Part shown: positions 1 through 64,000 of the stretch, in pieces
Numbering within the stretch: the stretch's first letter is position 1
Layout of the letters: every line of letters starts with the position of its first letter
Assembly (NCBI GenBank): GCA_012729555.1
Contig: JAAYCX010000010.1
Coordinates: forward strand, 1 to 64,000
DNA: 64,000 nt
DNA from: Acidobacteriota bacterium
GTDB lineage: Bacteria > Acidobacteriota > UBA6911
Direction: 5' to 3'
The notes under the pieces: generated by a model
Databases searched by the model: none
What the model was told of the DNA's origin: nothing
Seen by the model: the letters and a program-made list of their open reading frames with translations, nothing else
Translations under genes and position numbers: made by a program

Positions 1-1148
1 ACCCGGGCGCTGACCAGGACCCGCAACTCCCCGGCGGCGAAGCGCTCGAGCGCCAGGCGCCGCTCCCGGCGGCCGATGTCGCAGGTGACCGGCTGGACGA
101 GGTGCTCGCGCGCGATCGCGTAGGCGGCGTCGTTGTCGGCCGTGAAGGCCAAAACGCGCGAGTCCCGGTGCTCCCCGAGGAGGGCGCCGACGATCCGGCG
201 CTTTTCCTCGGTGTAATGGATGATTTTCCGGGAACGGCGCCAGGAGGCCAGCGCCCTTTTCCCCTCGTCGCTGCGGAGGGCGAAGCGTGTGAAGTCCTCC
301 CAGCCGGCCCCGGGGGAGCGGTCGAAAAACTCCCGGCAGAAGGGGCGGAAGACGGCCAGCTCGAACTGGTAGGCCTCCCGTTCCCGGGGGGAGAGCCCCA
401 CCGAAATGGTGACCAGGCTGTAGGGGGCGAGCCAGCGGCCGGCCAGTTCCTCCACCCGAGCGCGGTAGATTTCCGGGCCGACGAGGGCTTCGAGGCGGCC
501 GACCCGGCGGGGGTCCTCGGGCATGGTGGCGCTCAGCCCCAGCCGCGCCCCGGCGGTGGACATCTCGAGGATCTCCTCCCCGAGCCCGGCGCCGAGGTGG
601 TGCACCTCGTCGATCACCAGGAGGGAATGGCGGTTCCCCAGCGTTTCCATATGCCGCCGGGCGCTCGAAAAGGTGGCGACGGTGACCGGCCCCTCGGTCC
701 GGCGCCCGTCGCCGAACTCCCCGACGGGAAGGGCCGGGATGGCCCGGAGAGTTTCGACCCATTGCGCCATCAGGGCGCGGGTGGGGACGAGGCAGAGGGT
801 GCGCAGCCCGGTCCGGGCCATCGCCGCGACCGCGACGCGCGTCTTCCCGGCGCCGGTGGGGAGGGAGAGGATGCCCCTCAGCCCGGAAGCCTCCCATGCG
901 GCGAGCGCGGCGGCCTGGTAGGGGCGCAGTTCGGGCGCCGCCACCGCCGGCGGGGGGGGCAACGGGGGGAGGGCCTCGTCGCAAAAGGGGATGCGGCGGC
1001 TCCGGAGTTCGCGGCGGAGCTCCGGGTAGGCGCAGGCGGGAGCGCGCCAGGCGCCCACGCGCGCGTCCCACCGCACCCCCGGGAGGCTTTCCGCACCCCC
1101 GAGGTCCCCCGGGAGCAGAAGGGTGCCGCGATCGAACGAGAGCCGCAT
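1..1148 (-). CDS. XPB/RadD-type DEAD/DEAH-box helicase (C-terminus beyond window edge)
   Basis: Superfamily 2 ATP-dependent nucleic-acid helicase of the XPB/RadD type, probably acting in DNA repair. About 382 residues are visible; the C-terminal helicase half runs off the left edge. Visible motifs: Walker A LPTGAGKTRV (residues 96-105), motif II DEVH (180-183) and motif III SAT (206-208). The first 70 residues form a small N-terminal region before the ELRPYQ entry motif. The ATG at 1148 is preceded by AGGAGG (complement of 1153-1159) at good spacing, which fixes the start. The large open frame on the opposite strand is an antisense shadow. Confidence 0.88.
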   Translation of the reverse strand, partial: MRLSFDRGTLLLPGDLGGAESLPGVRWDARVGAWRAPACAYPELRRELRSRRIPFCDEALPPLPPPPAVAAPELRPYQAAALAAWEASGLRGILSLPTGAGKTRVAVAAMARTGLRTLCLVPTRALMAQWVETLRAIPALPVGEFGDGRRTEGPVTVATFSSARRHMETLGNRHSLLVIDEVHHLGAGLGEEILEMSTAGARLGLSATMPEDPRRVGRLEALVGPEIYRARVEELAGRWLAPYSLVTISVGLSPREREAYQFELAVFRPFCREFFDRSPGAGWEDFTRFALRSDEGKRALASWRRSRKIIHYTEEKRRIVGALLGEHRDSRVLAFTADNDAAYAIAREHLVQPVTCDIGRRERRLALERFAAGELRVLVSAR

Positions 1149-1290
1149 GGTATCCTCCTGTCTATCTAATGAGGACCGGGCGATTTGAGCCGGTTTTTTC
1201 ACGACCGGGCCGAAAGCGAAACAACGCGGTCCCGGCGTCGTATGTCTTAATTGGAACGGAGGGTCCGGGCCTGGTGGGACATTCTGTTTA

Positions 1291-1318
1291 TTGAAGATGT
1301 AAATTACTCAGATATAAG
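1291..1318 (+). promoter_or_regulatory. candidate sigma-70 promoter for the secreted-protein gene
   Basis: TTGAAG (1291-1296) and TATAAG (1313-1318) are separated by 16 nt, 17 nt before the ATG at 1335. The stretch is markedly AT-richer than its surroundings. This is motif matching only. The rest of the 186-bp gap 1149-1334 shows nothing else recognisable. Confidence 0.4.
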
Positions 1319-1334
1319 GGGTTGCGTGCATTCC

Positions 1335-2033
1335 ATGATCAAAGCTTCTCTCGTGGCTATCTTTTTCCCGCTGCTGGCGTTTTCCGCGACCTCCTGGGGC
1401 GGGCACGAAAATTTCAGCAAATGGTCACTCGAAGGGGCGGTCAAGCTCCTGAACGATTCCCCCTGGGCGCGCCAGGAGACCTTCACCCGCGTCATCCGCG
1501 GAGTGGGGAGCGGCATTTCGGGGGAGAAGGAGATCTACAACACCTTCTACGTGAGGTTCCTTTCCGCCCGGCCGGTGCGCGAGGCCTACGCCCGGATCCA
1601 GCAGATCCAGCACGGGTACGACCGGATGAAGCCGGAGGAGAAGCGGCGGTTCGAGGCGCTCCAGGCGGGCAACCTCGACATGGACGTGTCGCGCTTCATC
1701 GTCCTGAGTGTCGGTTTTCGCTCCAACGACCCGAACGAGGAGAGCGCCATCCGGCGTTTCTTCCAGAGCGAGACCGTCGAGACCCTCAGGAGCAAGGCCT
1801 TTCTCTCCACCCCGTCATGCCCCCAGGTGGAACTCATCGCCTATTTTCCGCACCAGGAGGAGAGCGTCGGGGCCAAATTCGTCTTCCCCCGTGAAGTCGA
1901 CGGGGTCCCCGTGATCGGGGAGCATTGCCCCAACATCACCCTCGAGCTGCTGGATGTCCCGGGGACCGAATCCCGCCTGTACGCGAAGTTCGAGGTCAAG
2001 CCGATGAGGGTCGGCGACCAGCTTGTTTTCTGA
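1335..2033 (+). CDS. secreted hypothetical protein upstream of Oar-like receptor
   Basis: Protein of 232 residues that I do not assign to a named family. The N-terminus is a clear Sec signal peptide (MIKASLVAIFFPLLAFSA...). The mature part starts with a helix containing a WSLEGAVKLLNDSPWA segment, a pattern I associate with small secreted proteins of Acidobacteriota found beside Oar-like receptors. The ATG at 1335 is chosen because it begins the signal peptide; an upstream in-frame start would add 28 unlikely residues. The outer-membrane barrel gene follows 52 nt downstream, so co-expression and an envelope role are likely. No catalytic motif is visible. Confidence 0.8.
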   Translation: MIKASLVAIFFPLLAFSATSWGGHENFSKWSLEGAVKLLNDSPWARQETFTRVIRGVGSGISGEKEIYNTFYVRFLSARPVREAYARIQQIQHGYDRMKPEEKRRFEALQAGNLDMDVSRFIVLSVGFRSNDPNEESAIRRFFQSETVETLRSKAFLSTPSCPQVELIAYFPHQEESVGAKFVFPREVDGVPVIGEHCPNITLELLDVPGTESRLYAKFEVKPMRVGDQLVF

Positions 2034-2085
2034 CCCCCGGTCCCCGAACCCGTCAACCCTGGTTTTCCCTCTTGCAGGATTTTTC

Positions 2086-4863
2086 ATGCTTATGCGTTTT
2101 GCGCTGATGGCGCTGGTGTTATGTTTGGCCCCACTGTGCGCGGCCGCTTCCGGACAGGAACCGGAGGCGACGGCCGACGCCCCCGACGCGGGGACCGTCG
2201 AGTCCCCACCCGGACTCGACGGGGGACTTTTCAAAGACGAAGGGGAACGCTCGCTGTCGCCGGGCCTGCAGCAGATCAAGTCCTTCCGGTTGAGACTGGG
2301 GACCGAGTGGCAGCCGGAGGGCCCGGTCAGGGACGAATCGACCGCCCTGATCGTCAACCCCTTTTCGGTCCGAAAGCGGGGGAAAATCTACGGCTCGGTC
2401 TACGAATACCACCGCAACGACAATTTCGACGCCCGCAATTTCTTCGACCCGGTGGGGCAGAAGCTGCCCGAATTCAAGCGCAACCAGTTCGGCGTAAGCC
2501 TGGGGGCTTCGATCACCTCGAGGCTGAAGGTGTTCGGCAGCTATGACGGCCTGCGGGTGATCCGGGGCTCGACCCTCCTCTCCCTGGTCCCCACCGACGC
2601 CATGAAACAGGGGGACTTCAGCGCCGTCCCCGGGCGGCAACTGATCGACCCCTTCACGGGCGAGCCCTTTGTGGGCAACCGGATCCCCGAGGAGCGCATC
2701 CACCCGGTGGCCTCCCGGCTGCTCGGGCTCTTTCCCGATCCCAACCGGGACGACCCGGTGCGCAACTACGTCAACAACCAGCCCTCCGTGGAGAACCGCG
2801 ACACCGTCTCCACCAGGATCGATTACGAATGGAGCCCGCAGACCAAGGTCTTCGGCACCTACGAAATCAGCGACGGCGTGCGGCGGCTGGTCTCCGCCCT
2901 TCCCGCCTTCGGCAACGAGGTTGACGAGAGGGACCAGGAGGTTGCGATCGATCTGAGCCACTCCTTCAGCCCGAACAAGGTGTTCAGCCTGAAGGTGGGG
3001 TTCGACCGCTTCTCCAGCCTGCAGACCTCGGACCAGGCTTTCCAGGAAGGGCTGCTCGATTCGATCGGGATCGCCGGCGTCGGGGTGCTCGACCCGATGG
3101 ACGAGGGGTACCCGGAGATGGAGATCCTCGGCTATTCCGGGATCGGGTCGATGTCGATGGCCAGCTTCGTGAGCCCCTCGCCCGAGAGCTTCAACCAGAA
3201 CGGCTATTCCCTCAGCGCCGGCTATACCTACGTGAGCGGGGAGCACACCCTCTCCCTGGGGGGGAGCCTGAATGTCAATCAATACAACGACATGAGGACC
3301 TGGGGCACCCGCCGCGGGCAGTTCGGGTTTTCGGGCCAGTTCACGGGGGATGCCTTCGCCGATTTCCTCCTGGGAATCCCCTACACCGCGGCCCGGGGCG
3401 TCGGCTCGGACCGGGCCGACCTGAGAAAACGCTCCTGGCGCCTCTACCTGAACGACAGCTGGAAACTGAGCCCCAACTTCACCCTCACGATGGGGCTCGC
3501 CTACAGCTATTCCCCCTTCTTCCACTCCACCCGCGACAACGTGTCGTTCTTCTACCCGCTGGTGCAGGAAGCGCCGCGGGACGGGGAGGTCGTCGTGACC
3601 GGCAGCTCCCGGGCCCGGGAGCTGGGGCTCGACCTGGACCCGGGGCACGCGGCCTACGACGACAAGAACGACTGGCAGCCGAGCTTCGGCGTGGCCTACA
3701 GCCCCTTCGGCAACAACCGGCTGGTGCTGCGGGCGTCCTACAGCATCGGACACAGCTCGATGAACACCTTCCAGGCCCTGACCTACATGGGGCGGAACTA
3801 CCCGTTCTTCTATGTCCAGAAGGCGGAATCCCCGGTACGGCCCGACCTCGATATCGCCGATCCCTTCGAATCGGCCGCCCTCCCCGCGCTCAGTTTCACG
3901 GCGGCCGATCCGGAGCTGCGAAATTCCTTCATGCAGAACCGGGAGGTGGCGCTGCAGTACGAGTTTTTGAGCAACTGGAGCATGGAATTGAAGTATTCGG
4001 GGCGGATCACCACCCGCTTCTACCGCGTGGTCCCCGGGAACGTCCCCCTGCCCGCCCCCGCCGGCGAGCCGATCCAGCCGCGGCGGCCGAACCCCGACTA
4101 CGGGATCTTCGAAATCCTCAAGAGCGACGCCACCTATACCAATAACGAAATGAATGCCCGGGTGACCCGGCGCCTGACCGACTTCTTTTCGCTCCAGGCG
4201 AATTTCACCTGGGGGCGCGCGATCAGCGACGCCTACAGCTGGACCTTCGCCAACCCGAACAATCCCCGCGACCTCGGCGCCGAGCGCTCGCTCTATGGAT
4301 TCTTCCCGACCAAGTCGTTCAACCTGAACTACATCCTCGACCTGCCGCTGGGGAAGGACAGGTTGTTGTCTACCCGCTGGGCGGGCAGGCTCGGGGTGCT
4401 GCTCGAAGGGTGGCGGATTTCGGGGATTACCAACATCATGAGCGGGAGCCCCTTCAGCCCGGAGATTTTCGGGGACCCCAACAACGACGGCGTCTGGGGC
4501 GACCGTCCCGACCGGATCGGGGAGGGGAATCTTCCCAAGTCGGAGCGGTCGATCGACAAGTGGTTCGAGACCGCCGACTTCCGCATACCCGACTACGGCG
4601 GGCCCGAAGGGAGATGGTTCGGCAACTCGGGCCGGAACGTTCTCCTGTCCCCCGGTTCGACCCAGTGGGACATCAGCGTCATGAAGACCACGCCCGTCAC
4701 CCGCTCGGGCAACCTGCTCGAGTTCCGGGTGCAGTTCTTCAACGCCTTCAACCACGTGAATTTCGACCAGCCGGGGAATTTCATCAACTCCCCCACCTTC
4801 GGCGTGATCTCGGGGGCGGACGACGCCCGGGAGATCGAGATCGCCCTGAAGTATTCCTTCTGA
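2086..4863 (+). CDS. Oar-like TonB-dependent-receptor-type outer-membrane barrel, apparently lacking plug
   Basis: Outer-membrane beta-barrel of 925 residues with signal peptide (about 1-22). Family signatures: GSVYEYHRNDNFDARNFFDP at about residues 108-127, the QGDFSAVPGRQLIDPFTGEPF block, RIPEERIHPVASRLLGLFPDPN, and a C-terminal strand ending in Phe (IALKYSF). These are hallmarks of the large Oar-type receptors expanded in Acidobacteriota. Those proteins normally carry an N-terminal carboxypeptidase-regulatory domain and a plug before the GSVYEYHRND block. Here only about 85 mature residues precede it, so both seem to be missing and no TonB box is evident. The ATG at 2086 begins the signal peptide; GCAGGA lies upstream. 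The ligand is unknown. Confidence 0.88.
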   Translation: MLMRFALMALVLCLAPLCAAASGQEPEATADAPDAGTVESPPGLDGGLFKDEGERSLSPGLQQIKSFRLRLGTEWQPEGPVRDESTALIVNPFSVRKRGKIYGSVYEYHRNDNFDARNFFDPVGQKLPEFKRNQFGVSLGASITSRLKVFGSYDGLRVIRGSTLLSLVPTDAMKQGDFSAVPGRQLIDPFTGEPFVGNRIPEERIHPVASRLLGLFPDPNRDDPVRNYVNNQPSVENRDTVSTRIDYEWSPQTKVFGTYEISDGVRRLVSALPAFGNEVDERDQEVAIDLSHSFSPNKVFSLKVGFDRFSSLQTSDQAFQEGLLDSIGIAGVGVLDPMDEGYPEMEILGYSGIGSMSMASFVSPSPESFNQNGYSLSAGYTYVSGEHTLSLGGSLNVNQYNDMRTWGTRRGQFGFSGQFTGDAFADFLLGIPYTAARGVGSDRADLRKRSWRLYLNDSWKLSPNFTLTMGLAYSYSPFFHSTRDNVSFFYPLVQEAPRDGEVVVTGSSRARELGLDLDPGHAAYDDKNDWQPSFGVAYSPFGNNRLVLRASYSIGHSSMNTFQALTYMGRNYPFFYVQKAESPVRPDLDIADPFESAALPALSFTAADPELRNSFMQNREVALQYEFLSNWSMELKYSGRITTRFYRVVPGNVPLPAPAGEPIQPRRPNPDYGIFEILKSDATYTNNEMNARVTRRLTDFFSLQANFTWGRAISDAYSWTFANPNNPRDLGAERSLYGFFPTKSFNLNYILDLPLGKDRLLSTRWAGRLGVLLEGWRISGITNIMSGSPFSPEIFGDPNNDGVWGDRPDRIGEGNLPKSERSIDKWFETADFRIPDYGGPEGRWFGNSGRNVLLSPGSTQWDISVMKTTPVTRSGNLLEFRVQFFNAFNHVNFDQPGNFINSPTFGVISGADDAREIEIALKYSF

Positions 4864-4892
4864 TGGAAACAGGTTTTTCGGGGAGTGCAACC

Positions 4893-5570
4893 ATGGAGAT
4901 TCCGACGCTCGAAATCGATCCCGGGCTGGGACCGGGGACGGTGCGCGCGGCCCTGGTTTGGGGACTGGAACTCCCGGGCTGCGCGCCGACCGCGGCCGTC
5001 CCCACGTACATTGCCGAGTTGCTCGAGCGGGTGCGCGCCGCCGGGGAAGGGTTTCTCGACGCCGGGCGCCGCGCGGCCGTGCGCGGGATGCTGCGGCACG
5101 GGCGCTTCAAGCCCTCGGGGCGGAGCAAGCCGGCGAGCGAGTATCTCCTGGCCGCCGCCCTCGGGGGGGATTTCCCCCTGGTCAACCCGCCCGTGGACGC
5201 CAACAACGCCGTGAGCCTCCAGTCGGGCTACCCCGCCAGCGTCTTCGACCTGGACCTCACGGGCCACTCCCTGCGCCTGCGGCGCGGAAGGGCGCGGGAA
5301 TCGTACGTGTTCAACCCCTCGGGACAGGAGATCGGGCTGGAAGACCTCCTGTGCGTCTGTCGGCGGCAGGGGGAACTCTGGGTGCCGTGCGGGAACCCGG
5401 TCAAGGATTCCATGACCACCAAAACCCGGGAGGCGACGCGCGCCGTCGTGGCCGTCGTCTACGCTCCCGCCGGTGAGAGCGCGGCCCTCCTCGAGGCCGC
5501 GGCCGAAAGGTTCTCCACCCTTCTTGCCGCCGAGTGCGGCGCCGCCCGCGCCGGCTGGAATATCGCCTGA
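4893..5570 (+). CDS. B3/4 domain protein (PheRS beta-like editing fold)
   Basis: Stand-alone B3/B4 domain protein of 225 residues, a fold also found as the editing module of the phenylalanyl-tRNA synthetase beta chain. The segment from FKPSGRSKPASEYLL through FPLVNPPVDANNAVSLQSGYPASVFDLD matches family members, and the C-terminal KTREATRAVVAVVYAP strand completes the core. The exact substrate of the free-standing family is not known to me; clearance of mischarged tRNA or amino-acid handling is the usual suggestion. The ATG at 4893 has GGGGAG 7 nt upstream. An alternative ATG at 4863 overlaps the preceding stop. Confidence 0.8.
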   Translation: MEIPTLEIDPGLGPGTVRAALVWGLELPGCAPTAAVPTYIAELLERVRAAGEGFLDAGRRAAVRGMLRHGRFKPSGRSKPASEYLLAAALGGDFPLVNPPVDANNAVSLQSGYPASVFDLDLTGHSLRLRRGRARESYVFNPSGQEIGLEDLLCVCRRQGELWVPCGNPVKDSMTTKTREATRAVVAVVYAPAGESAALLEAAAERFSTLLAAECGAARAGWNIA

Positions 5571-5571
5571 C

Positions 5572-5611
5572 CCTCCCGCATCCCGGCGCCCGTCGGGAGG
5601 CGTGTTATAAT
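5572..5611 (+). promoter_or_regulatory. hairpin followed by TATAAT box of HAD gene
   Basis: CCTCCCG (5572-5578) pairs with CGGGAGG (5594-5600) just after the stop of the preceding gene. TATAAT (5606-5611) follows, ending 9 nt before the ATG at 5621. The transcript start would fall within about 3 nt of the start codon, and no Shine-Dalgarno is present, so a leaderless mRNA is likely. The hairpin has no U tract and is a weak terminator candidate. Confidence 0.45.
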
Positions 5612-5620
5612 CATGGACGC

Positions 5621-6565
5621 ATGAAATCCGCGCTTTCCACCCTGGTCTTCGACCTGGACGACACCCTGATGGCCGAGGAGAGTTCGGCCGAGGCGGCCTT
5701 CGTCGCGGCGGGTGAACCGGCCCGGGAGCGGTATCGGATCGACCCCCGTGCGCTCCACCTGACGCTGCGCAAGGCGTGCCGCGAGCGCTGGTACGCGTTC
5801 CCGGAGCACCCCTACTGCAAGCGGGTGGGGATCAGTTCGTGGGAAGGGATGTGGGCCGAGTTCACCGGTCCGGGGCCGGAGCTGGAGCGGCTGCGCTCCT
5901 GGGCTCCGGTCTATCGGTTCCAGTCGTGGCAGACGGCCCTCCGCCGGCACGGAGTCGACGACCCCGCCCTGGCCGGGGAGATGGCCGAGGCCTTCCCGCG
6001 CCTGCGGCGCCGGCTCCACGTCATCTACCCCGATACCCTCCCCGCCCTGCGGAAACTGGAAGGCTATGCCCTCGGGCTCCTCACCAACGGAGCCGCGGAC
6101 CTCCAGCGGCGCAAGATCGAGGGGGCGGGGATCGCGGGATACTTTCGGGAGATCCTGATTTCGGGCGACATCGGATTCGGCAAGCCCGACCCGCGGATCT
6201 ACGGCCTCATGCTCGAGCGGCTCGGGGCCGCGCCCCGCGCCGCGCTCATGATCGGCAACAACCCCGTCACCGACATCGCCGCGGCGCAGCGCGCGGGGAT
6301 GCGGGCGGTCTGGGTCAACCGTGCGGGCGCGGCCCCGTCCGGCGGTGTCGTCCCGGACTGGGAGATCGCCGATCTCTCCGAACTCGAACCGGTGCTCGAA
6401 GCCGCCGGGGGGGGTGGGTCGATCCGGGCCAGGCGAAAGGGGGAAGATGATGGACGCATTCATGCGGGCGGCGATCGAGGAGGCCGAAAAAGGCCTGGCG
6501 GAAGGGGGGATCCCGATCGGTTCCGTGCTGGTGGTCGGCGGGAAGATCGCGGGGAGGGGGCATAA
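5621..6565 (+). CDS. HAD-family phosphatase, YjjG-like, with out-of-family C-terminal tail
   Basis: Haloacid-dehalogenase-type phosphohydrolase of 314 residues as read. Motif I FDLDDTL is near residue 8, motif II is LLTNGA, the motif III lysine is in FGKPDPRIYG, and motif IV reads GNNPVTD (a usual acidic residue replaced by Asn). The family fold ends near LSELEPVLEAAGGGG. The last ~48 residues are basic, low-complexity and lie in an alternative frame of the next gene, giving a 119-bp overlap. One extra G in the G8 run at 6407-6414 would end the protein at a TGA at 6448-6450, overlapping the next start in the usual ATGA manner. A sequencing error, a real indel or slippage are all possible. A pyrimidine-nucleotide phosphatase role is suggested by the neighbour. 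Confidence 0.85.
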   Translation: MKSALSTLVFDLDDTLMAEESSAEAAFVAAGEPARERYRIDPRALHLTLRKACRERWYAFPEHPYCKRVGISSWEGMWAEFTGPGPELERLRSWAPVYRFQSWQTALRRHGVDDPALAGEMAEAFPRLRRRLHVIYPDTLPALRKLEGYALGLLTNGAADLQRRKIEGAGIAGYFREILISGDIGFGKPDPRIYGLMLERLGAAPRAALMIGNNPVTDIAAAQRAGMRAVWVNRAGAAPSGGVVPDWEIADLSELEPVLEAAGGGGSIRARRKGEDDGRIHAGGDRGGRKRPGGRGDPDRFRAGGRREDRGEGA

Positions 6566-6890
6566 CCGGAGGGTGCAGCGGGGGAGCGCGATCCTGCATG
6601 CGGAGATGGACGCCCTGGAAAGCGCCGGCAGGTTGTCGGCCCGGGACTACGCCTCCTCCGCGCTCTACACCACCCTCTCGCCCTGCGACATGTGCAGCGG
6701 CGCCGCCCTCCTCTACGGGATACCCCTGATCGTGATCGGGGAGAACCGGACCTTCCGGGGCCCGGAGGACTACCTGCGCTCGCGCGGGATGGAACTGGCG
6801 ATCCTGGACGACGCGGAGTGCGTCCGGCTGATGAGGGAGTTCATCGCCGCGAACCCGGGGCTCTGGAACGAGGATATCGGCAAGCCCTAA
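6447..6890 (+). CDS. yeast-type cytosine deaminase (zinc nucleobase deaminase)
   Basis: Zinc-dependent deaminase of 147 residues. The HAE motif (H51, E53) and SPCDMCSGA (zinc Cys80, Cys83) give the catalytic centre. Unlike bacterial CodA, an amidohydrolase, it resembles fungal cytosine deaminase Fcy1 closely: YTTLSPCDMC, YGIP, an IGEN motif, YLRSRG and the terminal W-x-EDIG segment, which in yeast helps form the active site. The predicted reaction is cytosine to uracil plus ammonia in pyrimidine salvage. The start is ATG 6447 or 6450, with a G/A-rich Shine-Dalgarno inside the upstream HAD gene. The two genes are probably translationally coupled. Confidence 0.88.
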   Translation: MMDAFMRAAIEEAEKGLAEGGIPIGSVLVVGGKIAGRGHNRRVQRGSAILHAEMDALESAGRLSARDYASSALYTTLSPCDMCSGAALLYGIPLIVIGENRTFRGPEDYLRSRGMELAILDDAECVRLMREFIAANPGLWNEDIGKP

Positions 6891-6936
6891 AGCCGCCCCC
6901 GCTTTTTGCCGATCAGGCACCTCATCGGGGGGAATC

Positions 6937-7305
6937 ATGCACAGCCGGAGCCGCGTAGCCCAGGATCGCCGCAACCTGTCCCGCATCGCCACGTGCCTCG
7001 ACTGCCGCTTCGACGCCTCGGGCACGTCCAGGGAGGGGGTCGTGATCGACCTTTCCCTCAAGGGGGCCTATGTCTCCTCCGCCTTTCTCCCCCCGGGGGG
7101 GAGCCGCATCAGCCTGACCCTCCTCTCCGGCCCGCTGGAGCGGCCGTTGACGATCGAGGGGAAGGTCCGGCGGTGGCACGCGGGGATGAGCGGGAGCGGC
7201 AAGGGGCGGTTCGGGGTCGAATTCGACCACACCCCGGTCGACCTGGCCCGCCTGATCGGCCGGCTGGTCAACAATGTCTCCTCAAAGGAACCGCGGGCGG
7301 GCTAG
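6937..7305 (+). CDS. PilZ domain protein (cyclic-di-GMP receptor)
   Basis: Single-domain PilZ protein of 122 residues. Both c-di-GMP-binding signatures are present: an arginine-rich RRxxxR segment (residues 11-16) and DLSLKG (D38-x-S40-x-x-G43). The remainder fits the PilZ barrel (GKVRRW...RFGVEFDH). It presumably relays c-di-GMP level to motility, pilus or polysaccharide functions; Tad and polysaccharide genes occur elsewhere in the window, but no partner is adjacent. Its TAG stop shares the palindrome CTAG with the stop of the convergent gene. Confidence 0.9.
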   Translation: MHSRSRVAQDRRNLSRIATCLDCRFDASGTSREGVVIDLSLKGAYVSSAFLPPGGSRISLTLLSGPLERPLTIEGKVRRWHAGMSGSGKGRFGVEFDHTPVDLARLIGRLVNNVSSKEPRAG

Positions 7306-8633
7306 CGATAGACCCCGTATTCCTTGGTGAAATCGATCATGGCCCGGACCGTTTCCTCCCGGGCGTCGTCCAGCTGCGTTCCCGAGCAGAGGATGTACCC
7401 CCCCCCCTTGCCGCAATAATCTATCAGATCCTTGCAGCACGCCTTCACCTGTTCCGGCGTCCCGGTGGCGATCATGGTGATGGGGACGTTGCCCATGATG
7501 GGGCTGTGGCCGCCGAGGACGTCCTTGGCCCGGTGCATGTCGGTCCGGTCGAAGAACCAGAGGACCGACGCCTCGGGAAGCTGGGTCAGGTACGGCAGCC
7601 GCTTGGTGTAGCACCCTTCGGCGAACGGGGCGGGGATCAGGCCGTCTTCGATCATCCGCAGCATGATCTCCTTGAAGGTGGGCCAGTAGAATTTTTCGAA
7701 CTGGGCGAGGGAGATGTGCGTGTCGTCCCCCTTGTGCAGCGGCATCATGACCAGCGGCGGGGCGCCGATGGGGACGTCGGGGACCGGGGTCAGCTCCAGG
7801 ATCTTCTCGCACGCCCGGATCACCTTTTCGGGGCAGCGGTAGAGGTCGGTCAGGATCCCCCGCGTGCCGCGCAGGGTGTCCCCCAGCATGTCGAACGGGG
7901 CGGCGCCGAACCCGAGGAAGAACTGCGGGTACCCCATCGCGCCGAGCCGGGCGGAGGTGGCCATCGTCACCCGGAGCGGCTGGAGCGACATCTCCGCCGC
8001 TTTCTTCATGACGGCGAGCGCCTCCTGCACGCCGGGGTCCAGCATCGCGGCGAACACCCTCCCGCCGATCTGGATGCCGTCGCTCCCGAACCAGGGCATC
8101 TTCCCGAGGCCCTTGAGCGACGTGTACATCCGCGGCATGAAGCGGCGCATGACGTAGTCGGAGGGGTCCAGGAGGAAGGCGTCGTACTCGTCCCCCTTCA
8201 TGTACTCCTGCTCGACGTACTGGTACTGCACGTCGTCGGGGAGGCCGCACCCGGCCCATTTCATGCTGGTCTGCCCCAGAAACTCCATGGAGGGCCCCGA
8301 CATCATGAAGGTGGCCGTGGCGCTGTCGGGCTGGAAGTCCTGCTGGAACTTGACGACCGCGGCGGCGGCTTCCTCCCAGCGGTCGTACATGGTCGCCTTC
8401 TGGGGGATCCCCATCCGGCGGTAGATGAAGGCGCCGCCCAGCCCCGCGACCGGAACCCGGTCGGGGACGCGAAGCTCGAGGGTGTCCCGGAACCTTTGGG
8501 CCCGCTGCCGGTAGGCGGCCGCCGCTTCCGGGCCGTCGAACTCGATGCCGTCCCCCCGCACCCAGGCATCGAGCCGGTATTGTCTCTTCTGCTCCGCAGT
8601 CAGTGTGTTCCAGTTGTCCGGTTTTCCCGCCAT
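7302..8633 (-). CDS. uroporphyrinogen decarboxylase (URO-D) family methyltransferase-like protein
   Basis: Cytoplasmic protein of 443 residues from the URO-D superfamily, which includes HemE and the cobalamin/coenzyme M methyltransferases such as MtaA and the veratrol-type corrinoid methyltransferases. It is longer than HemE (~350) and carries cysteines in late blocks (AEGCYTKRLPYL, YILCSGTQ) compatible with the zinc-binding type. A role in methyl transfer to or from a corrinoid protein is therefore more likely than haem synthesis, but no corrinoid protein gene is adjacent. The ATG at 8633 has AGGAGGAGG 5 nt upstream, favouring it over a GTG 3 nt earlier. It is the last gene of the leftward branch of the hexuronate divergon. 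Confidence 0.78.
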   Translation of the reverse strand: MAGKPDNWNTLTAEQKRQYRLDAWVRGDGIEFDGPEAAAAYRQRAQRFRDTLELRVPDRVPVAGLGGAFIYRRMGIPQKATMYDRWEEAAAAVVKFQQDFQPDSATATFMMSGPSMEFLGQTSMKWAGCGLPDDVQYQYVEQEYMKGDEYDAFLLDPSDYVMRRFMPRMYTSLKGLGKMPWFGSDGIQIGGRVFAAMLDPGVQEALAVMKKAAEMSLQPLRVTMATSARLGAMGYPQFFLGFGAAPFDMLGDTLRGTRGILTDLYRCPEKVIRACEKILELTPVPDVPIGAPPLVMMPLHKGDDTHISLAQFEKFYWPTFKEIMLRMIEDGLIPAPFAEGCYTKRLPYLTQLPEASVLWFFDRTDMHRAKDVLGGHSPIMGNVPITMIATGTPEQVKACCKDLIDYCGKGGGYILCSGTQLDDAREETVRAMIDFTKEYGVYR

Positions 8634-8722
8634 CACATCCTCCTCCTATCCACGCCTGCCAGGGCCGTGGAGGCCGCGGCGGCAAAATGATCCACAGGTT
8701 CCTCCAGACGTCGTCCCGGCCG

Positions 8723-9832
8723 TCATCCCTTGCCGTCGAGCCGGGCGAGCGCGAAGGCGTAGGCGCCGAGCATGGTCGCCCCGCTCGTGCCCAGGCGCGA
8801 GAGGCCGACGCCGATCCGGGGCGTCGGGTCGTACTCCATCTCCCTCCGGCTTCCGGGAACGCGGACCGTGCAGAGGTCCCCAGCCAGGAAGGCGCGGGCC
8901 TGGGCGGGATCCTCCAGGTCGCAGGCCGTGGAGGCCAGCCTCCGGAAGCGCCGGCCGTCGGGAGCGGTGTAGGCGCCGTTGAGTTCCGCGACCAGGGCCG
9001 GCAGGAAGAGGGGCCACGCGCCCGACATTCCCCCGCCGATGACGGCCAGCCCGTCCACCAGGGTGAGGGCCTGGGCCATGGCGTCGCCGGCGACCTCCCC
9101 CAGGCGGCGGAACGCCTCGCGCGCCGCGGGGGCGTTCCCCGCCCTCCGCTCCATCCCGATTTCGAAGATGGCCTCGGGGTCGGGCGCCTCCCCGGGGGGG
9201 ATGCAGGCGGCGGCCGCATAGGCGCGGCGCACGGCGCGGATGCTCACCCCCTCCTCCGCGTTCCTTTCCCGCTCGAGCTTGTGGCGCAGCAGCCAGACCT
9301 CCCCCGCGATGGAGTTGTCCCCGGCCAGGAGCCGGCCGTCGATGACGATCCCCCCGCCGAAGCCCGTCCCCAGGGTCACGCCGAGAAGGTTCCGGTAGCG
9401 GCGCGGGCTCCCCGACTCCTCCAGGAGCGCGTTCACGTGGGGGAGCAACCCCGCGATCGCTTCGCCGTAGGCGAACAGGTCCCCGTCGTTGTTGATGTAG
9501 ACGGGGACGGCGAAGCGTTCCTCGAGCATCGGGCCGAGCGCGACCCCGCCGCGAAAGCCCGGCAGGTTGCCCAGGTCGCCGATGATGCCGCGGGGGTAGT
9601 CCGCGGGGCCGGGGAAGGCGAAGCTGATGGCCGCGGGCATCGCGGCGCAACGCGCCCGGACGAGGTCAAACCCCTCCACGATCCCCGAGAGGCACCGGTC
9701 GAGGTCGTCCCCGCGGGACGGCATGGCGATGCTCTCCGTCACCTGCCGGCCGCCCTGCATCGCCGAAAAGCGGAAACTGGTCCCGCCGGCGTCGAGCGTC
9801 AGCACGATGCGGGGGTCGCTTGAGAGATCCAT
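8723..9832 (-). CDS. ROK-family sugar kinase
   Basis: ROK kinase/repressor-fold protein of 369 residues without a DNA-binding N-terminus, so a kinase. LTLDAGGTSFRF is the first phosphate-binding motif, INNDGDLFAYGE replaces the usual ENDANxAAxGE and keeps the catalytic Asp, and GVTLGTGFGGGIVIDG is the second phosphate loop. The classical ROK zinc signature CxCGxxGC is absent, as in a subset of the family. The substrate cannot be read from sequence; context (hexuronate isomerase, sugar transporter) suggests a sugar or sugar acid. AAGGAG precedes the ATG at 9832. Confidence 0.85.
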   Translation of the reverse strand: MDLSSDPRIVLTLDAGGTSFRFSAMQGGRQVTESIAMPSRGDDLDRCLSGIVEGFDLVRARCAAMPAAISFAFPGPADYPRGIIGDLGNLPGFRGGVALGPMLEERFAVPVYINNDGDLFAYGEAIAGLLPHVNALLEESGSPRRYRNLLGVTLGTGFGGGIVIDGRLLAGDNSIAGEVWLLRHKLERERNAEEGVSIRAVRRAYAAAACIPPGEAPDPEAIFEIGMERRAGNAPAAREAFRRLGEVAGDAMAQALTLVDGLAVIGGGMSGAWPLFLPALVAELNGAYTAPDGRRFRRLASTACDLEDPAQARAFLAGDLCTVRVPGSRREMEYDPTPRIGVGLSRLGTSGATMLGAYAFALARLDGKG

Positions 9833-9921
9833 GACGGCTCCTTGAGACAGAATCCGGGAAATCCGAGGCCCCCTACCGTATCACACCCGCCCCCCGTTCG
9901 GCATGGAGATTCAGGCGGAGG

Positions 9922-11073
9922 CTATGCGGCGGCTTCCGACCTCCCCTTGAGCGAAAGGAGGAACAGGTAAACGAATGAGGCGGCGGGAACGATGAAGGCC
10001 GCCGGGCCCCAGCCGAGGTCCACCAGCCACCCCATCAGCAGCGGCAGGAGCGCGCCGCCGGAGATGGCCATGCACATGAGCCCGCTCAGTTCGTTCGCGC
10101 ATTCCGGCTTCTTTTCGACGGTGATGGAAAAGAGCATCGGCCAGATGTTGGCGAACCCGAGACCCGCGGCGACCACTCCCGCGATGGCCAGTCCGCCGCC
10201 GCCCGTCAGGAGGGCGGTTGTCCCCAACAGCCCCACGAGGGCGGAGAGGCGGAAGCAGGTGCGCGGGCTCATCCGGGTGAGCAGGGCGCTCCCGGCCAGG
10301 CGGCCGACGGTCAGCAGGAGGAAGAAGAGGGCGGGGCCGTACCGGTTGGCGGCCAGGTCGTCGAGGCCCAGGCCCTGGAGCGTCGGTTTGAGGAAGCGGC
10401 CCAGGCACGATTCCGCGCCGACATAGAGGAAGATGCCGCCCACCGCAAGCAGGAACACGGGCTGCCGGAGCAGCGCCAGGCTGGAGCGGAGGTTCGGGGG
10501 GGTCTCCGCCCGGGTCTCGTCGACCCGCAGAGACGCCACCGCGACCAGGGCCAGGAGCATGAGGACGAAAAAGAGGGGGAAGATCCCCCGCCAGCCCATG
10601 CCGGCCAGGAGGGCGACGGAGACGATGGCGCTGGTGAGATAGGTGGAGGCGGTGCTCCCGATCCCCTTGATCCCCTGGGCGAAGCTCAGGTTCCGGCCGT
10701 AGGCCCCCGCGGGGCTGACGTCGCGCATGATGGGGTTGCCCGCCACCTGCAGGAAGGCGGTCCCGACCCCGAGGAGGAAGATGCACCCGAGGAGGAGCGC
10801 GAAGCCCGGCACCCGGAGCGACGGGATCAGCAGCGCGGCGGCGTTGAGCCCCAGCCCCAGCATCAGGAGTCTCTTCTTGCCGATCCGGGCGGCCAGGAGG
10901 CCCCCGGGGAGGCTGAAAAGGGCGAAGGAGATGTAGACGAAGAAGGGGAGCAGGGTGGCGAGCAGGTTGCTGAGCTCGTACTGCTTCCGGACGCCGTCGG
11001 ACATGGGGCCCATGGCGTCCGCCAGCCCCATGAGGAAGAAGGTGAGGAAAATCGGCAGGGTCCTCAGTCGCAT
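9922..11073 (-). CDS. MFS sugar transporter, FucP-like
   Basis: Inner-membrane major-facilitator protein of 383 residues with about 12 hydrophobic segments. The N-terminal RTLPIFLTFFLMGLADAMGPMSDGVRKQYELSNLLATLLPFFVYISFALFSLPGG resembles the FucP/glucose-galactose (FHS) branch of sugar/H+ symporters, as does the LQVAGNPIM motif after TM4. It sits between uxaC and the ROK kinase in a leftward operon, so it probably imports the sugar or uronate handled by these enzymes. Confidence 0.85.
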   Translation of the reverse strand: MRLRTLPIFLTFFLMGLADAMGPMSDGVRKQYELSNLLATLLPFFVYISFALFSLPGGLLAARIGKKRLLMLGLGLNAAALLIPSLRVPGFALLLGCIFLLGVGTAFLQVAGNPIMRDVSPAGAYGRNLSFAQGIKGIGSTASTYLTSAIVSVALLAGMGWRGIFPLFFVLMLLALVAVASLRVDETRAETPPNLRSSLALLRQPVFLLAVGGIFLYVGAESCLGRFLKPTLQGLGLDDLAANRYGPALFFLLLTVGRLAGSALLTRMSPRTCFRLSALVGLLGTTALLTGGGGLAIAGVVAAGLGFANIWPMLFSITVEKKPECANELSGLMCMAISGGALLPLLMGWLVDLGWGPAAFIVPAASFVYLFLLSLKGRSEAAA

Positions 11074-11115
11074 CGTGCTTCCTCCGTCAGTCCGTCAAGG
11101 TTCGTGCCCCGCGCG

Positions 11116-12531
11116 TCAGAACCGGTAGGCCCGCCGCGCCAGGCGGCAGGCGAGGTCGATGGCCGTCTCCCGCGCCTCGTCCTCGCACAGCCGGTGCTCC
11201 GTCACCAGTTCGGCCAGGTACCCGCAATCGACGCGGCGCGCCACGTCGTGGCGGGCGGGGATGGACGGGAAGGCCCGGGTGTCGTCGTTGAAGCCGACCG
11301 TGTTGTAGAAGCCGGCGGTTTCCGTGGTGAGCCGGCGGTAGCGCCGCATCCCCTCCGGGCTGTCGTGGAACCACCAGGCCGGCCCCAGCCGGAGCGCGGG
11401 GTAGTGGCCGGCCAGCGGCGCCAGCTCGCGCGAGTAGGTCGACTCGTCCAGGGTGAAGAGGATGACCGTCAGGCGCGGCTCGTTACCGAAGCGGTCGAGC
11501 AGCGGCTTGAGCGCGCGCACGTAGTCGGTGGGCACGGGGATGTCGGCCCCCTTGTCCCGGCCGTAGCGCAGGAAGAGCGCGCGGTTGTGGTTGCGGCAGG
11601 ATCCGGGGTGGATCTGCATCACCAGTCCGTCCTCGAGGCTCATCCGCGCCATTTCGGTCAGCATCTGGGCGCGGAACGTCTCGGCCTCTTCGGGCGTCGC
11701 CGATCCCTCGAGCGCCCGCGCGAACAGCTTTTCGCACTCGGGGCGCGAGAGGTCGGCGGTGGCCGCCGTCTCGTGCCCGTGATCGGTGGCCGTGGCGCCC
11801 TGGGAGGCGAAATGACGGCGGCGGTTTTCGAGCGCCCGCAGGTAGCCGGCCCACGACCCGGGGTCCTCCCCCGTCAGCTCCCCGAGCCGGGCGACGTTTT
11901 CCCGGAACCCCTCGAATTCCGGATCGACGACGGGATCGGGACGGAAGGTGGGGACGACGCGCCCCTTCCACCCCCCCGCGCGGAGTCTGCGGTGGTGCTC
12001 CAGGGGATCGAGCGGCGACTCGGTCGTGGCCAGGACCTCGATGTGGAAGCGCTCGAACAGGGCGCGCGGCAGAAACCGCGGGCTGGCGAGCTTTTCGGCG
12101 ACGGCGTCGTAGATCCGGTCCGCCGACGCGGGGGAGAGGCGCTCCCGGACGCCGAACACCTCGTGGAAGGTATGGTCGAGCCAGCTGCGGGTGGGGGTGC
12201 CCCGGAACAGGTGCCAGTGCGAGGCCAGGAGGCGCCAGACGGCGCGCGGGTCCACCCCGGGTTTCCGGCCGTCGGCTTCCGGGACGCCCAGCTCCTCCAG
12301 CGCCACCCCCTGGCTGTAGAGCATGCGGTAGATGTAATGGTCCGGGACGATCAGGAACGAGGCGGGGTCGGGGAAGGGTGTGTTGTCGGCGAACCAGCGG
12401 GGGTCGGTGTGCCCGTGGGGGCTGATGATCGGCAGGTCCCGGACCTCGGCATAAAGGCGGCGCGCGACGGCGCGTACCGCCGGGTCGGGGGGGAACAGCC
12501 GGTCTTCGTGCAGCAGCAGCTCTTCACTCAT
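11116..12531 (-). CDS. uxaC: glucuronate/galacturonate isomerase UxaC
   Basis: Uronate isomerase of 471 residues, the usual family length. It interconverts D-glucuronate with D-fructuronate and D-galacturonate with D-tagaturonate, the first intracellular step of hexuronate breakdown. The PIISPHGHTDPRWFADN block (His39, His41 metal ligands) and the central RxKGADIPVP...LKPLLDRFG and C-terminal SIPARHDVARRVDCGYLAELV blocks are diagnostic of this amidohydrolase-superfamily enzyme. It is the first gene of the leftward transcript, opposite the xylulokinase operon across a 118-bp gap. Confidence 0.95.
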   Translation of the reverse strand: MSEELLLHEDRLFPPDPAVRAVARRLYAEVRDLPIISPHGHTDPRWFADNTPFPDPASFLIVPDHYIYRMLYSQGVALEELGVPEADGRKPGVDPRAVWRLLASHWHLFRGTPTRSWLDHTFHEVFGVRERLSPASADRIYDAVAEKLASPRFLPRALFERFHIEVLATTESPLDPLEHHRRLRAGGWKGRVVPTFRPDPVVDPEFEGFRENVARLGELTGEDPGSWAGYLRALENRRRHFASQGATATDHGHETAATADLSRPECEKLFARALEGSATPEEAETFRAQMLTEMARMSLEDGLVMQIHPGSCRNHNRALFLRYGRDKGADIPVPTDYVRALKPLLDRFGNEPRLTVILFTLDESTYSRELAPLAGHYPALRLGPAWWFHDSPEGMRRYRRLTTETAGFYNTVGFNDDTRAFPSIPARHDVARRVDCGYLAELVTEHRLCEDEARETAIDLACRLARRAYRF

Positions 12532-12586
12532 ATCCGTCTCCGCCTTCCCGCCGCGGGCAAGGGATTGTTTCGAATCTTGTAAATGC

Positions 12587-12601
12587 GTGGTACTATAGCA
12601 C
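12587..12601. promoter_or_regulatory. candidate operator in the hexuronate divergon
   Basis: The gap between uxaC and the xylulokinase gene holds an interrupted palindrome GTGGTACTATAGCAC (outer symmetry GTGnTA...TAnCAC). TACTAT at 12591-12596 inside it could be the -10 element of the rightward transcript, so a repressor bound here would block it. The regulator is unknown and none is encoded beside the cluster. Confidence 0.3.
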
Positions 12602-12649
12602 TTCGTTCAAGCCAAGGTTAAGGAAATTCGAAATCCCGGGGGATGGGCC

Positions 12650-14167
12650 ATGTATTTTCTGGGGATAGATGTCGGCACGGGGGGGACCCGGGCCCTGATT
12701 CTGGACGAAACCGGCGCGATCGCCGGCTCGGCCACCGAGGAACACGCGCCCTTCGCGTCGCCCGAAATCGGGTGGGCGGAACAGGACCCCGGGGACTGGT
12801 GGCGCGCGGCGGGGGTCGCGGTGCGCCGGGTGCTCGCCGCGGCGGGCATCGGCGGGGAGGCGGTCGGGTGCGTCGGCTTTTCGGGGCAGATGCACGGCGC
12901 CGTGATGCTCGACGCGGCCGACGCCGTGGTGCGGCCGGCGCTGATCTGGTGCGACGTGAGGACGGAGGCGCAGTGCCGCGCCTTCACCGAGCGGGTGGGG
13001 GCCGAGCGGCTGATCCGGCTGACGTGCAACCCCGCGCTCCCCAATTTCACCCTGACCAAATTCCTCTGGGTGCGGGAGCGGGAGCCGGAAAACTGGCGCC
13101 GCGTCCGCTCGGTCATGCTCCCGAAGGACTATGTCCGCTTCCGCCTGACGGGGGAGCGGGCGATCGATGTCGCGGACGCTTCCGGGACGCTGCTACTCGA
13201 CGTGGCCGCGCGCGCCTGGTCGCGCGAGGTCCTGGACGCCGCGGAGATGGATGCCGCGCTCCTTCCCCGACTTTATGAATCGCAGGCGGTCTGCGGCCGG
13301 GTGAGCGCGGCCGGGGAACTGGCCACGGGTCTCAAGGCGGGCACCCCCGTGGTCGCCGGGGCGGGGGACCAGGCGGCCGGTGCCATAGGCATGGGCATCG
13401 TCGCCCCCGGGGCCGTCAGCGCGACGATCGGGACCTCGGGGGTGGTGTTCGCCGCCACCGACCGGCCGGCGCTCGACGCGCGGGGGCGGCTCCACACCTT
13501 CTGCCACGCCGTGCCGGGGCGCTGGCACGTCATGGGGGTGACGCAGGCGGCGGGCCTCAGCCTGCGCTGGTTCCGCGACCGGTTCGGCGCCGGTCCCGAC
13601 GACGCCCGCGACCCCTACGAGCGGCTGACCAAGGAGGCGGCGCAGGTCCCGCCCGGGGCGGACGGGCTCCTGTGGGCCCCCTACCTGATGGGGGAGCGCA
13701 CGCCCCACCTCGACCCCAATGCGCGGGCCGCGCTGGTAGGGCTCACCGCGTCCCACACCCGGGGGCACGTCGTGCGCGCCATTCTCGAGGGGGTCGCCTT
13801 CAGCCTCAAGGACACCTTCACCCTGTTTGCCGAAATGGGGACTCCGGTCCACAAGATCCGGCTCGGGGGGGGCGGGGCGCGCAGCCCCCTGTGGCGCCAG
13901 GTCCAGGCCGACGTCTACGGCCACGAGGTAGAGACGGTCGCGGCGGAGGAGGGCGCGGCTTACGGCGCCGCCATTCTGGCCGCGGTCGGGGCGGGGAGAT
14001 GGCCCAGCGTCGACGCCGCGTGCGCCGAAGTCGTGCGCGTCGAGAGGGTCATCGCTCCGCAGCCGGAAGCCGCCGCGCTCCTCGGGGAGCAGTACCAGGC
14101 CTACCGCCGCCTCTACCCGGCCCTCAGCCAGGTTTTCGTTTTCCCAAATACGGGGGAGAAGCCATGA
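12650..14167 (+). CDS. xylB: xylulokinase, FGGY family
   Basis: Carbohydrate kinase of 505 residues. FLGIDVGTGGTRALILDE is the N-terminal phosphate loop, CVGFSGQMHGAVMLD is the XylB-type substrate block, and IGTSGVVF and LGGGGARSPLWRQVQADV are the C-terminal FGGY signatures. It phosphorylates D-xylulose to xylulose 5-phosphate, though related substrates cannot be excluded in this uronate setting. It begins the rightward operon. Its TGA overlaps the ATG of the next gene (ATGA). Confidence 0.9.
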   Translation: MYFLGIDVGTGGTRALILDETGAIAGSATEEHAPFASPEIGWAEQDPGDWWRAAGVAVRRVLAAAGIGGEAVGCVGFSGQMHGAVMLDAADAVVRPALIWCDVRTEAQCRAFTERVGAERLIRLTCNPALPNFTLTKFLWVREREPENWRRVRSVMLPKDYVRFRLTGERAIDVADASGTLLLDVAARAWSREVLDAAEMDAALLPRLYESQAVCGRVSAAGELATGLKAGTPVVAGAGDQAAGAIGMGIVAPGAVSATIGTSGVVFAATDRPALDARGRLHTFCHAVPGRWHVMGVTQAAGLSLRWFRDRFGAGPDDARDPYERLTKEAAQVPPGADGLLWAPYLMGERTPHLDPNARAALVGLTASHTRGHVVRAILEGVAFSLKDTFTLFAEMGTPVHKIRLGGGGARSPLWRQVQADVYGHEVETVAAEEGAAYGAAILAAVGAGRWPSVDAACAEVVRVERVIAPQPEAAALLGEQYQAYRRLYPALSQVFVFPNTGEKP

Positions 14168-15177
14168 ACAGAACGAGCGTGATTTGCGTTGTTATCGGGA
14201 TGCTGGGCCTGGCCGCGGGCGCGCTGCCGGCCGCGGAGCCGGAGTGGAACCCGGCCGCCCTCAGGGAATGCGACCGGGCGTGCCTGGTTGCGATCATCGA
14301 CGGCTACATGAACGCCGTCTACCGGCGGGACCCCGAAGCGGTCCCCCCGCTCGCGGTCGACGTGCGGATGACCGAAAACACCGGCGTCATCGATGTGGGC
14401 GAGGGCGTCCTCTGGCGATCGAAGGTGGAGCCGACCGGTTTCGGGATCCATGTCGCCGACCCGGTCGCGGGCCAGGTCGCCCTGCAGGCACGGCTCGAGA
14501 TCGAGGGGCAGCACGCGCTCGTGGCCGTCCGGCTCAAGGTGGACCGCGGGAGGATCCAGGAGATCGAACACCTCTACGTGCGTAACTCCGGTTTCGAGAA
14601 GAGCATCGACGATGCGGCGCTGCCGCTCCTGACGACGCCGCTGCCGGTTCTGACGGACGACGTCCCCCCCGCGCGAAGGACCTCGCGCGACCTGCTCTAC
14701 CGCGCGGCAAACTCCTATTTCGACGCCCTGGAGGGGGACAACGGGAAGATCGGCGCCTTCGCCGACGATTGCGTGCGCCACGAAAACGGCTACCGCACCG
14801 TCAACCACCCGCCGCCGGGCGGCCGCATGATGCCCGCCCCCTTTGTCCCGACCGACCCCGAAATGCTGAAGTTCAGCATGATGACGTGCGCGGAGCAGAT
14901 CGACACCGGGACCTTCGCCTACATGAAGCGCATCCGGCCGCGGCGCGTCCTGATCCTCGACGAGCAGAAGGGGCTGGCCGCCAGCTTCCCGCTCTTCATC
15001 CATGACGGGACGAGCCGGAAGGCGGCGCCGGGGGCGCCCCCGGGGATGCTGCAGAACCTCGTGACCATGGAAACCTTCGCCATCCGCGACGGGCTGATCC
15101 GCCACGTGGAGGCCTTTCCTTTCGTGACCCTCCCCTACGGGCTGGGGAACGGCTGGACCCCCGGTTCCGGCCGCTGA
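14164..15177 (+). CDS. secreted protein, probable tandem NTF2/SnoaL-like domains
   Basis: Exported protein of 337 residues starting with a Sec signal peptide (MNRTSVICVVIGMLGLAAGALPAAEP). Two repeats of similar layout are visible: a first half around IDGYMNAVYRRDPEAVPPLAVDVRMTENT and a second around ANSYFDALEGDNGKIGAFADDCVRHENG. Both look like the first helix and strand of NTF2/SnoaL-like cone folds. Function is unknown. It is placed between xylulokinase and tagaturonate epimerase with a 4-bp overlap to the former, implying a periplasmic role in the same pathway. Confidence 0.75.
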   Translation: MNRTSVICVVIGMLGLAAGALPAAEPEWNPAALRECDRACLVAIIDGYMNAVYRRDPEAVPPLAVDVRMTENTGVIDVGEGVLWRSKVEPTGFGIHVADPVAGQVALQARLEIEGQHALVAVRLKVDRGRIQEIEHLYVRNSGFEKSIDDAALPLLTTPLPVLTDDVPPARRTSRDLLYRAANSYFDALEGDNGKIGAFADDCVRHENGYRTVNHPPPGGRMMPAPFVPTDPEMLKFSMMTCAEQIDTGTFAYMKRIRPRRVLILDEQKGLAASFPLFIHDGTSRKAAPGAPPGMLQNLVTMETFAIRDGLIRHVEAFPFVTLPYGLGNGWTPGSGR

Positions 15178-15194
15178 CGGGCGAGGAGGAAGCC

Positions 15195-16442
15195 GTGAAC
15201 TTTGAGAAATACTCGATCGGCATCGGCGACCGCTTCGGCTGCCAGGGGGCGGCCCAGCTCGCGGCGCTCGAGAAGGCGGCGGCCCGCGGGCTCTCCCTGG
15301 TCCCGGTGTGGAACAAGTCGGAGCGGGAGCACCTGATCGTCGGTACCGGGCCGGAACACCAGCGGCGGGCGGCGGACGAGGCAGTGCGCGCCCGTGGCTG
15401 GGACAAGGCCTATTGCGTGGACGCCGATCACATCGGGATGGAAACGGTGGACCGCTACCTCCCCTGGTGCGACTTCTACACCATCGACGTCGCCGATTTC
15501 ATCGGGAAGGCGCCGGAAGACCCCGCCCTCTTTCTCCGGGCCATGGAGCCCTACCGGGGGAGCCTCGACATCCCGGGCGCCTCGGCGCCGGTCGAGATCA
15601 CCGACGCGGCGCTCGGGACGTTCGCCCGGAAGTATCTCCGGGCCGTAGCGGCGGCGGCCGGGGTCTACCGGCATATTGCGGACAGGAAGGGGGAGGGGAC
15701 CTTCGTCACCGAGATATCGGTCGACGAGGCGGCCGTTCCCCAGACCCCGGTCGAACTCCTCCTCATCATGGCCGCCCTCGGCCTGGAGCGGGTCCCGGTC
15801 GAGACTCTCGCCCCGAAATTTTCCGGCGCCTTCCTCAAGGGGAGCGACTATGTCGGCGACGTCCGGCGCTTCGAGCGCGAATTCCGGGACGACCTGGCCG
15901 TCATCGCCTTCGCCGTGGAGCAATTCGGCCTCCCCCGGAACCTGAAGCTCTCCATCCACACCGGGAGCGACAAGTTCTCCCTCTACCCCGTGATGCACCG
16001 GGCGCTCCGCAGCGCCGGCGCCGGGATCCACCTCAAGACCGCCGGGACCACCTGGCTCGAGGAGCTGGCCGGGCTGGCGGCCGCCAGAGGCGAGGGGCTC
16101 GATTTCGCCCGGGAGATCTACCGGGAGGCGTACGGGCGCCGCGAGGAGCTCTGCCGCCCCTACCTGGCGGTGATCGACATCGACGCGCGACGGCTCCCCC
16201 CGCCCGGAGAGGTGGACGGCTGGGGTCCGGAGGAGTTCGTGCGCGCGCTCGAGCACGATCTCCCCTGCCGGAGCTGCAACCCCCATCTGCGCCAGCTCCT
16301 GCATGTCGGCTTCCGGGTGGCGGCCGAGCGGCGCGCGCGCTTCGAGGAGCTGCTCGGGCGCCACCGGGACCTCATCGGGAAGCGTGTGGAGCGCAACCTC
16401 TACGACAAGCATATCGTCCCGCTCTTTTTCGGGGCGGAGTGA
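15195..16442 (+). CDS. uxaE: tagaturonate epimerase, UxaE family
   Basis: Protein of 415 residues resembling the UxaE family of TIM-barrel epimerases, which convert D-tagaturonate to D-fructuronate. That step allows galacturonate to enter the glucuronate branch without UxaB/UxaA. Recognisable blocks are the N-terminal YSIGIGDRFGCQGAAQL, YCVDADHIGMETVDRY, and LKLSIHTGSDKFSLYPVM with the metal-binding His. The start is GTG 15195 behind AGGAGGA. It lies directly before the SDR gene (27-nt gap), which could perform the next step. Confidence 0.82.
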   Translation: MNFEKYSIGIGDRFGCQGAAQLAALEKAAARGLSLVPVWNKSEREHLIVGTGPEHQRRAADEAVRARGWDKAYCVDADHIGMETVDRYLPWCDFYTIDVADFIGKAPEDPALFLRAMEPYRGSLDIPGASAPVEITDAALGTFARKYLRAVAAAAGVYRHIADRKGEGTFVTEISVDEAAVPQTPVELLLIMAALGLERVPVETLAPKFSGAFLKGSDYVGDVRRFEREFRDDLAVIAFAVEQFGLPRNLKLSIHTGSDKFSLYPVMHRALRSAGAGIHLKTAGTTWLEELAGLAAARGEGLDFAREIYREAYGRREELCRPYLAVIDIDARRLPPPGEVDGWGPEEFVRALEHDLPCRSCNPHLRQLLHVGFRVAAERRARFEELLGRHRDLIGKRVERNLYDKHIVPLFFGAE

Positions 16443-16469
16443 CCCGGAACCTTCAGGGAGGACCCGACC

Positions 16470-17303
16470 GTGAACCTGGAAGAACTCACCCGGCAGTATG
16501 ATTTTCGCGATCGCGTCATGGTCGTCACCGGGGGCGCCGGCGTCCTCGGCGGCGAAATGGCCTGCGCCCTGGCCGGGTGCGGCGCCCGGGTGGCGATCGT
16601 GGACCGCAAGCCGGAGGAGGCCGGACGCCTCCGGGAACGCCTCGGCGACGGCGCGGACCGCCTCCTCGTCACCGGCGGCGACGTCCTCGAGAAGGATTCC
16701 ATGGAGCAGGCCGCGCGGCGCATCGTCGGGGCCTGGGGCGGGATCGACGGCCTGGTCAACGCGGCGGGGGGAAACCATCCCGGCGCCACGACGGGGGCGG
16801 AGCAGACGTTCTTCGACCTGCCCGAAAGCTCGCTCCGGTTCGTCTCCGACCTGAACCTGCTGGGGACCGTCATCCCCAGCCAGGCGTTCGGCCGGGTCAT
16901 GGCGGAGCGGAAAGCGGGGGTGATCCTGAACGTCTCCTCGATGAACGCCTTCCGCCCGCTCACCCGCATCCCGGCCTATTCCGCCGCGAAGGCGGCGGTG
17001 TCCAACTTCACCCAGTGGCTCGCGGTGCACATGGCGCGGGAATACTCGCCCGCCATCCGCGTCAACGCCATCGCCCCCGGCTTCTTCCTGACCGAACAGA
17101 ACCGCTTCCTGCTGACCGACCGGGAGAGCGGCGCGCTCACCGCCCGGGGCGGACAGATCCTGGCCCACACCCCGATGGGGCGCTTCGGCTCCCCCGAGGA
17201 CCTGGTCGGAGCGACGCTCTGGCTCCTTTCCCCCATGTCCCGGTTCGTCACCGGGGTCGTGCTCCCGATCGACGGAGGGTTCTCGGCGTATTCGGGCGTC
17301 TAG
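16470..17303 (+). CDS. SDR oxidoreductase, probable fructuronate/mannonate dehydrogenase
   Basis: Short-chain dehydrogenase of 277 residues. The NAD(P)-binding motif is VTGGAGVLGGEMA; NAAGGNHPGA is the conserved NAxG region; the catalytic Ser is in NVSSMNAF and the catalytic pair is YSAAK. The IAPGFFLTEQNRFLLTD segment is typical of SDRs annotated as D-mannonate oxidoreductases. In this operon the likely reaction is D-fructuronate to D-mannonate (inference from context). GTG start at 16470. Dehydration of mannonate (UxuA) and 2-keto-3-deoxygluconate kinase/aldolase genes are not in the window. Confidence 0.85.
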   Translation: MNLEELTRQYDFRDRVMVVTGGAGVLGGEMACALAGCGARVAIVDRKPEEAGRLRERLGDGADRLLVTGGDVLEKDSMEQAARRIVGAWGGIDGLVNAAGGNHPGATTGAEQTFFDLPESSLRFVSDLNLLGTVIPSQAFGRVMAERKAGVILNVSSMNAFRPLTRIPAYSAAKAAVSNFTQWLAVHMAREYSPAIRVNAIAPGFFLTEQNRFLLTDRESGALTARGGQILAHTPMGRFGSPEDLVGATLWLLSPMSRFVTGVVLPIDGGFSAYSGV

Positions 17304-17473
17304 CCGTCCCCGCCCTCCTCCCCGGGGCAGCCCGCCGGCGCTTCCCCTGCGCGGAGCGCGCGCGGGCCCCTGGTTTTTGCATAATTTGGCTTTGCCTTGA
17401 CAAAGTTGACTTTTCGGTCGGGCAAAATAGAAATGCGGTTTTCGCGCAAACGACCGACAAGGAGCCGGATGGA

Positions 17474-17896
17474 ATGGATACCCAAAAGCACTCTTCCTCG
17501 GGTCAGGCGATCGTCGAGTTCGCCCTGGTCTTCCCCCTCCTGCTGATCCTGCTCCTCGGGATCATCGAGTTCGGGCTGCTGTTCTACAACAAGGCCGTCA
17601 TCACGAACGCCAGCAGGGAAGGGGCGCGGGTGGGTATCGTCAACCAGGACCGTGGCAACCTCAACCCCATCAACGCGAATATCCTCGGAGCGGTGAACAG
17701 CTACTGCGCCAGCCGGCTCATCTCCTTCGGGTCGCCGGACGTGACGGTCACCCCCGACTGGTCGGCGGGGACGGGGTTCGGAAACCCGCTCAGGGTGACG
17801 GTCACCTTCGACTACCGGTGGCTGGTGCTTCCGAATTTTGTCGGGTTGCCCAACCCGACCCGGTTGAGCGGCGTCACGGTGATGCGGCTGGAATAG
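17474..17896 (+). CDS. TadE-like pilus-associated protein
   Basis: Protein of 140 residues with the TadE hallmark GQAIVEFALVFPLLLILLLGIIEFGLLFYNKAVITNASREGARVG: a short cytoplasmic head, one transmembrane helix containing the conserved Glu, and a Cys-containing extracytoplasmic part. TadE-type pseudopilins help assemble Flp/Tad pili. AAGGAG lies 9 nt before the ATG at 17474. TTGACA- and TTGACT-like boxes at 17397-17411 may belong to its promoter. The 170-bp gap before it marks the start of a new operon. Confidence 0.88.
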   Translation: MDTQKHSSSGQAIVEFALVFPLLLILLLGIIEFGLLFYNKAVITNASREGARVGIVNQDRGNLNPINANILGAVNSYCASRLISFGSPDVTVTPDWSAGTGFGNPLRVTVTFDYRWLVLPNFVGLPNPTRLSGVTVMRLE

Positions 17897-17899
17897 GCC

Positions 17900-18943
17900 A
17901 TGGGAGAGAACCTCATGCTTGAGGAGCGGCAGTTCCGGACGCCCGAGCCGGACCGTAACCAGTGCGGGGCGGTGATCGTCATGGTCGCGCTCCTGCTCGT
18001 CGTTTTTGTCGGGTTCGCGGCCATGGCCATCGATATCGGCCACCTGCTCGTGGTGCGCAACGAGCTTCAGAACGCCGCGGACGCTGCCGCCCTGGCCGGC
18101 GCCTCTCACCTCTACCCGCAGATCCCTCCGGCCTCTCCCTCCCCCCCCGACTGGGCTGCGGGCGAGACCGCAGCATCCACCAACGCCCCCGTAAATAAAG
18201 CGGGCGGTGTAGTCATCACCGACTACGAAGTGCAATTAGGCTACTGGAACTTCGCCCATACCCCGCCCGGACTGCAGAGTACGGGGATCACCCCCGGGGC
18301 ACAGGACTTCGCGGCGATCAAGGTGACCGTGCGGAGAGCCAATGGCAAAAATGGCGGCCCTCTGGGGCTCTTTTTTGCTCCCGTCCTCGGTATAAAGACT
18401 TCTGATGTGAGTGCCACGGCAACGGCCGTGATGGCCTCTCCCGGTACCGCCAAGCCAGGTGCCCTCCTGCCCGTGGCCATAAGTAAGGCCGTGGCCGACC
18501 AGAAAAGCAGCTATACCTGCCCGGATCATACCTTTAAGATCGGCTCTTCGTATCACTACCCGGCGAGCATGGCAGGCCAGTGGACCTCGTTCGAAACGGA
18601 CAGGAACGACGTCCCCACCGTCAGGGACCTGATCGCCAACGGCAACCCCACGCCGCTAAGTATCGGCGACAATATCTGGATCCAACCCGGGAGCAAGACG
18701 ACGCTCTACAATTCAATCCCGGTCCCCGCAGACGTCATGCTGCCGGTGGTCGACGCCGTGCTCAGCGACTCCACCCACTCGGCGGTGCCCATCTGGGGGT
18801 TTGTCTGCTTTCATATTACGGGGTCGGAGGGCGGAAGTAAAAAGTACATCGAAGGCTGCTTCAATGACAGTTGTTACGCGGGGCTCACCACCGGCGTCGG
18901 GCCCAACTACGGCGCCTACGCTCCTCCCACCCTGGTGCAGTAG
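17900..18943 (+). CDS. TadG-like pilus protein
   Basis: Protein of 347 residues whose head GAVIVMVALLLVVFVGFAAMAIDIGHLLVVRNELQNAADAAALAGA is the classical TadG N-terminal signature: one membrane helix followed by the helical NAADAAALA motif. A long extracytoplasmic part follows. Tad-pilus genes of this type often follow TadE, as here (3-nt gap). The von Willebrand module seen in full-length TadG is not evident, so this is the shorter form. A second ATG at 17915 is possible. The distal half (from about 18100) is noticeably less GC-rich than neighbouring genes. Confidence 0.85.
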   Translation: MGENLMLEERQFRTPEPDRNQCGAVIVMVALLLVVFVGFAAMAIDIGHLLVVRNELQNAADAAALAGASHLYPQIPPASPSPPDWAAGETAASTNAPVNKAGGVVITDYEVQLGYWNFAHTPPGLQSTGITPGAQDFAAIKVTVRRANGKNGGPLGLFFAPVLGIKTSDVSATATAVMASPGTAKPGALLPVAISKAVADQKSSYTCPDHTFKIGSSYHYPASMAGQWTSFETDRNDVPTVRDLIANGNPTPLSIGDNIWIQPGSKTTLYNSIPVPADVMLPVVDAVLSDSTHSAVPIWGFVCFHITGSEGGSKKYIEGCFNDSCYAGLTTGVGPNYGAYAPPTLVQ

Positions 18944-18957
18944 GCGGAGCTCCGGCG

Positions 18958-19794
18958 TCATGACGCGGGGGCGTGCCCGCTGGGCCGTCGCCCGAGGGCC
19001 CGCAGGAGGACCGAGCCGAGCACCACGGCGCCGCCGAGAGCGGCCCACCTCCCCGGTTGTTCGCCGAGCAGGAGGAGGACCCAGACCGGGTTCAGGACCG
19101 GCTCGATGACGGGGACCAGGATCGCTTCGAGCGCCGTGACGTGGCGGATCGCCTCGGCGTAGAGGATGTAGGAGAGTCCGAGCTGAAACACCCCCAGCAG
19201 GACCAGTCCCGGCCAGCTCCCCTGGGCCGGGGCGGACGAGAGCATCGCCGGGAGCCCGATCAGCAGCGCCAGGATGTTCCCCAGGAAGACCGATTCGAGC
19301 GGGGACCCGTCCTTCTGCCTGCGCAGCAGCAGGGCGGTGCCCGCGAAGGCCACCCCGCTCACGATCGCGACGATGTTCCCCCGGAACCCTCCCCCGGTGA
19401 GGTCGTCCAGGAAGAAGAGGACCATCCCCCCCAGGGCGGCGGCGATGGCGGCGGCGTCGATCCGGGTGACCCGCTCCTTCAGAAACCAGCTGCTGAGGAG
19501 GGCCACGTAGGCGGGGGCGGTGTACTGCAGCAGGATGGCGTTGGCGGCCGTGGTCCACTTGTTGGCGACCACGAAGAGGATGACCGTGGCCGCGTAGCAG
19601 ACCGCCCCCCCCAGCTGCGGCCCGCTCCAGGAGAGCCGCATCCTCGGGCGGAAGGCCAGCATCACGAGCGCCGCGATCCCGCTGCGGGCCCCGGCGATCG
19701 CCATCGGGCTCCAGTCCACGATCTTGATCAGCAGCCCCCCCAGGCTCCAGAGCAGGGCCGCGAGGATCAGCAGTAGCACCGCGCGCGATCTCAT
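18958..19794 (-). CDS. EamA/DMT-superfamily transporter
   Basis: Inner-membrane protein of 278 residues with about ten hydrophobic segments arranged as two EamA repeats (first from RAVLLLILAALLWSLGGLLIK, second from NIVAIVSGVAFAGTALLLRR). Members export or exchange amino acids and other metabolites; the substrate cannot be predicted. The ATG at 19794 has no Shine-Dalgarno, but a TATCCT box (complement of 19802-19807) ends 7 nt before it, compatible with a leaderless transcript. The 220-bp region upstream, shared with the kinase gene, holds the first copy of the palindromic repeat. Confidence 0.85.
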   Translation of the reverse strand: MRSRAVLLLILAALLWSLGGLLIKIVDWSPMAIAGARSGIAALVMLAFRPRMRLSWSGPQLGGAVCYAATVILFVVANKWTTAANAILLQYTAPAYVALLSSWFLKERVTRIDAAAIAAALGGMVLFFLDDLTGGGFRGNIVAIVSGVAFAGTALLLRRQKDGSPLESVFLGNILALLIGLPAMLSSAPAQGSWPGLVLLGVFQLGLSYILYAEAIRHVTALEAILVPVIEPVLNPVWVLLLLGEQPGRWAALGGAVVLGSVLLRALGRRPSGHAPAS

Positions 19795-19815
19795 GGGGTG
19801 AAGGATACCATGCAG

Positions 19816-19837
19816 GGGGACAGTGGTGGCTGTCCCC
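19816..19837. repeat. 22-bp palindromic repeat, copy 1 (imperfect)
   Basis: Arms GGGGACAGT and GCTGTCCCC (one mismatch in pairing) around GGTG. It is the same family as the copies at 22993, 24358 and 24434. It lies in the intergenic region between the EamA transporter and the kinase gene. Confidence 0.85.
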
Positions 19838-20014
19838 AATTTGCCCTTGAGTCGGCCCGGTCCGGGCCGGATAATGGATCCAAAGCAGAGATCCTGTCCA
19901 ACGGCACACGAATCGGGGGCATCAGAGCGACCAGGTCCGGCCATCCTCCCCGCATGCTGCGATCCCCCCCGCGGGATTCACCCCGAAGGCTCCGGAGATC
20001 ACCGGAAGGGCTCC

Positions 20015-22612
20015 ATGATCGGTCAGACGCTCCTGCACTACCGGATCATCGAGAAGCTCGGCGAGGGCGGCATGGGCGTCGTCTACAAGGCGCGCGATCT
20101 GCACCTGGACCGCTTCGTGGCCGTCAAGATCCTCCCCCCCGAGGTGATGTCCGACCCGGTGCGCCGGCGGCGCTTCGTTCTTGAAGCCAAGGCGGCGTCG
20201 GCGCTGAACCATCCGGGCATCATCGTCATTCACGACATCGACGAGGCGCGGGGGGTTCACTTCATCGCCATGGAGTATCTCACCGGACGGACGCTCGAGC
20301 AGGTCCTCAAGGAGGGGCCGATGTCCCTCCCCCGGAGCCTTGGATACGCCGCGCGGATCGCGGAGGCGCTCGCGGCCGCCCACACGGCCGGGATCGTGCA
20401 CCGCGACCTCAAGCCTTCCAACGTGATGGTGACCTGGGAAGACAGGGTCAAGGTCTTCGATTTCGGCCTGGCCAAGCTCGCCGCCGGTACGGGGGGGGAA
20501 GCCGCCACGACGGAGGAGGTGACCCGCACCCTGGTTACCTCCTCCGGCCCCGGGACGGTGATGGGGACCCTTTCCTACATGTCCCCCGAACAGGCCCGCG
20601 GGGAGGCGCTCGACCACCGGACCGACATCTTCTCCCTCGGGGTGGTGGCCTATCACATGGTGTCGGGCCGGCTCCCTTTCAGAGGGCCGAACGCGGTGTC
20701 GGTCCTGGAGCAGATCCTGCATGCCCCGGCCCCCCCGCTGCGGGACGCCTGTCCGGGCGCGCCCGAAGAGGTGGAACAAACGATCGATCGGGCCATGGCC
20801 AAGGATCCGGGCGAACGGTTCCGGGACATGCACGAGATGGCGGCGGCGCTGCGCTCCCTGGAGGAGGGAGCCGAGAACCCCGGGGCCGCGGTGGCGGGCC
20901 GGAAAGCGGGCGCCCCCCGGGCGGGGAGGGACCGCTTTCCGCGCCGGCCCGCCCTGGCCGCCTGCATCGCGCTGCTCGCGCTCCTGTTCGTCTCCCCCTT
21001 CCGGGCCCGGGTCGGGCCCGAGGGGCCGGAGGTCGGGGTGCCGTCAAGGATCCGCATGGCCATCCTGCCGCTTCTCAATGTCGGAGCGCGCCCCGAAAAC
21101 CAGGAGATCGCCGACGGCCTGGTGGAAGTCCTGGCCGCCAGGTTCGCCCGGATCGCCCAGTATCATGGGAACCTGAGCGTCATCTCTCCCGCCGACATCC
21201 GGGCGGAGGGTATCACCGGGGCGGCCGAAGCGCGCCGCGCCTTCGGCGTCAACCTGGTGCTCTGCGGGAGCGTCCAGGTGTTCGGGAGCCTGGTGCGGGT
21301 CACCTTTTATTTTGCCGATGCGGTCTCCCTGCGCCAGATCGGTGGCGGCGACTTCAGCGCCAGCGTCTTTGAAATGATGGGGATGGACGAGGAGATCTTC
21401 GACAGGGCCCTCGCCATCCTGGGCCTGGAGCCGAAGCCTGAAGCGCGGCGCCTGGCGGCTGCCGGCCGGACGCGCGTTTCCGGCGCCTACGCCTTATACC
21501 TGCCGGCCGAGGGCCTGCTGTCACGCCACGATATGCCCGAGAACCTCGACCGGGCCATCGAGCTTTTCAAGAAAGCGCTGGCCGAAGACCCGCGCTACGC
21601 GCTGGCCCACGCGGGCCTGGGGGAGGCCTACTACTGGAAGTTCAAGGGGAGCCACGATCGCGAATGGGCCCGGCTGGCGCTGGCGAGCTGCGAGGCGGCC
21701 GGGGGGATCGACGACCGCCTGGCGCCGGTCTACATCACCCGGAGCATGCTCTACACCGAACTCGAGATGCCGGAACAGGCGGTCGGGGAATTGAGCGCCG
21801 CCATCGCCATCGAACCTGCAAACGCCGACGTGTACCGCGAACTGGGCCGCGCCTACGAGAGCCTGAAGAAGGGGGGCGAGGCCGAGAGGGCCTTCCGGAA
21901 GGCGATCGAACTCGCGCCCGACTCCTGGAGCTGTCACTGGGAGCTGGCCGTTCATCTCTATCGCCATTCCCGTTACGAGGATTCGGCGGGGGAGTTTCTC
22001 GAAGTGATCCGCCTCTTCCCGAACCATTTCCGGGCCTATTCCAGCCTCGGGGGGATCCGGATCCACCAGGGCCGGTTCGGCGAGGCCGAGATCCTGCTCC
22101 GCAAATCGCTCGAGATCCGGTCGACCATGCAGGCCGGGGTGAACCTGGCGGCCGCCTATATCCTCCAGGGGCGCGCGGCGGAGGCGGTGCCGGTCCTGGA
22201 GCAGGCGGCTCGGATGAAAGACGCGACGCACCAGGTCTGGGGGAATCTCGGCGACGCCTGCGCGCTCACGCCGGGGATGGAGCCGAAGGCGCGGCCGGCC
22301 TACGAGAAAGCCGCGGGGCTGGCCGCGGAATATCTCGAGCTCAAGCCCTCGGACGGGGCCGAACGCGCCACCCTGGCCTTCTACCTGGTGCGGCTGGGAG
22401 AGAGGGAACGCGCGCTCGCCGAGATCGGGCGGGCGCTCAAAACGGCGCCCGGGGACGCGCGCGTGCTCTTTTGGGCCGCCCTGGTCCACGAGGAGGCGGG
22501 AGAGCGCGACCGGGCGCTCGAGCTGCTCTCCGGCGCCGTCGCCGGGGGCTTTTCCCCGGCCATCGTCGAGGCTACCTCGGACCTGGCCGGCCTGCGCCGG
22601 GACCCGCGCTAG
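20015..22612 (+). CDS. Ser/Thr protein kinase with TolB-like and TPR segments
   Basis: Transmembrane Hanks-type kinase of 865 residues. The kinase domain spans about 1-280: glycine loop GEGGMGVV (16-23), Lys38, HRDLKPSN (129-136), DFG (149-151) and an APE-like SPEQARGE. A membrane segment lies at about 310-329 (ALAACIALLALLFVSPF). It is followed by a TolB/FlgO-like region (RIRMAILPLLNVG...FGVNLVLCGSVQ) and by repeated TPR units to the end. This architecture is common in Acidobacteriota and typical of signalling proteins that sense via the extracytoplasmic repeats. Start 20015 is set by the family-typical IGQTLLHYRI opening; GGAAGGG lies upstream. Targets are unknown. Confidence 0.92.
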   Translation: MIGQTLLHYRIIEKLGEGGMGVVYKARDLHLDRFVAVKILPPEVMSDPVRRRRFVLEAKAASALNHPGIIVIHDIDEARGVHFIAMEYLTGRTLEQVLKEGPMSLPRSLGYAARIAEALAAAHTAGIVHRDLKPSNVMVTWEDRVKVFDFGLAKLAAGTGGEAATTEEVTRTLVTSSGPGTVMGTLSYMSPEQARGEALDHRTDIFSLGVVAYHMVSGRLPFRGPNAVSVLEQILHAPAPPLRDACPGAPEEVEQTIDRAMAKDPGERFRDMHEMAAALRSLEEGAENPGAAVAGRKAGAPRAGRDRFPRRPALAACIALLALLFVSPFRARVGPEGPEVGVPSRIRMAILPLLNVGARPENQEIADGLVEVLAARFARIAQYHGNLSVISPADIRAEGITGAAEARRAFGVNLVLCGSVQVFGSLVRVTFYFADAVSLRQIGGGDFSASVFEMMGMDEEIFDRALAILGLEPKPEARRLAAAGRTRVSGAYALYLPAEGLLSRHDMPENLDRAIELFKKALAEDPRYALAHAGLGEAYYWKFKGSHDREWARLALASCEAAGGIDDRLAPVYITRSMLYTELEMPEQAVGELSAAIAIEPANADVYRELGRAYESLKKGGEAERAFRKAIELAPDSWSCHWELAVHLYRHSRYEDSAGEFLEVIRLFPNHFRAYSSLGGIRIHQGRFGEAEILLRKSLEIRSTMQAGVNLAAAYILQGRAAEAVPVLEQAARMKDATHQVWGNLGDACALTPGMEPKARPAYEKAAGLAAEYLELKPSDGAERATLAFYLVRLGERERALAEIGRALKTAPGDARVLFWAALVHEEAGERDRALELLSGAVAGGFSPAIVEATSDLAGLRRDPR

Positions 22613-22678
22613 CGCGGCATGATGGCCGAAAACAGCGGGCGCTGACCGGCGGGCGCCCGCCACAAGGAGGAAAACACA

Positions 22679-22993
22679 ATGGGAAAAAGGAATACGGAGG
22701 GTATCAGCATCAGCGTATCGGGCGGCCTCATCGTGTTCACGCCGTCAAAATACCGCGCGCATCCCGGCGGGAGCGTTTCCTGGAACTGCGCAGAGGGCCC
22801 GTTCGCCGTCCAGTTCTTCGGCGTCTCGCCGCTCGAGACCTGCGACGCCCAGTCGGAAGCGGGAAATCAGGCCAGCCGCGCCGTGCGCCGGGACGCGGTT
22901 GCGGGGACCTACCCCTACGCCTGCGCGGTGTTCGCCGAGGGGCGCGTCTACCTCGACGCCAACTGCCCCGCCATCATCATCGATCAGCCGTAG
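22679..22993 (+). CDS. small cupredoxin-like protein without recognisable copper site
   Basis: Protein of 104 residues preceded by AAGGAGG 8 nt before the ATG. The pattern ISVSGGLIVFTPSKYRAHPGGSVSWNCAEGPFAVQF and the late AVAGTYPYACAVF strand resemble the beta-sandwich of cupredoxins. There is only one His and no Cys-x-x-x-His-x-x-x-Met arrangement, so a blue-copper site is not supported. Four cysteines could form disulphides, yet no signal peptide is seen. Function unknown. Its TAG stop overlaps the first base of the palindromic repeat copy 2. Confidence 0.72.
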   Translation: MGKRNTEGISISVSGGLIVFTPSKYRAHPGGSVSWNCAEGPFAVQFFGVSPLETCDAQSEAGNQASRAVRRDAVAGTYPYACAVFAEGRVYLDANCPAIIIDQP

Positions 22994-23014
22994 GGGACAG
23001 TGGTGACTGTCCCC
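22993..23014. repeat. 22-bp palindromic repeat, copy 2
   Basis: Perfect arms GGGGACAGT and ACTGTCCCC around GGTG. It begins at the last base of the preceding stop codon and ends 21 nt before the next start, filling most of the intergenic space. TACAAT (23024-23029) ends 6 nt before the ATG at 23036 and may be a -10 box. Confidence 0.9.
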
Positions 23015-23035
23015 ATCATCGATTACAATGGGGGC

Positions 23036-24355
23036 ATGACCAGCGGGAAGCTGCCGGGAACGGGGACGGGCGGGGAAGGCGGGCGGGATGCGGAGGCGCG
23101 CCGTGGTTTCGAGCGGGTGATCGGCGCCGACGACGCCGGGCCGCGGCGGAAGGCCCGGGCCTGGATCGGCCTCGGCCGTATGGAAGAAGAACCGGCCCGG
23201 CGGCGGCGGTGCCTGGAGAGCGCGCTGGCGCTCGATCCCGGAAATCCCGAAGCGCGGCGGGAGCTTGCTATCCTTGACGGCCGGCTCGACCCCGCGGACA
23301 TCGTAGACCCCGACCGGCCGGTCGCGCCGGTCTTGCCGGAGAGCGCGCCGGCCCCGGGCGACATCCGCCGGCTTGCGTGCCCGAAATGCGGCGCCAGGCT
23401 CACGGTCCTGTCGGGAACCTCCGCCTGTGCCTGGTGCGGCCAGCCGCTCGAGGGGACCTCCCCTCCGGGCAGCGACCCGGTCGGGGAGCACGATTTCGCG
23501 GCGGCGCTCCCGACGGCCCGGGCGCGGCGCTGGGAACTCCCGACCGAACGGACCCTGCGCTGCGAGGGGTGCGGCGGAAGCTTCGTCCTCCCCCCCGGGA
23601 TCGCCGGGGGCGCGTGCCCCTTCTGCCGTTCGACCCACGTGATCCGGGGATCGGACGAAGGGCTCATCCAGCCCGACAGCCTGATCCCCTTTGCGATCGA
23701 CGCCGCCGAAGCCAGGCGCCGCATCCGCCTCTGGATGGAGGAGGAGCGCTTCCGCCCGGCCGACCTGCCCGGGCGCGCCGGGGCGGTCGAGCCGCGCCCC
23801 TTTTTCCTCCCCTTCTGGACCTTCGACCTGGGGGGCACGACCGGGTGGCGGGCGCTGGTGGCCCGCGGGCACGGCAAGCGGAGGGAGTGGGTGCCCGAGA
23901 CCGGGGTGCACCTTCTCTACCAGGACGACCTCCTCGTTCCCGCCGGAACGGCGATCCCGGACCCGCTCGCGGGTGCATACGCCGACTTCGACACCGGCGC
24001 CCTGATTCCCTACGCGGCCGACCACCTCGCCGGCTGCGCCACGGAGATCGGCCGGCTGCCCCTGGCCGCCGCCTCGATCGAGGCGCGCCGGCGCGCGCTC
24101 GAGCGGGCCGAGGAGTACGAGCGGAAGACGACACTGGCGGGCCGGAGCTTTCGCGACTTCACCATGAACAGCCTCGGCATGTCGGTCGATTCCTACCGAC
24201 TGGTTCTCCTCCCCTTCTGGCTCGCGAGTTATGGTTACGGCGGGCGCGGCTGCCCCGTGGCCGTCAACGGCCAGACCGGGACCGTGGCCGGCACGGTGCC
24301 CCGCACCCGCTGGCAGCGCGCCCTCTCGGCCGTCTTCGGTCCTCGAGCGGTTTGA
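23036..24355 (+). CDS. zinc-ribbon protein of unknown function
   Basis: Protein of 439 residues. The first ~100 residues look like TPR-type helices (ARAWIGLGRMEEEPARRRRCLESALALDPGNPEARRELAILDG). Two zinc ribbons follow: CPKCGARL...CAWCGQPL and CEGCGGSFVLPPGIAGGACPFCRS. The C-terminal half is a beta-rich region ending in RLVLLPFWLASYGYGGRGCPVAVNGQTG, seen in proteins that bacterial annotation often labels as zinc-finger or primosomal-protein-like. No helicase or nuclease motif is visible. There is no Shine-Dalgarno; a -10-like TACAAT immediately upstream suggests leaderless expression. Confidence 0.78.
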   Translation: MTSGKLPGTGTGGEGGRDAEARRGFERVIGADDAGPRRKARAWIGLGRMEEEPARRRRCLESALALDPGNPEARRELAILDGRLDPADIVDPDRPVAPVLPESAPAPGDIRRLACPKCGARLTVLSGTSACAWCGQPLEGTSPPGSDPVGEHDFAAALPTARARRWELPTERTLRCEGCGGSFVLPPGIAGGACPFCRSTHVIRGSDEGLIQPDSLIPFAIDAAEARRRIRLWMEEERFRPADLPGRAGAVEPRPFFLPFWTFDLGGTTGWRALVARGHGKRREWVPETGVHLLYQDDLLVPAGTAIPDPLAGAYADFDTGALIPYAADHLAGCATEIGRLPLAAASIEARRRALERAEEYERKTTLAGRSFRDFTMNSLGMSVDSYRLVLLPFWLASYGYGGRGCPVAVNGQTGTVAGTVPRTRWQRALSAVFGPRAV

Positions 24356-24357
24356 AG

Positions 24358-24379
24358 GGGGACAGTCACCACTGTCCCC
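24358..24379. repeat. 22-bp palindromic repeat, copy 3 (inverted)
   Basis: Same arms as the other copies but with centre CACC, i.e. opposite orientation to copies 1, 2 and 4. It starts 2 nt after a stop codon. With copy 4 it forms an inverted pair enclosing 54 bp, the layout of a REP doublet. Confidence 0.9.
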
Positions 24380-24433
24380 CTCCCGCATCCCCTGACTGGA
24401 CGGCGGCGAATATCGCAACCGGGACCGTACAAT

Positions 24434-24455
24434 GGGGACAGTGGTGACTGTCCCC
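24434..24455. repeat. 22-bp palindromic repeat, copy 4
   Basis: Perfect arms GGGGACAGT and ACTGTCCCC around GGTG, followed directly by the T-tract side of the terminator of the PEP-CTERM gene. Confidence 0.9.
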
Positions 24456-24464
24456 AAAACAAAA

Positions 24465-24488
24465 AAGGTGCGGCGGGCGCCGCACCTT
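24465..24488 (-). terminator. Rho-independent terminator of the PEP-CTERM gene
   Basis: Perfect 10-bp stem AAGGTGCGGC / GCCGCACCTT with a 4-nt loop, followed on the minus strand by a TTTTTTGTTTT tract (complement of 24457-24467). It lies 28 nt beyond the stop of the leftward gene. Confidence 0.9.
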
Positions 24489-24516
24489 GGTGGATCTTTG
24501 CTGCTTGGACGAAAGG

Positions 24517-25155
24517 CTACCGCTTCATTCTGCGGCCCAGGACGCCGAGCCCCAGAATGCCGCTCCCGATCAGCAGCAGGGAGGAGGGCTCGGGGACCGG
24601 GGTATACCCGACCTGGTCATCCGGGCGGAGATAGAGGGAGAAATGGGATAGGCCGGGGAACTGGCCCCCGTTGTTCACGAAGGTGATCTCCCACGTTCCC
24701 GTGCCGGTCGCCTGGATCAGCTCATCGTCGAAAAAGTAGGCGGTGAACATGTTGCCGCCCTTGAGCACCCCGATGAGATCGACGAAATCGCCGAGGTTCA
24801 TCGGAACCGATCCGTTGAGATCGACGGCCTCCAGAGACCAGATGCCCTCATTGCCACCAATCGGCGAGGCGGACAGGGTGAACTGCATCCCCTCGAGGGT
24901 TACGCTGTCGGAAGAGTCGCTCCCTTCCACCTTCAATTCCTCGACCCAGCCCCCCTCCCACAGAGGAATGGTGTTGACCGCCCAGGCGCCGCCCGGGACG
25001 GTGGTGTTCCCGTCAACGAAAGCGCACGCATCCGCATCGGATCCGTTCAAGGTCATATCAGTAACATTGCAGCCTACGGTAACCGCATTGCCGGCCAGCG
25101 GGAACAGGCAGATGGCGAAAAGAAGCGCTGCGAACATGAGCATTCGATTTTGCAT
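24517..25155 (-). CDS. PEP-CTERM secreted protein
   Basis: Exported protein of 212 residues with signal peptide (MQNRMLMFAALLFAICLFPLAGNA) and a C-terminal PEP-CTERM sorting tail: VPEPSSLLLIGSGILGLGVLGRRMKR, i.e. the PEP motif, a hydrophobic helix and basic end. Such proteins are cut and anchored or released by an exosortase, which must be encoded elsewhere. The mature part is Ser/Gly/Asp-rich without catalytic motifs and includes a beta-rich segment typical of PEP-CTERM proteins in floc- or biofilm-forming bacteria. ATG 25155 has GGAGG 7 nt upstream; ATG 25161 would leave too short a gap. A sigma-54 promoter lies upstream. Confidence 0.9.
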   Translation of the reverse strand: MQNRMLMFAALLFAICLFPLAGNAVTVGCNVTDMTLNGSDADACAFVDGNTTVPGGAWAVNTIPLWEGGWVEELKVEGSDSSDSVTLEGMQFTLSASPIGGNEGIWSLEAVDLNGSVPMNLGDFVDLIGVLKGGNMFTAYFFDDELIQATGTGTWEITFVNNGGQFPGLSHFSLYLRPDDQVGYTPVPEPSSLLLIGSGILGLGVLGRRMKR

Positions 25156-25179
25156 TTCCATACCTCCAGGAGCCCATAA

Positions 25180-25196
25180 AGCAATAAACGTGCCAA
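25180..25196 (-). promoter_or_regulatory. sigma-54 (RpoN) promoter of the PEP-CTERM gene
   Basis: Read on the minus strand, TGGCACG-N4-TTGCT matches the sigma-54 consensus (-24 GG at 25194-25193, -12 GC at 25182-25181) with exact spacing. Transcription would start near 25170, just ahead of the Shine-Dalgarno. Expression should then need an AAA+ enhancer-binding protein. Confidence 0.8.
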
Positions 25197-25694
25197 ATGA
25201 GCCCCTATGAGGCCGGGAGAGGCTCATTGTACTGTAGAATAAAGACATGTGGCTGGTGTGAGGGAGGGGCCCCTGCGAAGGAACAGGCTGGACGGCGCCG
25301 GTTATGTCAAAAATATTTACACCCTTCGTGCCCGGGACCGTTGCCGGGCGGGCCTGGAGGTAAAGGACTAAAGAACCCGTAGCGGGCGGCGGCGGGGGTT
25401 GATTGTTAAACCTGAAAAATATCAACACGTTAGGCGTATGCGAACGGGTCCGGGCGGCGAGCTCCCCTTTGCGCCCCCGCGTGCGCGCTGTCGGGCGGCT
25501 TTACACCCCGAATTCTGTACGAATTAGTAAATGGGATGACAAAAGGGAGTTTGCGGGCCGGGACCGGAAGGGGTTGCGTTTCCGGGCGCGGAAACCTAGA
25601 ATCGGGGCATACGAACCGTGGTTTTCCGGCACCAGAGGAAACAGCAGGGCAGAAGGGGGCGGGAGGACACCCGCTCCGAAGGAGGCTGTGCGCC
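25197..25694. other. 498-bp non-coding region with candidate enhancer sites
   Basis: No convincing gene. Besides the site at 25305, GTTGAT (25398-25403) and ATCAAC (25421-25426) form an inverted repeat with a 17-nt spacer around an AT-rich core. These are possible activator-binding sites for the sigma-54 promoter. A short hairpin CCGGAA/TTCCGG near 25564-25585 and the Shine-Dalgarno of the next rightward gene complete the region. Confidence 0.5.
25305..25322. promoter_or_regulatory. candidate enhancer-binding-protein site (PrsR-like)
   Basis: TGTCAAAAATATTTACAC is a near-palindrome (TGTnAAA...TTTACA) about 110 bp upstream of the -24 element, the usual distance for an upstream activating sequence. 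In bacteria with exosortase systems, PEP-CTERM genes are commonly controlled by RpoN with the PrsK/PrsR two-component pair; assignment of this site to PrsR is inference. Confidence 0.5.
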
Positions 25695-26147
25695 ATGAAC
25701 CGCAGGGAATTCATGAAATATGTCGATCATTTCAACCATCGCAGGTTCGACAAGGTAGCGGGCTACTTCCGTCGCGACGCCACCCTGTCCTACCCCGACA
25801 ACTTCATGGGGAAGCAGATCCCCGGCCTGACGGGCAACACGCTGCGCGGCCCGAAGGAGTTCATCGCCAACTACGAGGCGCTCACGGCCAACATCCGGGA
25901 GGTGCTGCACGTGGGGGCGTTTCTCTCCAGGGGGCGGCAGTTCTGCGTCGAACTCGTCACGGAGTTCCACGTCCTCCGCAAGCCCCCGGCCGGCGCCCCG
26001 GGCGCCCAGTGGAACAAGGGGGACGTCATCGTCATGAACCAGATGGTGCTCTACGACCTGGACGCGAAGGGGAAATTCAAGCGCATCCGCATCTTCCACC
26101 ATCGCTACCTCGATCCCGGGGAAGCGATAAAGGCGCTGCGCGGCTGA
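25695..26147 (+). CDS. NTF2/SnoaL-like protein
   Basis: Cytoplasmic protein of 150 residues, single SnoaL-like cone fold: N-terminal FMKYVDHFNHRRFDKVAGYFRRDATLSYPD, a middle strand region, and C-terminal NQMVLYDLDAKGKFKRIRIFHHRYLD. Members are either small isomerases/hydrolases or ligand-binding proteins; no defined active-site pair can be assigned. AGGAGG lies about 10 nt before the ATG at 25695. The gene is followed after 40 nt by a second, exported member of the same fold family, suggesting a joint role. Confidence 0.82.
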   Translation: MNRREFMKYVDHFNHRRFDKVAGYFRRDATLSYPDNFMGKQIPGLTGNTLRGPKEFIANYEALTANIREVLHVGAFLSRGRQFCVELVTEFHVLRKPPAGAPGAQWNKGDVIVMNQMVLYDLDAKGKFKRIRIFHHRYLDPGEAIKALRG

Positions 26148-26187
26148 TGCGGTCCGGAAGAAAGCATTCCTGCCCCGGGGAGGCGTG

Positions 26188-26730
26188 ATGAAGATCGGAA
26201 CGGTGGTTGCGGCGTTTTTCGTCCTCGTGAGTGCGGCGTCCTGCCGGCAGCGGGAGCCCGGCGGGCTCACGGCCCTCGACTACTTCGAGATCCAGCAGCT
26301 GGTGGCCAGGTATGCCCGCGCGATCGACACCTGCTCGGGCAACGGGTACGACTATGCCGACCTCTTTGCGGAAGACGGGTATTTCGAGCCTTCGCTCGGG
26401 GGCGTCTCCGGGCCCAGGTTCCAGGGAAGGGAGCAGCTGGCCGAGGTCTCCGGCGGCGGGGCGCGCGGGTGCCGCGACGTCCCCTGGATCGACGAGGGGG
26501 TGCACCACCTCTACGTCAACCACACGATCACGGCCGACGGCGCGGGGGCGAGGGGAAAGGTCGACATGCTGATGATCGGGCTCGGCGGGGACCCGAACCG
26601 GATCGAACACGACGGCTACTACGAGGACGTTTACGTCCGCACCCCGGCCGGCTGGCGCTTCGGCTCGCGCACCCACCACGCCCTGCTCGACCAGGGGAAG
26701 CGGGTGCCGCCCGGGCGCGGCGGCGACTGA
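26188..26730 (+). CDS. SnoaL-like lipoprotein
   Basis: Protein of 180 residues with a lipoprotein signal (KIGTVVAAFFVLVSAASC, lipobox SAASC). The mature part is a SnoaL-like domain (ALDYFEIQQLVARYARAIDTCSGNGYDYADLFAEDGYFEP), a layout found in small dehydratase-like and polyketide-associated proteins. Likely periplasm-facing. GGGGAGG precedes the ATG at 26188 (a GTG 3 nt earlier is possible). Function unknown; it is paired with the preceding NTF2-like gene. Confidence 0.82.
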   Translation: MKIGTVVAAFFVLVSAASCRQREPGGLTALDYFEIQQLVARYARAIDTCSGNGYDYADLFAEDGYFEPSLGGVSGPRFQGREQLAEVSGGGARGCRDVPWIDEGVHHLYVNHTITADGAGARGKVDMLMIGLGGDPNRIEHDGYYEDVYVRTPAGWRFGSRTHHALLDQGKRVPPGRGGD

Positions 26731-26762
26731 CGGAAGCTCCGCCCCGCGCGGCAAGGGGCCGG

Positions 26763-27638
26763 TCAACCCCCCATATCCTCCAAAAACAGGTCCACGAGCA
26801 GCCGGGCCGATCTGGACAGGTAGCGGTCGCGGTTCCAGGCGAGGCCCGCCTCGATGAGCAGCGGCCTGGTCAGCGGCCGGCCCACCACTCCGGGGTATCG
26901 GGCGACGATGGTGTCGAGCATGAAGGAGACGCCAACTCCCCGGCTGACCATCCCCATGATCGTTTCGATCTGGCTCGAGGAGAACACCACGCGGGGGACG
27001 AAGCGATTCCGGGCGCACTCGTCCATGACCAGGCGCCGGCTGTAGGTGTCTTCGTGGAACATGATGAAGGGCTGGTCGCGCAGCCGGGAGAAGGGGAGGG
27101 CCCGGAACCTTGCGAGGGGGTTGCGGCGCGAGAAGCAGGCCAGCAGCTGCCCCTTGGCCACGGGGGCCGTGTCGAAATGCGAGGAGATCCTGGAAGTGAC
27201 CATCATGGCCAGATCCAGGTCCCCGCCTGAGAGCTTTTCGCTGAGTGACAGGGATCCTTCCTCGATGACGTCCGCCTCCACCCGGGGGTGGACTTTCCGG
27301 AAGCGGGCGAGGAGCGCGGGGAAGAAATAGGCGCCGATGACGGGGGTGATGCCGATGCGGATCCTCCCCTTGCGCGCGAAGCGGAAATCCTTCATCTCCG
27401 CGGCCAGGTCCCGCAGGCGGCCGAGGATGTCGTCGGTGCGCTCCAGGAAGACCTGTCCTTCCGGGGTCAGCGCGATCTGCTTCTGGCTCCGGTCGAGGAG
27501 GGGGACGCCGAGTTCCTCCTCCAGCCGGTGAACGGCCACTGTGACAGAGGGCTGGGACACGTTCAGTTCCCGCGCGGCCCGCGTGATGTTGCGCAGCCGC
27601 GCCGCCCTCTGGAAGTATTCCATCTGGCGGTAATCCAA
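26763..27638 (-). CDS. LysR-type transcriptional regulator
   Basis: LTTR of 291 residues. The N-terminal winged helix-turn-helix (MEYFQRAARLRNITRAARELNVSQPSVTVAVHRLEEELGVPLLDR) is followed by the periplasmic-binding-protein-like effector domain from about residue 92. The start is a TTG at 27638 with GGAGA 7 nt upstream, giving the family-typical MDYRQMEYF opening; ATG 27623 is the alternative. It is divergent from an aldehyde dehydrogenase gene, with an LTTR box between them, so it probably controls that gene. Confidence 0.92.
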   Translation of the reverse strand: MDYRQMEYFQRAARLRNITRAARELNVSQPSVTVAVHRLEEELGVPLLDRSQKQIALTPEGQVFLERTDDILGRLRDLAAEMKDFRFARKGRIRIGITPVIGAYFFPALLARFRKVHPRVEADVIEEGSLSLSEKLSGGDLDLAMMVTSRISSHFDTAPVAKGQLLACFSRRNPLARFRALPFSRLRDQPFIMFHEDTYSRRLVMDECARNRFVPRVVFSSSQIETIMGMVSRGVGVSFMLDTIVARYPGVVGRPLTRPLLIEAGLAWNRDRYLSRSARLLVDLFLEDMGG

Positions 27639-27655
27639 TGTTTTATCTCCACATC

Positions 27656-27672
27656 CATAGATGATAGCTATG
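27656..27672. promoter_or_regulatory. LysR-type regulator binding site (T-N11-A box)
   Basis: CATAG (27656-27660) and CTATG (27668-27672) form a perfect inverted repeat with a 7-nt spacer and contain T-N11-A, the classical LTTR recognition pattern. It lies in the AT-rich 138-bp gap between the LysR gene and the aldehyde dehydrogenase. Confidence 0.65.
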
Positions 27673-27776
27673 TATGTATATCAAAACAATATTTGGCGTC
27701 AATGGCTCACGGGGTTATCTTTTCCGCCGGCACAAAGGTTCGTAAAGGAAATAGGAAAAGCCGGAGGGATCGAGCG

Positions 27777-29198
27777 ATGAAACACTACAGGATGCATATC
27801 GGCGGCCGGTGGGTGGAAGGCCCGGAACGGTTCGAAGTCCTTGAAAAATATACCGGCCGGCCGTTTGCCACAATAGCCCAGGCCTCGCGCGAACAGGTGG
27901 ATGAAGCCGTGCGTTCGGCCCGGAGGTCTTTCGGCGAGACGAGGCTGACGCCCTACCGGCGTTACGAGATCTTGCATCGGCTCGCCGGACTGATCAGGAG
28001 GGATGCCGGGGAGCTGGCCGAAACGCTGGTGCGGGAGGTGGGCAAACCGATCGGCGAGGCGTCGGGGGAGGTGGCCGGGGTGGCGGCCAACATGGAGATC
28101 CTCGCCGAGGAGGCCAAGCGGATCGCGGGCGAAATGGTGCCGGTCGAGGCCAACCCGGGGTCGGAGAACCGGATGGCCTTCACGCTCAGGGTCCCGGTGG
28201 GGATCGTGTGCGCCATCACCCCGTTCAACTACCCGCTGAGCCTGTCGGCCTCCAAGGTCGGCCCGGCGATCGCCGCGGGCAACGTCGTCATCCTGAAACC
28301 AACCCAGCAGACGCCGCTGAGCGGCTGCCGGCTGGTGGAACTCCTGCTCGAAGCGGGGCTGCCGCCCGAACACATCCAGCTGGTGCTAGGCCCGGGCTCC
28401 CGGGCGGGGCAGTGGCTGCTCGAGAACCCCGACATCAACTTCTACAGCCTCACCGGGAGCGCCGAGGTAGGGCGGCACATCACCCAGACCGTCGGCCTCA
28501 GGCGCTGTGCCATGGAACTGGGGAGCAACGCGGCCGTGATCGTTCACCGCGACGCCGACATCCCCCGGGCGGCCTCCGCCTGCGCCGCGCGCGGGTTCTA
28601 CAACGCCGGCCAGGTCTGCATCTCGGTGCAGCGGGTCCTGGTGCACCGGGACGCGTACGAGCGGTTCATCGCCGAGGCGAAGTCGGCGGCGGAGTCGCTG
28701 GTCCCCGGCGATCCGATGGACCCCGCGACCACGCTCGGGCCGATGATCGACGCGGGTGAGGTCCGGCGCGTCGATGCCTGGGTCCGGGAGGCGGCCGTGC
28801 AGGGCGCCACGATCGTCACGGGCGGGAGCCCGCTGGGAGAACGCTTTTACCTGCCCACGATTCTGGTGGGGTGCGAGCCGCGGATGAAGGTGTGGCACGA
28901 AGAGGTCTTCGGACCGGTGCTCGCCGTGCGGGCTTATGACGATTTCGGCGAGGCCGTGCGCATGGTCAACGACTCCAAGTACGGCCTGCAGGCGGGCGTC
29001 TTCACCCGGGACATCCACCTGGCGCTCGAGGCGGCCCGCAAAATCGAGTGCGGGGGGGTGATCCTCAACGACACCGCCTATTACAAGGTGGGCAACATGC
29101 CCTACGGCGGGATGAAACAGAGCGGTTTCGGCAGGGAGGGGGGGAAGTACGCCGTCCGGGAGATGTCCGAGGAAAAGATCGTCGTCGTCAACCAGTGA
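27777..29198 (+). CDS. NAD(P)-dependent aldehyde dehydrogenase
   Basis: ALDH-superfamily enzyme of 473 residues. It has the cofactor motif ITPFNYPLSLSASKVGPAIAAGNVVILKP, GSAEVGRHI, the general-base Glu in MELGSNAAVIV, and the catalytic Cys in FYNAGQVCISVQRV. PYGGMKQSGFGREGGKYAVREMSEEKIVV ends the protein as in glyceraldehyde-3-phosphate/lactaldehyde/succinate-semialdehyde-type members. The exact aldehyde cannot be assigned. The gene is alone in its transcript and is divergent from the LysR regulator. Confidence 0.9.
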   Translation: MKHYRMHIGGRWVEGPERFEVLEKYTGRPFATIAQASREQVDEAVRSARRSFGETRLTPYRRYEILHRLAGLIRRDAGELAETLVREVGKPIGEASGEVAGVAANMEILAEEAKRIAGEMVPVEANPGSENRMAFTLRVPVGIVCAITPFNYPLSLSASKVGPAIAAGNVVILKPTQQTPLSGCRLVELLLEAGLPPEHIQLVLGPGSRAGQWLLENPDINFYSLTGSAEVGRHITQTVGLRRCAMELGSNAAVIVHRDADIPRAASACAARGFYNAGQVCISVQRVLVHRDAYERFIAEAKSAAESLVPGDPMDPATTLGPMIDAGEVRRVDAWVREAAVQGATIVTGGSPLGERFYLPTILVGCEPRMKVWHEEVFGPVLAVRAYDDFGEAVRMVNDSKYGLQAGVFTRDIHLALEAARKIECGGVILNDTAYYKVGNMPYGGMKQSGFGREGGKYAVREMSEEKIVVVNQ

Positions 29199-29214
29199 GG
29201 GGGCCAGGGGCCGC

Positions 29215-31095
29215 CTACAGGTCCGATTCGAGGACCTCGGGCATCCGGCCCTGCAGGCCGTACAGCCGGGCGTAGAAGCCGTCGGGCTTCCGCATCAGCT
29301 CGTCGTGGGTGCCCGATTCCACGATGCGGCGGTTGTGGAGCACGAGGACCAGGTCGGCGTTGCGGATGGTGGAGAGGCGGTGGGCGATGATGAAGCTGGT
29401 GCGCCCCTTCATCAGGCGGATCAGCCCCTCCTGGATGCGGGCCTCGGTCAGGCTGTCGACGCTCGAGGTCGCCTCGTCCAGGATGAGGATGCGGGGGGCG
29501 GCCAGGATGGCGCGGGCGATCCCCAGGAGCTGGCGCTCCCCCTGGGAGAGGTTGGCCCCCCGCTCGGAGAGGGGGGTGTCGTATCCGTGGGGGAGGCGCG
29601 AGATGAAGTAGTGGGCGTTGGCGGTGCGGGCGGCCGACACCATCTCCTCCTCGGTGGCTCCGGGGCGGGCGTAGAGGAGGTTTTCACGGATGGTGGTGGC
29701 GAAGAAGAAGGACTCCTGAAGCACCACCCCCATGCACCGGCGCAGATCGTCGATGCGGAGGTCGCGGATGTCGGTGCCGTCGATGGTGATGCTCCCGGCG
29801 CGGACGTCGTAGAAGCGGCCGAGGAGGTTCACCAGGGTGGTCTTTCCCGCACCGGTGGGGCCGACGACGGCCACCACCTGGCCCGGCCGGGTGCCGAAGC
29901 TGATCCGTTCGAGCACCGGCCTCCCCTCTTCGTAGGCGAACGAGACGCCCGAGAACTCGACCGTGCCGGCGGGGTCGGCCATGGGGAGCGCGTCCGGTTT
30001 TTCGACCACCTCCGGGCGGGTGTCCATCAGCTCGAAGAGGCGCTCGGCGCCGGCCAGGGCCGACTGCAGCATGTTGTAGACCTGGGTGATCTGCCGCAGC
30101 GGCTCGAAGAAGCGCTGGGAGTAGAGGATGAAGGCCGTCAGGAGGCCGATCGACACGCCACCCGGAACGCCGCCGGCGTCCGGCGCCCCCGCGGCCCGCA
30201 TGGCCAGGTATCCCCCGACCCCCACGATCAGCCCGAGGGTGAGAGACGTCATCACGTTCATCAGGGGCATGAACGAGTAGGAGATGAGCTCCGCCTCGAC
30301 CCCGGCCCGCTGGTTCGCGTCGTTGATCTTTTCGAATTTGGCGAATTCGGCCTCCTCGCGGCTGAAAGTCTGGGTGACCTTGACCCCCGTGACCGATTCC
30401 TCGATGCTCGAGGTGAGGCGGCCGACCCACTCCTGGTTTTTGCGGAAGGCGTTGCGGATCTTCTTCCCCACGACGGCCGTCAGCACCGCCATGACGGGGA
30501 CCACGGCGATGACGACGAGCGAGAGGGGCCAGCTGAGCAGGAGCATGGCCCCGAGCACCGTCACCATCGACAGGAGGCCGCCGACGAGGTTGGCGAACCC
30601 GTTGTTCATGGCGTTGTAGACCATCTCGATGTCGTTGGTCATCCGGCTGATGAAATCGCCGATCCCGCGCCGGTCGAACGACTCCATGGAGAGGGTCTGC
30701 ACCCGGGCGAAGGAGTCCTCGCGCAGGCGGTAGACGAGCCGGTTCGACAGCCGGGTCATGAGGATGCCCGAGACCGCGTCGGCGATCCACGCGCCGATGA
30801 CGATGGCCAGGATGATCTTCATCCGGTGGATGAAATCGGGGAGGTTTTTTCCGAGCTCCAGGTCCACCTTGATCGCCTCCCCCACCAGCGCCGGCACGAG
30901 CGTCCGGAAGAGGGTGGCGGCGGCGATGAAGATTGTCGCAGCGACGATCAGCGCCTTGAACCCCCCGAAATAGCGCAGGAGGCGCCGGAGCGTCTTCGCG
31001 TAGTCCCTGGGCGCCTCGATCGGGGGAGGCCCCATCATGGCGCCGCGGCTGGGCGCGTGCGGCCTCGTCCCGGGGGATGCCGGCGGTCGGCTCAT
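29215..31095 (-). CDS. ABC exporter subunit, canonical ATPase site
   Basis: Half-transporter of 626 residues with a six-helix membrane domain (about 40-340) and an ATPase domain containing GPTGAGKTT (Walker A), LSQGERQ (signature) and ILDEATSSVD (Walker B with catalytic Glu). The first gene of the pair overlaps its start (ATGA at 31092-31095). Together they form a heterodimeric type IV exporter, likely for drugs, lipids or peptides; the substrate is unknown. The N-terminal 40 residues are Pro/Arg-rich and probably cytoplasmic. Confidence 0.92.
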   Translation of the reverse strand: MSRPPASPGTRPHAPSRGAMMGPPPIEAPRDYAKTLRRLLRYFGGFKALIVAATIFIAAATLFRTLVPALVGEAIKVDLELGKNLPDFIHRMKIILAIVIGAWIADAVSGILMTRLSNRLVYRLREDSFARVQTLSMESFDRRGIGDFISRMTNDIEMVYNAMNNGFANLVGGLLSMVTVLGAMLLLSWPLSLVVIAVVPVMAVLTAVVGKKIRNAFRKNQEWVGRLTSSIEESVTGVKVTQTFSREEAEFAKFEKINDANQRAGVEAELISYSFMPLMNVMTSLTLGLIVGVGGYLAMRAAGAPDAGGVPGGVSIGLLTAFILYSQRFFEPLRQITQVYNMLQSALAGAERLFELMDTRPEVVEKPDALPMADPAGTVEFSGVSFAYEEGRPVLERISFGTRPGQVVAVVGPTGAGKTTLVNLLGRFYDVRAGSITIDGTDIRDLRIDDLRRCMGVVLQESFFFATTIRENLLYARPGATEEEMVSAARTANAHYFISRLPHGYDTPLSERGANLSQGERQLLGIARAILAAPRILILDEATSSVDSLTEARIQEGLIRLMKGRTSFIIAHRLSTIRNADLVLVLHNRRIVESGTHDELMRKPDGFYARLYGLQGRMPEVLESDL

Positions 31096-32858
31096 GCGGG
31101 CGCCCTCCCGCCGGGACCCAGGCCGGCCTGGGTCTCGCAGATGGTGCGGTAGGTGGGATGGAGTTCGAGCAGCTCCGAGTGGGTCCCGACGGCGGCGATG
31201 CGCCCCCCTTCCATCACCGCGATCCTGTCGGCGTGCCGCACCGTGTTCACCTTCTGGCTGATGATGACGGCCGTGCGCCCCCGGAATTCCCGGTAGAGGT
31301 TTTCGACGATGCGGCGCTCGGTGGCGGCGTCGAGCGAGGAGGTGACGTCGTCCAGGATGATGACGTCGGGCCGCGCGGCGACGGCCCGGGCTATGGCCAC
31401 GCGCTGGCGCTGCCCCCCGGAAAGGCCGGAGCCCCGTTCCCCTACCGGCGTGTCCCACCCGTTCGGCGAGGTTTCGATGAACTCGTCGGCGCAGGCGACC
31501 GCCGCCGCGCTCTCGAGATCCGCGGGCGGGGCGTCGGGGGCGGCGAAGGCGATGTTGTCGCGCACCGTTCCGCTGAAGAGCACCGTCTCCTGCAGCACCA
31601 GGGCGATGCGGGTGCGCAGGGTGTCGAAGGCGAGGTCGCGCACGTCCACCCCGTCGACCCGCACGCTCCCCCGCTCGGGGTCGTAAAAGCGGAGGACGAG
31701 GTGCGCCAGGGTCGATTTGCCCGACCCGGTGGCGCCGATGACGCCCAGCTTCTCCCCCGGGCGGATGACGAGGTCGATGTCATCGAGCGCCCGCTCCCCT
31801 TCGCCGTAGCGGAAGGAGACCCCCTCGAACCGGATCTCCCCCTTGAGGGAGGGGAGGCGCAGGGGGGCCGGTTTTTCCTCCACGGCCGCCTTCTCGGCCA
31901 GCAGGGCCTCCAGCCGGACGGCCGAAGCCATGGCCATGCTGACGAAGTTCAGCACCATCCCGAGCATCAGCAGGGGGAACATGGCCATGGTGGCGTAGTT
32001 GTTGAAGGCGATCAGTTTTCCCAGCGTCAGGTTCCCCGCGGCGCCGGAGAGGAAATCGGAGATCAGGGTGGTCCCGCCCGACCAGAGGACGACGACGGTG
32101 GCCAGCTGGGCGATCAGGAAGAAGAGGGGGAAGAAGAGGGAGAGCTTGTACCCCACGTCGAGGCTGATGTTGAAGAGATCGCGGTTGCGGCGGGCGAACT
32201 TGTCGATCTCCTCCCGTTGCCGGGCGAAGGCGCGGACCAGCTTGGCGCCGGCCAGGTTTTCCTGCAGCGTGTTGTTGAGCGCGTCCAGGGCGACGCGCGA
32301 GCGCATGAACAGGGGGCGGATGAAGCTGGCGACGCCGAAGAAGAGGACCAGGATCAGGGCCATGAACAGGGCCATCACCCGTGCCAGTCCAGGGTCGGTC
32401 AGGTACATGGCCACGACGGTCCCGGCGACCATGATGACGGACTGGACGATGATGAACATCCCCATGCGCACGAACATCCGGACGGTGTTCACGTCCGAGT
32501 TGAGCCGTACCATGAGTTCGCCCGTGCGCCAGCGGTCGAGGTTTTCGAAGGAGAACCCCATAACCTTGCGGTAGAGGGCGTTGCGCATGGTGTACCCCAT
32601 CCGCTGCGAGGAGCGGATCAGGGCGTAGCCCGAGGCGAGGTTCAGCCCGGCGGCCACCACGGCGGCGAGGACGATGCCGGCGGCGCTCCAGAGGATGGCC
32701 CGGAGGCTCCCGGCCTCGATCCCGCGGTCGATGGCCAGCTCGATCAGCCGCGGCTGCACCAGTCCCAGCGCCGTCGAGGCGAGCAGCAGCCCGAAGGAGA
32801 GGGCGAGCGCCCGCACCGACCCGCGGAGGAAGCGGAAAAGCCTCAGAAGGGCGGTCAC
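31092..32858 (-). CDS. ABC exporter subunit, degenerate ATPase site
   Basis: Half-transporter of 588 residues, membrane domain first, then ATPase with GATGSGKST (Walker A) and LSGGQRQ (signature). The Walker B end reads IILDDVTSSLD, with Asp instead of the catalytic Glu. That substitution is typical of the non-hydrolysing partner in heterodimeric exporters. The GTG start at 32858 overlaps the stop of the response-regulator gene, and its own stop overlaps the start of the next subunit, so the three are translationally coupled. Confidence 0.92.
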   Translation of the reverse strand: MTALLRLFRFLRGSVRALALSFGLLLASTALGLVQPRLIELAIDRGIEAGSLRAILWSAAGIVLAAVVAAGLNLASGYALIRSSQRMGYTMRNALYRKVMGFSFENLDRWRTGELMVRLNSDVNTVRMFVRMGMFIIVQSVIMVAGTVVAMYLTDPGLARVMALFMALILVLFFGVASFIRPLFMRSRVALDALNNTLQENLAGAKLVRAFARQREEIDKFARRNRDLFNISLDVGYKLSLFFPLFFLIAQLATVVVLWSGGTTLISDFLSGAAGNLTLGKLIAFNNYATMAMFPLLMLGMVLNFVSMAMASAVRLEALLAEKAAVEEKPAPLRLPSLKGEIRFEGVSFRYGEGERALDDIDLVIRPGEKLGVIGATGSGKSTLAHLVLRFYDPERGSVRVDGVDVRDLAFDTLRTRIALVLQETVLFSGTVRDNIAFAAPDAPPADLESAAAVACADEFIETSPNGWDTPVGERGSGLSGGQRQRVAIARAVAARPDVIILDDVTSSLDAATERRIVENLYREFRGRTAVIISQKVNTVRHADRIAVMEGGRIAAVGTHSELLELHPTYRTICETQAGLGPGGRAPA

Positions 32859-33220
32859 TCCAGCACCCGACCCAGGATATCGCGCAGCTCCCCGGGGGTG
32901 AAGGGCTTGGCCAGGCAGCCGCGCGCTCCGGCGCGGGCGAATTCGGCCGCGGTTTCCTCTGTGGCCGACCCCGTCATGAGGATCACGGGGAGGCCGGGCG
33001 CCAGGTCCCCGATCTGTGCAAGGACCTCGAGGCTCGTCATCCTTCCCGGCATCAACCGGTCCAGGAGCACGGCGTCGACGGCGGCGTCCCCCCTTTTGAG
33101 GAGGTCCACTCCCTCGTCCCCGGTTTCGGCGCACACGACCTCCCACCCCGCCCGCGTGAGCACGCGCCGACAGGCGAGGCGCATGTGAGCGTCGTCGTCG
33201 ATCACCAGAATTCGAGTCAT
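32855..33220 (-). CDS. single-domain response regulator
   Basis: Receiver-only protein of 121 residues: acidic pair DDD at 8-10, phospho-acceptor Asp54 (VLLDRLMPG), switch Thr/Ser region MTGSA and conserved Lys in CLAKPF. No output domain. It is the first gene of an operon with the two ABC exporter subunits (4-bp overlap), so it may modulate the exporter or simply share its expression. No histidine kinase is encoded nearby. Confidence 0.9.
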   Translation of the reverse strand: MTRILVIDDDAHMRLACRRVLTRAGWEVVCAETGDEGVDLLKRGDAAVDAVLLDRLMPGRMTSLEVLAQIGDLAPGLPVILMTGSATEETAAEFARAGARGCLAKPFTPGELRDILGRVLE

Positions 33221-33230
33221 GGCGCAGCCG

Positions 33231-33284
33231 TAAAAAGAAAAACCGCGGATTCCCGGGGGGGCGCCCCCCGGAGAAGTCCGCGGT
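33231..33284 (-). terminator. Rho-independent terminator after metF
   Basis: On the minus strand, ACCGCGGA (complement of 33277-33284) pairs with TCCGCGGT (33242-33249), enclosing a further GC hairpin, and runs into TTTTTCTTTTTA (33231-33241). It ends the hdr-mvhD-metVF operon and separates it from the response-regulator operon, whose promoter must lie in or near it. Confidence 0.9.
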
Positions 33285-33303
33285 CGGGATCCCGGGAAGG
33301 GGA

Positions 33304-34224
33304 CTAGGCTTCCGGCCTGGGGGACAGCCCCGCGGCCTTGGCGATTTCGGCCACCTTCTCTTCCCATTCGATCGCCATGATGTGCACGCCGCGGACCCCG
33401 GGGACTTCCTTCAGCTGCTGGATCATCTCCACGCAGATCTTGACTCCCTCTTCCGCCTGCTTCTCCTTGGGAACGCCCTTGAGCCGGTCGATCAGCTCGT
33501 CCGGCACGTCCATCCCCGGGACCGACGTCTTCATGTACCGGGCCATGCCGGCCGACTTGAGCGGGGTGACGCCGGCCAGGATCGCGCATTTCTCGTGCAG
33601 TCCCCGTTCCCGCACCATCTCCATCCACTTGCCGAATTTTTCCAGGTTGTAGATGCACTGGGTCTGCAGAAACTGGCACCCGGCCTTCACCTTCTTGCCC
33701 AGGCGCATCGCGCGGATCTCGAAGGGGTCGGCGAAGGGGTTCTCCGCCGCGCCGATGAAGAGGTTGGGCCGTCCCTTGACTTCCTCGCCGCCGATCAGGC
33801 GCCCCTCGTCCCGCATGGTCCGCACGGTCTGGATCAGCTGCATGGAGTCGATGTCGAAGACGTTCTTGCCGCCGGGGTGGTCGCCGAAACTCTGGTGGTC
33901 GCCCGAGAGGCAGAGGATGTTGTTGATCCCGTGGGCCGCCGCCCCCAGGATGTCGCTCTGGATGGCGATCCGGTTGCGGTCCCGGCACACCATCTGAAGG
34001 ATCGGGTCGAATCCCATCTCCTTGAGGATGAGGCAGGAGGCGAAGGAACTCATCCTCACGACGGAGGTCTGGTTGTCGGTGACGTTTACGGCGTCGACCA
34101 CTCCCTTGAGCAGGCTCCCCTTTTTCCGCACCGCCTCCGCGTCCGCCCCTTTGGGCGGCCCGCACTCCGACGTCACCACAAATACGCCCTTTTCCAGGAG
34201 ACGCTCAATATTCGATTGTGTCAT
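33304..34224 (-). CDS. metF: methylenetetrahydrofolate reductase, MetF subunit
   Basis: Flavin-type methylene-THF reductase catalytic subunit of 306 residues. Recognisable blocks: FVVTSECGPPKGAD near the N-terminus, VNVTDNQTSVVRMSS, LQMVCRDRNRIAIQSDILGA, ILCLSGDHQSFGDHPG and the C-terminal GVRGVHIMAIEWEEKVAEI. It reduces methylene-THF to methyl-THF. With MetV upstream and HdrABC-MvhD in the same operon it matches the MetFV-HdrABC-MvhD complex known from Moorella. The ATG at 34224 is preferred over GTG 34236, which sits directly on the Shine-Dalgarno. Confidence 0.93.
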   Translation of the reverse strand: MTQSNIERLLEKGVFVVTSECGPPKGADAEAVRKKGSLLKGVVDAVNVTDNQTSVVRMSSFASCLILKEMGFDPILQMVCRDRNRIAIQSDILGAAAHGINNILCLSGDHQSFGDHPGGKNVFDIDSMQLIQTVRTMRDEGRLIGGEEVKGRPNLFIGAAENPFADPFEIRAMRLGKKVKAGCQFLQTQCIYNLEKFGKWMEMVRERGLHEKCAILAGVTPLKSAGMARYMKTSVPGMDVPDELIDRLKGVPKEKQAEEGVKICVEMIQQLKEVPGVRGVHIMAIEWEEKVAEIAKAAGLSPRPEA

Positions 34225-34260
34225 CACCGCCGTCACTCCTCCCTCTGGATATCGTAAACC

Positions 34261-34932
34261 CTAGCCCAACCTCAAATCCTCGCGCACCCGCGTGCGCGGG
34301 CCGCCGTCCCTGGACACCTTCCAGTCCTTGGCCGGGATGATGTCCTCGTACCGGTCCAGCTGGCCCAGCGTCTTCAGCCGGTCCACGATCAGCTGCCAGG
34401 CGCAGTCGGTGTCCTTGTTCACCTCGCACTTGCCGTTCGAGGAGCCCCCGCAGGGGCCGTTGAACAGGCTCTTGGCGCAGCGGGCGACCGGGCAGACGCC
34501 GCCGGTCAGGTGCAGGACGCACTCCCCGCACCCCTGGCAGCGCTCGCTCCACACCCCCTGCTCCAGGGTCACGCCCAGGAAGGTGGTGTTGATGGCGGGG
34601 AGCACGATTTTCTGGGGGTAGCGTTCGGCCGTGTACTGGATCCCCGCGCCGCAGGCCATGGAAACGACCGCCTCGTACTCGTCGAGGAAGGGCTTGATCT
34701 GGTCGATGTACTCGTAATCGCACTGGCGCTCCAGCGTGAATTCCTTGACCTCGATCTCCTGGCCGTCCTTGGCCCGGGCCATCTTCAGCTCGGACGCCAG
34801 GACCCCGACTTCGCGCTCCCCCCCCGCCGCACAGACCGTGATGCACTCCCTGCAGCCCAGGAGCAGTATCTTCTTGAAAGGCTTGACCATTTCCAGGATT
34901 TCTTCAAAAGGCTTCCTGTTCCCAACTATCAT
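34261..34932 (-). CDS. metV: MetV, zinc/Fe-S partner of methylene-THF reductase
   Basis: Protein of 223 residues matching the methylene-THF-reductase C-terminal-like family (MetV). Cysteine sets: LGCRECITVCAAGG near the N-terminus, then CQGCGECVLHLTGGVCPVARCAKSLFNGPCGG, and CEVNKDTDCAW. In acetogens MetV binds metal clusters and connects MetF to electron donors. AGGAGGT lies just before the ATG at 34932. It lies between mvhD and metF with short gaps. Confidence 0.92.
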   Translation of the reverse strand: MIVGNRKPFEEILEMVKPFKKILLLGCRECITVCAAGGEREVGVLASELKMARAKDGQEIEVKEFTLERQCDYEYIDQIKPFLDEYEAVVSMACGAGIQYTAERYPQKIVLPAINTTFLGVTLEQGVWSERCQGCGECVLHLTGGVCPVARCAKSLFNGPCGGSSNGKCEVNKDTDCAWQLIVDRLKTLGQLDRYEDIIPAKDWKVSRDGGPRTRVREDLRLG

Positions 34933-34991
34933 GACGACCTCCTAATGGCCCCCGGCTGCTCCCGCATTCAGGGGGAACTCTCGAATCGGTT

Positions 34992-35453
34992 CTAGGCAAC
35001 GAACGCGGCTTTCGCCTTCTTCAGGGGGCTGGGCCCGAGCCCGCGGATCTTCTCGGCCATTTCGTTGGCGATGGCCGCGAACCTCTGCCCCTGGGCGGCG
35101 CTCAGGTTGTACATCTCCAGCCGCTCCGGCTCGATTCCCACCTCCGCCAGCAGCGTCTTGGCGTACTCCACCCTTCTCCGGGCCCGGATGTTGCCCTTGA
35201 GGAAGTGGCATTCCCCCTCCATGCAGCCGGCGACATAGGCCCCGTCCACGCCGGACTCGAATGCCTTGAGGAGGGTGAGCACGTCCACCCTTCCCGTGCA
35301 GGGCACCTTGATGATCTTGATGAACGTCGGGTAACTGAGTCTCATCGAACCTGCCAGGTCCGCGGCGCTGTACGCTCAAAATTCGCAGCAGAAGGCCACG
35401 ATCTCCGGCTCGAACCCGGTGTTGTCCTGTGACGGCTGTGCTGTCGCTTCCAT
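34992..35453 (-). CDS. mvhD: MvhD-like iron-sulfur subunit, probable selenoprotein (in-frame UGA)
   Basis: Read through the TGA at 35378-35376, this gene encodes 153 residues of the MvhD/FrhD electron-transfer family, which links HdrA to a partner. The N-terminal motif becomes FCCEF-U-AYSAADLAGSMRL, aligned with the FCCNWC-AYAGADLAG type of homologues: the UGA takes the place of a cluster Cys. Homology runs seamlessly on both sides (then IIKVPCTGRVD and VAGCMEGECHFLKGN). ATG 35453 has AGGAG 6 nt upstream and lies 13 nt after hdrA. Starting at ATG 35345 would remove the conserved motif and leaves no Shine-Dalgarno. A SECIS-like hairpin follows the UGA. VhuD of methanococci is a known selenoprotein of this family. 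A nonsense mutation or sequencing error is the alternative. Confidence 0.82.
35346..35362 (-). promoter_or_regulatory. candidate bacterial SECIS hairpin
   Basis: Starting 13 nt after the UGA on the minus strand, CGGACCU pairs with AGGUUCG (one G-U) around the loop GGC. The apical loop starts 20 nt after the UGA and has G in its first two positions. Both agree with known rules for bacterial SECIS elements recognised by SelB. Assessed by eye only. Confidence 0.6.
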
Positions 35454-35466
35454 TCGCATCTCCTTT

Positions 35467-38400
35467 TTACATCGCTGCATTCGTCGCGGCGGGTTCCGCT
35501 TCCGCGGCCAGGGCGTCGGCCTTCGCCCAGAGCTGCGGTTCGCGGAAGTGCGCGAGCTCGATGGCCATGGCGGGGCACTCGGCCGCGCAGCTGCCGCAAC
35601 CGTGGCACTTCGCCGGGTCGATCTCGGCCGCCCCCTCGATATTGATGACGGGCACCTCGTAGGGGCAGACGCGGACGCAGGTCAGGCAGGCGGCGCAGCG
35701 GTCCCCGTCGACCACCGCCACGATCCCCCCGACCATCATCTTTTCCTTCGAGAGGATGGTCGAGGCCCGGGCGGCGGCCGCGCTCGCCTGCGACAGCGTT
35801 TCCGTGATCAGCTTCGGCCCGTGCGCCCCGCCGGCCAGGTACATGCCGTCGGTGGCCAGGTCCACGGGGCGCAGCTTCATGTGCGCCTCGAGGAAGAAGC
35901 CGTCCAGCGTGCGCTGGAGCTTCAGGACGCCGGCGACCTCGTCGTTGTTGCGCGGGTGGGTCGCGGAGGAGAGGACGACCAGGTCGGGAGCGATCTCGAT
36001 CCGCTCCCGGATGACCTTGTCGGTGAAGGCCACCTTCAGCGCGTCCCCCTCCCTGCGGACCTCGGGCTTCTCCTCCGGCTCGTAGCGGACGAACAGGACC
36101 CCCTTTTCTCGCGCCTCGGCGTAGTAGGGTTCCGCCAGCCCGTAGGTGCGCACGTCGCGGTAGAGGACCGTGACCTCCGTCTCGGGGCGCAGTTCCTTGA
36201 GCTTCAGGGCGTTCTTGACGGCGGTGGCGCAGCAGGTCCGGCTGCAGTTGGGCCACTCTTCGTTGCGGCTGCCCACGCACTGGATCATCACCACCTTCCC
36301 GGCGGCGGCGACTTCGGGGGATCCGCCGGCGATCTTCCCTTCCAGGTCGAGCTGGGTGAGGACGCGCGGGTCCTCGCCGTAGAGGTATTCCGCCGGTTTC
36401 GCCTCCTCGGCGCCGGTGGCCACGATCACGACGCCGTGGTCGATCTTCCGGTATTCCCCGTCGGGGCCCGCCTTGACGCCGGTCGTGAAGTTCCCCTTCG
36501 ACCCGCCCGAATCGATGATGCTGGCCTTGAAGAGGACGTGGATCAGCGGGTGGTTTTCCACCCTGTCTATGGTGCCTTCGAGCAGGGCGCGGACGTCCTG
36601 CCGGTCGAGGGTGTAGTGGAGGTTCCACAGGTTCCCCCCCAGCCGGTCCTCCTTCTCCAGCAGGAAGACTTCGTACCCCTGGTCGGCGATGTTGAGCGCC
36701 GCCGTCATCCCCGCGATGCCGCCGCCGACCACGAGGGCCTTCTGCGTCACGGCCACCAGGTGCTCGTTGAGCGGCTCGATCATGCGCGCGTTGGCGATCG
36801 CCATCCGCACCAGGTCCTCCGCCTTTTCGGTCGCCTCCGTCTTCTGCTTCATGTGGACCCAGGAGCACTGGTCGCGGATGTTGGCCATCTCGAACAGGTA
36901 CTTGTTCAGGCCCGCCTGCCGCACGGTCTCGCGGAAGAGCGCCTCGTGCGTGCGCGGGGAGCAGGACGCGACGACGACGCGGTTGAGCTTGTGTTCCCGG
37001 ATCGCGTCCTGGATCTTGGCCTGGGTGTCCTGGGAGCAGGTGTAGAGGTTCTCCTCGACGTGGACGACGTTCTTGAGCGTGCGCGCGTAATCCCGCACCT
37101 TCGGGACGTTGACGACCCCGCCGATGTTGATGCCGCAGTTGCAGACGAACACCCCGATGCGGGGCTCCTGGCCGGCGACGTCCGTCTCGGGGGGGTATTC
37201 CTTCTTCACCGTCATGGTGCCGCGCGCCGCCGACAGGGGGGCCATGGCGTCGGCCGCCGCCCCGCTGGCCTGCGCCACGGTCTCGGGGATGTCCTTCGGC
37301 CCCTGGTACGCGCCCGAGACGTAGACGCCGTCCTTCGAGGTGCGGTGGGGCTCGAAGCCCGCGGTCTTCGCGAACCCGTACTTGTCCACCTCCACGCCGA
37401 GGCGCCGGGCCATCGCGACCGTATGCCCGGCGGGCTCCAGGCCGACGGAGAGGACCACCATCTCGAATTCCTCCTCGACGACCTTCCCGGCCTCGTCGAT
37501 GTAGGTGATGATGAGGTTCTTGGTGCTGAAGTCCTCCCGGACCCTGGAGACGGAACACTTGACGTAACGCACGCCCGATTCGGTCCGGGCGCGCTCGTAG
37601 TAGGTCTCGAAGTTCTTGCCGAACGCCCGGATATCCATGTAGAAGATCGTGGGCTCGATGTTGCCGTCGTGCTCGCGCGCGATGACGGCTTCCTTGGTGG
37701 CGTACATGCAGCAGACCGAGGAGCAGTAATCGTGGCCGCAGGAGCTGTCGCGGCTCCCCACGCACTGGATGAAGGCGACCTTCTTCGGGTGCTTGCCGTC
37801 GGAGATCCGCTGGACCGTGCCCGCGTAGGGGCCGCTGGCGCTGAGGATGCGCTCGAATTCGAGACTGGTGACGACGTTGGGGTACTGCCCGTAGCCCAGT
37901 TCGGGCCTGATGTCGCCGTCGACGGTCTTGAATCCCGGGGTGAGGACCACGGCCCCGACCTTCAGCTCCTCCACCTGGTCGCGGTCGTCGTGGTTGATCG
38001 CGCCGGCGCGGCAGACGTAGGCGCACTGGTTGCACTCGGAGCAGATGCCGCATTCCAGGCAGCGCTTGGCCGCCTCGATCGCCTGCTCCTCCGTAAGCGC
38101 CGCTTCCACCTCCAGGAAATCGCGCCTGCGCTCGGCAGCCGGGCGTTTCGCGGGCTCCTCCCGCTTCGCCCGCGCCTGCTCCTCGACCCGCTCCTCCTTT
38201 TCCTCGTCGCTGACCTTGGCTTCCGGGAGCCTTTCGGGAACCTCAACGACGGGGGGCCAGGCCTTGGTGGGTTCGGCCTGGAGGAAGGCGTGGATGGCGC
38301 GCGCGGCCTTGTGGCCCGCGTCGATGGCGTCCACGACGAAGGTGGTCCCGGTGACGGCGTCGCCGCCGGCGAAAATGCCCGGCACGTTGGTCGCCATGGT

Positions 38401-39978
38401 GACCGGGTCGGCCTGGATCGTGCGGCCGCGCACCGTCTCTATCTTGTCCCCGAGCGGGGCCAGGTCCGGTTTCTGGCCCACGGCGAAGATGACGAGGTCG
38501 CAGGGGATGACGGTCTCGGTCCCCGGGATCTCGTCGAAATCGGGGCGGCCGTCCACGAATCCCCTGAAGTCGACGTCGACGGTGCGGACGCCGGTGACGC
38601 GCCCCGCCTCGTCGGTGATTTCCTTGAACGTCCGGCCGGCGAGGACCTCGATCCCCTCGTCCCGGGCGTCGCGCACCTCCCAGTCGTGGGCCGGCATCCG
38701 GTCCTCGCTCTCGAGGCACGACATCCCGACCCAGTCGGCGCCCAGGCGGACCGAGGACATGGCGGCGTCGATGGCGACGTTGCCGCCGCCGAGCACCAGC
38801 ACGCGCTTTCCCTTGACGACATCGGGGCGCCTGGAGGGTTCGCTGAGGCTTACCTCGCGCAGGAAGTCGGTGGCCATGTGAACGCCGGGCAGGTCGTTCC
38901 CCGGGATCGGCAGCTTGACGCCCGCGTGGGCCCCCACGGCCACGAAGACGGCGTCGTATTCCCCGAGCAGGGCCGCGGCGTCGTCGACGCGGGTGTTGAG
39001 CCTGAGGTCGATCCCGCGGGAGACGATCTCCTCGACCTCGCGCTGGACCAGGTCGTAGGGCATGCGGTATTCGGGGATCCCCACGCGCATCATGCCGCCG
39101 GCGGCCGGCAGGGAGTCGAACACGGTGACGGCGTAGTTGCGGTTGGCCAGGTCGGCGGCGGTGGTCAGGCCGGCCGGGCCTGCGCCGATGACGGCCACCT
39201 TCCTGCCCAGCCCGCTGGTGTCGGGTTTGACCTGGACCCCGGCGGCGTACGCCTTCTCGACCTCCTCGGGGTGGGCGAACGCCCAGTCGGTGACGAAGCG
39301 TTTGAGGTGCATGATGTTGACCGCTTCGTGCCCGCCGTTTTCCCCGCGGCTGCAGGCCTCTTCGCACTTGTGGTTACAGACGCGGCCGCAGACGGAGGGG
39401 AAGGGGTTGTCCTCCTTGATCGTGCGGTAGGCGTCGGCGTACCGTCTTTCCCGGATCAGGGCCACGTAGCCCATGGCCCGCTGCTCGATCGGGCAGGCGT
39501 TGCGGCAGGGGGCCTCGCCCCTCTTTTCGATGGCGAAGGCGTTCGGGATCGCCTGGGGGTACCTCTTGTAGATGGCCTTGCGGGTGTCGATCAGGGCGTT
39601 GAATTCGTTGGGCCGGGAGATGGGGCAGACGGCGGCGCAGTCGCCGCAACCCGTGCACTTCTGCAGGTCGACGAAGCGCGCGCGCTTGCGGATGCGGACC
39701 GAGAAGTTCCCCGGCTCGCCCGAAATGGCCTCCACGTCGGTTGCGGTCAGCACCTTGATGTTCAGGTTGCAGCCCGCTTCGACCAGCTTGGGCGATACGA
39801 TGCACATGGCGCAGTCGTTGGTCGGGAAGGTCTTGTCGAGCTGCGCCATCGTTCCGCCGATGGCGGGGGACGTCTCCACCATGTAGACGTAATATCCCGA
39901 TTCCGCCAGGTCCAGGGAGGACTGAATCCCGGCGATGCCTCCGCCTACGACCATTACGGCTCCAACTTTTTCCGCCAT
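35467..39978 (-). CDS. hdrA: HdrA fusion: HdrA-like + NfnB/GltD-like + complete HdrA
   Basis: Giant heterodisulfide-reductase-type flavoprotein of 1503 residues. Residues 1-120: HdrA-type FAD segment (VVGGGIAGIQSSLDLA, DCAMCIVSPKLVE) with a ferredoxin motif CTGCGDCAAVCP (108-119). Residues ~121-575: NADPH:glutamate-synthase-beta/NfnB-like module with its own cysteine set and two dinucleotide motifs (VIGAGPAG, VLGGGNVA). Residues 640-656: another cluster motif. Residues ~660-920: the rest of the first HdrA. From 940: a second, complete HdrA (GVFVCNCGINIGG, VVGGGIAGMTAALNIA) ending with two ferredoxin motifs. HdrA is the flavin bifurcation site; the inserted module supplies a probable NAD(P)H site. 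GAGGGA precedes the ATG. Confidence 0.93.
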   Translation of the reverse strand: MAEKVGAVMVVGGGIAGIQSSLDLAESGYYVYMVETSPAIGGTMAQLDKTFPTNDCAMCIVSPKLVEAGCNLNIKVLTATDVEAISGEPGNFSVRIRKRARFVDLQKCTGCGDCAAVCPISRPNEFNALIDTRKAIYKRYPQAIPNAFAIEKRGEAPCRNACPIEQRAMGYVALIRERRYADAYRTIKEDNPFPSVCGRVCNHKCEEACSRGENGGHEAVNIMHLKRFVTDWAFAHPEEVEKAYAAGVQVKPDTSGLGRKVAVIGAGPAGLTTAADLANRNYAVTVFDSLPAAGGMMRVGIPEYRMPYDLVQREVEEIVSRGIDLRLNTRVDDAAALLGEYDAVFVAVGAHAGVKLPIPGNDLPGVHMATDFLREVSLSEPSRRPDVVKGKRVLVLGGGNVAIDAAMSSVRLGADWVGMSCLESEDRMPAHDWEVRDARDEGIEVLAGRTFKEITDEAGRVTGVRTVDVDFRGFVDGRPDFDEIPGTETVIPCDLVIFAVGQKPDLAPLGDKIETVRGRTIQADPVTMATNVPGIFAGGDAVTGTTFVVDAIDAGHKAARAIHAFLQAEPTKAWPPVVEVPERLPEAKVSDEEKEERVEEQARAKREEPAKRPAAERRRDFLEVEAALTEEQAIEAAKRCLECGICSECNQCAYVCRAGAINHDDRDQVEELKVGAVVLTPGFKTVDGDIRPELGYGQYPNVVTSLEFERILSASGPYAGTVQRISDGKHPKKVAFIQCVGSRDSSCGHDYCSSVCCMYATKEAVIAREHDGNIEPTIFYMDIRAFGKNFETYYERARTESGVRYVKCSVSRVREDFSTKNLIITYIDEAGKVVEEEFEMVVLSVGLEPAGHTVAMARRLGVEVDKYGFAKTAGFEPHRTSKDGVYVSGAYQGPKDIPETVAQASGAAADAMAPLSAARGTMTVKKEYPPETDVAGQEPRIGVFVCNCGINIGGVVNVPKVRDYARTLKNVVHVEENLYTCSQDTQAKIQDAIREHKLNRVVVASCSPRTHEALFRETVRQAGLNKYLFEMANIRDQCSWVHMKQKTEATEKAEDLVRMAIANARMIEPLNEHLVAVTQKALVVGGGIAGMTAALNIADQGYEVFLLEKEDRLGGNLWNLHYTLDRQDVRALLEGTIDRVENHPLIHVLFKASIIDSGGSKGNFTTGVKAGPDGEYRKIDHGVVIVATGAEEAKPAEYLYGEDPRVLTQLDLEGKIAGGSPEVAAAGKVVMIQCVGSRNEEWPNCSRTCCATAVKNALKLKELRPETEVTVLYRDVRTYGLAEPYYAEAREKGVLFVRYEPEEKPEVRREGDALKVAFTDKVIRERIEIAPDLVVLSSATHPRNNDEVAGVLKLQRTLDGFFLEAHMKLRPVDLATDGMYLAGGAHGPKLITETLSQASAAAARASTILSKEKMMVGGIVAVVDGDRCAACLTCVRVCPYEVPVINIEGAAEIDPAKCHGCGSCAAECPAMAIELAHFREPQLWAKADALAAEAEPAATNAAM

Positions 39979-40037
39979 GCTTTCCCTCGCAATCTTTTCA
40001 TGGGAGCGGCCGCGCAGGCCGCCCGGTCCCACAATTC

Positions 40038-40892
40038 TCACTGCACCAACCCCTTGGCCTTCAGCATCGGGACGGGATCGATGAAGTGCCGTTTCAGCCA
40101 CTTCCCGGTGTCCGGGTGTCCCATGGCCAGCCCCATCAGTTCGGTGTAGTAAAGCACCGGGATGCCGATTTTCCGGCCGAGGTCCTTCTCGATGTCCTCC
40201 TGGCGCGTGTCCAGGTTCATCTGGCACATGGAGCATCCGGCCACCACGCAGTCGGCCCCGGTCTTCGCGGCCTCGACCAGAATCCTGCCGGTCAGTTTCT
40301 TGAAGATGTCGAGGCGCGTGAACATCAGGCTGGCGCCGCAGCAGTCGGTCTTGTAGGACCACTGCAGGGCCTCCGCCCCGAGCGTCTTCACGATCCCGTC
40401 CATGTGGGTGGGATTTTCGTAATTCTTGATCCCCGTCAGGCGGGGGGGGCGCACCGGGAGGCACCCGTAATAGCATACGGCCTTGAGCCCCGTGAGGGGC
40501 TTGACGATCCTTTTCTTCACCTCTTCGACCACCGGCTTGTCGCACAGGTAGTCCATGGCGAACCGGATGGTCACCTTCCCCTCGTAGGGGAAGCTGACCT
40601 TCCTGCCATGTTCCTTGACCTCGTACTCCGCCCCCTTGAAGCGGCTGTAGCAGTTGGCGCAGGGGACCAGCAGGTCGCGGTCGCTCCGCTCGGCGATGGC
40701 GAGGTTCCGGGCCGGCATCTCGATCGCCAGCTGTTCGTCCAGGGAATGGGCGCTCGTGGCGCCGCAGCAGGTCCAGTCGTCCAGTTCGTGAAGCTTGATC
40801 CCCAGCTGCGCCGTGACGCCCCGGACCGATTCGTCAAATTCCTTGGAGGTGCCGTGGAGCGAACATCCGGGGAAATAGGAGAATTCCATCAT
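40038..40892 (-). CDS. hdrB: heterodisulfide reductase-like subunit HdrB
   Basis: HdrB of 284 residues with both cysteine-rich CCG signatures: the first around FPGCSLH...DDWTCCGATSAH...VPCANCY, the second around CYYGCLPVRPP...TDCCGASLMF...AGCSMCQMN. These bind the non-cubane [4Fe-4S] pair in methanogen HdrB. In this operon, without methanogenesis, its disulfide or other acceptor is unknown. The ATGA overlap with hdrC (40889-40892) implies coupling. Confidence 0.93.
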   Translation of the reverse strand: MMEFSYFPGCSLHGTSKEFDESVRGVTAQLGIKLHELDDWTCCGATSAHSLDEQLAIEMPARNLAIAERSDRDLLVPCANCYSRFKGAEYEVKEHGRKVSFPYEGKVTIRFAMDYLCDKPVVEEVKKRIVKPLTGLKAVCYYGCLPVRPPRLTGIKNYENPTHMDGIVKTLGAEALQWSYKTDCCGASLMFTRLDIFKKLTGRILVEAAKTGADCVVAGCSMCQMNLDTRQEDIEKDLGRKIGIPVLYYTELMGLAMGHPDTGKWLKRHFIDPVPMLKAKGLVQ

Positions 40893-41446
40893 CGCGCCCC
40901 TCCTTTCCCCACCTCTTTAAAAAGGTTGCGGAACGCCGCGCCCCCCTTGAAGCCCGGGAAAAGCCCCATCCTGCCCCTGAGAAACGCCTTCAGTCCCCAT
41001 CCCATAAATCCGCCCAAGCCTCCGCTTTTCAGTTCGTACAATGCAAATCCCGGCTCCCAGGTGCGGCCCGTGTACTTCGTGAGACTCAGGAAGAACTTGT
41101 GAAACAGGGAAATGTTCTTGTCTCCGCTCTCCGCGCGCGTCCGGTGCGCGATGGCGCGCAGGGTGTCCATCACCTTGGCGATGTCGATCTGGTTGGGGCA
41201 GCGGGTGCTGCAGGTGTGGCATGAGGCGCAGAGCCATATCGTGTTAGAAGACAATACCTTGTCCCGGTGGCCGTACTGTATGTGCCGGAACAGCTGGTTG
41301 GGCAGGATATCCATGGCAAAATTGAGGGGGCATCCTGCCGAGCATTTCTGGCACTGGTAGCAGTTCTGGATCTTCTCTCCGCTTTCCTCGTAAATCTCTG
41401 AAAGCAGGGGGGTACTGTTGTTCGGTGCCTGCCCGCGTGCGTCCAT
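40889..41446 (-). CDS. hdrC: heterodisulfide reductase-like subunit HdrC
   Basis: HdrC of 185 residues with two [4Fe-4S] motifs, CYQCQKCSAGCP and CASCHTCSTRCP, followed by a helical C-terminus. It wires HdrB to HdrA. GGAG lies 7 nt before the ATG at 41446. It is the first gene of the leftward operon, so the promoter should lie in the 341-bp gap before typA. Confidence 0.92.
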   Translation of the reverse strand: MDARGQAPNNSTPLLSEIYEESGEKIQNCYQCQKCSAGCPLNFAMDILPNQLFRHIQYGHRDKVLSSNTIWLCASCHTCSTRCPNQIDIAKVMDTLRAIAHRTRAESGDKNISLFHKFFLSLTKYTGRTWEPGFALYELKSGGLGGFMGWGLKAFLRGRMGLFPGFKGGAAFRNLFKEVGKGGAR

Positions 41447-41787
41447 GTGTTCACTCCAGTTCTTGGCTGGGGAGGATTTTCCAGGTATAGTCGGAGGAAA
41501 TGATGCGGGGATGCTGATATCCTTTCGCAATCCTGCCTGCCGCGCGACTCGAATCCCGGTGCCGTCCTTGATTCCACAACCCTCTGTCAGACATAACCTC
41601 AACAGATTAAAATAGCATAGGAACGGGTACCCGGAAAGGGTGAGATTGGCAAGCAATTTCAATTCCGGGACGGCACCGGGGGGGCAAAAAAGGCGCCAAA
41701 AAAGGGGGGGAGCCGCACGCGGCCCTTGGAGTTGGAGCCTCCGGGGACTATCCTGCATACTCCATGAAGCGGAACAACGAGGATTGA
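41447..41787. other. 341-bp divergent intergenic region between hdrC and typA
   Basis: Must hold the promoters of both operons. AT-rich patches occur around 41590-41620 and 41486-41491 (GGTATA), but I cannot assign -35/-10 pairs with confidence. A tRNA T-loop-like string near 41550 lacks a foldable tRNA. G- and A-runs at 41680-41712 are notable. No gene seen. Confidence 0.5.
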
Positions 41788-43581
41788 ATGAAAAGAGACG
41801 ACATCCGGAACATCGCCATCATCGCCCACGTCGACCACGGGAAGACCACCCTGGTGGACGCCATGCTCCGGCAGAGCGGCACCTTTCGCGACAACGAGCG
41901 CCTGACCGAAAGGGTCATGGACAGCATGGACCTGGAGCGGGAGCGCGGGATCACGATCATGGCCAAGAACACCGCCATCCGCTACGGGGCGGTCAAGATC
42001 AACATCGTGGACACCCCCGGGCACTCCGATTTCGGCGGGGAGGTCGAACGGGTGCTCAAGATGGTGGACGGGGTGATGCTCCTGGTGGACGCCTCGGAGG
42101 GGCCGCTGCCGCAGACGCGGTTCGTGCTCCGGAAGGCGCTCGAGCAGAACCTCCCCGCCATTGTCGTCGTCAACAAGATCGACCGGTCCGACGCCCGCCC
42201 GCAGGAGGTGGTCAACGAGATCTACGACCTCTTCATCGACCTCGACGCGGGGGAGGAGCAGATCGCCTTCCCCATCCTTTACGCGGTCAGCAAGCGCGGC
42301 ATCGCCAAGCGGAGCCTGGAGGACCCCTCGGAGGACCTCCGCCCCCTGTTCGAGCAGATCCTCGAGTCCATCCCCGCGCCCCGGGCGATCCATGAGGGCC
42401 GCCTCCAGGTCCTGGTGACGACGCTCGACTACAACGACTACGTGGGGCGGATCGCCATCGGCAGGATCTTTTCGGGGAAGATAGCGGTCGGGGACACCGT
42501 TTCGGTCTGCAAGCTCGACGGCGCGATCGAGAAGACCCGCATCACCAAGCTCTTCACCTTCGACGGGCTGAAGCAGCAGGCGGTCGAGTCCGCCTCCGCC
42601 GGGGACATCATCGCCCTGGCCGGGATCGAGGGGATCTATATCGGCGAAACGGTCGCCGACGCCGAAGACCCCGTCCCGCTCCCCCCCATCCACGTGGACG
42701 AGCCGACCATTTCCATGGTCTTTCACGCCAACACCTCCCCCCTGTCGGGACGGGACGGGAAATTCGTGACCTCGCGCCATATCCGGGCCCGCCTGGAGAA
42801 GGAGACGCTGGGGAACGTCGCCATCCGGGTTTCCGAAACGGACGTGGTGGACAGCTTCAGGGTTTCCGGGCGGGGGGAACTGCAGCTGGCCATCCTGATC
42901 GAGATGATGCGGCGCGAGGAGTACGAACTGCAGGTGTCCAAGCCCCAGGTGATCACCCGCACCATCGACGGGGTCCTCATGGAGCCGATCGAGCTGGTGG
43001 TCATCGACTGCCCGGAGAATTTCATCGGCGTGGTCACCGAGGCCCTCGGGCGGCGCAAGGGGAAGCTGTCCAAGATCGTGGACCACGGCGCCGGCCGCGT
43101 GCGGATCGATTTCGAGGTCCCCTCGCGCGGGCTGATCGGCTTCCGCTCGGAGTTTCTGACCGACACCAAGGGGACCGGCCTGCTCAACTCCATGTTCCTC
43201 CGCTGGGGGCCCTGGATGGGGGAGATCGCCAACCGGCTCAACGGGGCGCTGGTGGCGGACCGGGCGGGGAAGGCCACCAGCTACGCCCTGTACAACCTGC
43301 AGGAGCGGGGGGAACTGTTCGTGCGCCCCGGGACGGAGGTGTACGAGGGGATGATCATCGGGGAGAACGCCCGCACGGTCGACCTGGACGTCAATGTGAC
43401 CAAGGAGAAGAAGCTGACCAACATGCGCGCGTCGACGGCCGACGAGGCGATCCGGCTGATCCCCTTCCGCGACCTTTCGCTCGAGCAGGCCCTCGAGTTC
43501 ATCAACGACGACGAACTGGTCGAGATCACGCCGAAGACGATCCGCCTGCGCAAGAAGGCCCTCTCCGTCCACGACCGGTAA
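41788..43581 (+). CDS. typA: ribosome-associated GTPase TypA/BipA
   Basis: Translational GTPase of 597 residues, close to the usual ~600. G1 AHVDHGKT, G2 region ERGIT, G3 DTPGH, G4 NKID. The C-terminal BipA-specific domain is present ([65 protein letters not shown]). It acts in 50S assembly and stress or cold adaptation. The start ATG has GAGGA just upstream. Confidence 0.97.
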
Positions 43582-43600
43582 GCGGGGACCTTCCGCGCCC

Positions 43601-44854
43601 TCAGTCCTTCGCGTCCCGGATGAAGAGGGCGGTGACGACGGCGACGAGGGTGACGGCCCAGGCGGCGAAGTGGAACATGGCCGCGTACCCGAAGCGGTCG
43701 ATGAGGGCCCCCATGACCGGGGCGAAGATGGCGCCGGTGTACTGCATGGTCGAATAGTAGACCCCGTACAGGGTGGAGCGGTGGGCGGCCGGGGACTGGT
43801 TCATGATGAACATCTCGGTGACCGGGAACCGCATCGCCTGGATCACCCCCATCACCCAGAGCACGATCCAGAGTCCCCAGCCGAGCGAGACCGCCCGCAG
43901 GGCGAAGATCACCAGCCCCCCCAGGATCCCCGTGGCGATGACGACCCGGGTGCAGCCGATGCGGTCGGCCAGCCATCCCCCCAGCGGGCCCGCCCACATC
44001 CCCGATGAGAAGATGATGGACAGCGACATCGCCGAGACCTCGTTGGAGGCGCCCAGCACCTCCTTGATGTAGACCGGGAGGAAGGAGTTGACGGTGGCTC
44101 CCGCGCCCCCGCCGATCACCATCATGGTCAGGAAGGCGGCCAGCCGCCGCCGGTACCCCGGCTGCGGCGGACGCTCCTCCATTTGCCTCCGCTTCATCGC
44201 CTCGACATGCGCCCGCCCGTACCGCTTTCTCAGGTAGAGGAAGAAGGCCAGCCCCAGGACCACCGTGGGGACGGCCAGGGTGACGAAGCTGGCGCGCCAG
44301 CCCCAGGCCGCCGCGATCCCCCCGGCGATGAGGGGGGCGAGGAAGAAGCTGGAGTTGCCGCCGATCAGGTGCAGCCCCAGGGCCCGGCCGCGCTGGTGGG
44401 GGGGGACGGAGAGCGAAATCAGCGGGGTGGAGGCCGGGTGGTAGCCGCCGGCGGCGAGTCCCATGAAGACGAGGGCCGCAAGCAGCATCAGGTAGGTGCG
44501 GGACACGCCGACGAGCAGGCCCCCCAGGCCGACCCCCAGCACGCCGATGGTGATGAGCCAGGTGGGGCCGATGCGGTCGGCCAGCCACCCGGCCGGGAGC
44601 TGCGAGGCGCCGCTCGAGAGCGAAAACGCCGCGGCCACCCCGCCCAGCTGCGCCTTGCTCAGCCGGAATTCGTCCTGGATGAAGGGTTGCATCGGCTGCG
44701 GCAGCGCCGTCAGCAGGTGGTGCGTGGCGTGGGCCAGGATGAAAAAGGGGAGAGAGGAGAGGAAAAAGGAGCGGGGCCGGCCGGCCCCCGGAGCCTTCCC
44801 GGCGCCTCCCTCCTCCCGTCCCTCCGGTCCAGGCGCCTTCCCGCTCTTTTCCAT
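43601..44854 (-). CDS. MFS transporter
   Basis: Major-facilitator permease of 417 residues with about 12 membrane segments; the first ~30 residues are a Gly/Pro/Arg-rich cytoplasmic extension. Two GWLADRIG loops mark the symmetric halves. LPQPMQPFIQDEFRLSKAQLGGV at TM1 and the AAGGYHPASTPLISLSVPPHQRGRALGLH region resemble fosmidomycin-resistance/organic-anion type permeases, but the substrate is unknown. No Shine-Dalgarno precedes the ATG; a TACATT box (complement of 44863-44868) ends 8 nt before it. Confidence 0.83.
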   Translation of the reverse strand: MEKSGKAPGPEGREEGGAGKAPGAGRPRSFFLSSLPFFILAHATHHLLTALPQPMQPFIQDEFRLSKAQLGGVAAAFSLSSGASQLPAGWLADRIGPTWLITIGVLGVGLGGLLVGVSRTYLMLLAALVFMGLAAGGYHPASTPLISLSVPPHQRGRALGLHLIGGNSSFFLAPLIAGGIAAAWGWRASFVTLAVPTVVLGLAFFLYLRKRYGRAHVEAMKRRQMEERPPQPGYRRRLAAFLTMMVIGGGAGATVNSFLPVYIKEVLGASNEVSAMSLSIIFSSGMWAGPLGGWLADRIGCTRVVIATGILGGLVIFALRAVSLGWGLWIVLWVMGVIQAMRFPVTEMFIMNQSPAAHRSTLYGVYYSTMQYTGAIFAPVMGALIDRFGYAAMFHFAAWAVTLVAVVTALFIRDAKD

Positions 44855-44926
44855 AGAGCGTGAATGTAGCAAAAAAAGGGGGGACGGCCTACACGTTTCC
44901 CGTTTTTGTGTTATAAGGCGGGGATC

Positions 44927-45898
44927 ATGAAGACGGCGCTGGTTTGCGGGGCGGGCGGGTTCATCGGGGGCCATCTGGTCGGAAGGCTGAAGCGGGAGGG
45001 CTACCGGGTCCGGGGAGTGGACCTGAAATACCCGGAGTTCCGCCGGACCCCCGCCGATGATTTCGTCATCGGGGATCTCCGCGACCCGGCGCTGTGCCGG
45101 GAAATCCTGGACCGCCCGTATGACGAGGTCTATCAACTCGCGGCCGACATGGGGGGCGCCGGCTATGTGTTCTCCGGCGCGCATGACGCGGATATCATGA
45201 GCCATTCGGCCGCCATCAACCTGAACGTGCTCCGCCGCTGCCTGGAGGCGGGGGCCGGGAAGGTGTTCTATTCCTCCTCGGCCTGCGTCTACCCGGGGTA
45301 TAACCAGCAGGACCCCTCCAGCCCCCTCTGCCGCGAGGATTCGGCCTATCCCGCCGATCCCGACAGCGAGTACGGCTGGGAGAAGCTCTTCAGCGAGCGG
45401 CTCTATCTGGCCTTCCGGCGCAATCACGGCCTGCAGGTCAGGATCGCCCGTTTCCACAACATCTTCGGGCCCGAGGGGGCGTGGACCGGCGGCAGGGAAA
45501 AGGCGCCCGCGGCCATCTGCCGCAAGGTGGCCGAAGCCGGGGACGGCGGGGCGGTCGAGATCTGGGGGGACGGTCGCCAGACCCGGTCCTTCCTGCATAT
45601 CGACGAGTGCCTGGAAGGGGTCCGGAGGCTCATGGACTCCGGGCTGACGGGGCCGGTCAACATCGGTTCCGAGGAGATGGTCAGCATCGACGAGCTGGCG
45701 GAAATGGTGATCGGCATATCGGGCAAGCGGTTGTCTCTCCGCCATGTCGAGGGCCCCCTCGGGGTGCGCGGCAGGAATTCGGACAACACCCTCATCAGGG
45801 CAAGGCTGGGCTGGGCGCCTTCGGCCCCCCTGGTCGACGGTCTCAGGAGTCTGTACGCATGGATACGGCAGCAGGTCGAAGGGGGGGGCGGGGCCTGA
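44927..45898 (+). CDS. GDP-mannose 3,5-epimerase-like NAD-dependent epimerase
   Basis: Extended-SDR sugar-nucleotide epimerase of 323 residues. The NAD motif is GAGGFIGGH; catalytic YGWEK follows CVYPGYNQQDPSSPLCREDSAYPADPDSE. The adjoining ARFHNIFGPEGAWTGGREKAPAAICRKVAEA and GDGRQTRSFLHIDECLEG blocks match plant and bacterial GDP-mannose 3,5-epimerase (GME) particularly well. GME makes GDP-L-galactose (and GDP-L-gulose) from GDP-mannose. It overlaps the next gene, a GT11 transferase, by 40 bp, which supports a GDP-sugar product used directly there. Confidence 0.88.
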   Translation: MKTALVCGAGGFIGGHLVGRLKREGYRVRGVDLKYPEFRRTPADDFVIGDLRDPALCREILDRPYDEVYQLAADMGGAGYVFSGAHDADIMSHSAAINLNVLRRCLEAGAGKVFYSSSACVYPGYNQQDPSSPLCREDSAYPADPDSEYGWEKLFSERLYLAFRRNHGLQVRIARFHNIFGPEGAWTGGREKAPAAICRKVAEAGDGGAVEIWGDGRQTRSFLHIDECLEGVRRLMDSGLTGPVNIGSEEMVSIDELAEMVIGISGKRLSLRHVEGPLGVRGRNSDNTLIRARLGWAPSAPLVDGLRSLYAWIRQQVEGGGGA

Positions 45899-46806
45899 TT
45901 CTGGTGCGCCTGCGCGGCGGGCTGGGCAACCAGCTCTTTCAGTACGCGCTGGGGCGCCACCTCTCCATCATCCATGACAGGCCGCTCCTGCTGGACACCA
46001 GCGAATACCGGGCGGCCGGTCCCGACCCGCGGAAGGGGATCCGGGTCTATTGCCTGCAGCATTTCAATATCCGGGCGGGGATCGCCGGGCCTGACGAGAC
46101 GGCGCCCTTCCGGAGATATTACCGGCCGGACCTCCTCTCGCGCGTCCTGCGCCGCGCGGGAGGCCTGGGATTCGTGTACGGTCACACCTATGTCTACAGG
46201 TCTTTCCGGCAGGCGCATGTCCACTATCCGCGCGTCCTGGAGCGAAGGCCCCGGGGAGTGTACTACCTGGACGGCTACTGGCAGCTGGAGAGGTATTTCG
46301 CCGCCAGCGAGTCCATCCTGCGCGAGGAACTGGTCCTCGGGGAGGCTCCCGACGACTACAACCGGCGGATGCTGGAGCGGATCGATGCGGCGGAATCGGT
46401 CTGCGTTCATATCCGGCACGGGGACAACGCCTACGGGTATTCCCCGCAGCACGGGGTCCTGCCGCCGGATTATTACGCCCGGGCGATCGACGACCTGGCC
46501 CGGGCCGTGCCCGATCCCCGATTCTTCGTCTTCTCGGACGACCCGGAATGGGCCAGGGAAAACGTGCGCCCGGGCGGCGACACCACCTATGTCGACGGCA
46601 ACGGCGACGAGAGGAACTACGAGGACCTGAGGCTCATGGGACGCTGCCGGCATCACATCACGGCCAACAGCACCTTCAGCTGGTGGGGGGCGTGGCTCGG
46701 GCGGAGGCCGGGGCAGCGGGTGTACGCTCCCGGCCGCTATTTCATGCACCTGGAGGTCCCGATCGGCGGCTACTACCCCGAGTCGTGGAACATCATCGAT
46801 GTCTAG
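45859..46806 (+). CDS. glycosyltransferase family 11 (alpha-1,2-fucosyltransferase-like)
   Basis: GT11 enzyme of 315 residues. RLRGGLGNQLFQYALG (N-terminal), HIRHGD in the donor-binding region and NSTFSWWGAWLG (C-terminal) are the three classic GT11 motifs. Characterised members transfer L-fucose from GDP-fucose; given the upstream GME-like gene, GDP-L-galactose is a likely donor here (inference). The start at 45859 lies inside the preceding gene; the end overlaps the following GT-C gene by 8 bp. Confidence 0.88.
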   Translation: MDTAAGRRGGRGLILVRLRGGLGNQLFQYALGRHLSIIHDRPLLLDTSEYRAAGPDPRKGIRVYCLQHFNIRAGIAGPDETAPFRRYYRPDLLSRVLRRAGGLGFVYGHTYVYRSFRQAHVHYPRVLERRPRGVYYLDGYWQLERYFAASESILREELVLGEAPDDYNRRMLERIDAAESVCVHIRHGDNAYGYSPQHGVLPPDYYARAIDDLARAVPDPRFFVFSDDPEWARENVRPGGDTTYVDGNGDERNYEDLRLMGRCRHHITANSTFSWWGAWLGRRPGQRVYAPGRYFMHLEVPIGGYYPESWNIIDV

Positions 46807-48241
46807 CCGGGCACAGAAGCGCCTCTTTCGGGACCCCGCCCTGTACGCGGTCCTGGCGCTGTTCGCGGCCTGCGGGCTGGCCATCGCGGCCGGGAGGCCC
46901 CTGTGGCGCGACGAGGCGTTCTCCGCCCTGCTCGCACGCCGGTCGTTCGGGGACGTCATCGCCGTCGCCGCCGCCGATTTCGCCCCGCCCCTCTTCTACC
47001 TGCTGCTTGCCGGGTGGCGCAAGGCGGCCGGGGAGGGGGCGGTGGCCCTGCGCCTGCTGCCGCTCCTTTTCTCGCTCGGGACCCTCGTCCTGTTCCGGGC
47101 CCATTGCTGTCTCGTCCCGGACGACGGGTTCTCCCCCCGGCAGCGCGACCTGGTGTTCGCTCTCCTTGCGCTGCACCCGGTCTTTCTCCATTTTTCGGTG
47201 GAGCTGCGCTCCTACGCGCTCCTCATGATGCTGGTCATGGCCTCCATCCTCGCCATGAGCGCGGCCCTGTCGCGCCATGGAGGGTGGTGGACCGCTCTCG
47301 CGGGGGTCCACATCCTGCTGGTCTATACCCATAACCTGGGCTGGGTATGGGTCGCGGGCCAGGGGCTGGCCCTGGCCGGGTGGCTGCTCCTCCGCCGCGA
47401 CCGGCGGCAACTGGGCCGGCTGGGCCTGGTCTCGCTCGGCACCCTGGCCGCCTATGCGCCCTGGCTCGAGGTCACGGCCGGCCAGGTCCGGAGCTTGCGG
47501 GAGGACTTCTGGCTGTCCTTTCACTCCCTCCGGTCGTTGCTGCAGTACCGGGGGTTGCTCGTCCACGGCGAGGGAGGGGTCCGCTTCGAGTGGGTCCAGG
47601 CGGGGAGTGCGGCATTGTTCGCCGGCCTGCTCCTCCTGGCCCTGGTCGAGGCCCGGAAGACCGGCGGGAGTGCGCGCCTCTACGGGGCGATCTATGCCAT
47701 CGCCGCGGCCCTGTATTACCCCCTTTCCGCCCTGGCGGCCCCCATCCTCCACACCCGCTACCTGTCCCTGCTGGTCCCGCTGACGGTCATCCTCGCTTGT
47801 TCGGGCTCCGCCCGTGTGGCCCGCCGCCACCCGGCCTTTTTCCCTCCCCTGATGCTCGCCTGCCTCGTTTTTTCGCTCCTGTCCGTCGAAGGATTGATCC
47901 GCGCCGACGGGCGCCCGCGCTACGAGGCGCTCTCCCGCCTGTCCCGCCCCGTGTACGCGGCCCACGGCTTCGACATCATGCCCTGCCTCTATTACGCCCC
48001 CTCCTGCCGCTACGTGGGGGATGTCGGGGCGACCCCCGCCTATATCGGAGCGTCGCACCTCCCCGGGATCCCGGCCGTGCCCGGCTGGGAGGGGGTCACG
48101 GGGGAGGCGTGCTATGTCGTCTACCGCGGGGAGGGCCAATCGCCGGCCCCGCGGTTGCGGGAGCGGGGTTACGCCCCGGGCGCGGCCCCCCGGGGGCTGG
48201 GCGAGGATGTGTACCTCCAGCTCTATAAAATGGGGAACTAG
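46799..48241 (+). CDS. GT-C type membrane glycosyltransferase (PMT/ArnT-like)
   Basis: Polytopic inner-membrane protein of 480 residues with about ten helices and a short soluble C-terminus. The first periplasmic loop carries the GT-C acidic pair in GRPLWRDEAFSALL, the signature of PMT- and ArnT-like transferases that use polyprenyl-phosphate sugars. It presumably completes or transfers the glycan built with the two upstream genes. Its TAG stop lies within the CTAG flanking the MITE-like element. Confidence 0.82.
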   Translation: MSSRAQKRLFRDPALYAVLALFAACGLAIAAGRPLWRDEAFSALLARRSFGDVIAVAAADFAPPLFYLLLAGWRKAAGEGAVALRLLPLLFSLGTLVLFRAHCCLVPDDGFSPRQRDLVFALLALHPVFLHFSVELRSYALLMMLVMASILAMSAALSRHGGWWTALAGVHILLVYTHNLGWVWVAGQGLALAGWLLLRRDRRQLGRLGLVSLGTLAAYAPWLEVTAGQVRSLREDFWLSFHSLRSLLQYRGLLVHGEGGVRFEWVQAGSAALFAGLLLLALVEARKTGGSARLYGAIYAIAAALYYPLSALAAPILHTRYLSLLVPLTVILACSGSARVARRHPAFFPPLMLACLVFSLLSVEGLIRADGRPRYEALSRLSRPVYAAHGFDIMPCLYYAPSCRYVGDVGATPAYIGASHLPGIPAVPGWEGVTGEACYVVYRGEGQSPAPRLRERGYAPGAAPRGLGEDVYLQLYKMGN

Positions 48242-48417
48242 CCCGCATTATTCATGAGGCTACGTCGCGAGGCGGCGCAGGTGGGCGTGGATACAAGGCG
48301 CGATCCGGGAGGATTCCGCAGGCGTACTGGACGGTACGTCGAGGAATCCGACCAAGCGTAACGCAGTAGACATGCCCGATTGCACCGACGCAGCAGGAGC
48401 TTCATGAATAATGCGGG
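48242..48417. mobile_element. 176-bp MITE-like element with perfect terminal inverted repeats
   Basis: Termini CCCGCATTATTCATGA and TCATGAATAATGCGGG are perfect 16-bp inverted repeats (continuing with one mismatch for 4 more bp). CTAG directly flanks both ends (48238-48241 and 48418-48421), consistent with a 4-bp target duplication. No coding capacity; the interior has further inverted repeats (GGATTCC...GGAATCC around GTACTGGACGGTAC). It looks like a non-autonomous element mobilised by a transposase elsewhere. It sits exactly between two convergent genes, whose stops are the two CTAG copies. Confidence 0.8.
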
Positions 48418-48909
48418 CTAGGGGGACGTCCCCAATAACGCGTCCCAGTCGAAGGTGGCGAAGGTGGCGGACAGGGGGTGGTCGTCCTCGACGACGTGCA
48501 GCCGGTGGTCCGCGAAGAGGCGGAGGGCTACGGGGCGGACGGCATCGAGGGGGACCACGTCATCGCTCCTGCCGTGGAAGATCGTCACGGGCATGTGGAG
48601 CGTCCGGTCCCGGTAGGGTTCGAGCGGTTCCAGGTGCAGGGCGGGGGCCAGGAGGACGAGGCGCGCGACCCGGGTCTCGTGCCGGCAGGCGTAGACGGCG
48701 GCCATCAGCCCGCCGTAGCTCGAGCCGACCAGGATCAGGGGCGCCCGGCCCTCGAGCAGCCGCTCGAGCCTGTCCATCCTTTGCTCGAACGAGCCCGGGA
48801 AATCCTCGACGATCATGTCGGGGAAGCGCTCGCTGAAGAAGCGCCCCTTGTTTCCCCGGCTGGAGCTTTCCAGGCCGTGAATGAAGGCGCGCGTCGGATC
48901 TTTCGCCAT
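48418..48909 (-). CDS. small alpha/beta hydrolase (YqiA/YcfP-like esterase)
   Basis: Alpha/beta hydrolase of 163 residues. FIHGLESSSRGNKGRFF is the oxyanion-side opening, the nucleophile elbow is GSSYGG, the catalytic Asp is in FHGRSDDVVPL and the His in VEDDHPLS. The size and opening match the small YqiA/UPF0227-type esterases. Cytoplasmic; natural substrate unknown. A G6 run serves as Shine-Dalgarno. Its TAG stop is formed by the right-hand CTAG next to the MITE-like element. Confidence 0.85.
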   Translation of the reverse strand: MAKDPTRAFIHGLESSSRGNKGRFFSERFPDMIVEDFPGSFEQRMDRLERLLEGRAPLILVGSSYGGLMAAVYACRHETRVARLVLLAPALHLEPLEPYRDRTLHMPVTIFHGRSDDVVPLDAVRPVALRLFADHRLHVVEDDHPLSATFATFDWDALLGTSP

Positions 48910-49005
48910 GCCCCCCTGTATACCACAATTCCTTCGGGCCCGCGCCCGGTTTCGGTGTAAGCTTGCCGCAGTGCTGCAGGCAACCTATCGGGTCAGGAGG
49001 AGCGC

Positions 49006-49902
49006 ATGCGAAGGAACGGGTGGCGGGGGTGCAGGGGGGCGGTCTTCTGCCTGGCGCTGGTTCTGCTGGGGACTTCATCGGCCGGGAGCGCGGCGGCGAA
49101 GAACTTCCTCTGGGAGGTGACATCGGACAAGGCGACGGTCTACCTGTTCGGGTCGATCCATTACGCGAAGGCCGACATGTACCCGCTCGACGAGGCGATC
49201 GAGGACGCCTTCGCCCGTTCGCCCAACCTGGTGCTCGAGATCAACCCGCTCGAGATCGACCAGGCCGGGCTCGCGCGGCAGATCCTGGCCGAAGGGATGT
49301 ACACGGGGAAGCGGACGATCAAGGACGATCTCAGCCCGGAGGTGTTCGCCATGCTCGAGGAATACGCGCGCCGCGCCGGTCTCCCCATCGAGGCGTTCCT
49401 CGGCATGAAACCCGCGGTCCTCACCCTCACCCTCTCGTCGCTCGAATTCACGCGGCAGGGGTACGACCCCCAGCAGGGGATCGACATCTACTTCGCCCGG
49501 AAGGCGGGGGACTCCAAGCCGATTCTCGAACTGGAAACGGTCAGGGAGCAGCTGGACATGCTGCTTGGCCTCCCCGACGCCAGCCTGCTGCTGATGTACA
49601 CCATCCGGGACCTGGAGCGGGTGGGGGAACAGATCGACGAGATCGTGAAGCTCTGGAAGGCGGGGGACGCCGACGGGATGGACGAGGCGATGATCGGGGA
49701 GAGCCTCAGGGAGGAGCCCAGGGTCGCCCCGATCCTGGAAAAGATCCTTTTTGAACGCAACGTCACGATGACGGAGAAGATCAAGGAGCACCTGTCGGCC
49801 GGCAGAAGCTGCTTCGTCGTCGTGGGCGCCGCCCATTTCGTCGGCGACCGCGGCATCGTGCGCCTGCTCGAGAAGGAGGGCTACCGGGTCCGGCAGTTCT
49901 AG
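49006..49902 (+). CDS. TraB/GumN-family secreted protein
   Basis: Exported protein of 298 residues with signal peptide (RGCRGAVFCLALVLLGTSSAGSAAA). The family hallmarks are LFGSIHYAKADMYPLDEAIEDAF (first GxxH motif), LEINPLE and ELETVREQLDMLLGLP, and the late VVVGAAHFVGDRGIVRLLEKEGYRV (second GAxH motif). Relatives include GumN and the Tiki-type metal-dependent peptidases. A periplasmic hydrolase or processing role is possible. AGGAGG precedes the ATG. Its stop shares CTAG with the stop of the convergent xylanase gene. Confidence 0.9.
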   Translation: MRRNGWRGCRGAVFCLALVLLGTSSAGSAAAKNFLWEVTSDKATVYLFGSIHYAKADMYPLDEAIEDAFARSPNLVLEINPLEIDQAGLARQILAEGMYTGKRTIKDDLSPEVFAMLEEYARRAGLPIEAFLGMKPAVLTLTLSSLEFTRQGYDPQQGIDIYFARKAGDSKPILELETVREQLDMLLGLPDASLLLMYTIRDLERVGEQIDEIVKLWKAGDADGMDEAMIGESLREEPRVAPILEKILFERNVTMTEKIKEHLSAGRSCFVVVGAAHFVGDRGIVRLLEKEGYRVRQF

Positions 49903-51047
49903 CCGGACTTCTTCAGCGCGGCCACGGCGCGATAAGCCCCCTTCGGCTGCTTCTTCCGGTCGAACAGGAGCGGGTAGTTGGTGCGGCCGGGGACCGGGAA
50001 GTTGTTCTTCCACGTCTCGTCGTCGCTTGTCCCCCAGGTGGTGACGCGGTCGATCCGGTCCCGGTACTTCAGGAAGAGGCGGAACAGCTCCTCGTAGCGC
50101 CGGGCCAGGCGCCGCTCCATCTCCGCGGGGAGGCCGTCGGGCCAGGGGTTGAGTTCGGCCGAGTACCCGACCCGGGTGGAGATCTCGGAGGTGGCGGACC
50201 CCTCCCTCCCCGGCAGGACGTCCACGTCCAGCTCGGTGATATGTACCTGCACGCCCGCCTCGGCGAAGAGGCGGATGCTGGCCTCGAGTTCCGCGATCGA
50301 GGGGGAGTCGAGCATCACGTGGGCCTGCATCCCCACGCCGTGGATCGGCACCCCGCGTTTCTTGAAGTCGCGGACGAACTCCGCCACGAACTTCGCCTTC
50401 CCGGGGTTGTGCATGTTGTAGTCGTTGTAGAGGAGGCGCGCCGCGGGGTCGACCTCGTGCGCCCAGTGAAACCCCCGCTCCAGGAACTCCGGGCCCAGGA
50501 TCTCCAGCCAGGGGCTCCGGCGCCACCCCTTGTCCTCGTCGACCGCCTCGTTGACCACGTCCCAGGCGGCGACTTTCCCTTTGTAGCGCCCGACCAGGGT
50601 GCGGATGTGCTCTTCCATTTTCCGGAGCAGGTCGTCGCGCGAGATCCGTCCCCCGCCGGAGGGCGCCTGGAAAAGGTCGCGCGACGTCTGCGAATGCCAC
50701 ACGAGGGTGTGCCCGAGGATGTACATCCCGTGCCCGGACGCGAAGCGGACCAGCCGGTCGGGGAGCTCCCACTCCCAGCGCCCGGCCTCGGGGTGCACCT
50801 GCCCCCACTTCATGCAGTTTTCGGCCGTGACCGCGCTGAACTCGCGCGCGACGAGGTCCAGCATGCCGCGGTCCTGGGTCTCGAGGGTGCGGTTGCTGAC
50901 GGCGGTCCCGATCAGAAAGTCCCCCCGGTAGAGGTCCCCGAGGCCGGTGGAGCCGAGCGCCTCGGCCAGTGCGCGTTTTTTCGAGAGGGCGGCCAGAGAC
51001 AGGACGGCCATCGACTGCGTGCAGAAACGGCGGCGTGACATCGGCAT
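49899..51047 (-). CDS. GH10 endo-beta-1,4-xylanase, Tat-exported
   Basis: Glycoside hydrolase family 10 enzyme of 382 residues. The general acid/base Glu is in AWDVVNEA and the nucleophile Glu in VHITELDVDV; NCMKWGQVHP and LVWHSQ are typical substrate-site blocks. The N-terminus MSRRRFCTQSMAVLSLAALS is a Tat signal. It cleaves xylan. ATG 51047 has GAGGT 7 nt upstream. The product xylose could feed the xylulokinase in the hexuronate cluster. Confidence 0.93.
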   Translation of the reverse strand: MPMSRRRFCTQSMAVLSLAALSKKRALAEALGSTGLGDLYRGDFLIGTAVSNRTLETQDRGMLDLVAREFSAVTAENCMKWGQVHPEAGRWEWELPDRLVRFASGHGMYILGHTLVWHSQTSRDLFQAPSGGGRISRDDLLRKMEEHIRTLVGRYKGKVAAWDVVNEAVDEDKGWRRSPWLEILGPEFLERGFHWAHEVDPAARLLYNDYNMHNPGKAKFVAEFVRDFKKRGVPIHGVGMQAHVMLDSPSIAELEASIRLFAEAGVQVHITELDVDVLPGREGSATSEISTRVGYSAELNPWPDGLPAEMERRLARRYEELFRLFLKYRDRIDRVTTWGTSDDETWKNNFPVPGRTNYPLLFDRKKQPKGAYRAVAALKKSG

Positions 51048-51147
51048 GGCGGGTACCTCGCTCGAAAGGAATGTTCCCGGGCCGGCTCCCGGCCCCCGCG
51101 CCATCATAGCGCAAAGGGGGCGGGCCGGGCTTCAAGTATTTCGGGGG

Positions 51148-53139
51148 TTACTGGACCCTGTCCCCGGCCGGCTGGGCTTCGGCGCGTCTGGCGTAGGTCC
51201 CCAGCGCCAGGATGGGGAAGTAGTCCCGGTAGAGATGGTAATGGATGTAGAAGACCTGCGGGAAACCGGTCCCGGTGGTGACCGACTCGTCCCAGGAACC
51301 GTCGGGGCGCTGGCGCTCCTGGAGCCAGCGGATCCCCTTCTGGACCGCCGAGCAGTAGACTTCCCCGGCGGCGATCAGCCCCAGGACGGCCCAGGCGGTC
51401 TGCGTGGGGGTGCTCTCGGCGGGCTCGAAACGCCGGGTGTGGTAGCCGAGGCAGCTTTCGCCCCACCCCCCGTCCGGGTTCTGAACCTCCCGGAGCCAGC
51501 GCGCGGCGAGCGCGATGGCCGTTTTCGCGTGGGGGGCGCCCGTGGCGGCGAGGCCGCGGATGGCCAGGAAGGTGCCGTAGACGTAGTTGACCCCCCAGCG
51601 GCCGAACCAGCTCCCGTTGATTTCCTGGTGCCGGAGCAGGAAGTCGATCCCCCGGGCGACAGGGGAGTCGGTGTACTTGAAACCGCGGCGGCAGAGCGAC
51701 TCCAGCGCGCGCCCCGTGATGTCGGGGCAGGTCGGGTCGAGCATGGCGTTGTGGTCGGCGAAGGGGATGCTGTTGAAGATCTCCCAGTTGTTGTCGACGT
51801 CGAAGGCGGCCCAGCCGCCGTCGCTGCTCTGCATCCCCAGCAGCCAGCGGACGGCGCGGCGCTCGGCGCGCGCCTGCCGCTGGGGGTCGCTCGCCCGGGC
51901 GTGCAGCAGCGCCAGCAGGACCATGGCCGTGTCGTCCATGTCGGGGTAGAACTCGTTGGCGAACTCGAAAACCCACCCGGACGGGGTCAGACCGGGGCGC
52001 TTGGCCGCCCAGTCCCCCTTGCGCCGGATTTCCCGGTCGAGCAGCCAGTCGGCGGCCGCCGTCATCCGGGCGGGGTCCGCTTCGCCGAGTTCCCCCAGGG
52101 CGAAGGCGGCGATGGCCGTGTCCCAGACCGGCGATTTACAGGGCTGGAAGATCAGGCTTTCCTCCCCCTCCAGCATCAGGCCGTCGAACTGCCCGATCGC
52201 CTGCACGAGATCGGGGTGGTCGCGCTCGTAGCCGAGCGAGTCCATGGCCATGATGGCGTACATCATCGCCGGGTAGATGGCCCCCAGGCCGTCGCTGAAC
52301 TGCAAACGGTCGAGCATCCAGTGCTCCGCTTCCCGCAGCGCGCGCCCGCGGATCTTCTGGACGCTCTGGCGCTCCCAGCGCTTGAACAGGGTGTCGGCCT
52401 TGATGAAGATGTTGCCGATCCGGTCCCGGCGATGGAGCGCGAGCTTGCGGTGCGGGTGCATCAGTTCGTCGATCCGCATCCCCCCCGGCGTCGGCCGGGT
52501 CTTGCCGATGGCCTGGATGATGGACAGGGGGACGATGATGGTCCGGGTCCATGAGGACATCTCGTACAGGAGGTTGCCCGGGAGGATCAGGATCTCGGGA
52601 GGGATCGTGGGACAGTATTTCCGGGGGAAGAGGTCGAAGAAGCTGTAGTTGATCTTCGTGTAGCTGTTGCAGGCCTGGAGCCCCCCCAGCTTGAGGACGA
52701 GTTCCCGCGCCCGCTTCATGCGCGGGTCTTCGGGCGACATCCCCGTCATCTTGAGCATGCTGTAGGCGCGCACGGTGGCGTTGATCTCCGACGGCCCGGG
52801 TTCGTAGGTGTTCCAGCCGCCGTCCGGGCGCTGGGCGTCCAGGATGGCGCGCGCGGCCTTGCGGACCCTGGTCAGGGTGGGAGGGTTCCAGGAGCCGTCC
52901 GCATCGGCCGGGTGGAGCCACATCTGCAGCAGGATGTAATCCGACTGCAGGGTGGAGTCGGCCGTCAGGTCCCCCACCCAATACCCTTCCTCGTACTGTT
53001 TGGATGCGAGGGTCCGGGCCGCCCGGACGGCGGTCTCCCGGACCTCGTGGGCGGAGGCGCGCACGACGGTCCGGGCGGCGGGCGCCGTTTCTTCAATGAC
53101 GACATCGGGATTGGATACGATAGCCAGAGGTTCGCGCAT
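51148..53139 (-). CDS. shc: squalene-hopene cyclase
   Basis: Triterpene cyclase of 663 residues. The catalytic acid motif DMDDTA (DxDDTA) is present, as are numerous QW repeats (e.g. DAQRPDGGWNTYE, MQSSDGGWAAFD, QNPDGGWGESC, QRPDGSWDES) and the channel-region block GWVFEFANEFYPDMDD. It makes hopene from squalene at the membrane, the base of hopanoids. ATG 53139 has AAGGTG upstream; a GTG at 53163 is possible. Transcribed alone. Confidence 0.95.
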   Translation of the reverse strand: MREPLAIVSNPDVVIEETAPAARTVVRASAHEVRETAVRAARTLASKQYEEGYWVGDLTADSTLQSDYILLQMWLHPADADGSWNPPTLTRVRKAARAILDAQRPDGGWNTYEPGPSEINATVRAYSMLKMTGMSPEDPRMKRARELVLKLGGLQACNSYTKINYSFFDLFPRKYCPTIPPEILILPGNLLYEMSSWTRTIIVPLSIIQAIGKTRPTPGGMRIDELMHPHRKLALHRRDRIGNIFIKADTLFKRWERQSVQKIRGRALREAEHWMLDRLQFSDGLGAIYPAMMYAIMAMDSLGYERDHPDLVQAIGQFDGLMLEGEESLIFQPCKSPVWDTAIAAFALGELGEADPARMTAAADWLLDREIRRKGDWAAKRPGLTPSGWVFEFANEFYPDMDDTAMVLLALLHARASDPQRQARAERRAVRWLLGMQSSDGGWAAFDVDNNWEIFNSIPFADHNAMLDPTCPDITGRALESLCRRGFKYTDSPVARGIDFLLRHQEINGSWFGRWGVNYVYGTFLAIRGLAATGAPHAKTAIALAARWLREVQNPDGGWGESCLGYHTRRFEPAESTPTQTAWAVLGLIAAGEVYCSAVQKGIRWLQERQRPDGSWDESVTTGTGFPQVFYIHYHLYRDYFPILALGTYARRAEAQPAGDRVQ

Positions 53140-53183
53140 ACTCGCACACCTTTCCGGGGGCACCTGGTTTTTCCCCTGTTTGT

Positions 53184-53211
53184 CAAAACCGTTATTTTAC
53201 TACAGGTTTTG
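53184..53211. promoter_or_regulatory. perfect inverted repeat upstream of squalene-hopene cyclase
   Basis: CAAAACC (53184-53190) and GGTTTTG (53205-53211) flank 14 AT-rich bp in an otherwise GC-rich genome, 45 nt upstream of the leftward start. Possible operator overlapping the promoter (TAAAAT on the minus strand lies between the arms). Nothing else recognised in the 284-bp gap to the next gene. Confidence 0.4.
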
Positions 53212-53423
53212 GAAAAGCAAGCGCTTAAACAGCCCTCCGCCGGGTCCCGCCCCCTGGATCGGCCCGCACCACCCTGCGTGCTATGTACATCAAATGGTCA
53301 TAAAATGTACAGGTTAGGACCAGGGATCGATGCGGTATTATTCCAAAACCACTGATTCCAGTCATTTAAATTTTCCCGGATCTGGAACGCAAAATGCATT
53401 GAAGGGGAGCAGGGAGGTGCACC

Positions 53424-54518
53424 ATGGGTTCTTCGGTTACGGAGTTTGTCCATGCCGCGCTCGGGCGCGGCATCGCGCGCGCCGATATCGTCCGGGCGCT
53501 CGAGCAGGGGGGGTGGTCCGCGAAGGAGATTGAGAGCGCGCTCGACGGCTTCGTGGAAAGCGATCTGCCGCTGCCGGTACCGCGCAAGCGGGTTTCGGGT
53601 TCCGCCCGGGAGGCTTTTCTTTTTCTGATGCTCTTCGCCTCCCTGTACACGGCCGCTTTCGCCCTGGCCTCCGTCCTGTTCGACCTGATCCATCTCGCGC
53701 TGCCGCAGCCGGGCGACCTCACCTACGGGACCATCGTCTCGCTCCGGTACGGGATCGCCTCGACCATCGTCTCCTTCCCCCTTTTCCTGTTCATGAGCCG
53801 CGTCGTGGCCCGCGAAGGGGTGCGCAATCCCGGGCAGCGCATATCCCCGGTCCGCCGCTGGCTCACCTACCTGACCCTGTTCATCGCCTCGATCGCCGTC
53901 ATCGCCGACCTCATCACCCTGGTGGTGCGGCTGCTGGAGGGGGAGGTCACGCCCCGGTTCGGCCTCAAGGTCCTGGTGGTCGCGATGATGGCGGGTGCCG
54001 CATTCGTCTACTTCATCCGGAACCTCGGCGGGGACCAGGCCGCCCCCCCGTCGGAACTGAGGCTCTCGCCGGGCGCCCGGGCGGGCTTCGGGGCCATGAT
54101 CCTGGTGGTCCTGGCGGCCCTCGGCCTCGGGTTCTGGTATGCGGGGAGTCCCATGGAGGCGCGGTTGCTGGCCCAGGACGCCCGGCGCGCGGAGGACCTC
54201 GGCCGGATCAGCGAAAGGGTCGAAAGGTACTACCGCAACGAAGGAGTTCTCCCCCCCTCGCTCCATGACCTCGATGGGAATCCGGGGACCTATGTCGACC
54301 AGAAGACGGACCGCGTGACGGCGGAGCCCTACCACTACCGGGTGGTGGATCCGACCCATTTCGAGGTGGGGGCGGTCTTCGCCCTGCCGAGCGGGCCCGC
54401 GGACGGGAAAGTGGCGGCACGCCGCGCGCGGCCCGGGGAGGCGGGCTTCTGGCGACACGGGGCGGGGCGCGTCCTGTTCACCATCGACGCGGCGCGCAAC
54501 GACCCGGTCCCGCGCTGA
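53424..54518 (+). CDS. DUF5671-type membrane protein with C-terminal extracytoplasmic domain
   Basis: Protein of 364 residues. Residues 1-55 form a small helical domain (FVHAALGRGIARADIVRALEQGGWSAKEIESALDGF), then four hydrophobic helices of the DUF5671 type (about 65-200), a fifth at about 220 (GFGAMILVVLAALGLGFWYA) and a soluble tail rich in charged residues (ERYYRNEGVLPPSLHDLDGNPGTYVDQKT), reminiscent of pilin-like type II secretion proteins. Function unknown. The neighbouring CpaE gene suggests a possible link to pilus or secretion. GGGAGG precedes the start. Confidence 0.75.
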   Translation: MGSSVTEFVHAALGRGIARADIVRALEQGGWSAKEIESALDGFVESDLPLPVPRKRVSGSAREAFLFLMLFASLYTAAFALASVLFDLIHLALPQPGDLTYGTIVSLRYGIASTIVSFPLFLFMSRVVAREGVRNPGQRISPVRRWLTYLTLFIASIAVIADLITLVVRLLEGEVTPRFGLKVLVVAMMAGAAFVYFIRNLGGDQAAPPSELRLSPGARAGFGAMILVVLAALGLGFWYAGSPMEARLLAQDARRAEDLGRISERVERYYRNEGVLPPSLHDLDGNPGTYVDQKTDRVTAEPYHYRVVDPTHFEVGAVFALPSGPADGKVAARRARPGEAGFWRHGAGRVLFTIDAARNDPVPR

Positions 54519-54620
54519 CGCGTCCCGCCCGCGATCGGGCTTTGGCGGAAGCGGGCTTTGGGGTTAACATGGTGCAGGTATTCCTTTCGTTGCGGTCGGC
54601 CCCATTATCGAGGGAGGTCC

Positions 54621-55796
54621 ATGACAGCCCAACCCGTCACCCTGGTGGTACTGAGCACCGATCTCGAAAACTTCAACGACATCCGCGCGGCCATGGCCTC
54701 CGACCCGCGGGCGCGGATCCTCTCCGGGGGCAACGACGTCGAACAGGTGTTTGAAGAGGTGTCGCGGCACAAGCCCTCGGCCGCCATCATCAACCTGGGC
54801 CGGAACGCCGAACAGGCCATCGGGCTGATCCGGCGCCTGACGGCCGAGTGCCCGGGCACGGCCGTCATCTCCGCGGCCCGGGAGACCTCGGCGGACCTGA
54901 TCCTCCAGAGCCTGCGCTCGGGGGCGAAGGAATTCCTCAGGCTGCCCGTGGACCCGGACGAGCTCAGGACGGTGATCGACCGGATCTGCGACTACCGTCA
55001 GGGGCGGGAGGAAACGAAGCAGCGGGGGCGCATGACGGCGGTGTTTTCGAGCAAGGGGGGGTGCGGCGCCTCCTTCATAGCCGCCAACCTCGCCGCTTCC
55101 GCCCCCGCGCGCACGGTGCTGGTCGACCTCAACCTGGAGGCGGGGGATCTGCCGCTCTTTCTCGGGCTGAACCCCAAGCATTCGATCGCCGATCTGGTGG
55201 AGCGGCACGGCCGCATCGACGAGCGCGTCGTGGCCGCCTTCGTCACCCCCCATTCGGACGGCCTGCATCTGCTGGCCGCGCCCAGGGAGGTGGACCCCGT
55301 AGAGAAGATCCGGCCGGAGCATGTCCTGGAGGCGCTCGAGCGGCTGACGGAGTCCTACGACCACGTGGTCCTCGACCCGCAGCACACCTTCGACCCCATA
55401 ACCCTCACGGCGCTGGACCAGGCCGACGAAATCGTGCTCGTGCTGTCGCTCGACCTGGCCGCCATCCGCAGCGCCAGGCGGTCGCTGCAGATTTTCGACC
55501 GGGTGGGCTACCCGCGCTCGAAGGTCCGGGTCGTCGTCAACCGGTGGAGCAAAAGGGTCGATCTCGGGCTGGCCCAGGTGGAGGAGTTTCTCGAAGAACC
55601 GGTTTTCGGGTCGATCCTGAGCGACTACGAGGTGGTGGTCGGGTCCATCAACATGGGGACCCCGCTCGTGCTGTCCAACCCCAGGTCGAAGATCGCCCGG
55701 GAAATTCACCGGATCTCCCGGGCGCTCTGGACCGAAACCGCCCCGGGGGGGGGAGACAAACCGAAGCGGTCCTGGAACTTCTTCCTGAAGCGTTAG
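54621..55796 (+). CDS. CpaE/TadZ-like pilus-localising ATPase
   Basis: Protein of 391 residues: an N-terminal atypical receiver-like domain (about 1-125, AAIINLGRNAEQAIGLIRRL) and a ParA/MinD ATPase with deviant Walker A SSKGGCGAS (about 143-151), LDPQHTFDP and NRWSKR. CpaE/TadZ positions Tad pilus machinery at the cell pole. AGGGAGG precedes the ATG. It is separate from the TadE/TadG-like genes 37 kb away, so tad genes are scattered here. Confidence 0.9.
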   Translation: MTAQPVTLVVLSTDLENFNDIRAAMASDPRARILSGGNDVEQVFEEVSRHKPSAAIINLGRNAEQAIGLIRRLTAECPGTAVISAARETSADLILQSLRSGAKEFLRLPVDPDELRTVIDRICDYRQGREETKQRGRMTAVFSSKGGCGASFIAANLAASAPARTVLVDLNLEAGDLPLFLGLNPKHSIADLVERHGRIDERVVAAFVTPHSDGLHLLAAPREVDPVEKIRPEHVLEALERLTESYDHVVLDPQHTFDPITLTALDQADEIVLVLSLDLAAIRSARRSLQIFDRVGYPRSKVRVVVNRWSKRVDLGLAQVEEFLEEPVFGSILSDYEVVVGSINMGTPLVLSNPRSKIAREIHRISRALWTETAPGGGDKPKRSWNFFLKR

Positions 55797-55975
55797 CCTT
55801 GGCCTCCGCCCTTTTTGTTCGCTGGCAAAAGACGCGCATTCCGACTATATTGATGTAGAATCCATCCGTCCCGAGTCCGGTCGCAGGCCGGGGCGGAGGG
55901 TCTCATTACGGGAAGGAGCGAACCGTCACCCTTTAATACACTGTTCTGAGTCGCACTCAGCGCGAGGAAAATCCA

Positions 55976-57688
55976 ATGGCTAAGATACTGAGAATCAACC
56001 TGTCGACGCACGCCTCGGCCACCGAAGAGGTGCCCGAAGCCTACCGCAACCTGGGCGGCCGGGGGCTCTCCGCCTGCATCCTGCAGCACGAGGTTCCCGC
56101 AACCTGCGATCCCCTGGGCCCCGAAAACAAGCTGATCTGGGCCCCGGGAATTCTGGCGGGTACCCCCTTCCCGTGCAGCGGCAGGCTCTCCGTCGGCGCC
56201 AAGAGCCCGATGACGGGGGGCGTCAAGGAGGCGAACACCGGCGGTTCCATGGCCCAGAAGCTGGCCCGGCTGGGGCTGAAGGCCGTCATCTTCGAGGGGC
56301 AGGCCCGGGAGCCCGTCTCGGTCAAGATCACGGCCGACGGCGTGAGCTTCTCCTCCGGCGCGGCCTACATGGGTCTGGGCTGCTACGCCATCGTCGAAAA
56401 ACTCAAGAGCGAATACGGGGACAAGGTCTCGGTCGCCTGCACCGGACCGGCGGGGGACCAGCAGCTGCTGGCCGCCTCCATCCAGTTCACGACCCCCGAT
56501 TTCCACATCCGGATAGCGGCCCGCGGCGGGCTGGGCGCCGTCATGGGTTCGAAGAAGCTGAAGACCGTGGTCGTGGACGACACGGGATCGAACCAGGTCG
56601 AGATCAAGGACAAGGCCGGGCTGAAGGCGAACGTGGGGGCCCTCTCCAGGGAGATCCTGGCGAATCCCTTCGTGCAACTGCAGCGGCGCTTCGGGACCCC
56701 GGTGATCTTCATGAACACCCAGACCGCGGGCGCCCTCCCCACCAGGAACTTCTCCCAGGGGCAGTGGGAGAAGGCGGAAAACCTGTCGGCCGAGCGGATG
56801 GAGGAGATCGTCCAGGGCAGGCCGAACGGGACGATGACGCACCACTGCATGAACGGCTGCATCGTCAGCTGCTCCAACGTCTACACCGACGAGAAAGGGG
56901 AGCTGATCTCCTCCGGGATCGAGTATGAATCGATCGCCCTGCTCGGCCCGAACTGCCTGATCGACGATTTCGACACCGTCGCCCGCCTCAACCGGGCCTG
57001 TAACGACGTCGGGATCGACACCATGGACGCTGGCAGCGCCCTGGCGGTGGCGATGGAAGGGGGGCTGCTCCCCTGGGGTGACGGTGCGGCGGCGATCCGG
57101 CTGATCGAGGGGATCGCCCGGGGCGAGGAAAACAGCAGGATCATAGGGTGCGGGGTCAAGGTGACGGGCGAAATGCTCGGGGTGCGGAGAGTGCCTCACG
57201 TCAAGGGGCAGGGGCTGTCGGCCTACGACCCCAGGATCCTGAAAGGGACCGGGGTGACCTTCGCCACCTCCCCCCAGGGGGCCGACCATACCGCGGGGAT
57301 CGTTCTCCCCGGTCCCTGGGACCCGGAGTACAGCCCGGTCCAGCCCACCGAGCAGGCGCGCCGCTCCCGTTTCATGCAGGAATGGATGGCCGCCATCGAC
57401 ACCCTCGGCATCTGCATGATGATCGGGATGACGATGAGGGAGACCCCGGGACTCGATAAAAAACTCGCCGCCAGTGTCTCCGCCCTCCTCGGGGAGGAAC
57501 TCGGCGACGGGTACGTCCTCGAACTCGGCCGATCGGTGCTCGATATCGAGCGCCGGTTCAACAAGGCCGCCGGGTTCACCGAAAAGGACGACCGGCTGCC
57601 GGAGTTTTTCCTGGAGGAGCCGTTCGGCCCCGGCGCCCAGGTCTTCGACGTCTCGGAGGCCGAGATCGACACCGTGCATCCGCAATAG
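55976..57688 (+). CDS. aor: tungsten-type aldehyde ferredoxin oxidoreductase
   Basis: AOR-family enzyme of 570 residues, shorter than the archaeal ~605. The N-terminal pterin-binding domain (LRINLSTHASATEEVPEAYRNLGGRGLSACIL) and the [4Fe-4S] ligands Cys291, Cys295, Cys299 (CMNGCIVSC) with the fourth Cys480 (GICMMIG) are all present. It oxidises aldehydes to acids with ferredoxin as electron acceptor and needs a tungsto- or molybdo-bispterin. No accessory [4Fe-4S] protein gene is adjacent. It has its own terminator. Confidence 0.93.
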   Translation: MAKILRINLSTHASATEEVPEAYRNLGGRGLSACILQHEVPATCDPLGPENKLIWAPGILAGTPFPCSGRLSVGAKSPMTGGVKEANTGGSMAQKLARLGLKAVIFEGQAREPVSVKITADGVSFSSGAAYMGLGCYAIVEKLKSEYGDKVSVACTGPAGDQQLLAASIQFTTPDFHIRIAARGGLGAVMGSKKLKTVVVDDTGSNQVEIKDKAGLKANVGALSREILANPFVQLQRRFGTPVIFMNTQTAGALPTRNFSQGQWEKAENLSAERMEEIVQGRPNGTMTHHCMNGCIVSCSNVYTDEKGELISSGIEYESIALLGPNCLIDDFDTVARLNRACNDVGIDTMDAGSALAVAMEGGLLPWGDGAAAIRLIEGIARGEENSRIIGCGVKVTGEMLGVRRVPHVKGQGLSAYDPRILKGTGVTFATSPQGADHTAGIVLPGPWDPEYSPVQPTEQARRSRFMQEWMAAIDTLGICMMIGMTMRETPGLDKKLAASVSALLGEELGDGYVLELGRSVLDIERRFNKAAGFTEKDDRLPEFFLEEPFGPGAQVFDVSEAEIDTVHPQ

Positions 57689-57717
57689 GGGTACGGGCGG
57701 GGCAGGGGGAAAACCGG

Positions 57718-57759
57718 AATGCCCGGGGCGGCGGGAATGTGCGCCCCGGGCATTTTTTT
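57718..57759 (+). terminator. Rho-independent terminator after aor
   Basis: Perfect 13-bp stem AATGCCCGGGGCG (57718-57730) / CGCCCCGGGCATT (57742-57754) followed by a T7 run to 57759, 30 nt after the stop. Confidence 0.92.
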
Positions 57760-57783
57760 GTGTCCCGCGTGCCGGGAACGATT

Positions 57784-57813
57784 TTGCATTCCCCGGCACC
57801 GCTGGCCTATAAT
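57784..57813 (+). promoter_or_regulatory. sigma-70-type promoter of DUF169 gene
   Basis: TTGCAT (57784-57789) and consensus TATAAT (57808-57813) with an 18-nt spacer lie directly after the aor terminator and 23 nt before the GTG start. Confidence 0.65.
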
Positions 57814-57835
57814 TGGGGGCATAGGAGGGAACAGC

Positions 57836-58702
57836 GTGAAAAACAGGTATACGAGAAGGGAAGCTCTGGAACTGGGATTGGGGGCCGTGGCCCTGGGTGT
57901 GTCCGGCACGGCGGTGGCCGCCGTCCAGCCCCCGGCGAGGAAGGCGCCGGCGGCCGGAAAGGCGGCGCCCGGGCTCGGCGAGTTCAACCGGTACGGGGAG
58001 GAGCTGGAAACGGCGCTCCTGCTCCGCACGTCCCCCATCGCCGTCAAGATGCTGGAAAAAGAGGCCGACATCCCCCAGGGAGCGTTCCGCCCCAGCCGGG
58101 ACGGGAAGATTCACCTCGCCCAGTGCCAGGCCTTCGGGATGTCGCGGCGGGAGGGGAAGACGGTGGCCATGCTCAAGGAAGACCACTGGTGCCCGACGGC
58201 CCTCATGGCCTACGGGATGGTGCCGCAACCCAAGTCCCAGGGGGCCTGGATGGAATCGTACCGGAGCTTCGAGACCGGCCGGTATGTCGGCGTGCTCACC
58301 GCGCCCCTCAGGAGCGCGTCCTTCGTCCCCGACGTGGTGATGGTCTATCTCAATCCCGCACAGCTGCGGGGGCTGCTCCTGCCGATGATGATGGCGGGTT
58401 CGGCGGAGGTCGATACCCACCTGTTTCTCCCCTCCTGCGGGCACGCGGTCGTCGATCCCATGGTGACGGGCAAATACTGCGTGGTGCTCCCCGACCCGGG
58501 AGAGTACCAGCGGGCCCTGACGGCCGAGGAGGAGGTCATCTTCGCCGCGCCGAGGGAGAAGGTGGCGCCGCTCATGGCCAGCCTGAAGCCGGGCGGCCGG
58601 CTCTACTCCCACCGGGACCAGTACATGTCGATGCAGCCCGACTTCGAGCAGCCGCAGTTCTACAAGGACATGTTCAAGAGCTGGGGGCTCGGCCAGGAAT
58701 AA
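57836..58702 (+). CDS. DUF169 family protein, Tat-type signal
   Basis: Protein of 288 residues. The N-terminus (YTRREALELGLGAVALGVSGTAVAA) is a twin-arginine-like export signal. The mature part is DUF169: TSPIAVKMLEKEADIP...HLAQCQAF, DHWCPTALMAYG, and the late ADxxC region LFLPSCGHAVVDP. Conserved cysteines suggest metal or cofactor binding; biochemical function is unknown to me. GTG start at 57836 with AGGAGG 7 nt upstream. Most DUF169 proteins are cytoplasmic, so the export signal is unusual. Confidence 0.85.
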   Translation: MKNRYTRREALELGLGAVALGVSGTAVAAVQPPARKAPAAGKAAPGLGEFNRYGEELETALLLRTSPIAVKMLEKEADIPQGAFRPSRDGKIHLAQCQAFGMSRREGKTVAMLKEDHWCPTALMAYGMVPQPKSQGAWMESYRSFETGRYVGVLTAPLRSASFVPDVVMVYLNPAQLRGLLLPMMMAGSAEVDTHLFLPSCGHAVVDPMVTGKYCVVLPDPGEYQRALTAEEEVIFAAPREKVAPLMASLKPGGRLYSHRDQYMSMQPDFEQPQFYKDMFKSWGLGQE

Positions 58703-58713
58703 GCCGCTTTCCC

Positions 58714-58750
58714 CGATCCGGGCGGACAACGCCCCGGTCCGCCCGGATCG
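58714..58750. terminator. bidirectional hairpin between convergent genes
   Basis: 14-bp perfect stem CGATCCGGGCGGAC / GTCCGCCCGGATCG with a 9-nt loop, midway between the stops of the DUF169 gene and htpX. There is no clear T tract on either side, so efficiency is uncertain. Confidence 0.6.
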
Positions 58751-58758
58751 TTCCCCGG

Positions 58759-59580
58759 TTACGCTCCCGCGAGCAGGCGCAGGCGCCGGATCCGCTCCTC
58801 CACGGGGGGGTGGGTGGAAAAGAGCTTCTGCAGCCCCCCGAAGAAGGGGTTCATGATGAACATGTGGGAGTGCGCGGGGTTGCCGTGCGTCAGGGGGCGG
58901 ACCTGGACCCCCTGATGGAGCTTGGCGAGCGCCGATGCCAGCGCCCGCGGCTTGCCGCTGATCTCCGCCCCCCCTTCGTCCGCGGCATATTCCCTCACCC
59001 GTGATACCGCCATGCGGATCAGCATGGCGCCCAGGGGCGCGCCGACCACTACCAGGAGCGACCCCAGGGGGTTGTTCCTCCGGTCCGAACTCCCTACCCC
59101 GAAGCGCGCGAACTGCCCGAGCATGGCGATGGCGCCCGCGAAGGTGGCGGCGATGGTCCCGGTGAGGATGTCCCGGTGCTTCACGTGCGCCAGCTCGTGC
59201 GCCATGACGGCGGCCAGCTCGTCGTCGTCCAGGATCCCCAGGATCCCCTCGGTGGCCGCGACCGCCGCGTGGGCGGGGTTGCGGCCGGTCGCAAAGGCGT
59301 TGGGGTTGGCCTCGGGAATGACGTAGACCTGCGGCATGGGCAGCCCGGCCTTTTGCGACAGGTCCGCGACGATGCGGTGGAGGCGGCTCTCCGGCCCGAC
59401 CCGGCCGGCCGAGTAGCGCTTCAGGATCAGCTTGTCGCTGAACCAGTAGGAGAAGAAATTCATCCCCGCGGCGACGACGAGGGCCAGCAGGGCCCCGCTT
59501 CTTCCCCCCAGCGCCCCCCCGATGACGACAAAAAGGACCGTCAGCAGAAACATAAGGAAAAACGTACGCGTGGTGTTCAT
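58759..59580 (-). CDS. htpX: membrane zinc metalloprotease HtpX
   Basis: M48 protease of 273 residues. The zinc site HELAHVKH and the downstream third ligand in EYAADEGGAE are present; hydrophobic segments near the N-terminus (FFLMFLLTVLFVVIGGALGG, ALLALVVAAGMNFFSYWFS) and in the middle anchor it. It degrades damaged membrane proteins. Start ATG 59580 gives the classic MNTTRTFFLM opening. Confidence 0.93.
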   Translation of the reverse strand: MNTTRTFFLMFLLTVLFVVIGGALGGRSGALLALVVAAGMNFFSYWFSDKLILKRYSAGRVGPESRLHRIVADLSQKAGLPMPQVYVIPEANPNAFATGRNPAHAAVAATEGILGILDDDELAAVMAHELAHVKHRDILTGTIAATFAGAIAMLGQFARFGVGSSDRRNNPLGSLLVVVGAPLGAMLIRMAVSRVREYAADEGGAEISGKPRALASALAKLHQGVQVRPLTHGNPAHSHMFIMNPFFGGLQKLFSTHPPVEERIRRLRLLAGA

Positions 59581-59650
59581 ATACGCCCCCCCCGGTTTTG
59601 GATGGAACGGTACCGCAATCGAGGCTTTCGTGCTGACGACCATTATACGA

Positions 59651-60970
59651 CTATTTCCGGATTTCCACCCAGTATCCGCCCTCGCGGAGGATGCGGTAGC
59701 GGGCGGACGGGATCCCGGTGGCGGCCATGGTTTCGCCAAGGTTCTCGACGTCGGGGATGTCGAGCCACTCCCTCCGGTCGGCCAGCACCCAGGGCGCCTG
59801 GATGCCGAGGAAATATTCGTGGGTCAGGTAGCGCGAGCCGCCGATTCCGACGAACGCCACCCCGCCCGGTTTGAGCACCCGGTCGATTTCCCGGAGAACC
59901 CGGGCCCGGTCGCGCCAGAAGGGGATCGACCCCCTGCTGATGACGAGGTCCGCGTAGGCGTCCGGAAGGGGGAGGGCGTGCGCGTCCGCGGCGACGAAAC
60001 GGAAGCGATCGCCGACCCCGGCCGCGATCGCGTTCTCCGAGGCCACCGCGAGCCTGGCCGGGTCGATGTCCAGCCCCGTGCACTGGAGATCGGTGAGCTG
60101 CGCCAGGTGAATCAGGGTCTGGGCCCCGCCGCATCCGACGTCGAGTGCGGTCCCCCGGGTGATGCCGTAGTCGTCGACGATCTGCCGCGCCAGGAGCTGG
60201 TAGATATAATGAAACTTGTGACGGGGGGAATTCCGGTAGAAATCGAGATCGGAGTCCGTGGGCTCCTTCACCGGCTCGAGGCTGAGGGCGTGGCTCGCGA
60301 AAAGTGCGCGTGCCCGCTCGCCCTCGAGGAAGGCGGCCAGTTTCCGGGCGGAGGCGGAACCGCCGTCATCGCCGGGGAAGGCGACCGCCAGGGGCCGGCG
60401 GGGGGCGCGCAGCCGGATCTCGCCGATCTTCCCGGGGCGGAGCGTTTTCGCCGTGTCCCACACGATCGCGGCATCCGCATCCCCCCGCACGAGGGCGTCC
60501 GCCAGTGCGACGGTGCCGTCCAGCCTCATCACGATGTTTCCTCGCAGCCGGCCGTCGGGGTCCTCCTTCGCGAGCAGTTCCCGGGTCGCCGCGCCCAGTT
60601 CGCCCGCCCCGGAACCTGCAATGGCGATCCTCGTGCCGGGGCGGGCGAGGTCGCCGAGGGCGAAGACCAGCTTCGGGTTACCCGCGGGGACCGCCAGGAC
60701 CAGGTCGCGGTACAGGAGGGCGCGCACGGCGTCGCCGCCGGACGCAAGGACCAGCCCTCCCGGCGCGCGGGAGGGGCCTGGCGCCGATTCGGCGCGGAGG
60801 ACCGTTTCGACCCGGAGCCCGGACTCCCGGGAAAACAGCTCCACGACCTCGCCGATGACGGGCCCGAGGTCCTCGGGCGCCTCCAGGCGGAGGGGGTCCG
60901 GCCCCGGGCCTCCTTGGGCGAGGGCGGCATACAGTAACAGGGCGGTCACGACGGTCAGGCGCCTCTTCAT
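59651..60970 (-). CDS. secreted fusion of ModA-like binding domain and SAM methyltransferase
   Basis: Protein of 439 residues. A signal peptide (MKRRLTVVTALLLYAALAQG) is followed by a ModA/oxyanion-binding-protein-like domain (about 25-235: LFSRESGLRVETVLRA...GDADAAIVWDT...KLAAFLEGERARALF). A class I methyltransferase domain then starts at DYGITRGTALDVGCGGAQTL (motif I) with GLDID (motif II), FVAADAHALPLPDAYADLVISRG and REIDRVLKPGG. A methyltransferase behind an export signal is odd because SAM is cytoplasmic; the head may act as membrane anchor or be retained. AOR lies nearby, which may tie it to molybdenum/tungsten. Divergent from the C_GCAxxG_C_C gene. Confidence 0.82.
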   Translation of the reverse strand: MKRRLTVVTALLLYAALAQGGPGPDPLRLEAPEDLGPVIGEVVELFSRESGLRVETVLRAESAPGPSRAPGGLVLASGGDAVRALLYRDLVLAVPAGNPKLVFALGDLARPGTRIAIAGSGAGELGAATRELLAKEDPDGRLRGNIVMRLDGTVALADALVRGDADAAIVWDTAKTLRPGKIGEIRLRAPRRPLAVAFPGDDGGSASARKLAAFLEGERARALFASHALSLEPVKEPTDSDLDFYRNSPRHKFHYIYQLLARQIVDDYGITRGTALDVGCGGAQTLIHLAQLTDLQCTGLDIDPARLAVASENAIAAGVGDRFRFVAADAHALPLPDAYADLVISRGSIPFWRDRARVLREIDRVLKPGGVAFVGIGGSRYLTHEYFLGIQAPWVLADRREWLDIPDVENLGETMAATGIPSARYRILREGGYWVEIRK

Positions 60971-61166
60971 CTTGTTCCCTTTCGGCTATGGCCGGCTGCA
61001 GCGGCGAAAGAGGAAAATGTACCTCAAAGGGATCCCAAAACCCAAATAATCGCGGAATATGCCCGGGTGCGAGCGTCCCCGCCGGAGGCCGCCCCGATTT
61101 TACTTGCGCGGGGCGCTCCTTTGGGGGAACCTGCCGGGGGCTTGGTTTTCGATGAAAGGAGGACGC

Positions 61167-61724
61167 GTGCGCGTTTCGGAAAAATACCGCAGGCTGTCCA
61201 GGGAGGAGCTGCTGGGGAAAGCGTACGCGCTCGGGGTCGCGTTCGAGGCGCGGTCGGGGAGCTGCTCGCAGTGCACGGTGGCCGCGCTTCACGAAATCCT
61301 CGACTTCGAAGAGGCCGTGGTGAGGGTCGCCTCCTCTTCCTGCGGCGGACATGCCAGCTTTTCCGCGGGCACCTGCGGCGCCGTGGTCGGCGGGACGATG
61401 GTGCTCGACCGGTACTTCGGCCGGCCCGCGGGGCTTCTTTCCGCGGAGCGGGAGATCCCGGGGGGGCACGAGGCGCTCGAGAGCGCCATCGAAAAGGCGT
61501 CGAGGCTCTGCGAGCGGTTTGTCCGCCGTTACGGGTCGCTCCTCTGCCCCGGGATCCAGGAGACTCTCTACGGGAGATCCTACAACCTGAAGGACCCGGC
61601 CGAATGGGAGGCGTTCATGCAGGCGGGGGCCCACAGCGACCCGGCCAAGTGCATGAGCGTCGTCGGCAACGGCGCCCGCTGGACGCTGGAAATCCTCCTG
61701 GACGAGGGGGCCGTGGCCGTGTGA
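61167..61724 (+). CDS. C_GCAxxG_C_C family protein
   Basis: Protein of 185 residues with the spaced cysteine pattern of the C_GCAxxG_C_C family: CSQC (start), GHASFSAGTCGAVVGG (the GCAxxG-like core with Ser for Cys), LLCPGIQ and KCMSVVGNGARW. The family is thought to bind a redox cofactor and is often encoded near methyltransferases and molybdoenzymes, as here. GTG 61167 is chosen because AAGGAGG ends 4 nt before it; the ATG at 61152 has no Shine-Dalgarno. Confidence 0.82.
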   Translation: MRVSEKYRRLSREELLGKAYALGVAFEARSGSCSQCTVAALHEILDFEEAVVRVASSSCGGHASFSAGTCGAVVGGTMVLDRYFGRPAGLLSAEREIPGGHEALESAIEKASRLCERFVRRYGSLLCPGIQETLYGRSYNLKDPAEWEAFMQAGAHSDPAKCMSVVGNGARWTLEILLDEGAVAV

Positions 61725-61749
61725 AACCGGCCCCCGGCCCGCGCCTCCC

Positions 61750-63846
61750 CTATTGCAGCTCCTGCCAGAGGAAGGTGTAGGCCAGCGCGTTCATATGCGC
61801 CGCCTGGGCGTTGTCGGCCGCGCCGCCGTGCCCCCCCTCGATATTCTCGTAATAGCGGACGTCGAACCCCATATCCCTCATCTTTGCCATCATCTTGCGC
61901 GCGTGCCCGGGGTGCACCCGATCGTCCTTCGTGGAGGTGGTGAAGAGCACCGGGGGGTATTTCCCGTCCGGCTTCACGTTGTGGTAGGGGGAAAACATTC
62001 TGATGAAGTCCCACTCCCCGGGCTTGTCGGGGTCGCCGTATTCGGCCATCCAGGAGGCCCCCGCCAGCAGCTTCGAATAGCGCTTCATGTCGAGCAGCGG
62101 GACCTGGCAGACGATGGCGCCGAAGAGGCGGGGGTAGAGGGTGATCATGTTCCCCATCAGCAGGCCGCCGTTGCTCCCCCCCATGGCGCCGAGCCGGTCG
62201 GGGGAGGTCAGCTTGCGCGCGAAAAGGTCCTCGGCCACCGCGGCGAAGTCCTCGTAAGCCCTGAGGCGCTTCTCCTTGAGCGCGGCCTGGTGCCACCGGG
62301 GGCCGTATTCGCCCCCGCCGCGGATATTGGCCACGACGTAGACCCCACCGCGCTGGAGCCACGCCAGCCCGACCCTCGGGTTGTAGTCCGGGGTCATGGA
62401 GATCTCGAACCCGCCGTAGCCATAGAGGAGGGTGGGGCGCCGGCCGTCGAGCGCGATCCCCTTGCGGGCCACCTGGAAGTAGGGGATCCGGGTGCCGTCC
62501 CGGCTGACGGCGAAATGCTGGCTGACCTCCAGCCCCGAGGCGTCGAAGAAGGCGGGGAGCTCCTTCAGCTTTTCCGGCGCGCGGCCGATCGTTCCGTACA
62601 GGAGGGTCGTGGGGGTGAGATACCCGCTGGTCGTCATGAGAAAGTCGTCGCTCTCGTCCGGGTCGACCCCTCCGGCCGACACCGTGGCGAAGCCGGGCGC
62701 CCCCGCCAGGGGGCGGCTCGTCCACTCCCCCCGCGACGGGGTGAGGACCGTGAGGCGGTTCTTGACGTCCTCGAGGACGTTCAGGATGAGGTGGTTGCGC
62801 GTCCAGGAGGCGCCCGCGAGCGAGGTGCGGTCCGTCGGCTCGAACAGCGGGGTCAGCGCGCGCTTCCCCTTCATGTAGTCGTCGAACCGGGAAACCAGGA
62901 GCGACCCGGCCGGATAGGTCTTCGACCCCACGGTCCAGGGAGTGCGCAGTTCGATGAGGAGCCACTCGCGGTGGAAACCGGCGTTCGAGTCCAGGGGCAC
63001 ATCCACCCTGCGCGGTTTTCCCCTTTCGAGGAGGTAGACCTCGGTCTCGTAGAATCCGGGCGAACGGTAGGCGAAGTGCCGCCCAAACCCGGGAGTATCG
63101 TCGAAGAACGCGCCCGCGGCGACGTCGGTCTCCTTCCCCTCGAATACCGTGGAGGCGCTCGCGAGCGGGGTGCCGCGCCGCCAGCGCTTGCCGATCCGGG
63201 GGTAGCCCGAGGTCGTCATCGAGCCCGGGCCGAAATCGGTGTTGACGTAGATGTGGTCCCGATCGATCCATGAGACCTCGCTCTTGGCTTCCGGCAGTTC
63301 GAACCCCCCCTTGACGAAGGAGCGGTCCTCGATGTCGAACTCCCGCACCACGACCGCGTCCGACCCTCCGGGCGACAGGCTCACCAGGGCGCGGCGCCAC
63401 CCCCCCGCGCGGAGAATCTGGGCGCCGCCCCAGACCCAGTTGCGCCCCTCCGCCTTGCCCAGGGCGTCCAGGTCGAGCACCACCTCCCATTGCGGGTCCG
63501 GTTTCCGGTATTCGTCGAGGGTGGTGCGCCTCCAGAGTCCGCGCGGGTTCTTCTCGTCGCGCCAGAAATTATAGAACCAGCGGCCCGCCTTGGAGATCGA
63601 GGGGATGCGGTCCTTCGAGTCGAGGATCTCGAGGATGCCGCGCTCGAGTCCGGCGAACGCGGGCGCCCCGGCGAGCTCCTTCTCGCTCTCGGCGTTGCGG
63701 GCCCGGACCCATGCGAGCGCCTTCTCCCCCGTGATCTCCTCGAGCCAGAGATAGGGGTCTTCGGTCCCGGACGGTTCCTCCGTACGGGCGGCGAAAACCC
63801 AGGTCAGGATCAGGCTCAGCATGGCGATGACGACGAGCGGTTTCAT
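61750..63846 (-). CDS. S9A prolyl oligopeptidase, secreted
   Basis: Serine peptidase of 698 residues with signal peptide (MKPLVVIAMLSLILTWVFA). The beta-propeller (about 60-420) is followed by the alpha/beta catalytic domain: LLYGYGGFEISMTP, nucleophile in MGGSNGGLL, Asp in TKDDRVHPGHA and His in EGGHGGAA. It cuts short peptides after proline; export implies peptide scavenging. GGAGG lies 4 nt before the ATG at 63846. Confidence 0.94.
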   Translation of the reverse strand: MKPLVVIAMLSLILTWVFAARTEEPSGTEDPYLWLEEITGEKALAWVRARNAESEKELAGAPAFAGLERGILEILDSKDRIPSISKAGRWFYNFWRDEKNPRGLWRRTTLDEYRKPDPQWEVVLDLDALGKAEGRNWVWGGAQILRAGGWRRALVSLSPGGSDAVVVREFDIEDRSFVKGGFELPEAKSEVSWIDRDHIYVNTDFGPGSMTTSGYPRIGKRWRRGTPLASASTVFEGKETDVAAGAFFDDTPGFGRHFAYRSPGFYETEVYLLERGKPRRVDVPLDSNAGFHREWLLIELRTPWTVGSKTYPAGSLLVSRFDDYMKGKRALTPLFEPTDRTSLAGASWTRNHLILNVLEDVKNRLTVLTPSRGEWTSRPLAGAPGFATVSAGGVDPDESDDFLMTTSGYLTPTTLLYGTIGRAPEKLKELPAFFDASGLEVSQHFAVSRDGTRIPYFQVARKGIALDGRRPTLLYGYGGFEISMTPDYNPRVGLAWLQRGGVYVVANIRGGGEYGPRWHQAALKEKRLRAYEDFAAVAEDLFARKLTSPDRLGAMGGSNGGLLMGNMITLYPRLFGAIVCQVPLLDMKRYSKLLAGASWMAEYGDPDKPGEWDFIRMFSPYHNVKPDGKYPPVLFTTSTKDDRVHPGHARKMMAKMRDMGFDVRYYENIEGGHGGAADNAQAAHMNALAYTFLWQELQ

Positions 63847-63869
63847 GGGGCCTCCGTAGGTATCGGGTT

Positions 63870-64000
63870 TCAGGCTTTGGCGTTGCGGGACTGGGGCCGG
63901 CGCGCCTCGACGACGGCGTCCATCTGGTCCCCCTCGCACAGGAGGCGGATACCGGCGAACCCCGCACTCTCGAGGCCGGCCTCGATCTCCCCGAAGGTGT
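63870..64000 (-). CDS. C-terminal end of a class I SAM methyltransferase-like protein (partial)
   Basis: The last 43 codons (TFGEIEAGLESAGFAGIRLLCEGDQMDAVVEARRP...) match the final helix-strand unit of generic SAM-dependent methyltransferases. The rest lies beyond the right edge. TGA at 63872-63870. Confidence 0.6.
   Translation of the reverse strand, partial: TFGEIEAGLESAGFAGIRLLCEGDQMDAVVEARRPQSRNAKA

Follow-up and report, generated by a model that had tools for sequence, protein, structure and literature searches.

A predicted selenocysteine form of MvhD in an hdrCBA-mvhD-metV-metF operon of an acidobacterial genus

In solved complexes, the [2Fe-2S] cluster of MvhD hands electrons to HdrA (PMC6019823; PMC12350162). 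Selenocysteine (Sec) members of the FrhD/MvhD family were described in bacteria by Zhang et al. in 2006, with 19 genes in Deltaproteobacteria and Firmicutes (PMC1794560), of which Syntrophobacter fumaroxidans accounts for eight and Moorella thermoacetica and Carboxydothermus for one apiece. The mvhD of Desulfococcus multivorans (Dmul_C28840/50) was annotated with a UGA and a SECIS in 2016 (PMC5109826), and a 2026 review gives the family as CxxU (PMC13188914). A preliminary description of the acidobacterial locus studied here had presented it as a bacterial counterpart of an archaeal selenoprotein, but the novelty this implied does not stand, as the reports of 2006 and 2016 came earlier. The selenoprotein family is already known, and it is the host and the gene neighbourhood that are little described; what is new is a predicted Sec-MvhD in one acidobacterial genus, nested in a mainly desulfobacterial Sec clade and constantly linked to metV. 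We found no paper in the open-access literature that names a Sec-MvhD of Acidobacteriota or ties the Sec form explicitly to metVF.

In this study, we analysed a window of 64,000 nucleotides from an Acidobacteriota assembly (3.83 Mb, 98 contigs, 98.9% complete; the window lies on contig C10). The mvhD gene, a member of the FlpD/FrhD family, occupies 34992-35453 on the minus strand and runs from an ATG at 35453 to a TAG ending at 34992 as one open frame except for a TGA at 35378-35376, giving a product of 153 aa with Sec predicted at residue 26. The Pfam FlpD profile (PF02662) covers the read-through product (1-123/123, E 1.5e-48) and spans the UGA, whose column is occupied by Cys in three aligned PDB homologues. 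Upstream, a Shine-Dalgarno AAGGAG is read from the sequence at 35465-35460, 6 nt before the ATG. The open reading frame called under table 11 in the mvhD frame comprises 34992-35345 only and loses FCCEFUAYSAADLAG, so that a default gene call would cut mvhD short and drop the UGA-bearing motif. On all these points the preliminary description was accurate: it had proposed an otherwise continuous MvhD homologue broken by a single in-frame TGA, a ribosome-binding site and ATG upstream at 35453, and a standard gene start at 35345 that loses the motif.

Its further proposal, that the TGA takes the place of the conserved Cys of the FCCxxC motif, was borne out by the relatives. Among 59 related loci from a scan of GTDB genomes, the codon in the UGA column was TGA in 27, TGC or TGT in 28 and another codon in 4 distant ones, so that an alignment of residue 26, which had been suggested as a check, sets 28 TGA sequences (window included) against 28 with a Cys codon. 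The 27 TGA loci come from 25 other genomes of several phyla. Compared with its nearest relative, L008, the window differs downstream of the UGA by 19 synonymous and 6 nonsynonymous codons, and in the 13 codons upstream by 1 synonymous and no nonsynonymous codon, a pattern indicating that mvhD is under purifying selection. While selA was found in 22 of the 25 genomes that carry a TGA locus (those lacking it being three small assemblies of 1.4-2.1 Mb), it was also found in 15 of the 25 genomes with Cys loci, and because genomes with the Cys form so often have selA, its co-occurrence is a weak, mildly informative discriminator between the two forms. In two Desulfobacterales-type loci, L027 and L029, the Sec codon reads TGT and the hairpin has decayed. 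At another related locus, L045:1090, the hdrA frame also contains a TGA, in the position of a conserved Cys (FPTNDCAMU-IISPK), and in that operon both hdrA and mvhD would encode selenoproteins.

The preliminary description had named an absence of sel genes as grounds for rejecting Sec, and a genome search found the whole set: selA (563.7 bits), selB (380.4 bits) and selD (368.7 bits), all exceeding curated cut-offs, and a tRNA-Sec with anticodon UCA (72.4 bits). The selD gene is itself interrupted in frame by a TGA at its usual Sec position (TTAAGU-AAKMGP), and in two fdhA genes the codon for the molybdenum ligand is TGA (RTU-HAPS on C53 and RVU-HGPT on C11), bringing the predicted selenoprotein genes of this genome, found family by family, to at least four. 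The second of these formate dehydrogenase-like genes (L085, G000:C11:53528-56275) is matched by the FdhA model only in several separate pieces. Beyond the window, the same contig encodes two more FlpD domains without TGA (L081 and L083; G000:C10:83540-83908 and C10:72521-72859), one of them within an open frame of 652 aa that may encode an HdrA-MvhD fusion.

A SECIS-like hairpin of 7 bp, CGGACCU-GGC-AGGUUCG, lies at 35346-35362 on the minus strand. Exactly as the preliminary description had it, the hairpin begins 13 nt past the UGA and has an apical loop that starts with G, namely GGC at 35355-35353, 20 nt past the UGA. The folding energy of this single hairpin was not above chance (z = 0.19), and because it is unexceptional the case for a SECIS rests on comparison. 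In the TGA genes, the DNA from 13 to 30 nt past the UGA is frozen at synonymous sites: codons 31-36 are nearly invariant across the 28 TGA sequences, the window among them (GCG GAC CTG GCA GGT TCG), whereas in these genes codons 27-30 and 38-45 show synonymous variation and the Cys genes encode largely the same amino acids at codons 31-36 but with many different codons. Over the seven pairs, 194 of 196 cells are paired in the 28 TGA sequences (99%) versus 110 of 196 in the 28 Cys sequences (56%). In three desulfobacterial sequences the outer C-G is exchanged for G-C, through a change of Ala31 to Gly together with TCG to TCC; as the three share one clade, this was scored as one compensatory event, the only one seen. 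The conserved hairpin of the TGA genes thus behaves as a bacterial SECIS should, and we regard it as a predicted element of this kind.

Because the sel machinery, the exchange of Cys and TGA among relatives and the conserved hairpin coincide, the UGA at codon 26 is very probably decoded as Sec. Alternatively, translation might stop at the UGA and restart at the ATG at 35345, yielding a protein of 117 aa that lacks the Cys motif. Such a restart would use an in-frame ATG 30 nt past the UGA, which an AGG precedes by 4 nt, and the standard call yields exactly such a gene, but the Cys relatives run uninterrupted through the UGA position, the sequence upstream of the TGA is conserved, and the AGG by itself leaves both the frozen codons 31-34 and the paired change from C-G to G-C unexplained, which makes a split gene very improbable.

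We give even less credence to a pseudogene or an error of sequencing or assembly. One wrong base is enough to create a lone TGA, but the codon recurs in 27 loci of 25 further genomes from several phyla and across 9 species of the genus, which refutes this reading, and the frame is otherwise intact, with synonymous changes dominating. The chance that the UGA is read as some other residue, by readthrough or under a changed code, seems just as slight: the frame would stay open in any code that treats TGA as sense, but TGA serves as an ordinary stop for the adjacent hdrB and hdrC of the same genome, the column is otherwise Cys, and the sel system is complete. We therefore favour, with a probability of about 0.96, the reading that this mvhD encodes a selenocysteine form of MvhD within an HdrABC-MvhD-MetVF complex, its UGA being recoded via SelB, tRNA-Sec and the hairpin.

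The gene lies in a contiguous minus-strand series (33304-41758) with the reading order hdrC, hdrB, hdrA, mvhD, metV, metF. The hdrC gene (40889-41758; Fer4_17/Fer4_8) probably has its true start further inside, and it is followed by hdrB (40038-40892; PF02754 CCG twice) and by hdrA (35467-39978; about 1503 aa, Met offset), which matches Pyr_redox_2, Fer4_20 and Fer4, has no in-frame TGA in the window, and encodes a double HdrA-like protein into which an NAD(P)H domain resembling NfnB/GltD is inserted (Fer4_20, Pyr_redox_2). Downstream of mvhD are metV (34261-34932; PF12225, E 7e-39), for the partner subunit of methylene-THF reductase, and metF (33304-34236; PF02219, E 2.2e-41), for methylene-THF reductase itself. 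Among 27 related loci, metV adjoins the Sec gene on its downstream side in 25, and the remaining two stop at contig edges.

In the mechanism we propose, SelB and tRNA-Sec, together with the downstream hairpin, would recode codon 26 so that Sec replaces the usual cysteine of the CxxC pair, and MvhD would act as the [2Fe-2S] electron-transfer subunit feeding HdrA. The residue might be a ligand of the cluster or a redox residue near it. The complex would couple NAD(P)H, a low-potential carrier and methylene-/methyl-THF, probably by flavin-based bifurcation or confurcation. The metV-linked operon exists with either a Sec or a Cys orthologue and so offers a natural comparison for the role of selenium in a flavin-based bifurcating complex.

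A scan of 396 genomes from 210 genera of the phylum for the exact combination of UGA and hairpin recovered it in 9 of the 10 species sampled from the window's genus and, as a strict pattern that variants could escape, in none outside it; the nearest named records are Acidobacteria MAGs. On a tree of MvhD and MetV with residue 26 masked, the TGA and Cys forms need just two changes. The acidobacterial sequences group together (support 89, not starred) as sister to Syntrophales-like sequences, and both sit within a larger, mostly desulfobacterial TGA group. The distribution in a single genus, nested in this mainly desulfobacterial Sec clade, suggests horizontal transfer into the acidobacterial genus, with the selenoprotein gene and its SECIS putatively passed together between phyla. 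The simplest reading would be that Sec was gained once (or inherited from a single shared Sec ancestor), followed by this transfer and by a likely reversion from Sec to Cys in L027, which lies inside the TGA group; with midpoint rooting, the direction is not proved. In a more far-reaching scenario, which we consider rather doubtful, Sec would coordinate the [2Fe-2S] cluster of MvhD directly as a selenolate and tune the cluster's potential for confurcation linked to MetVF in bacteria of the syntrophic type. The complete Sec operon, SECIS included, would then have come from a Syntrophales-like donor and entered a single acidobacterial genus in which Sec decoding was either already present or likewise gained.

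Among known systems, the operon hdrCBA-mvhD-metV-metF resembles that of the bifurcating methylene-THF reductase of Moorella thermoacetica, MetFV-HdrABC-MvhD, in having the same six-gene set and a long double HdrA (PMC5736913, PMC9012536), while host and subunit details differ. The second acceptor of the Moorella complex is marked as unknown (PMC5861303), and the open-access papers searched gave no direct answer as to whether the Sec-FrhD of this species (PMC1794560) is the MvhD of its metVF cluster. The mvhD of D. multivorans likewise has a UGA with a SECIS in a bacterial gene (PMC5109826), but its host is a sulfate reducer and metV is not mentioned in that report (PMC5109826). VhuD of methanococci is a homologous Sec-containing [2Fe-2S] connector to HdrA (PMC6019823, PMC2933860), yet it is archaeal and hydrogenase-linked, with an archaeal SECIS system. 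With the bacterial Sec-FrhD/MvhD proteins (PMC1794560; PMC13188914), the locus shares PF02662, CxxU and the bacterial-type position of the SECIS just past the UGA; whereas hydrogenase operons of the order hdrA-frhD-frhG-frhA were highlighted there, the gene described here belongs to an acidobacterium and to a metVF operon.
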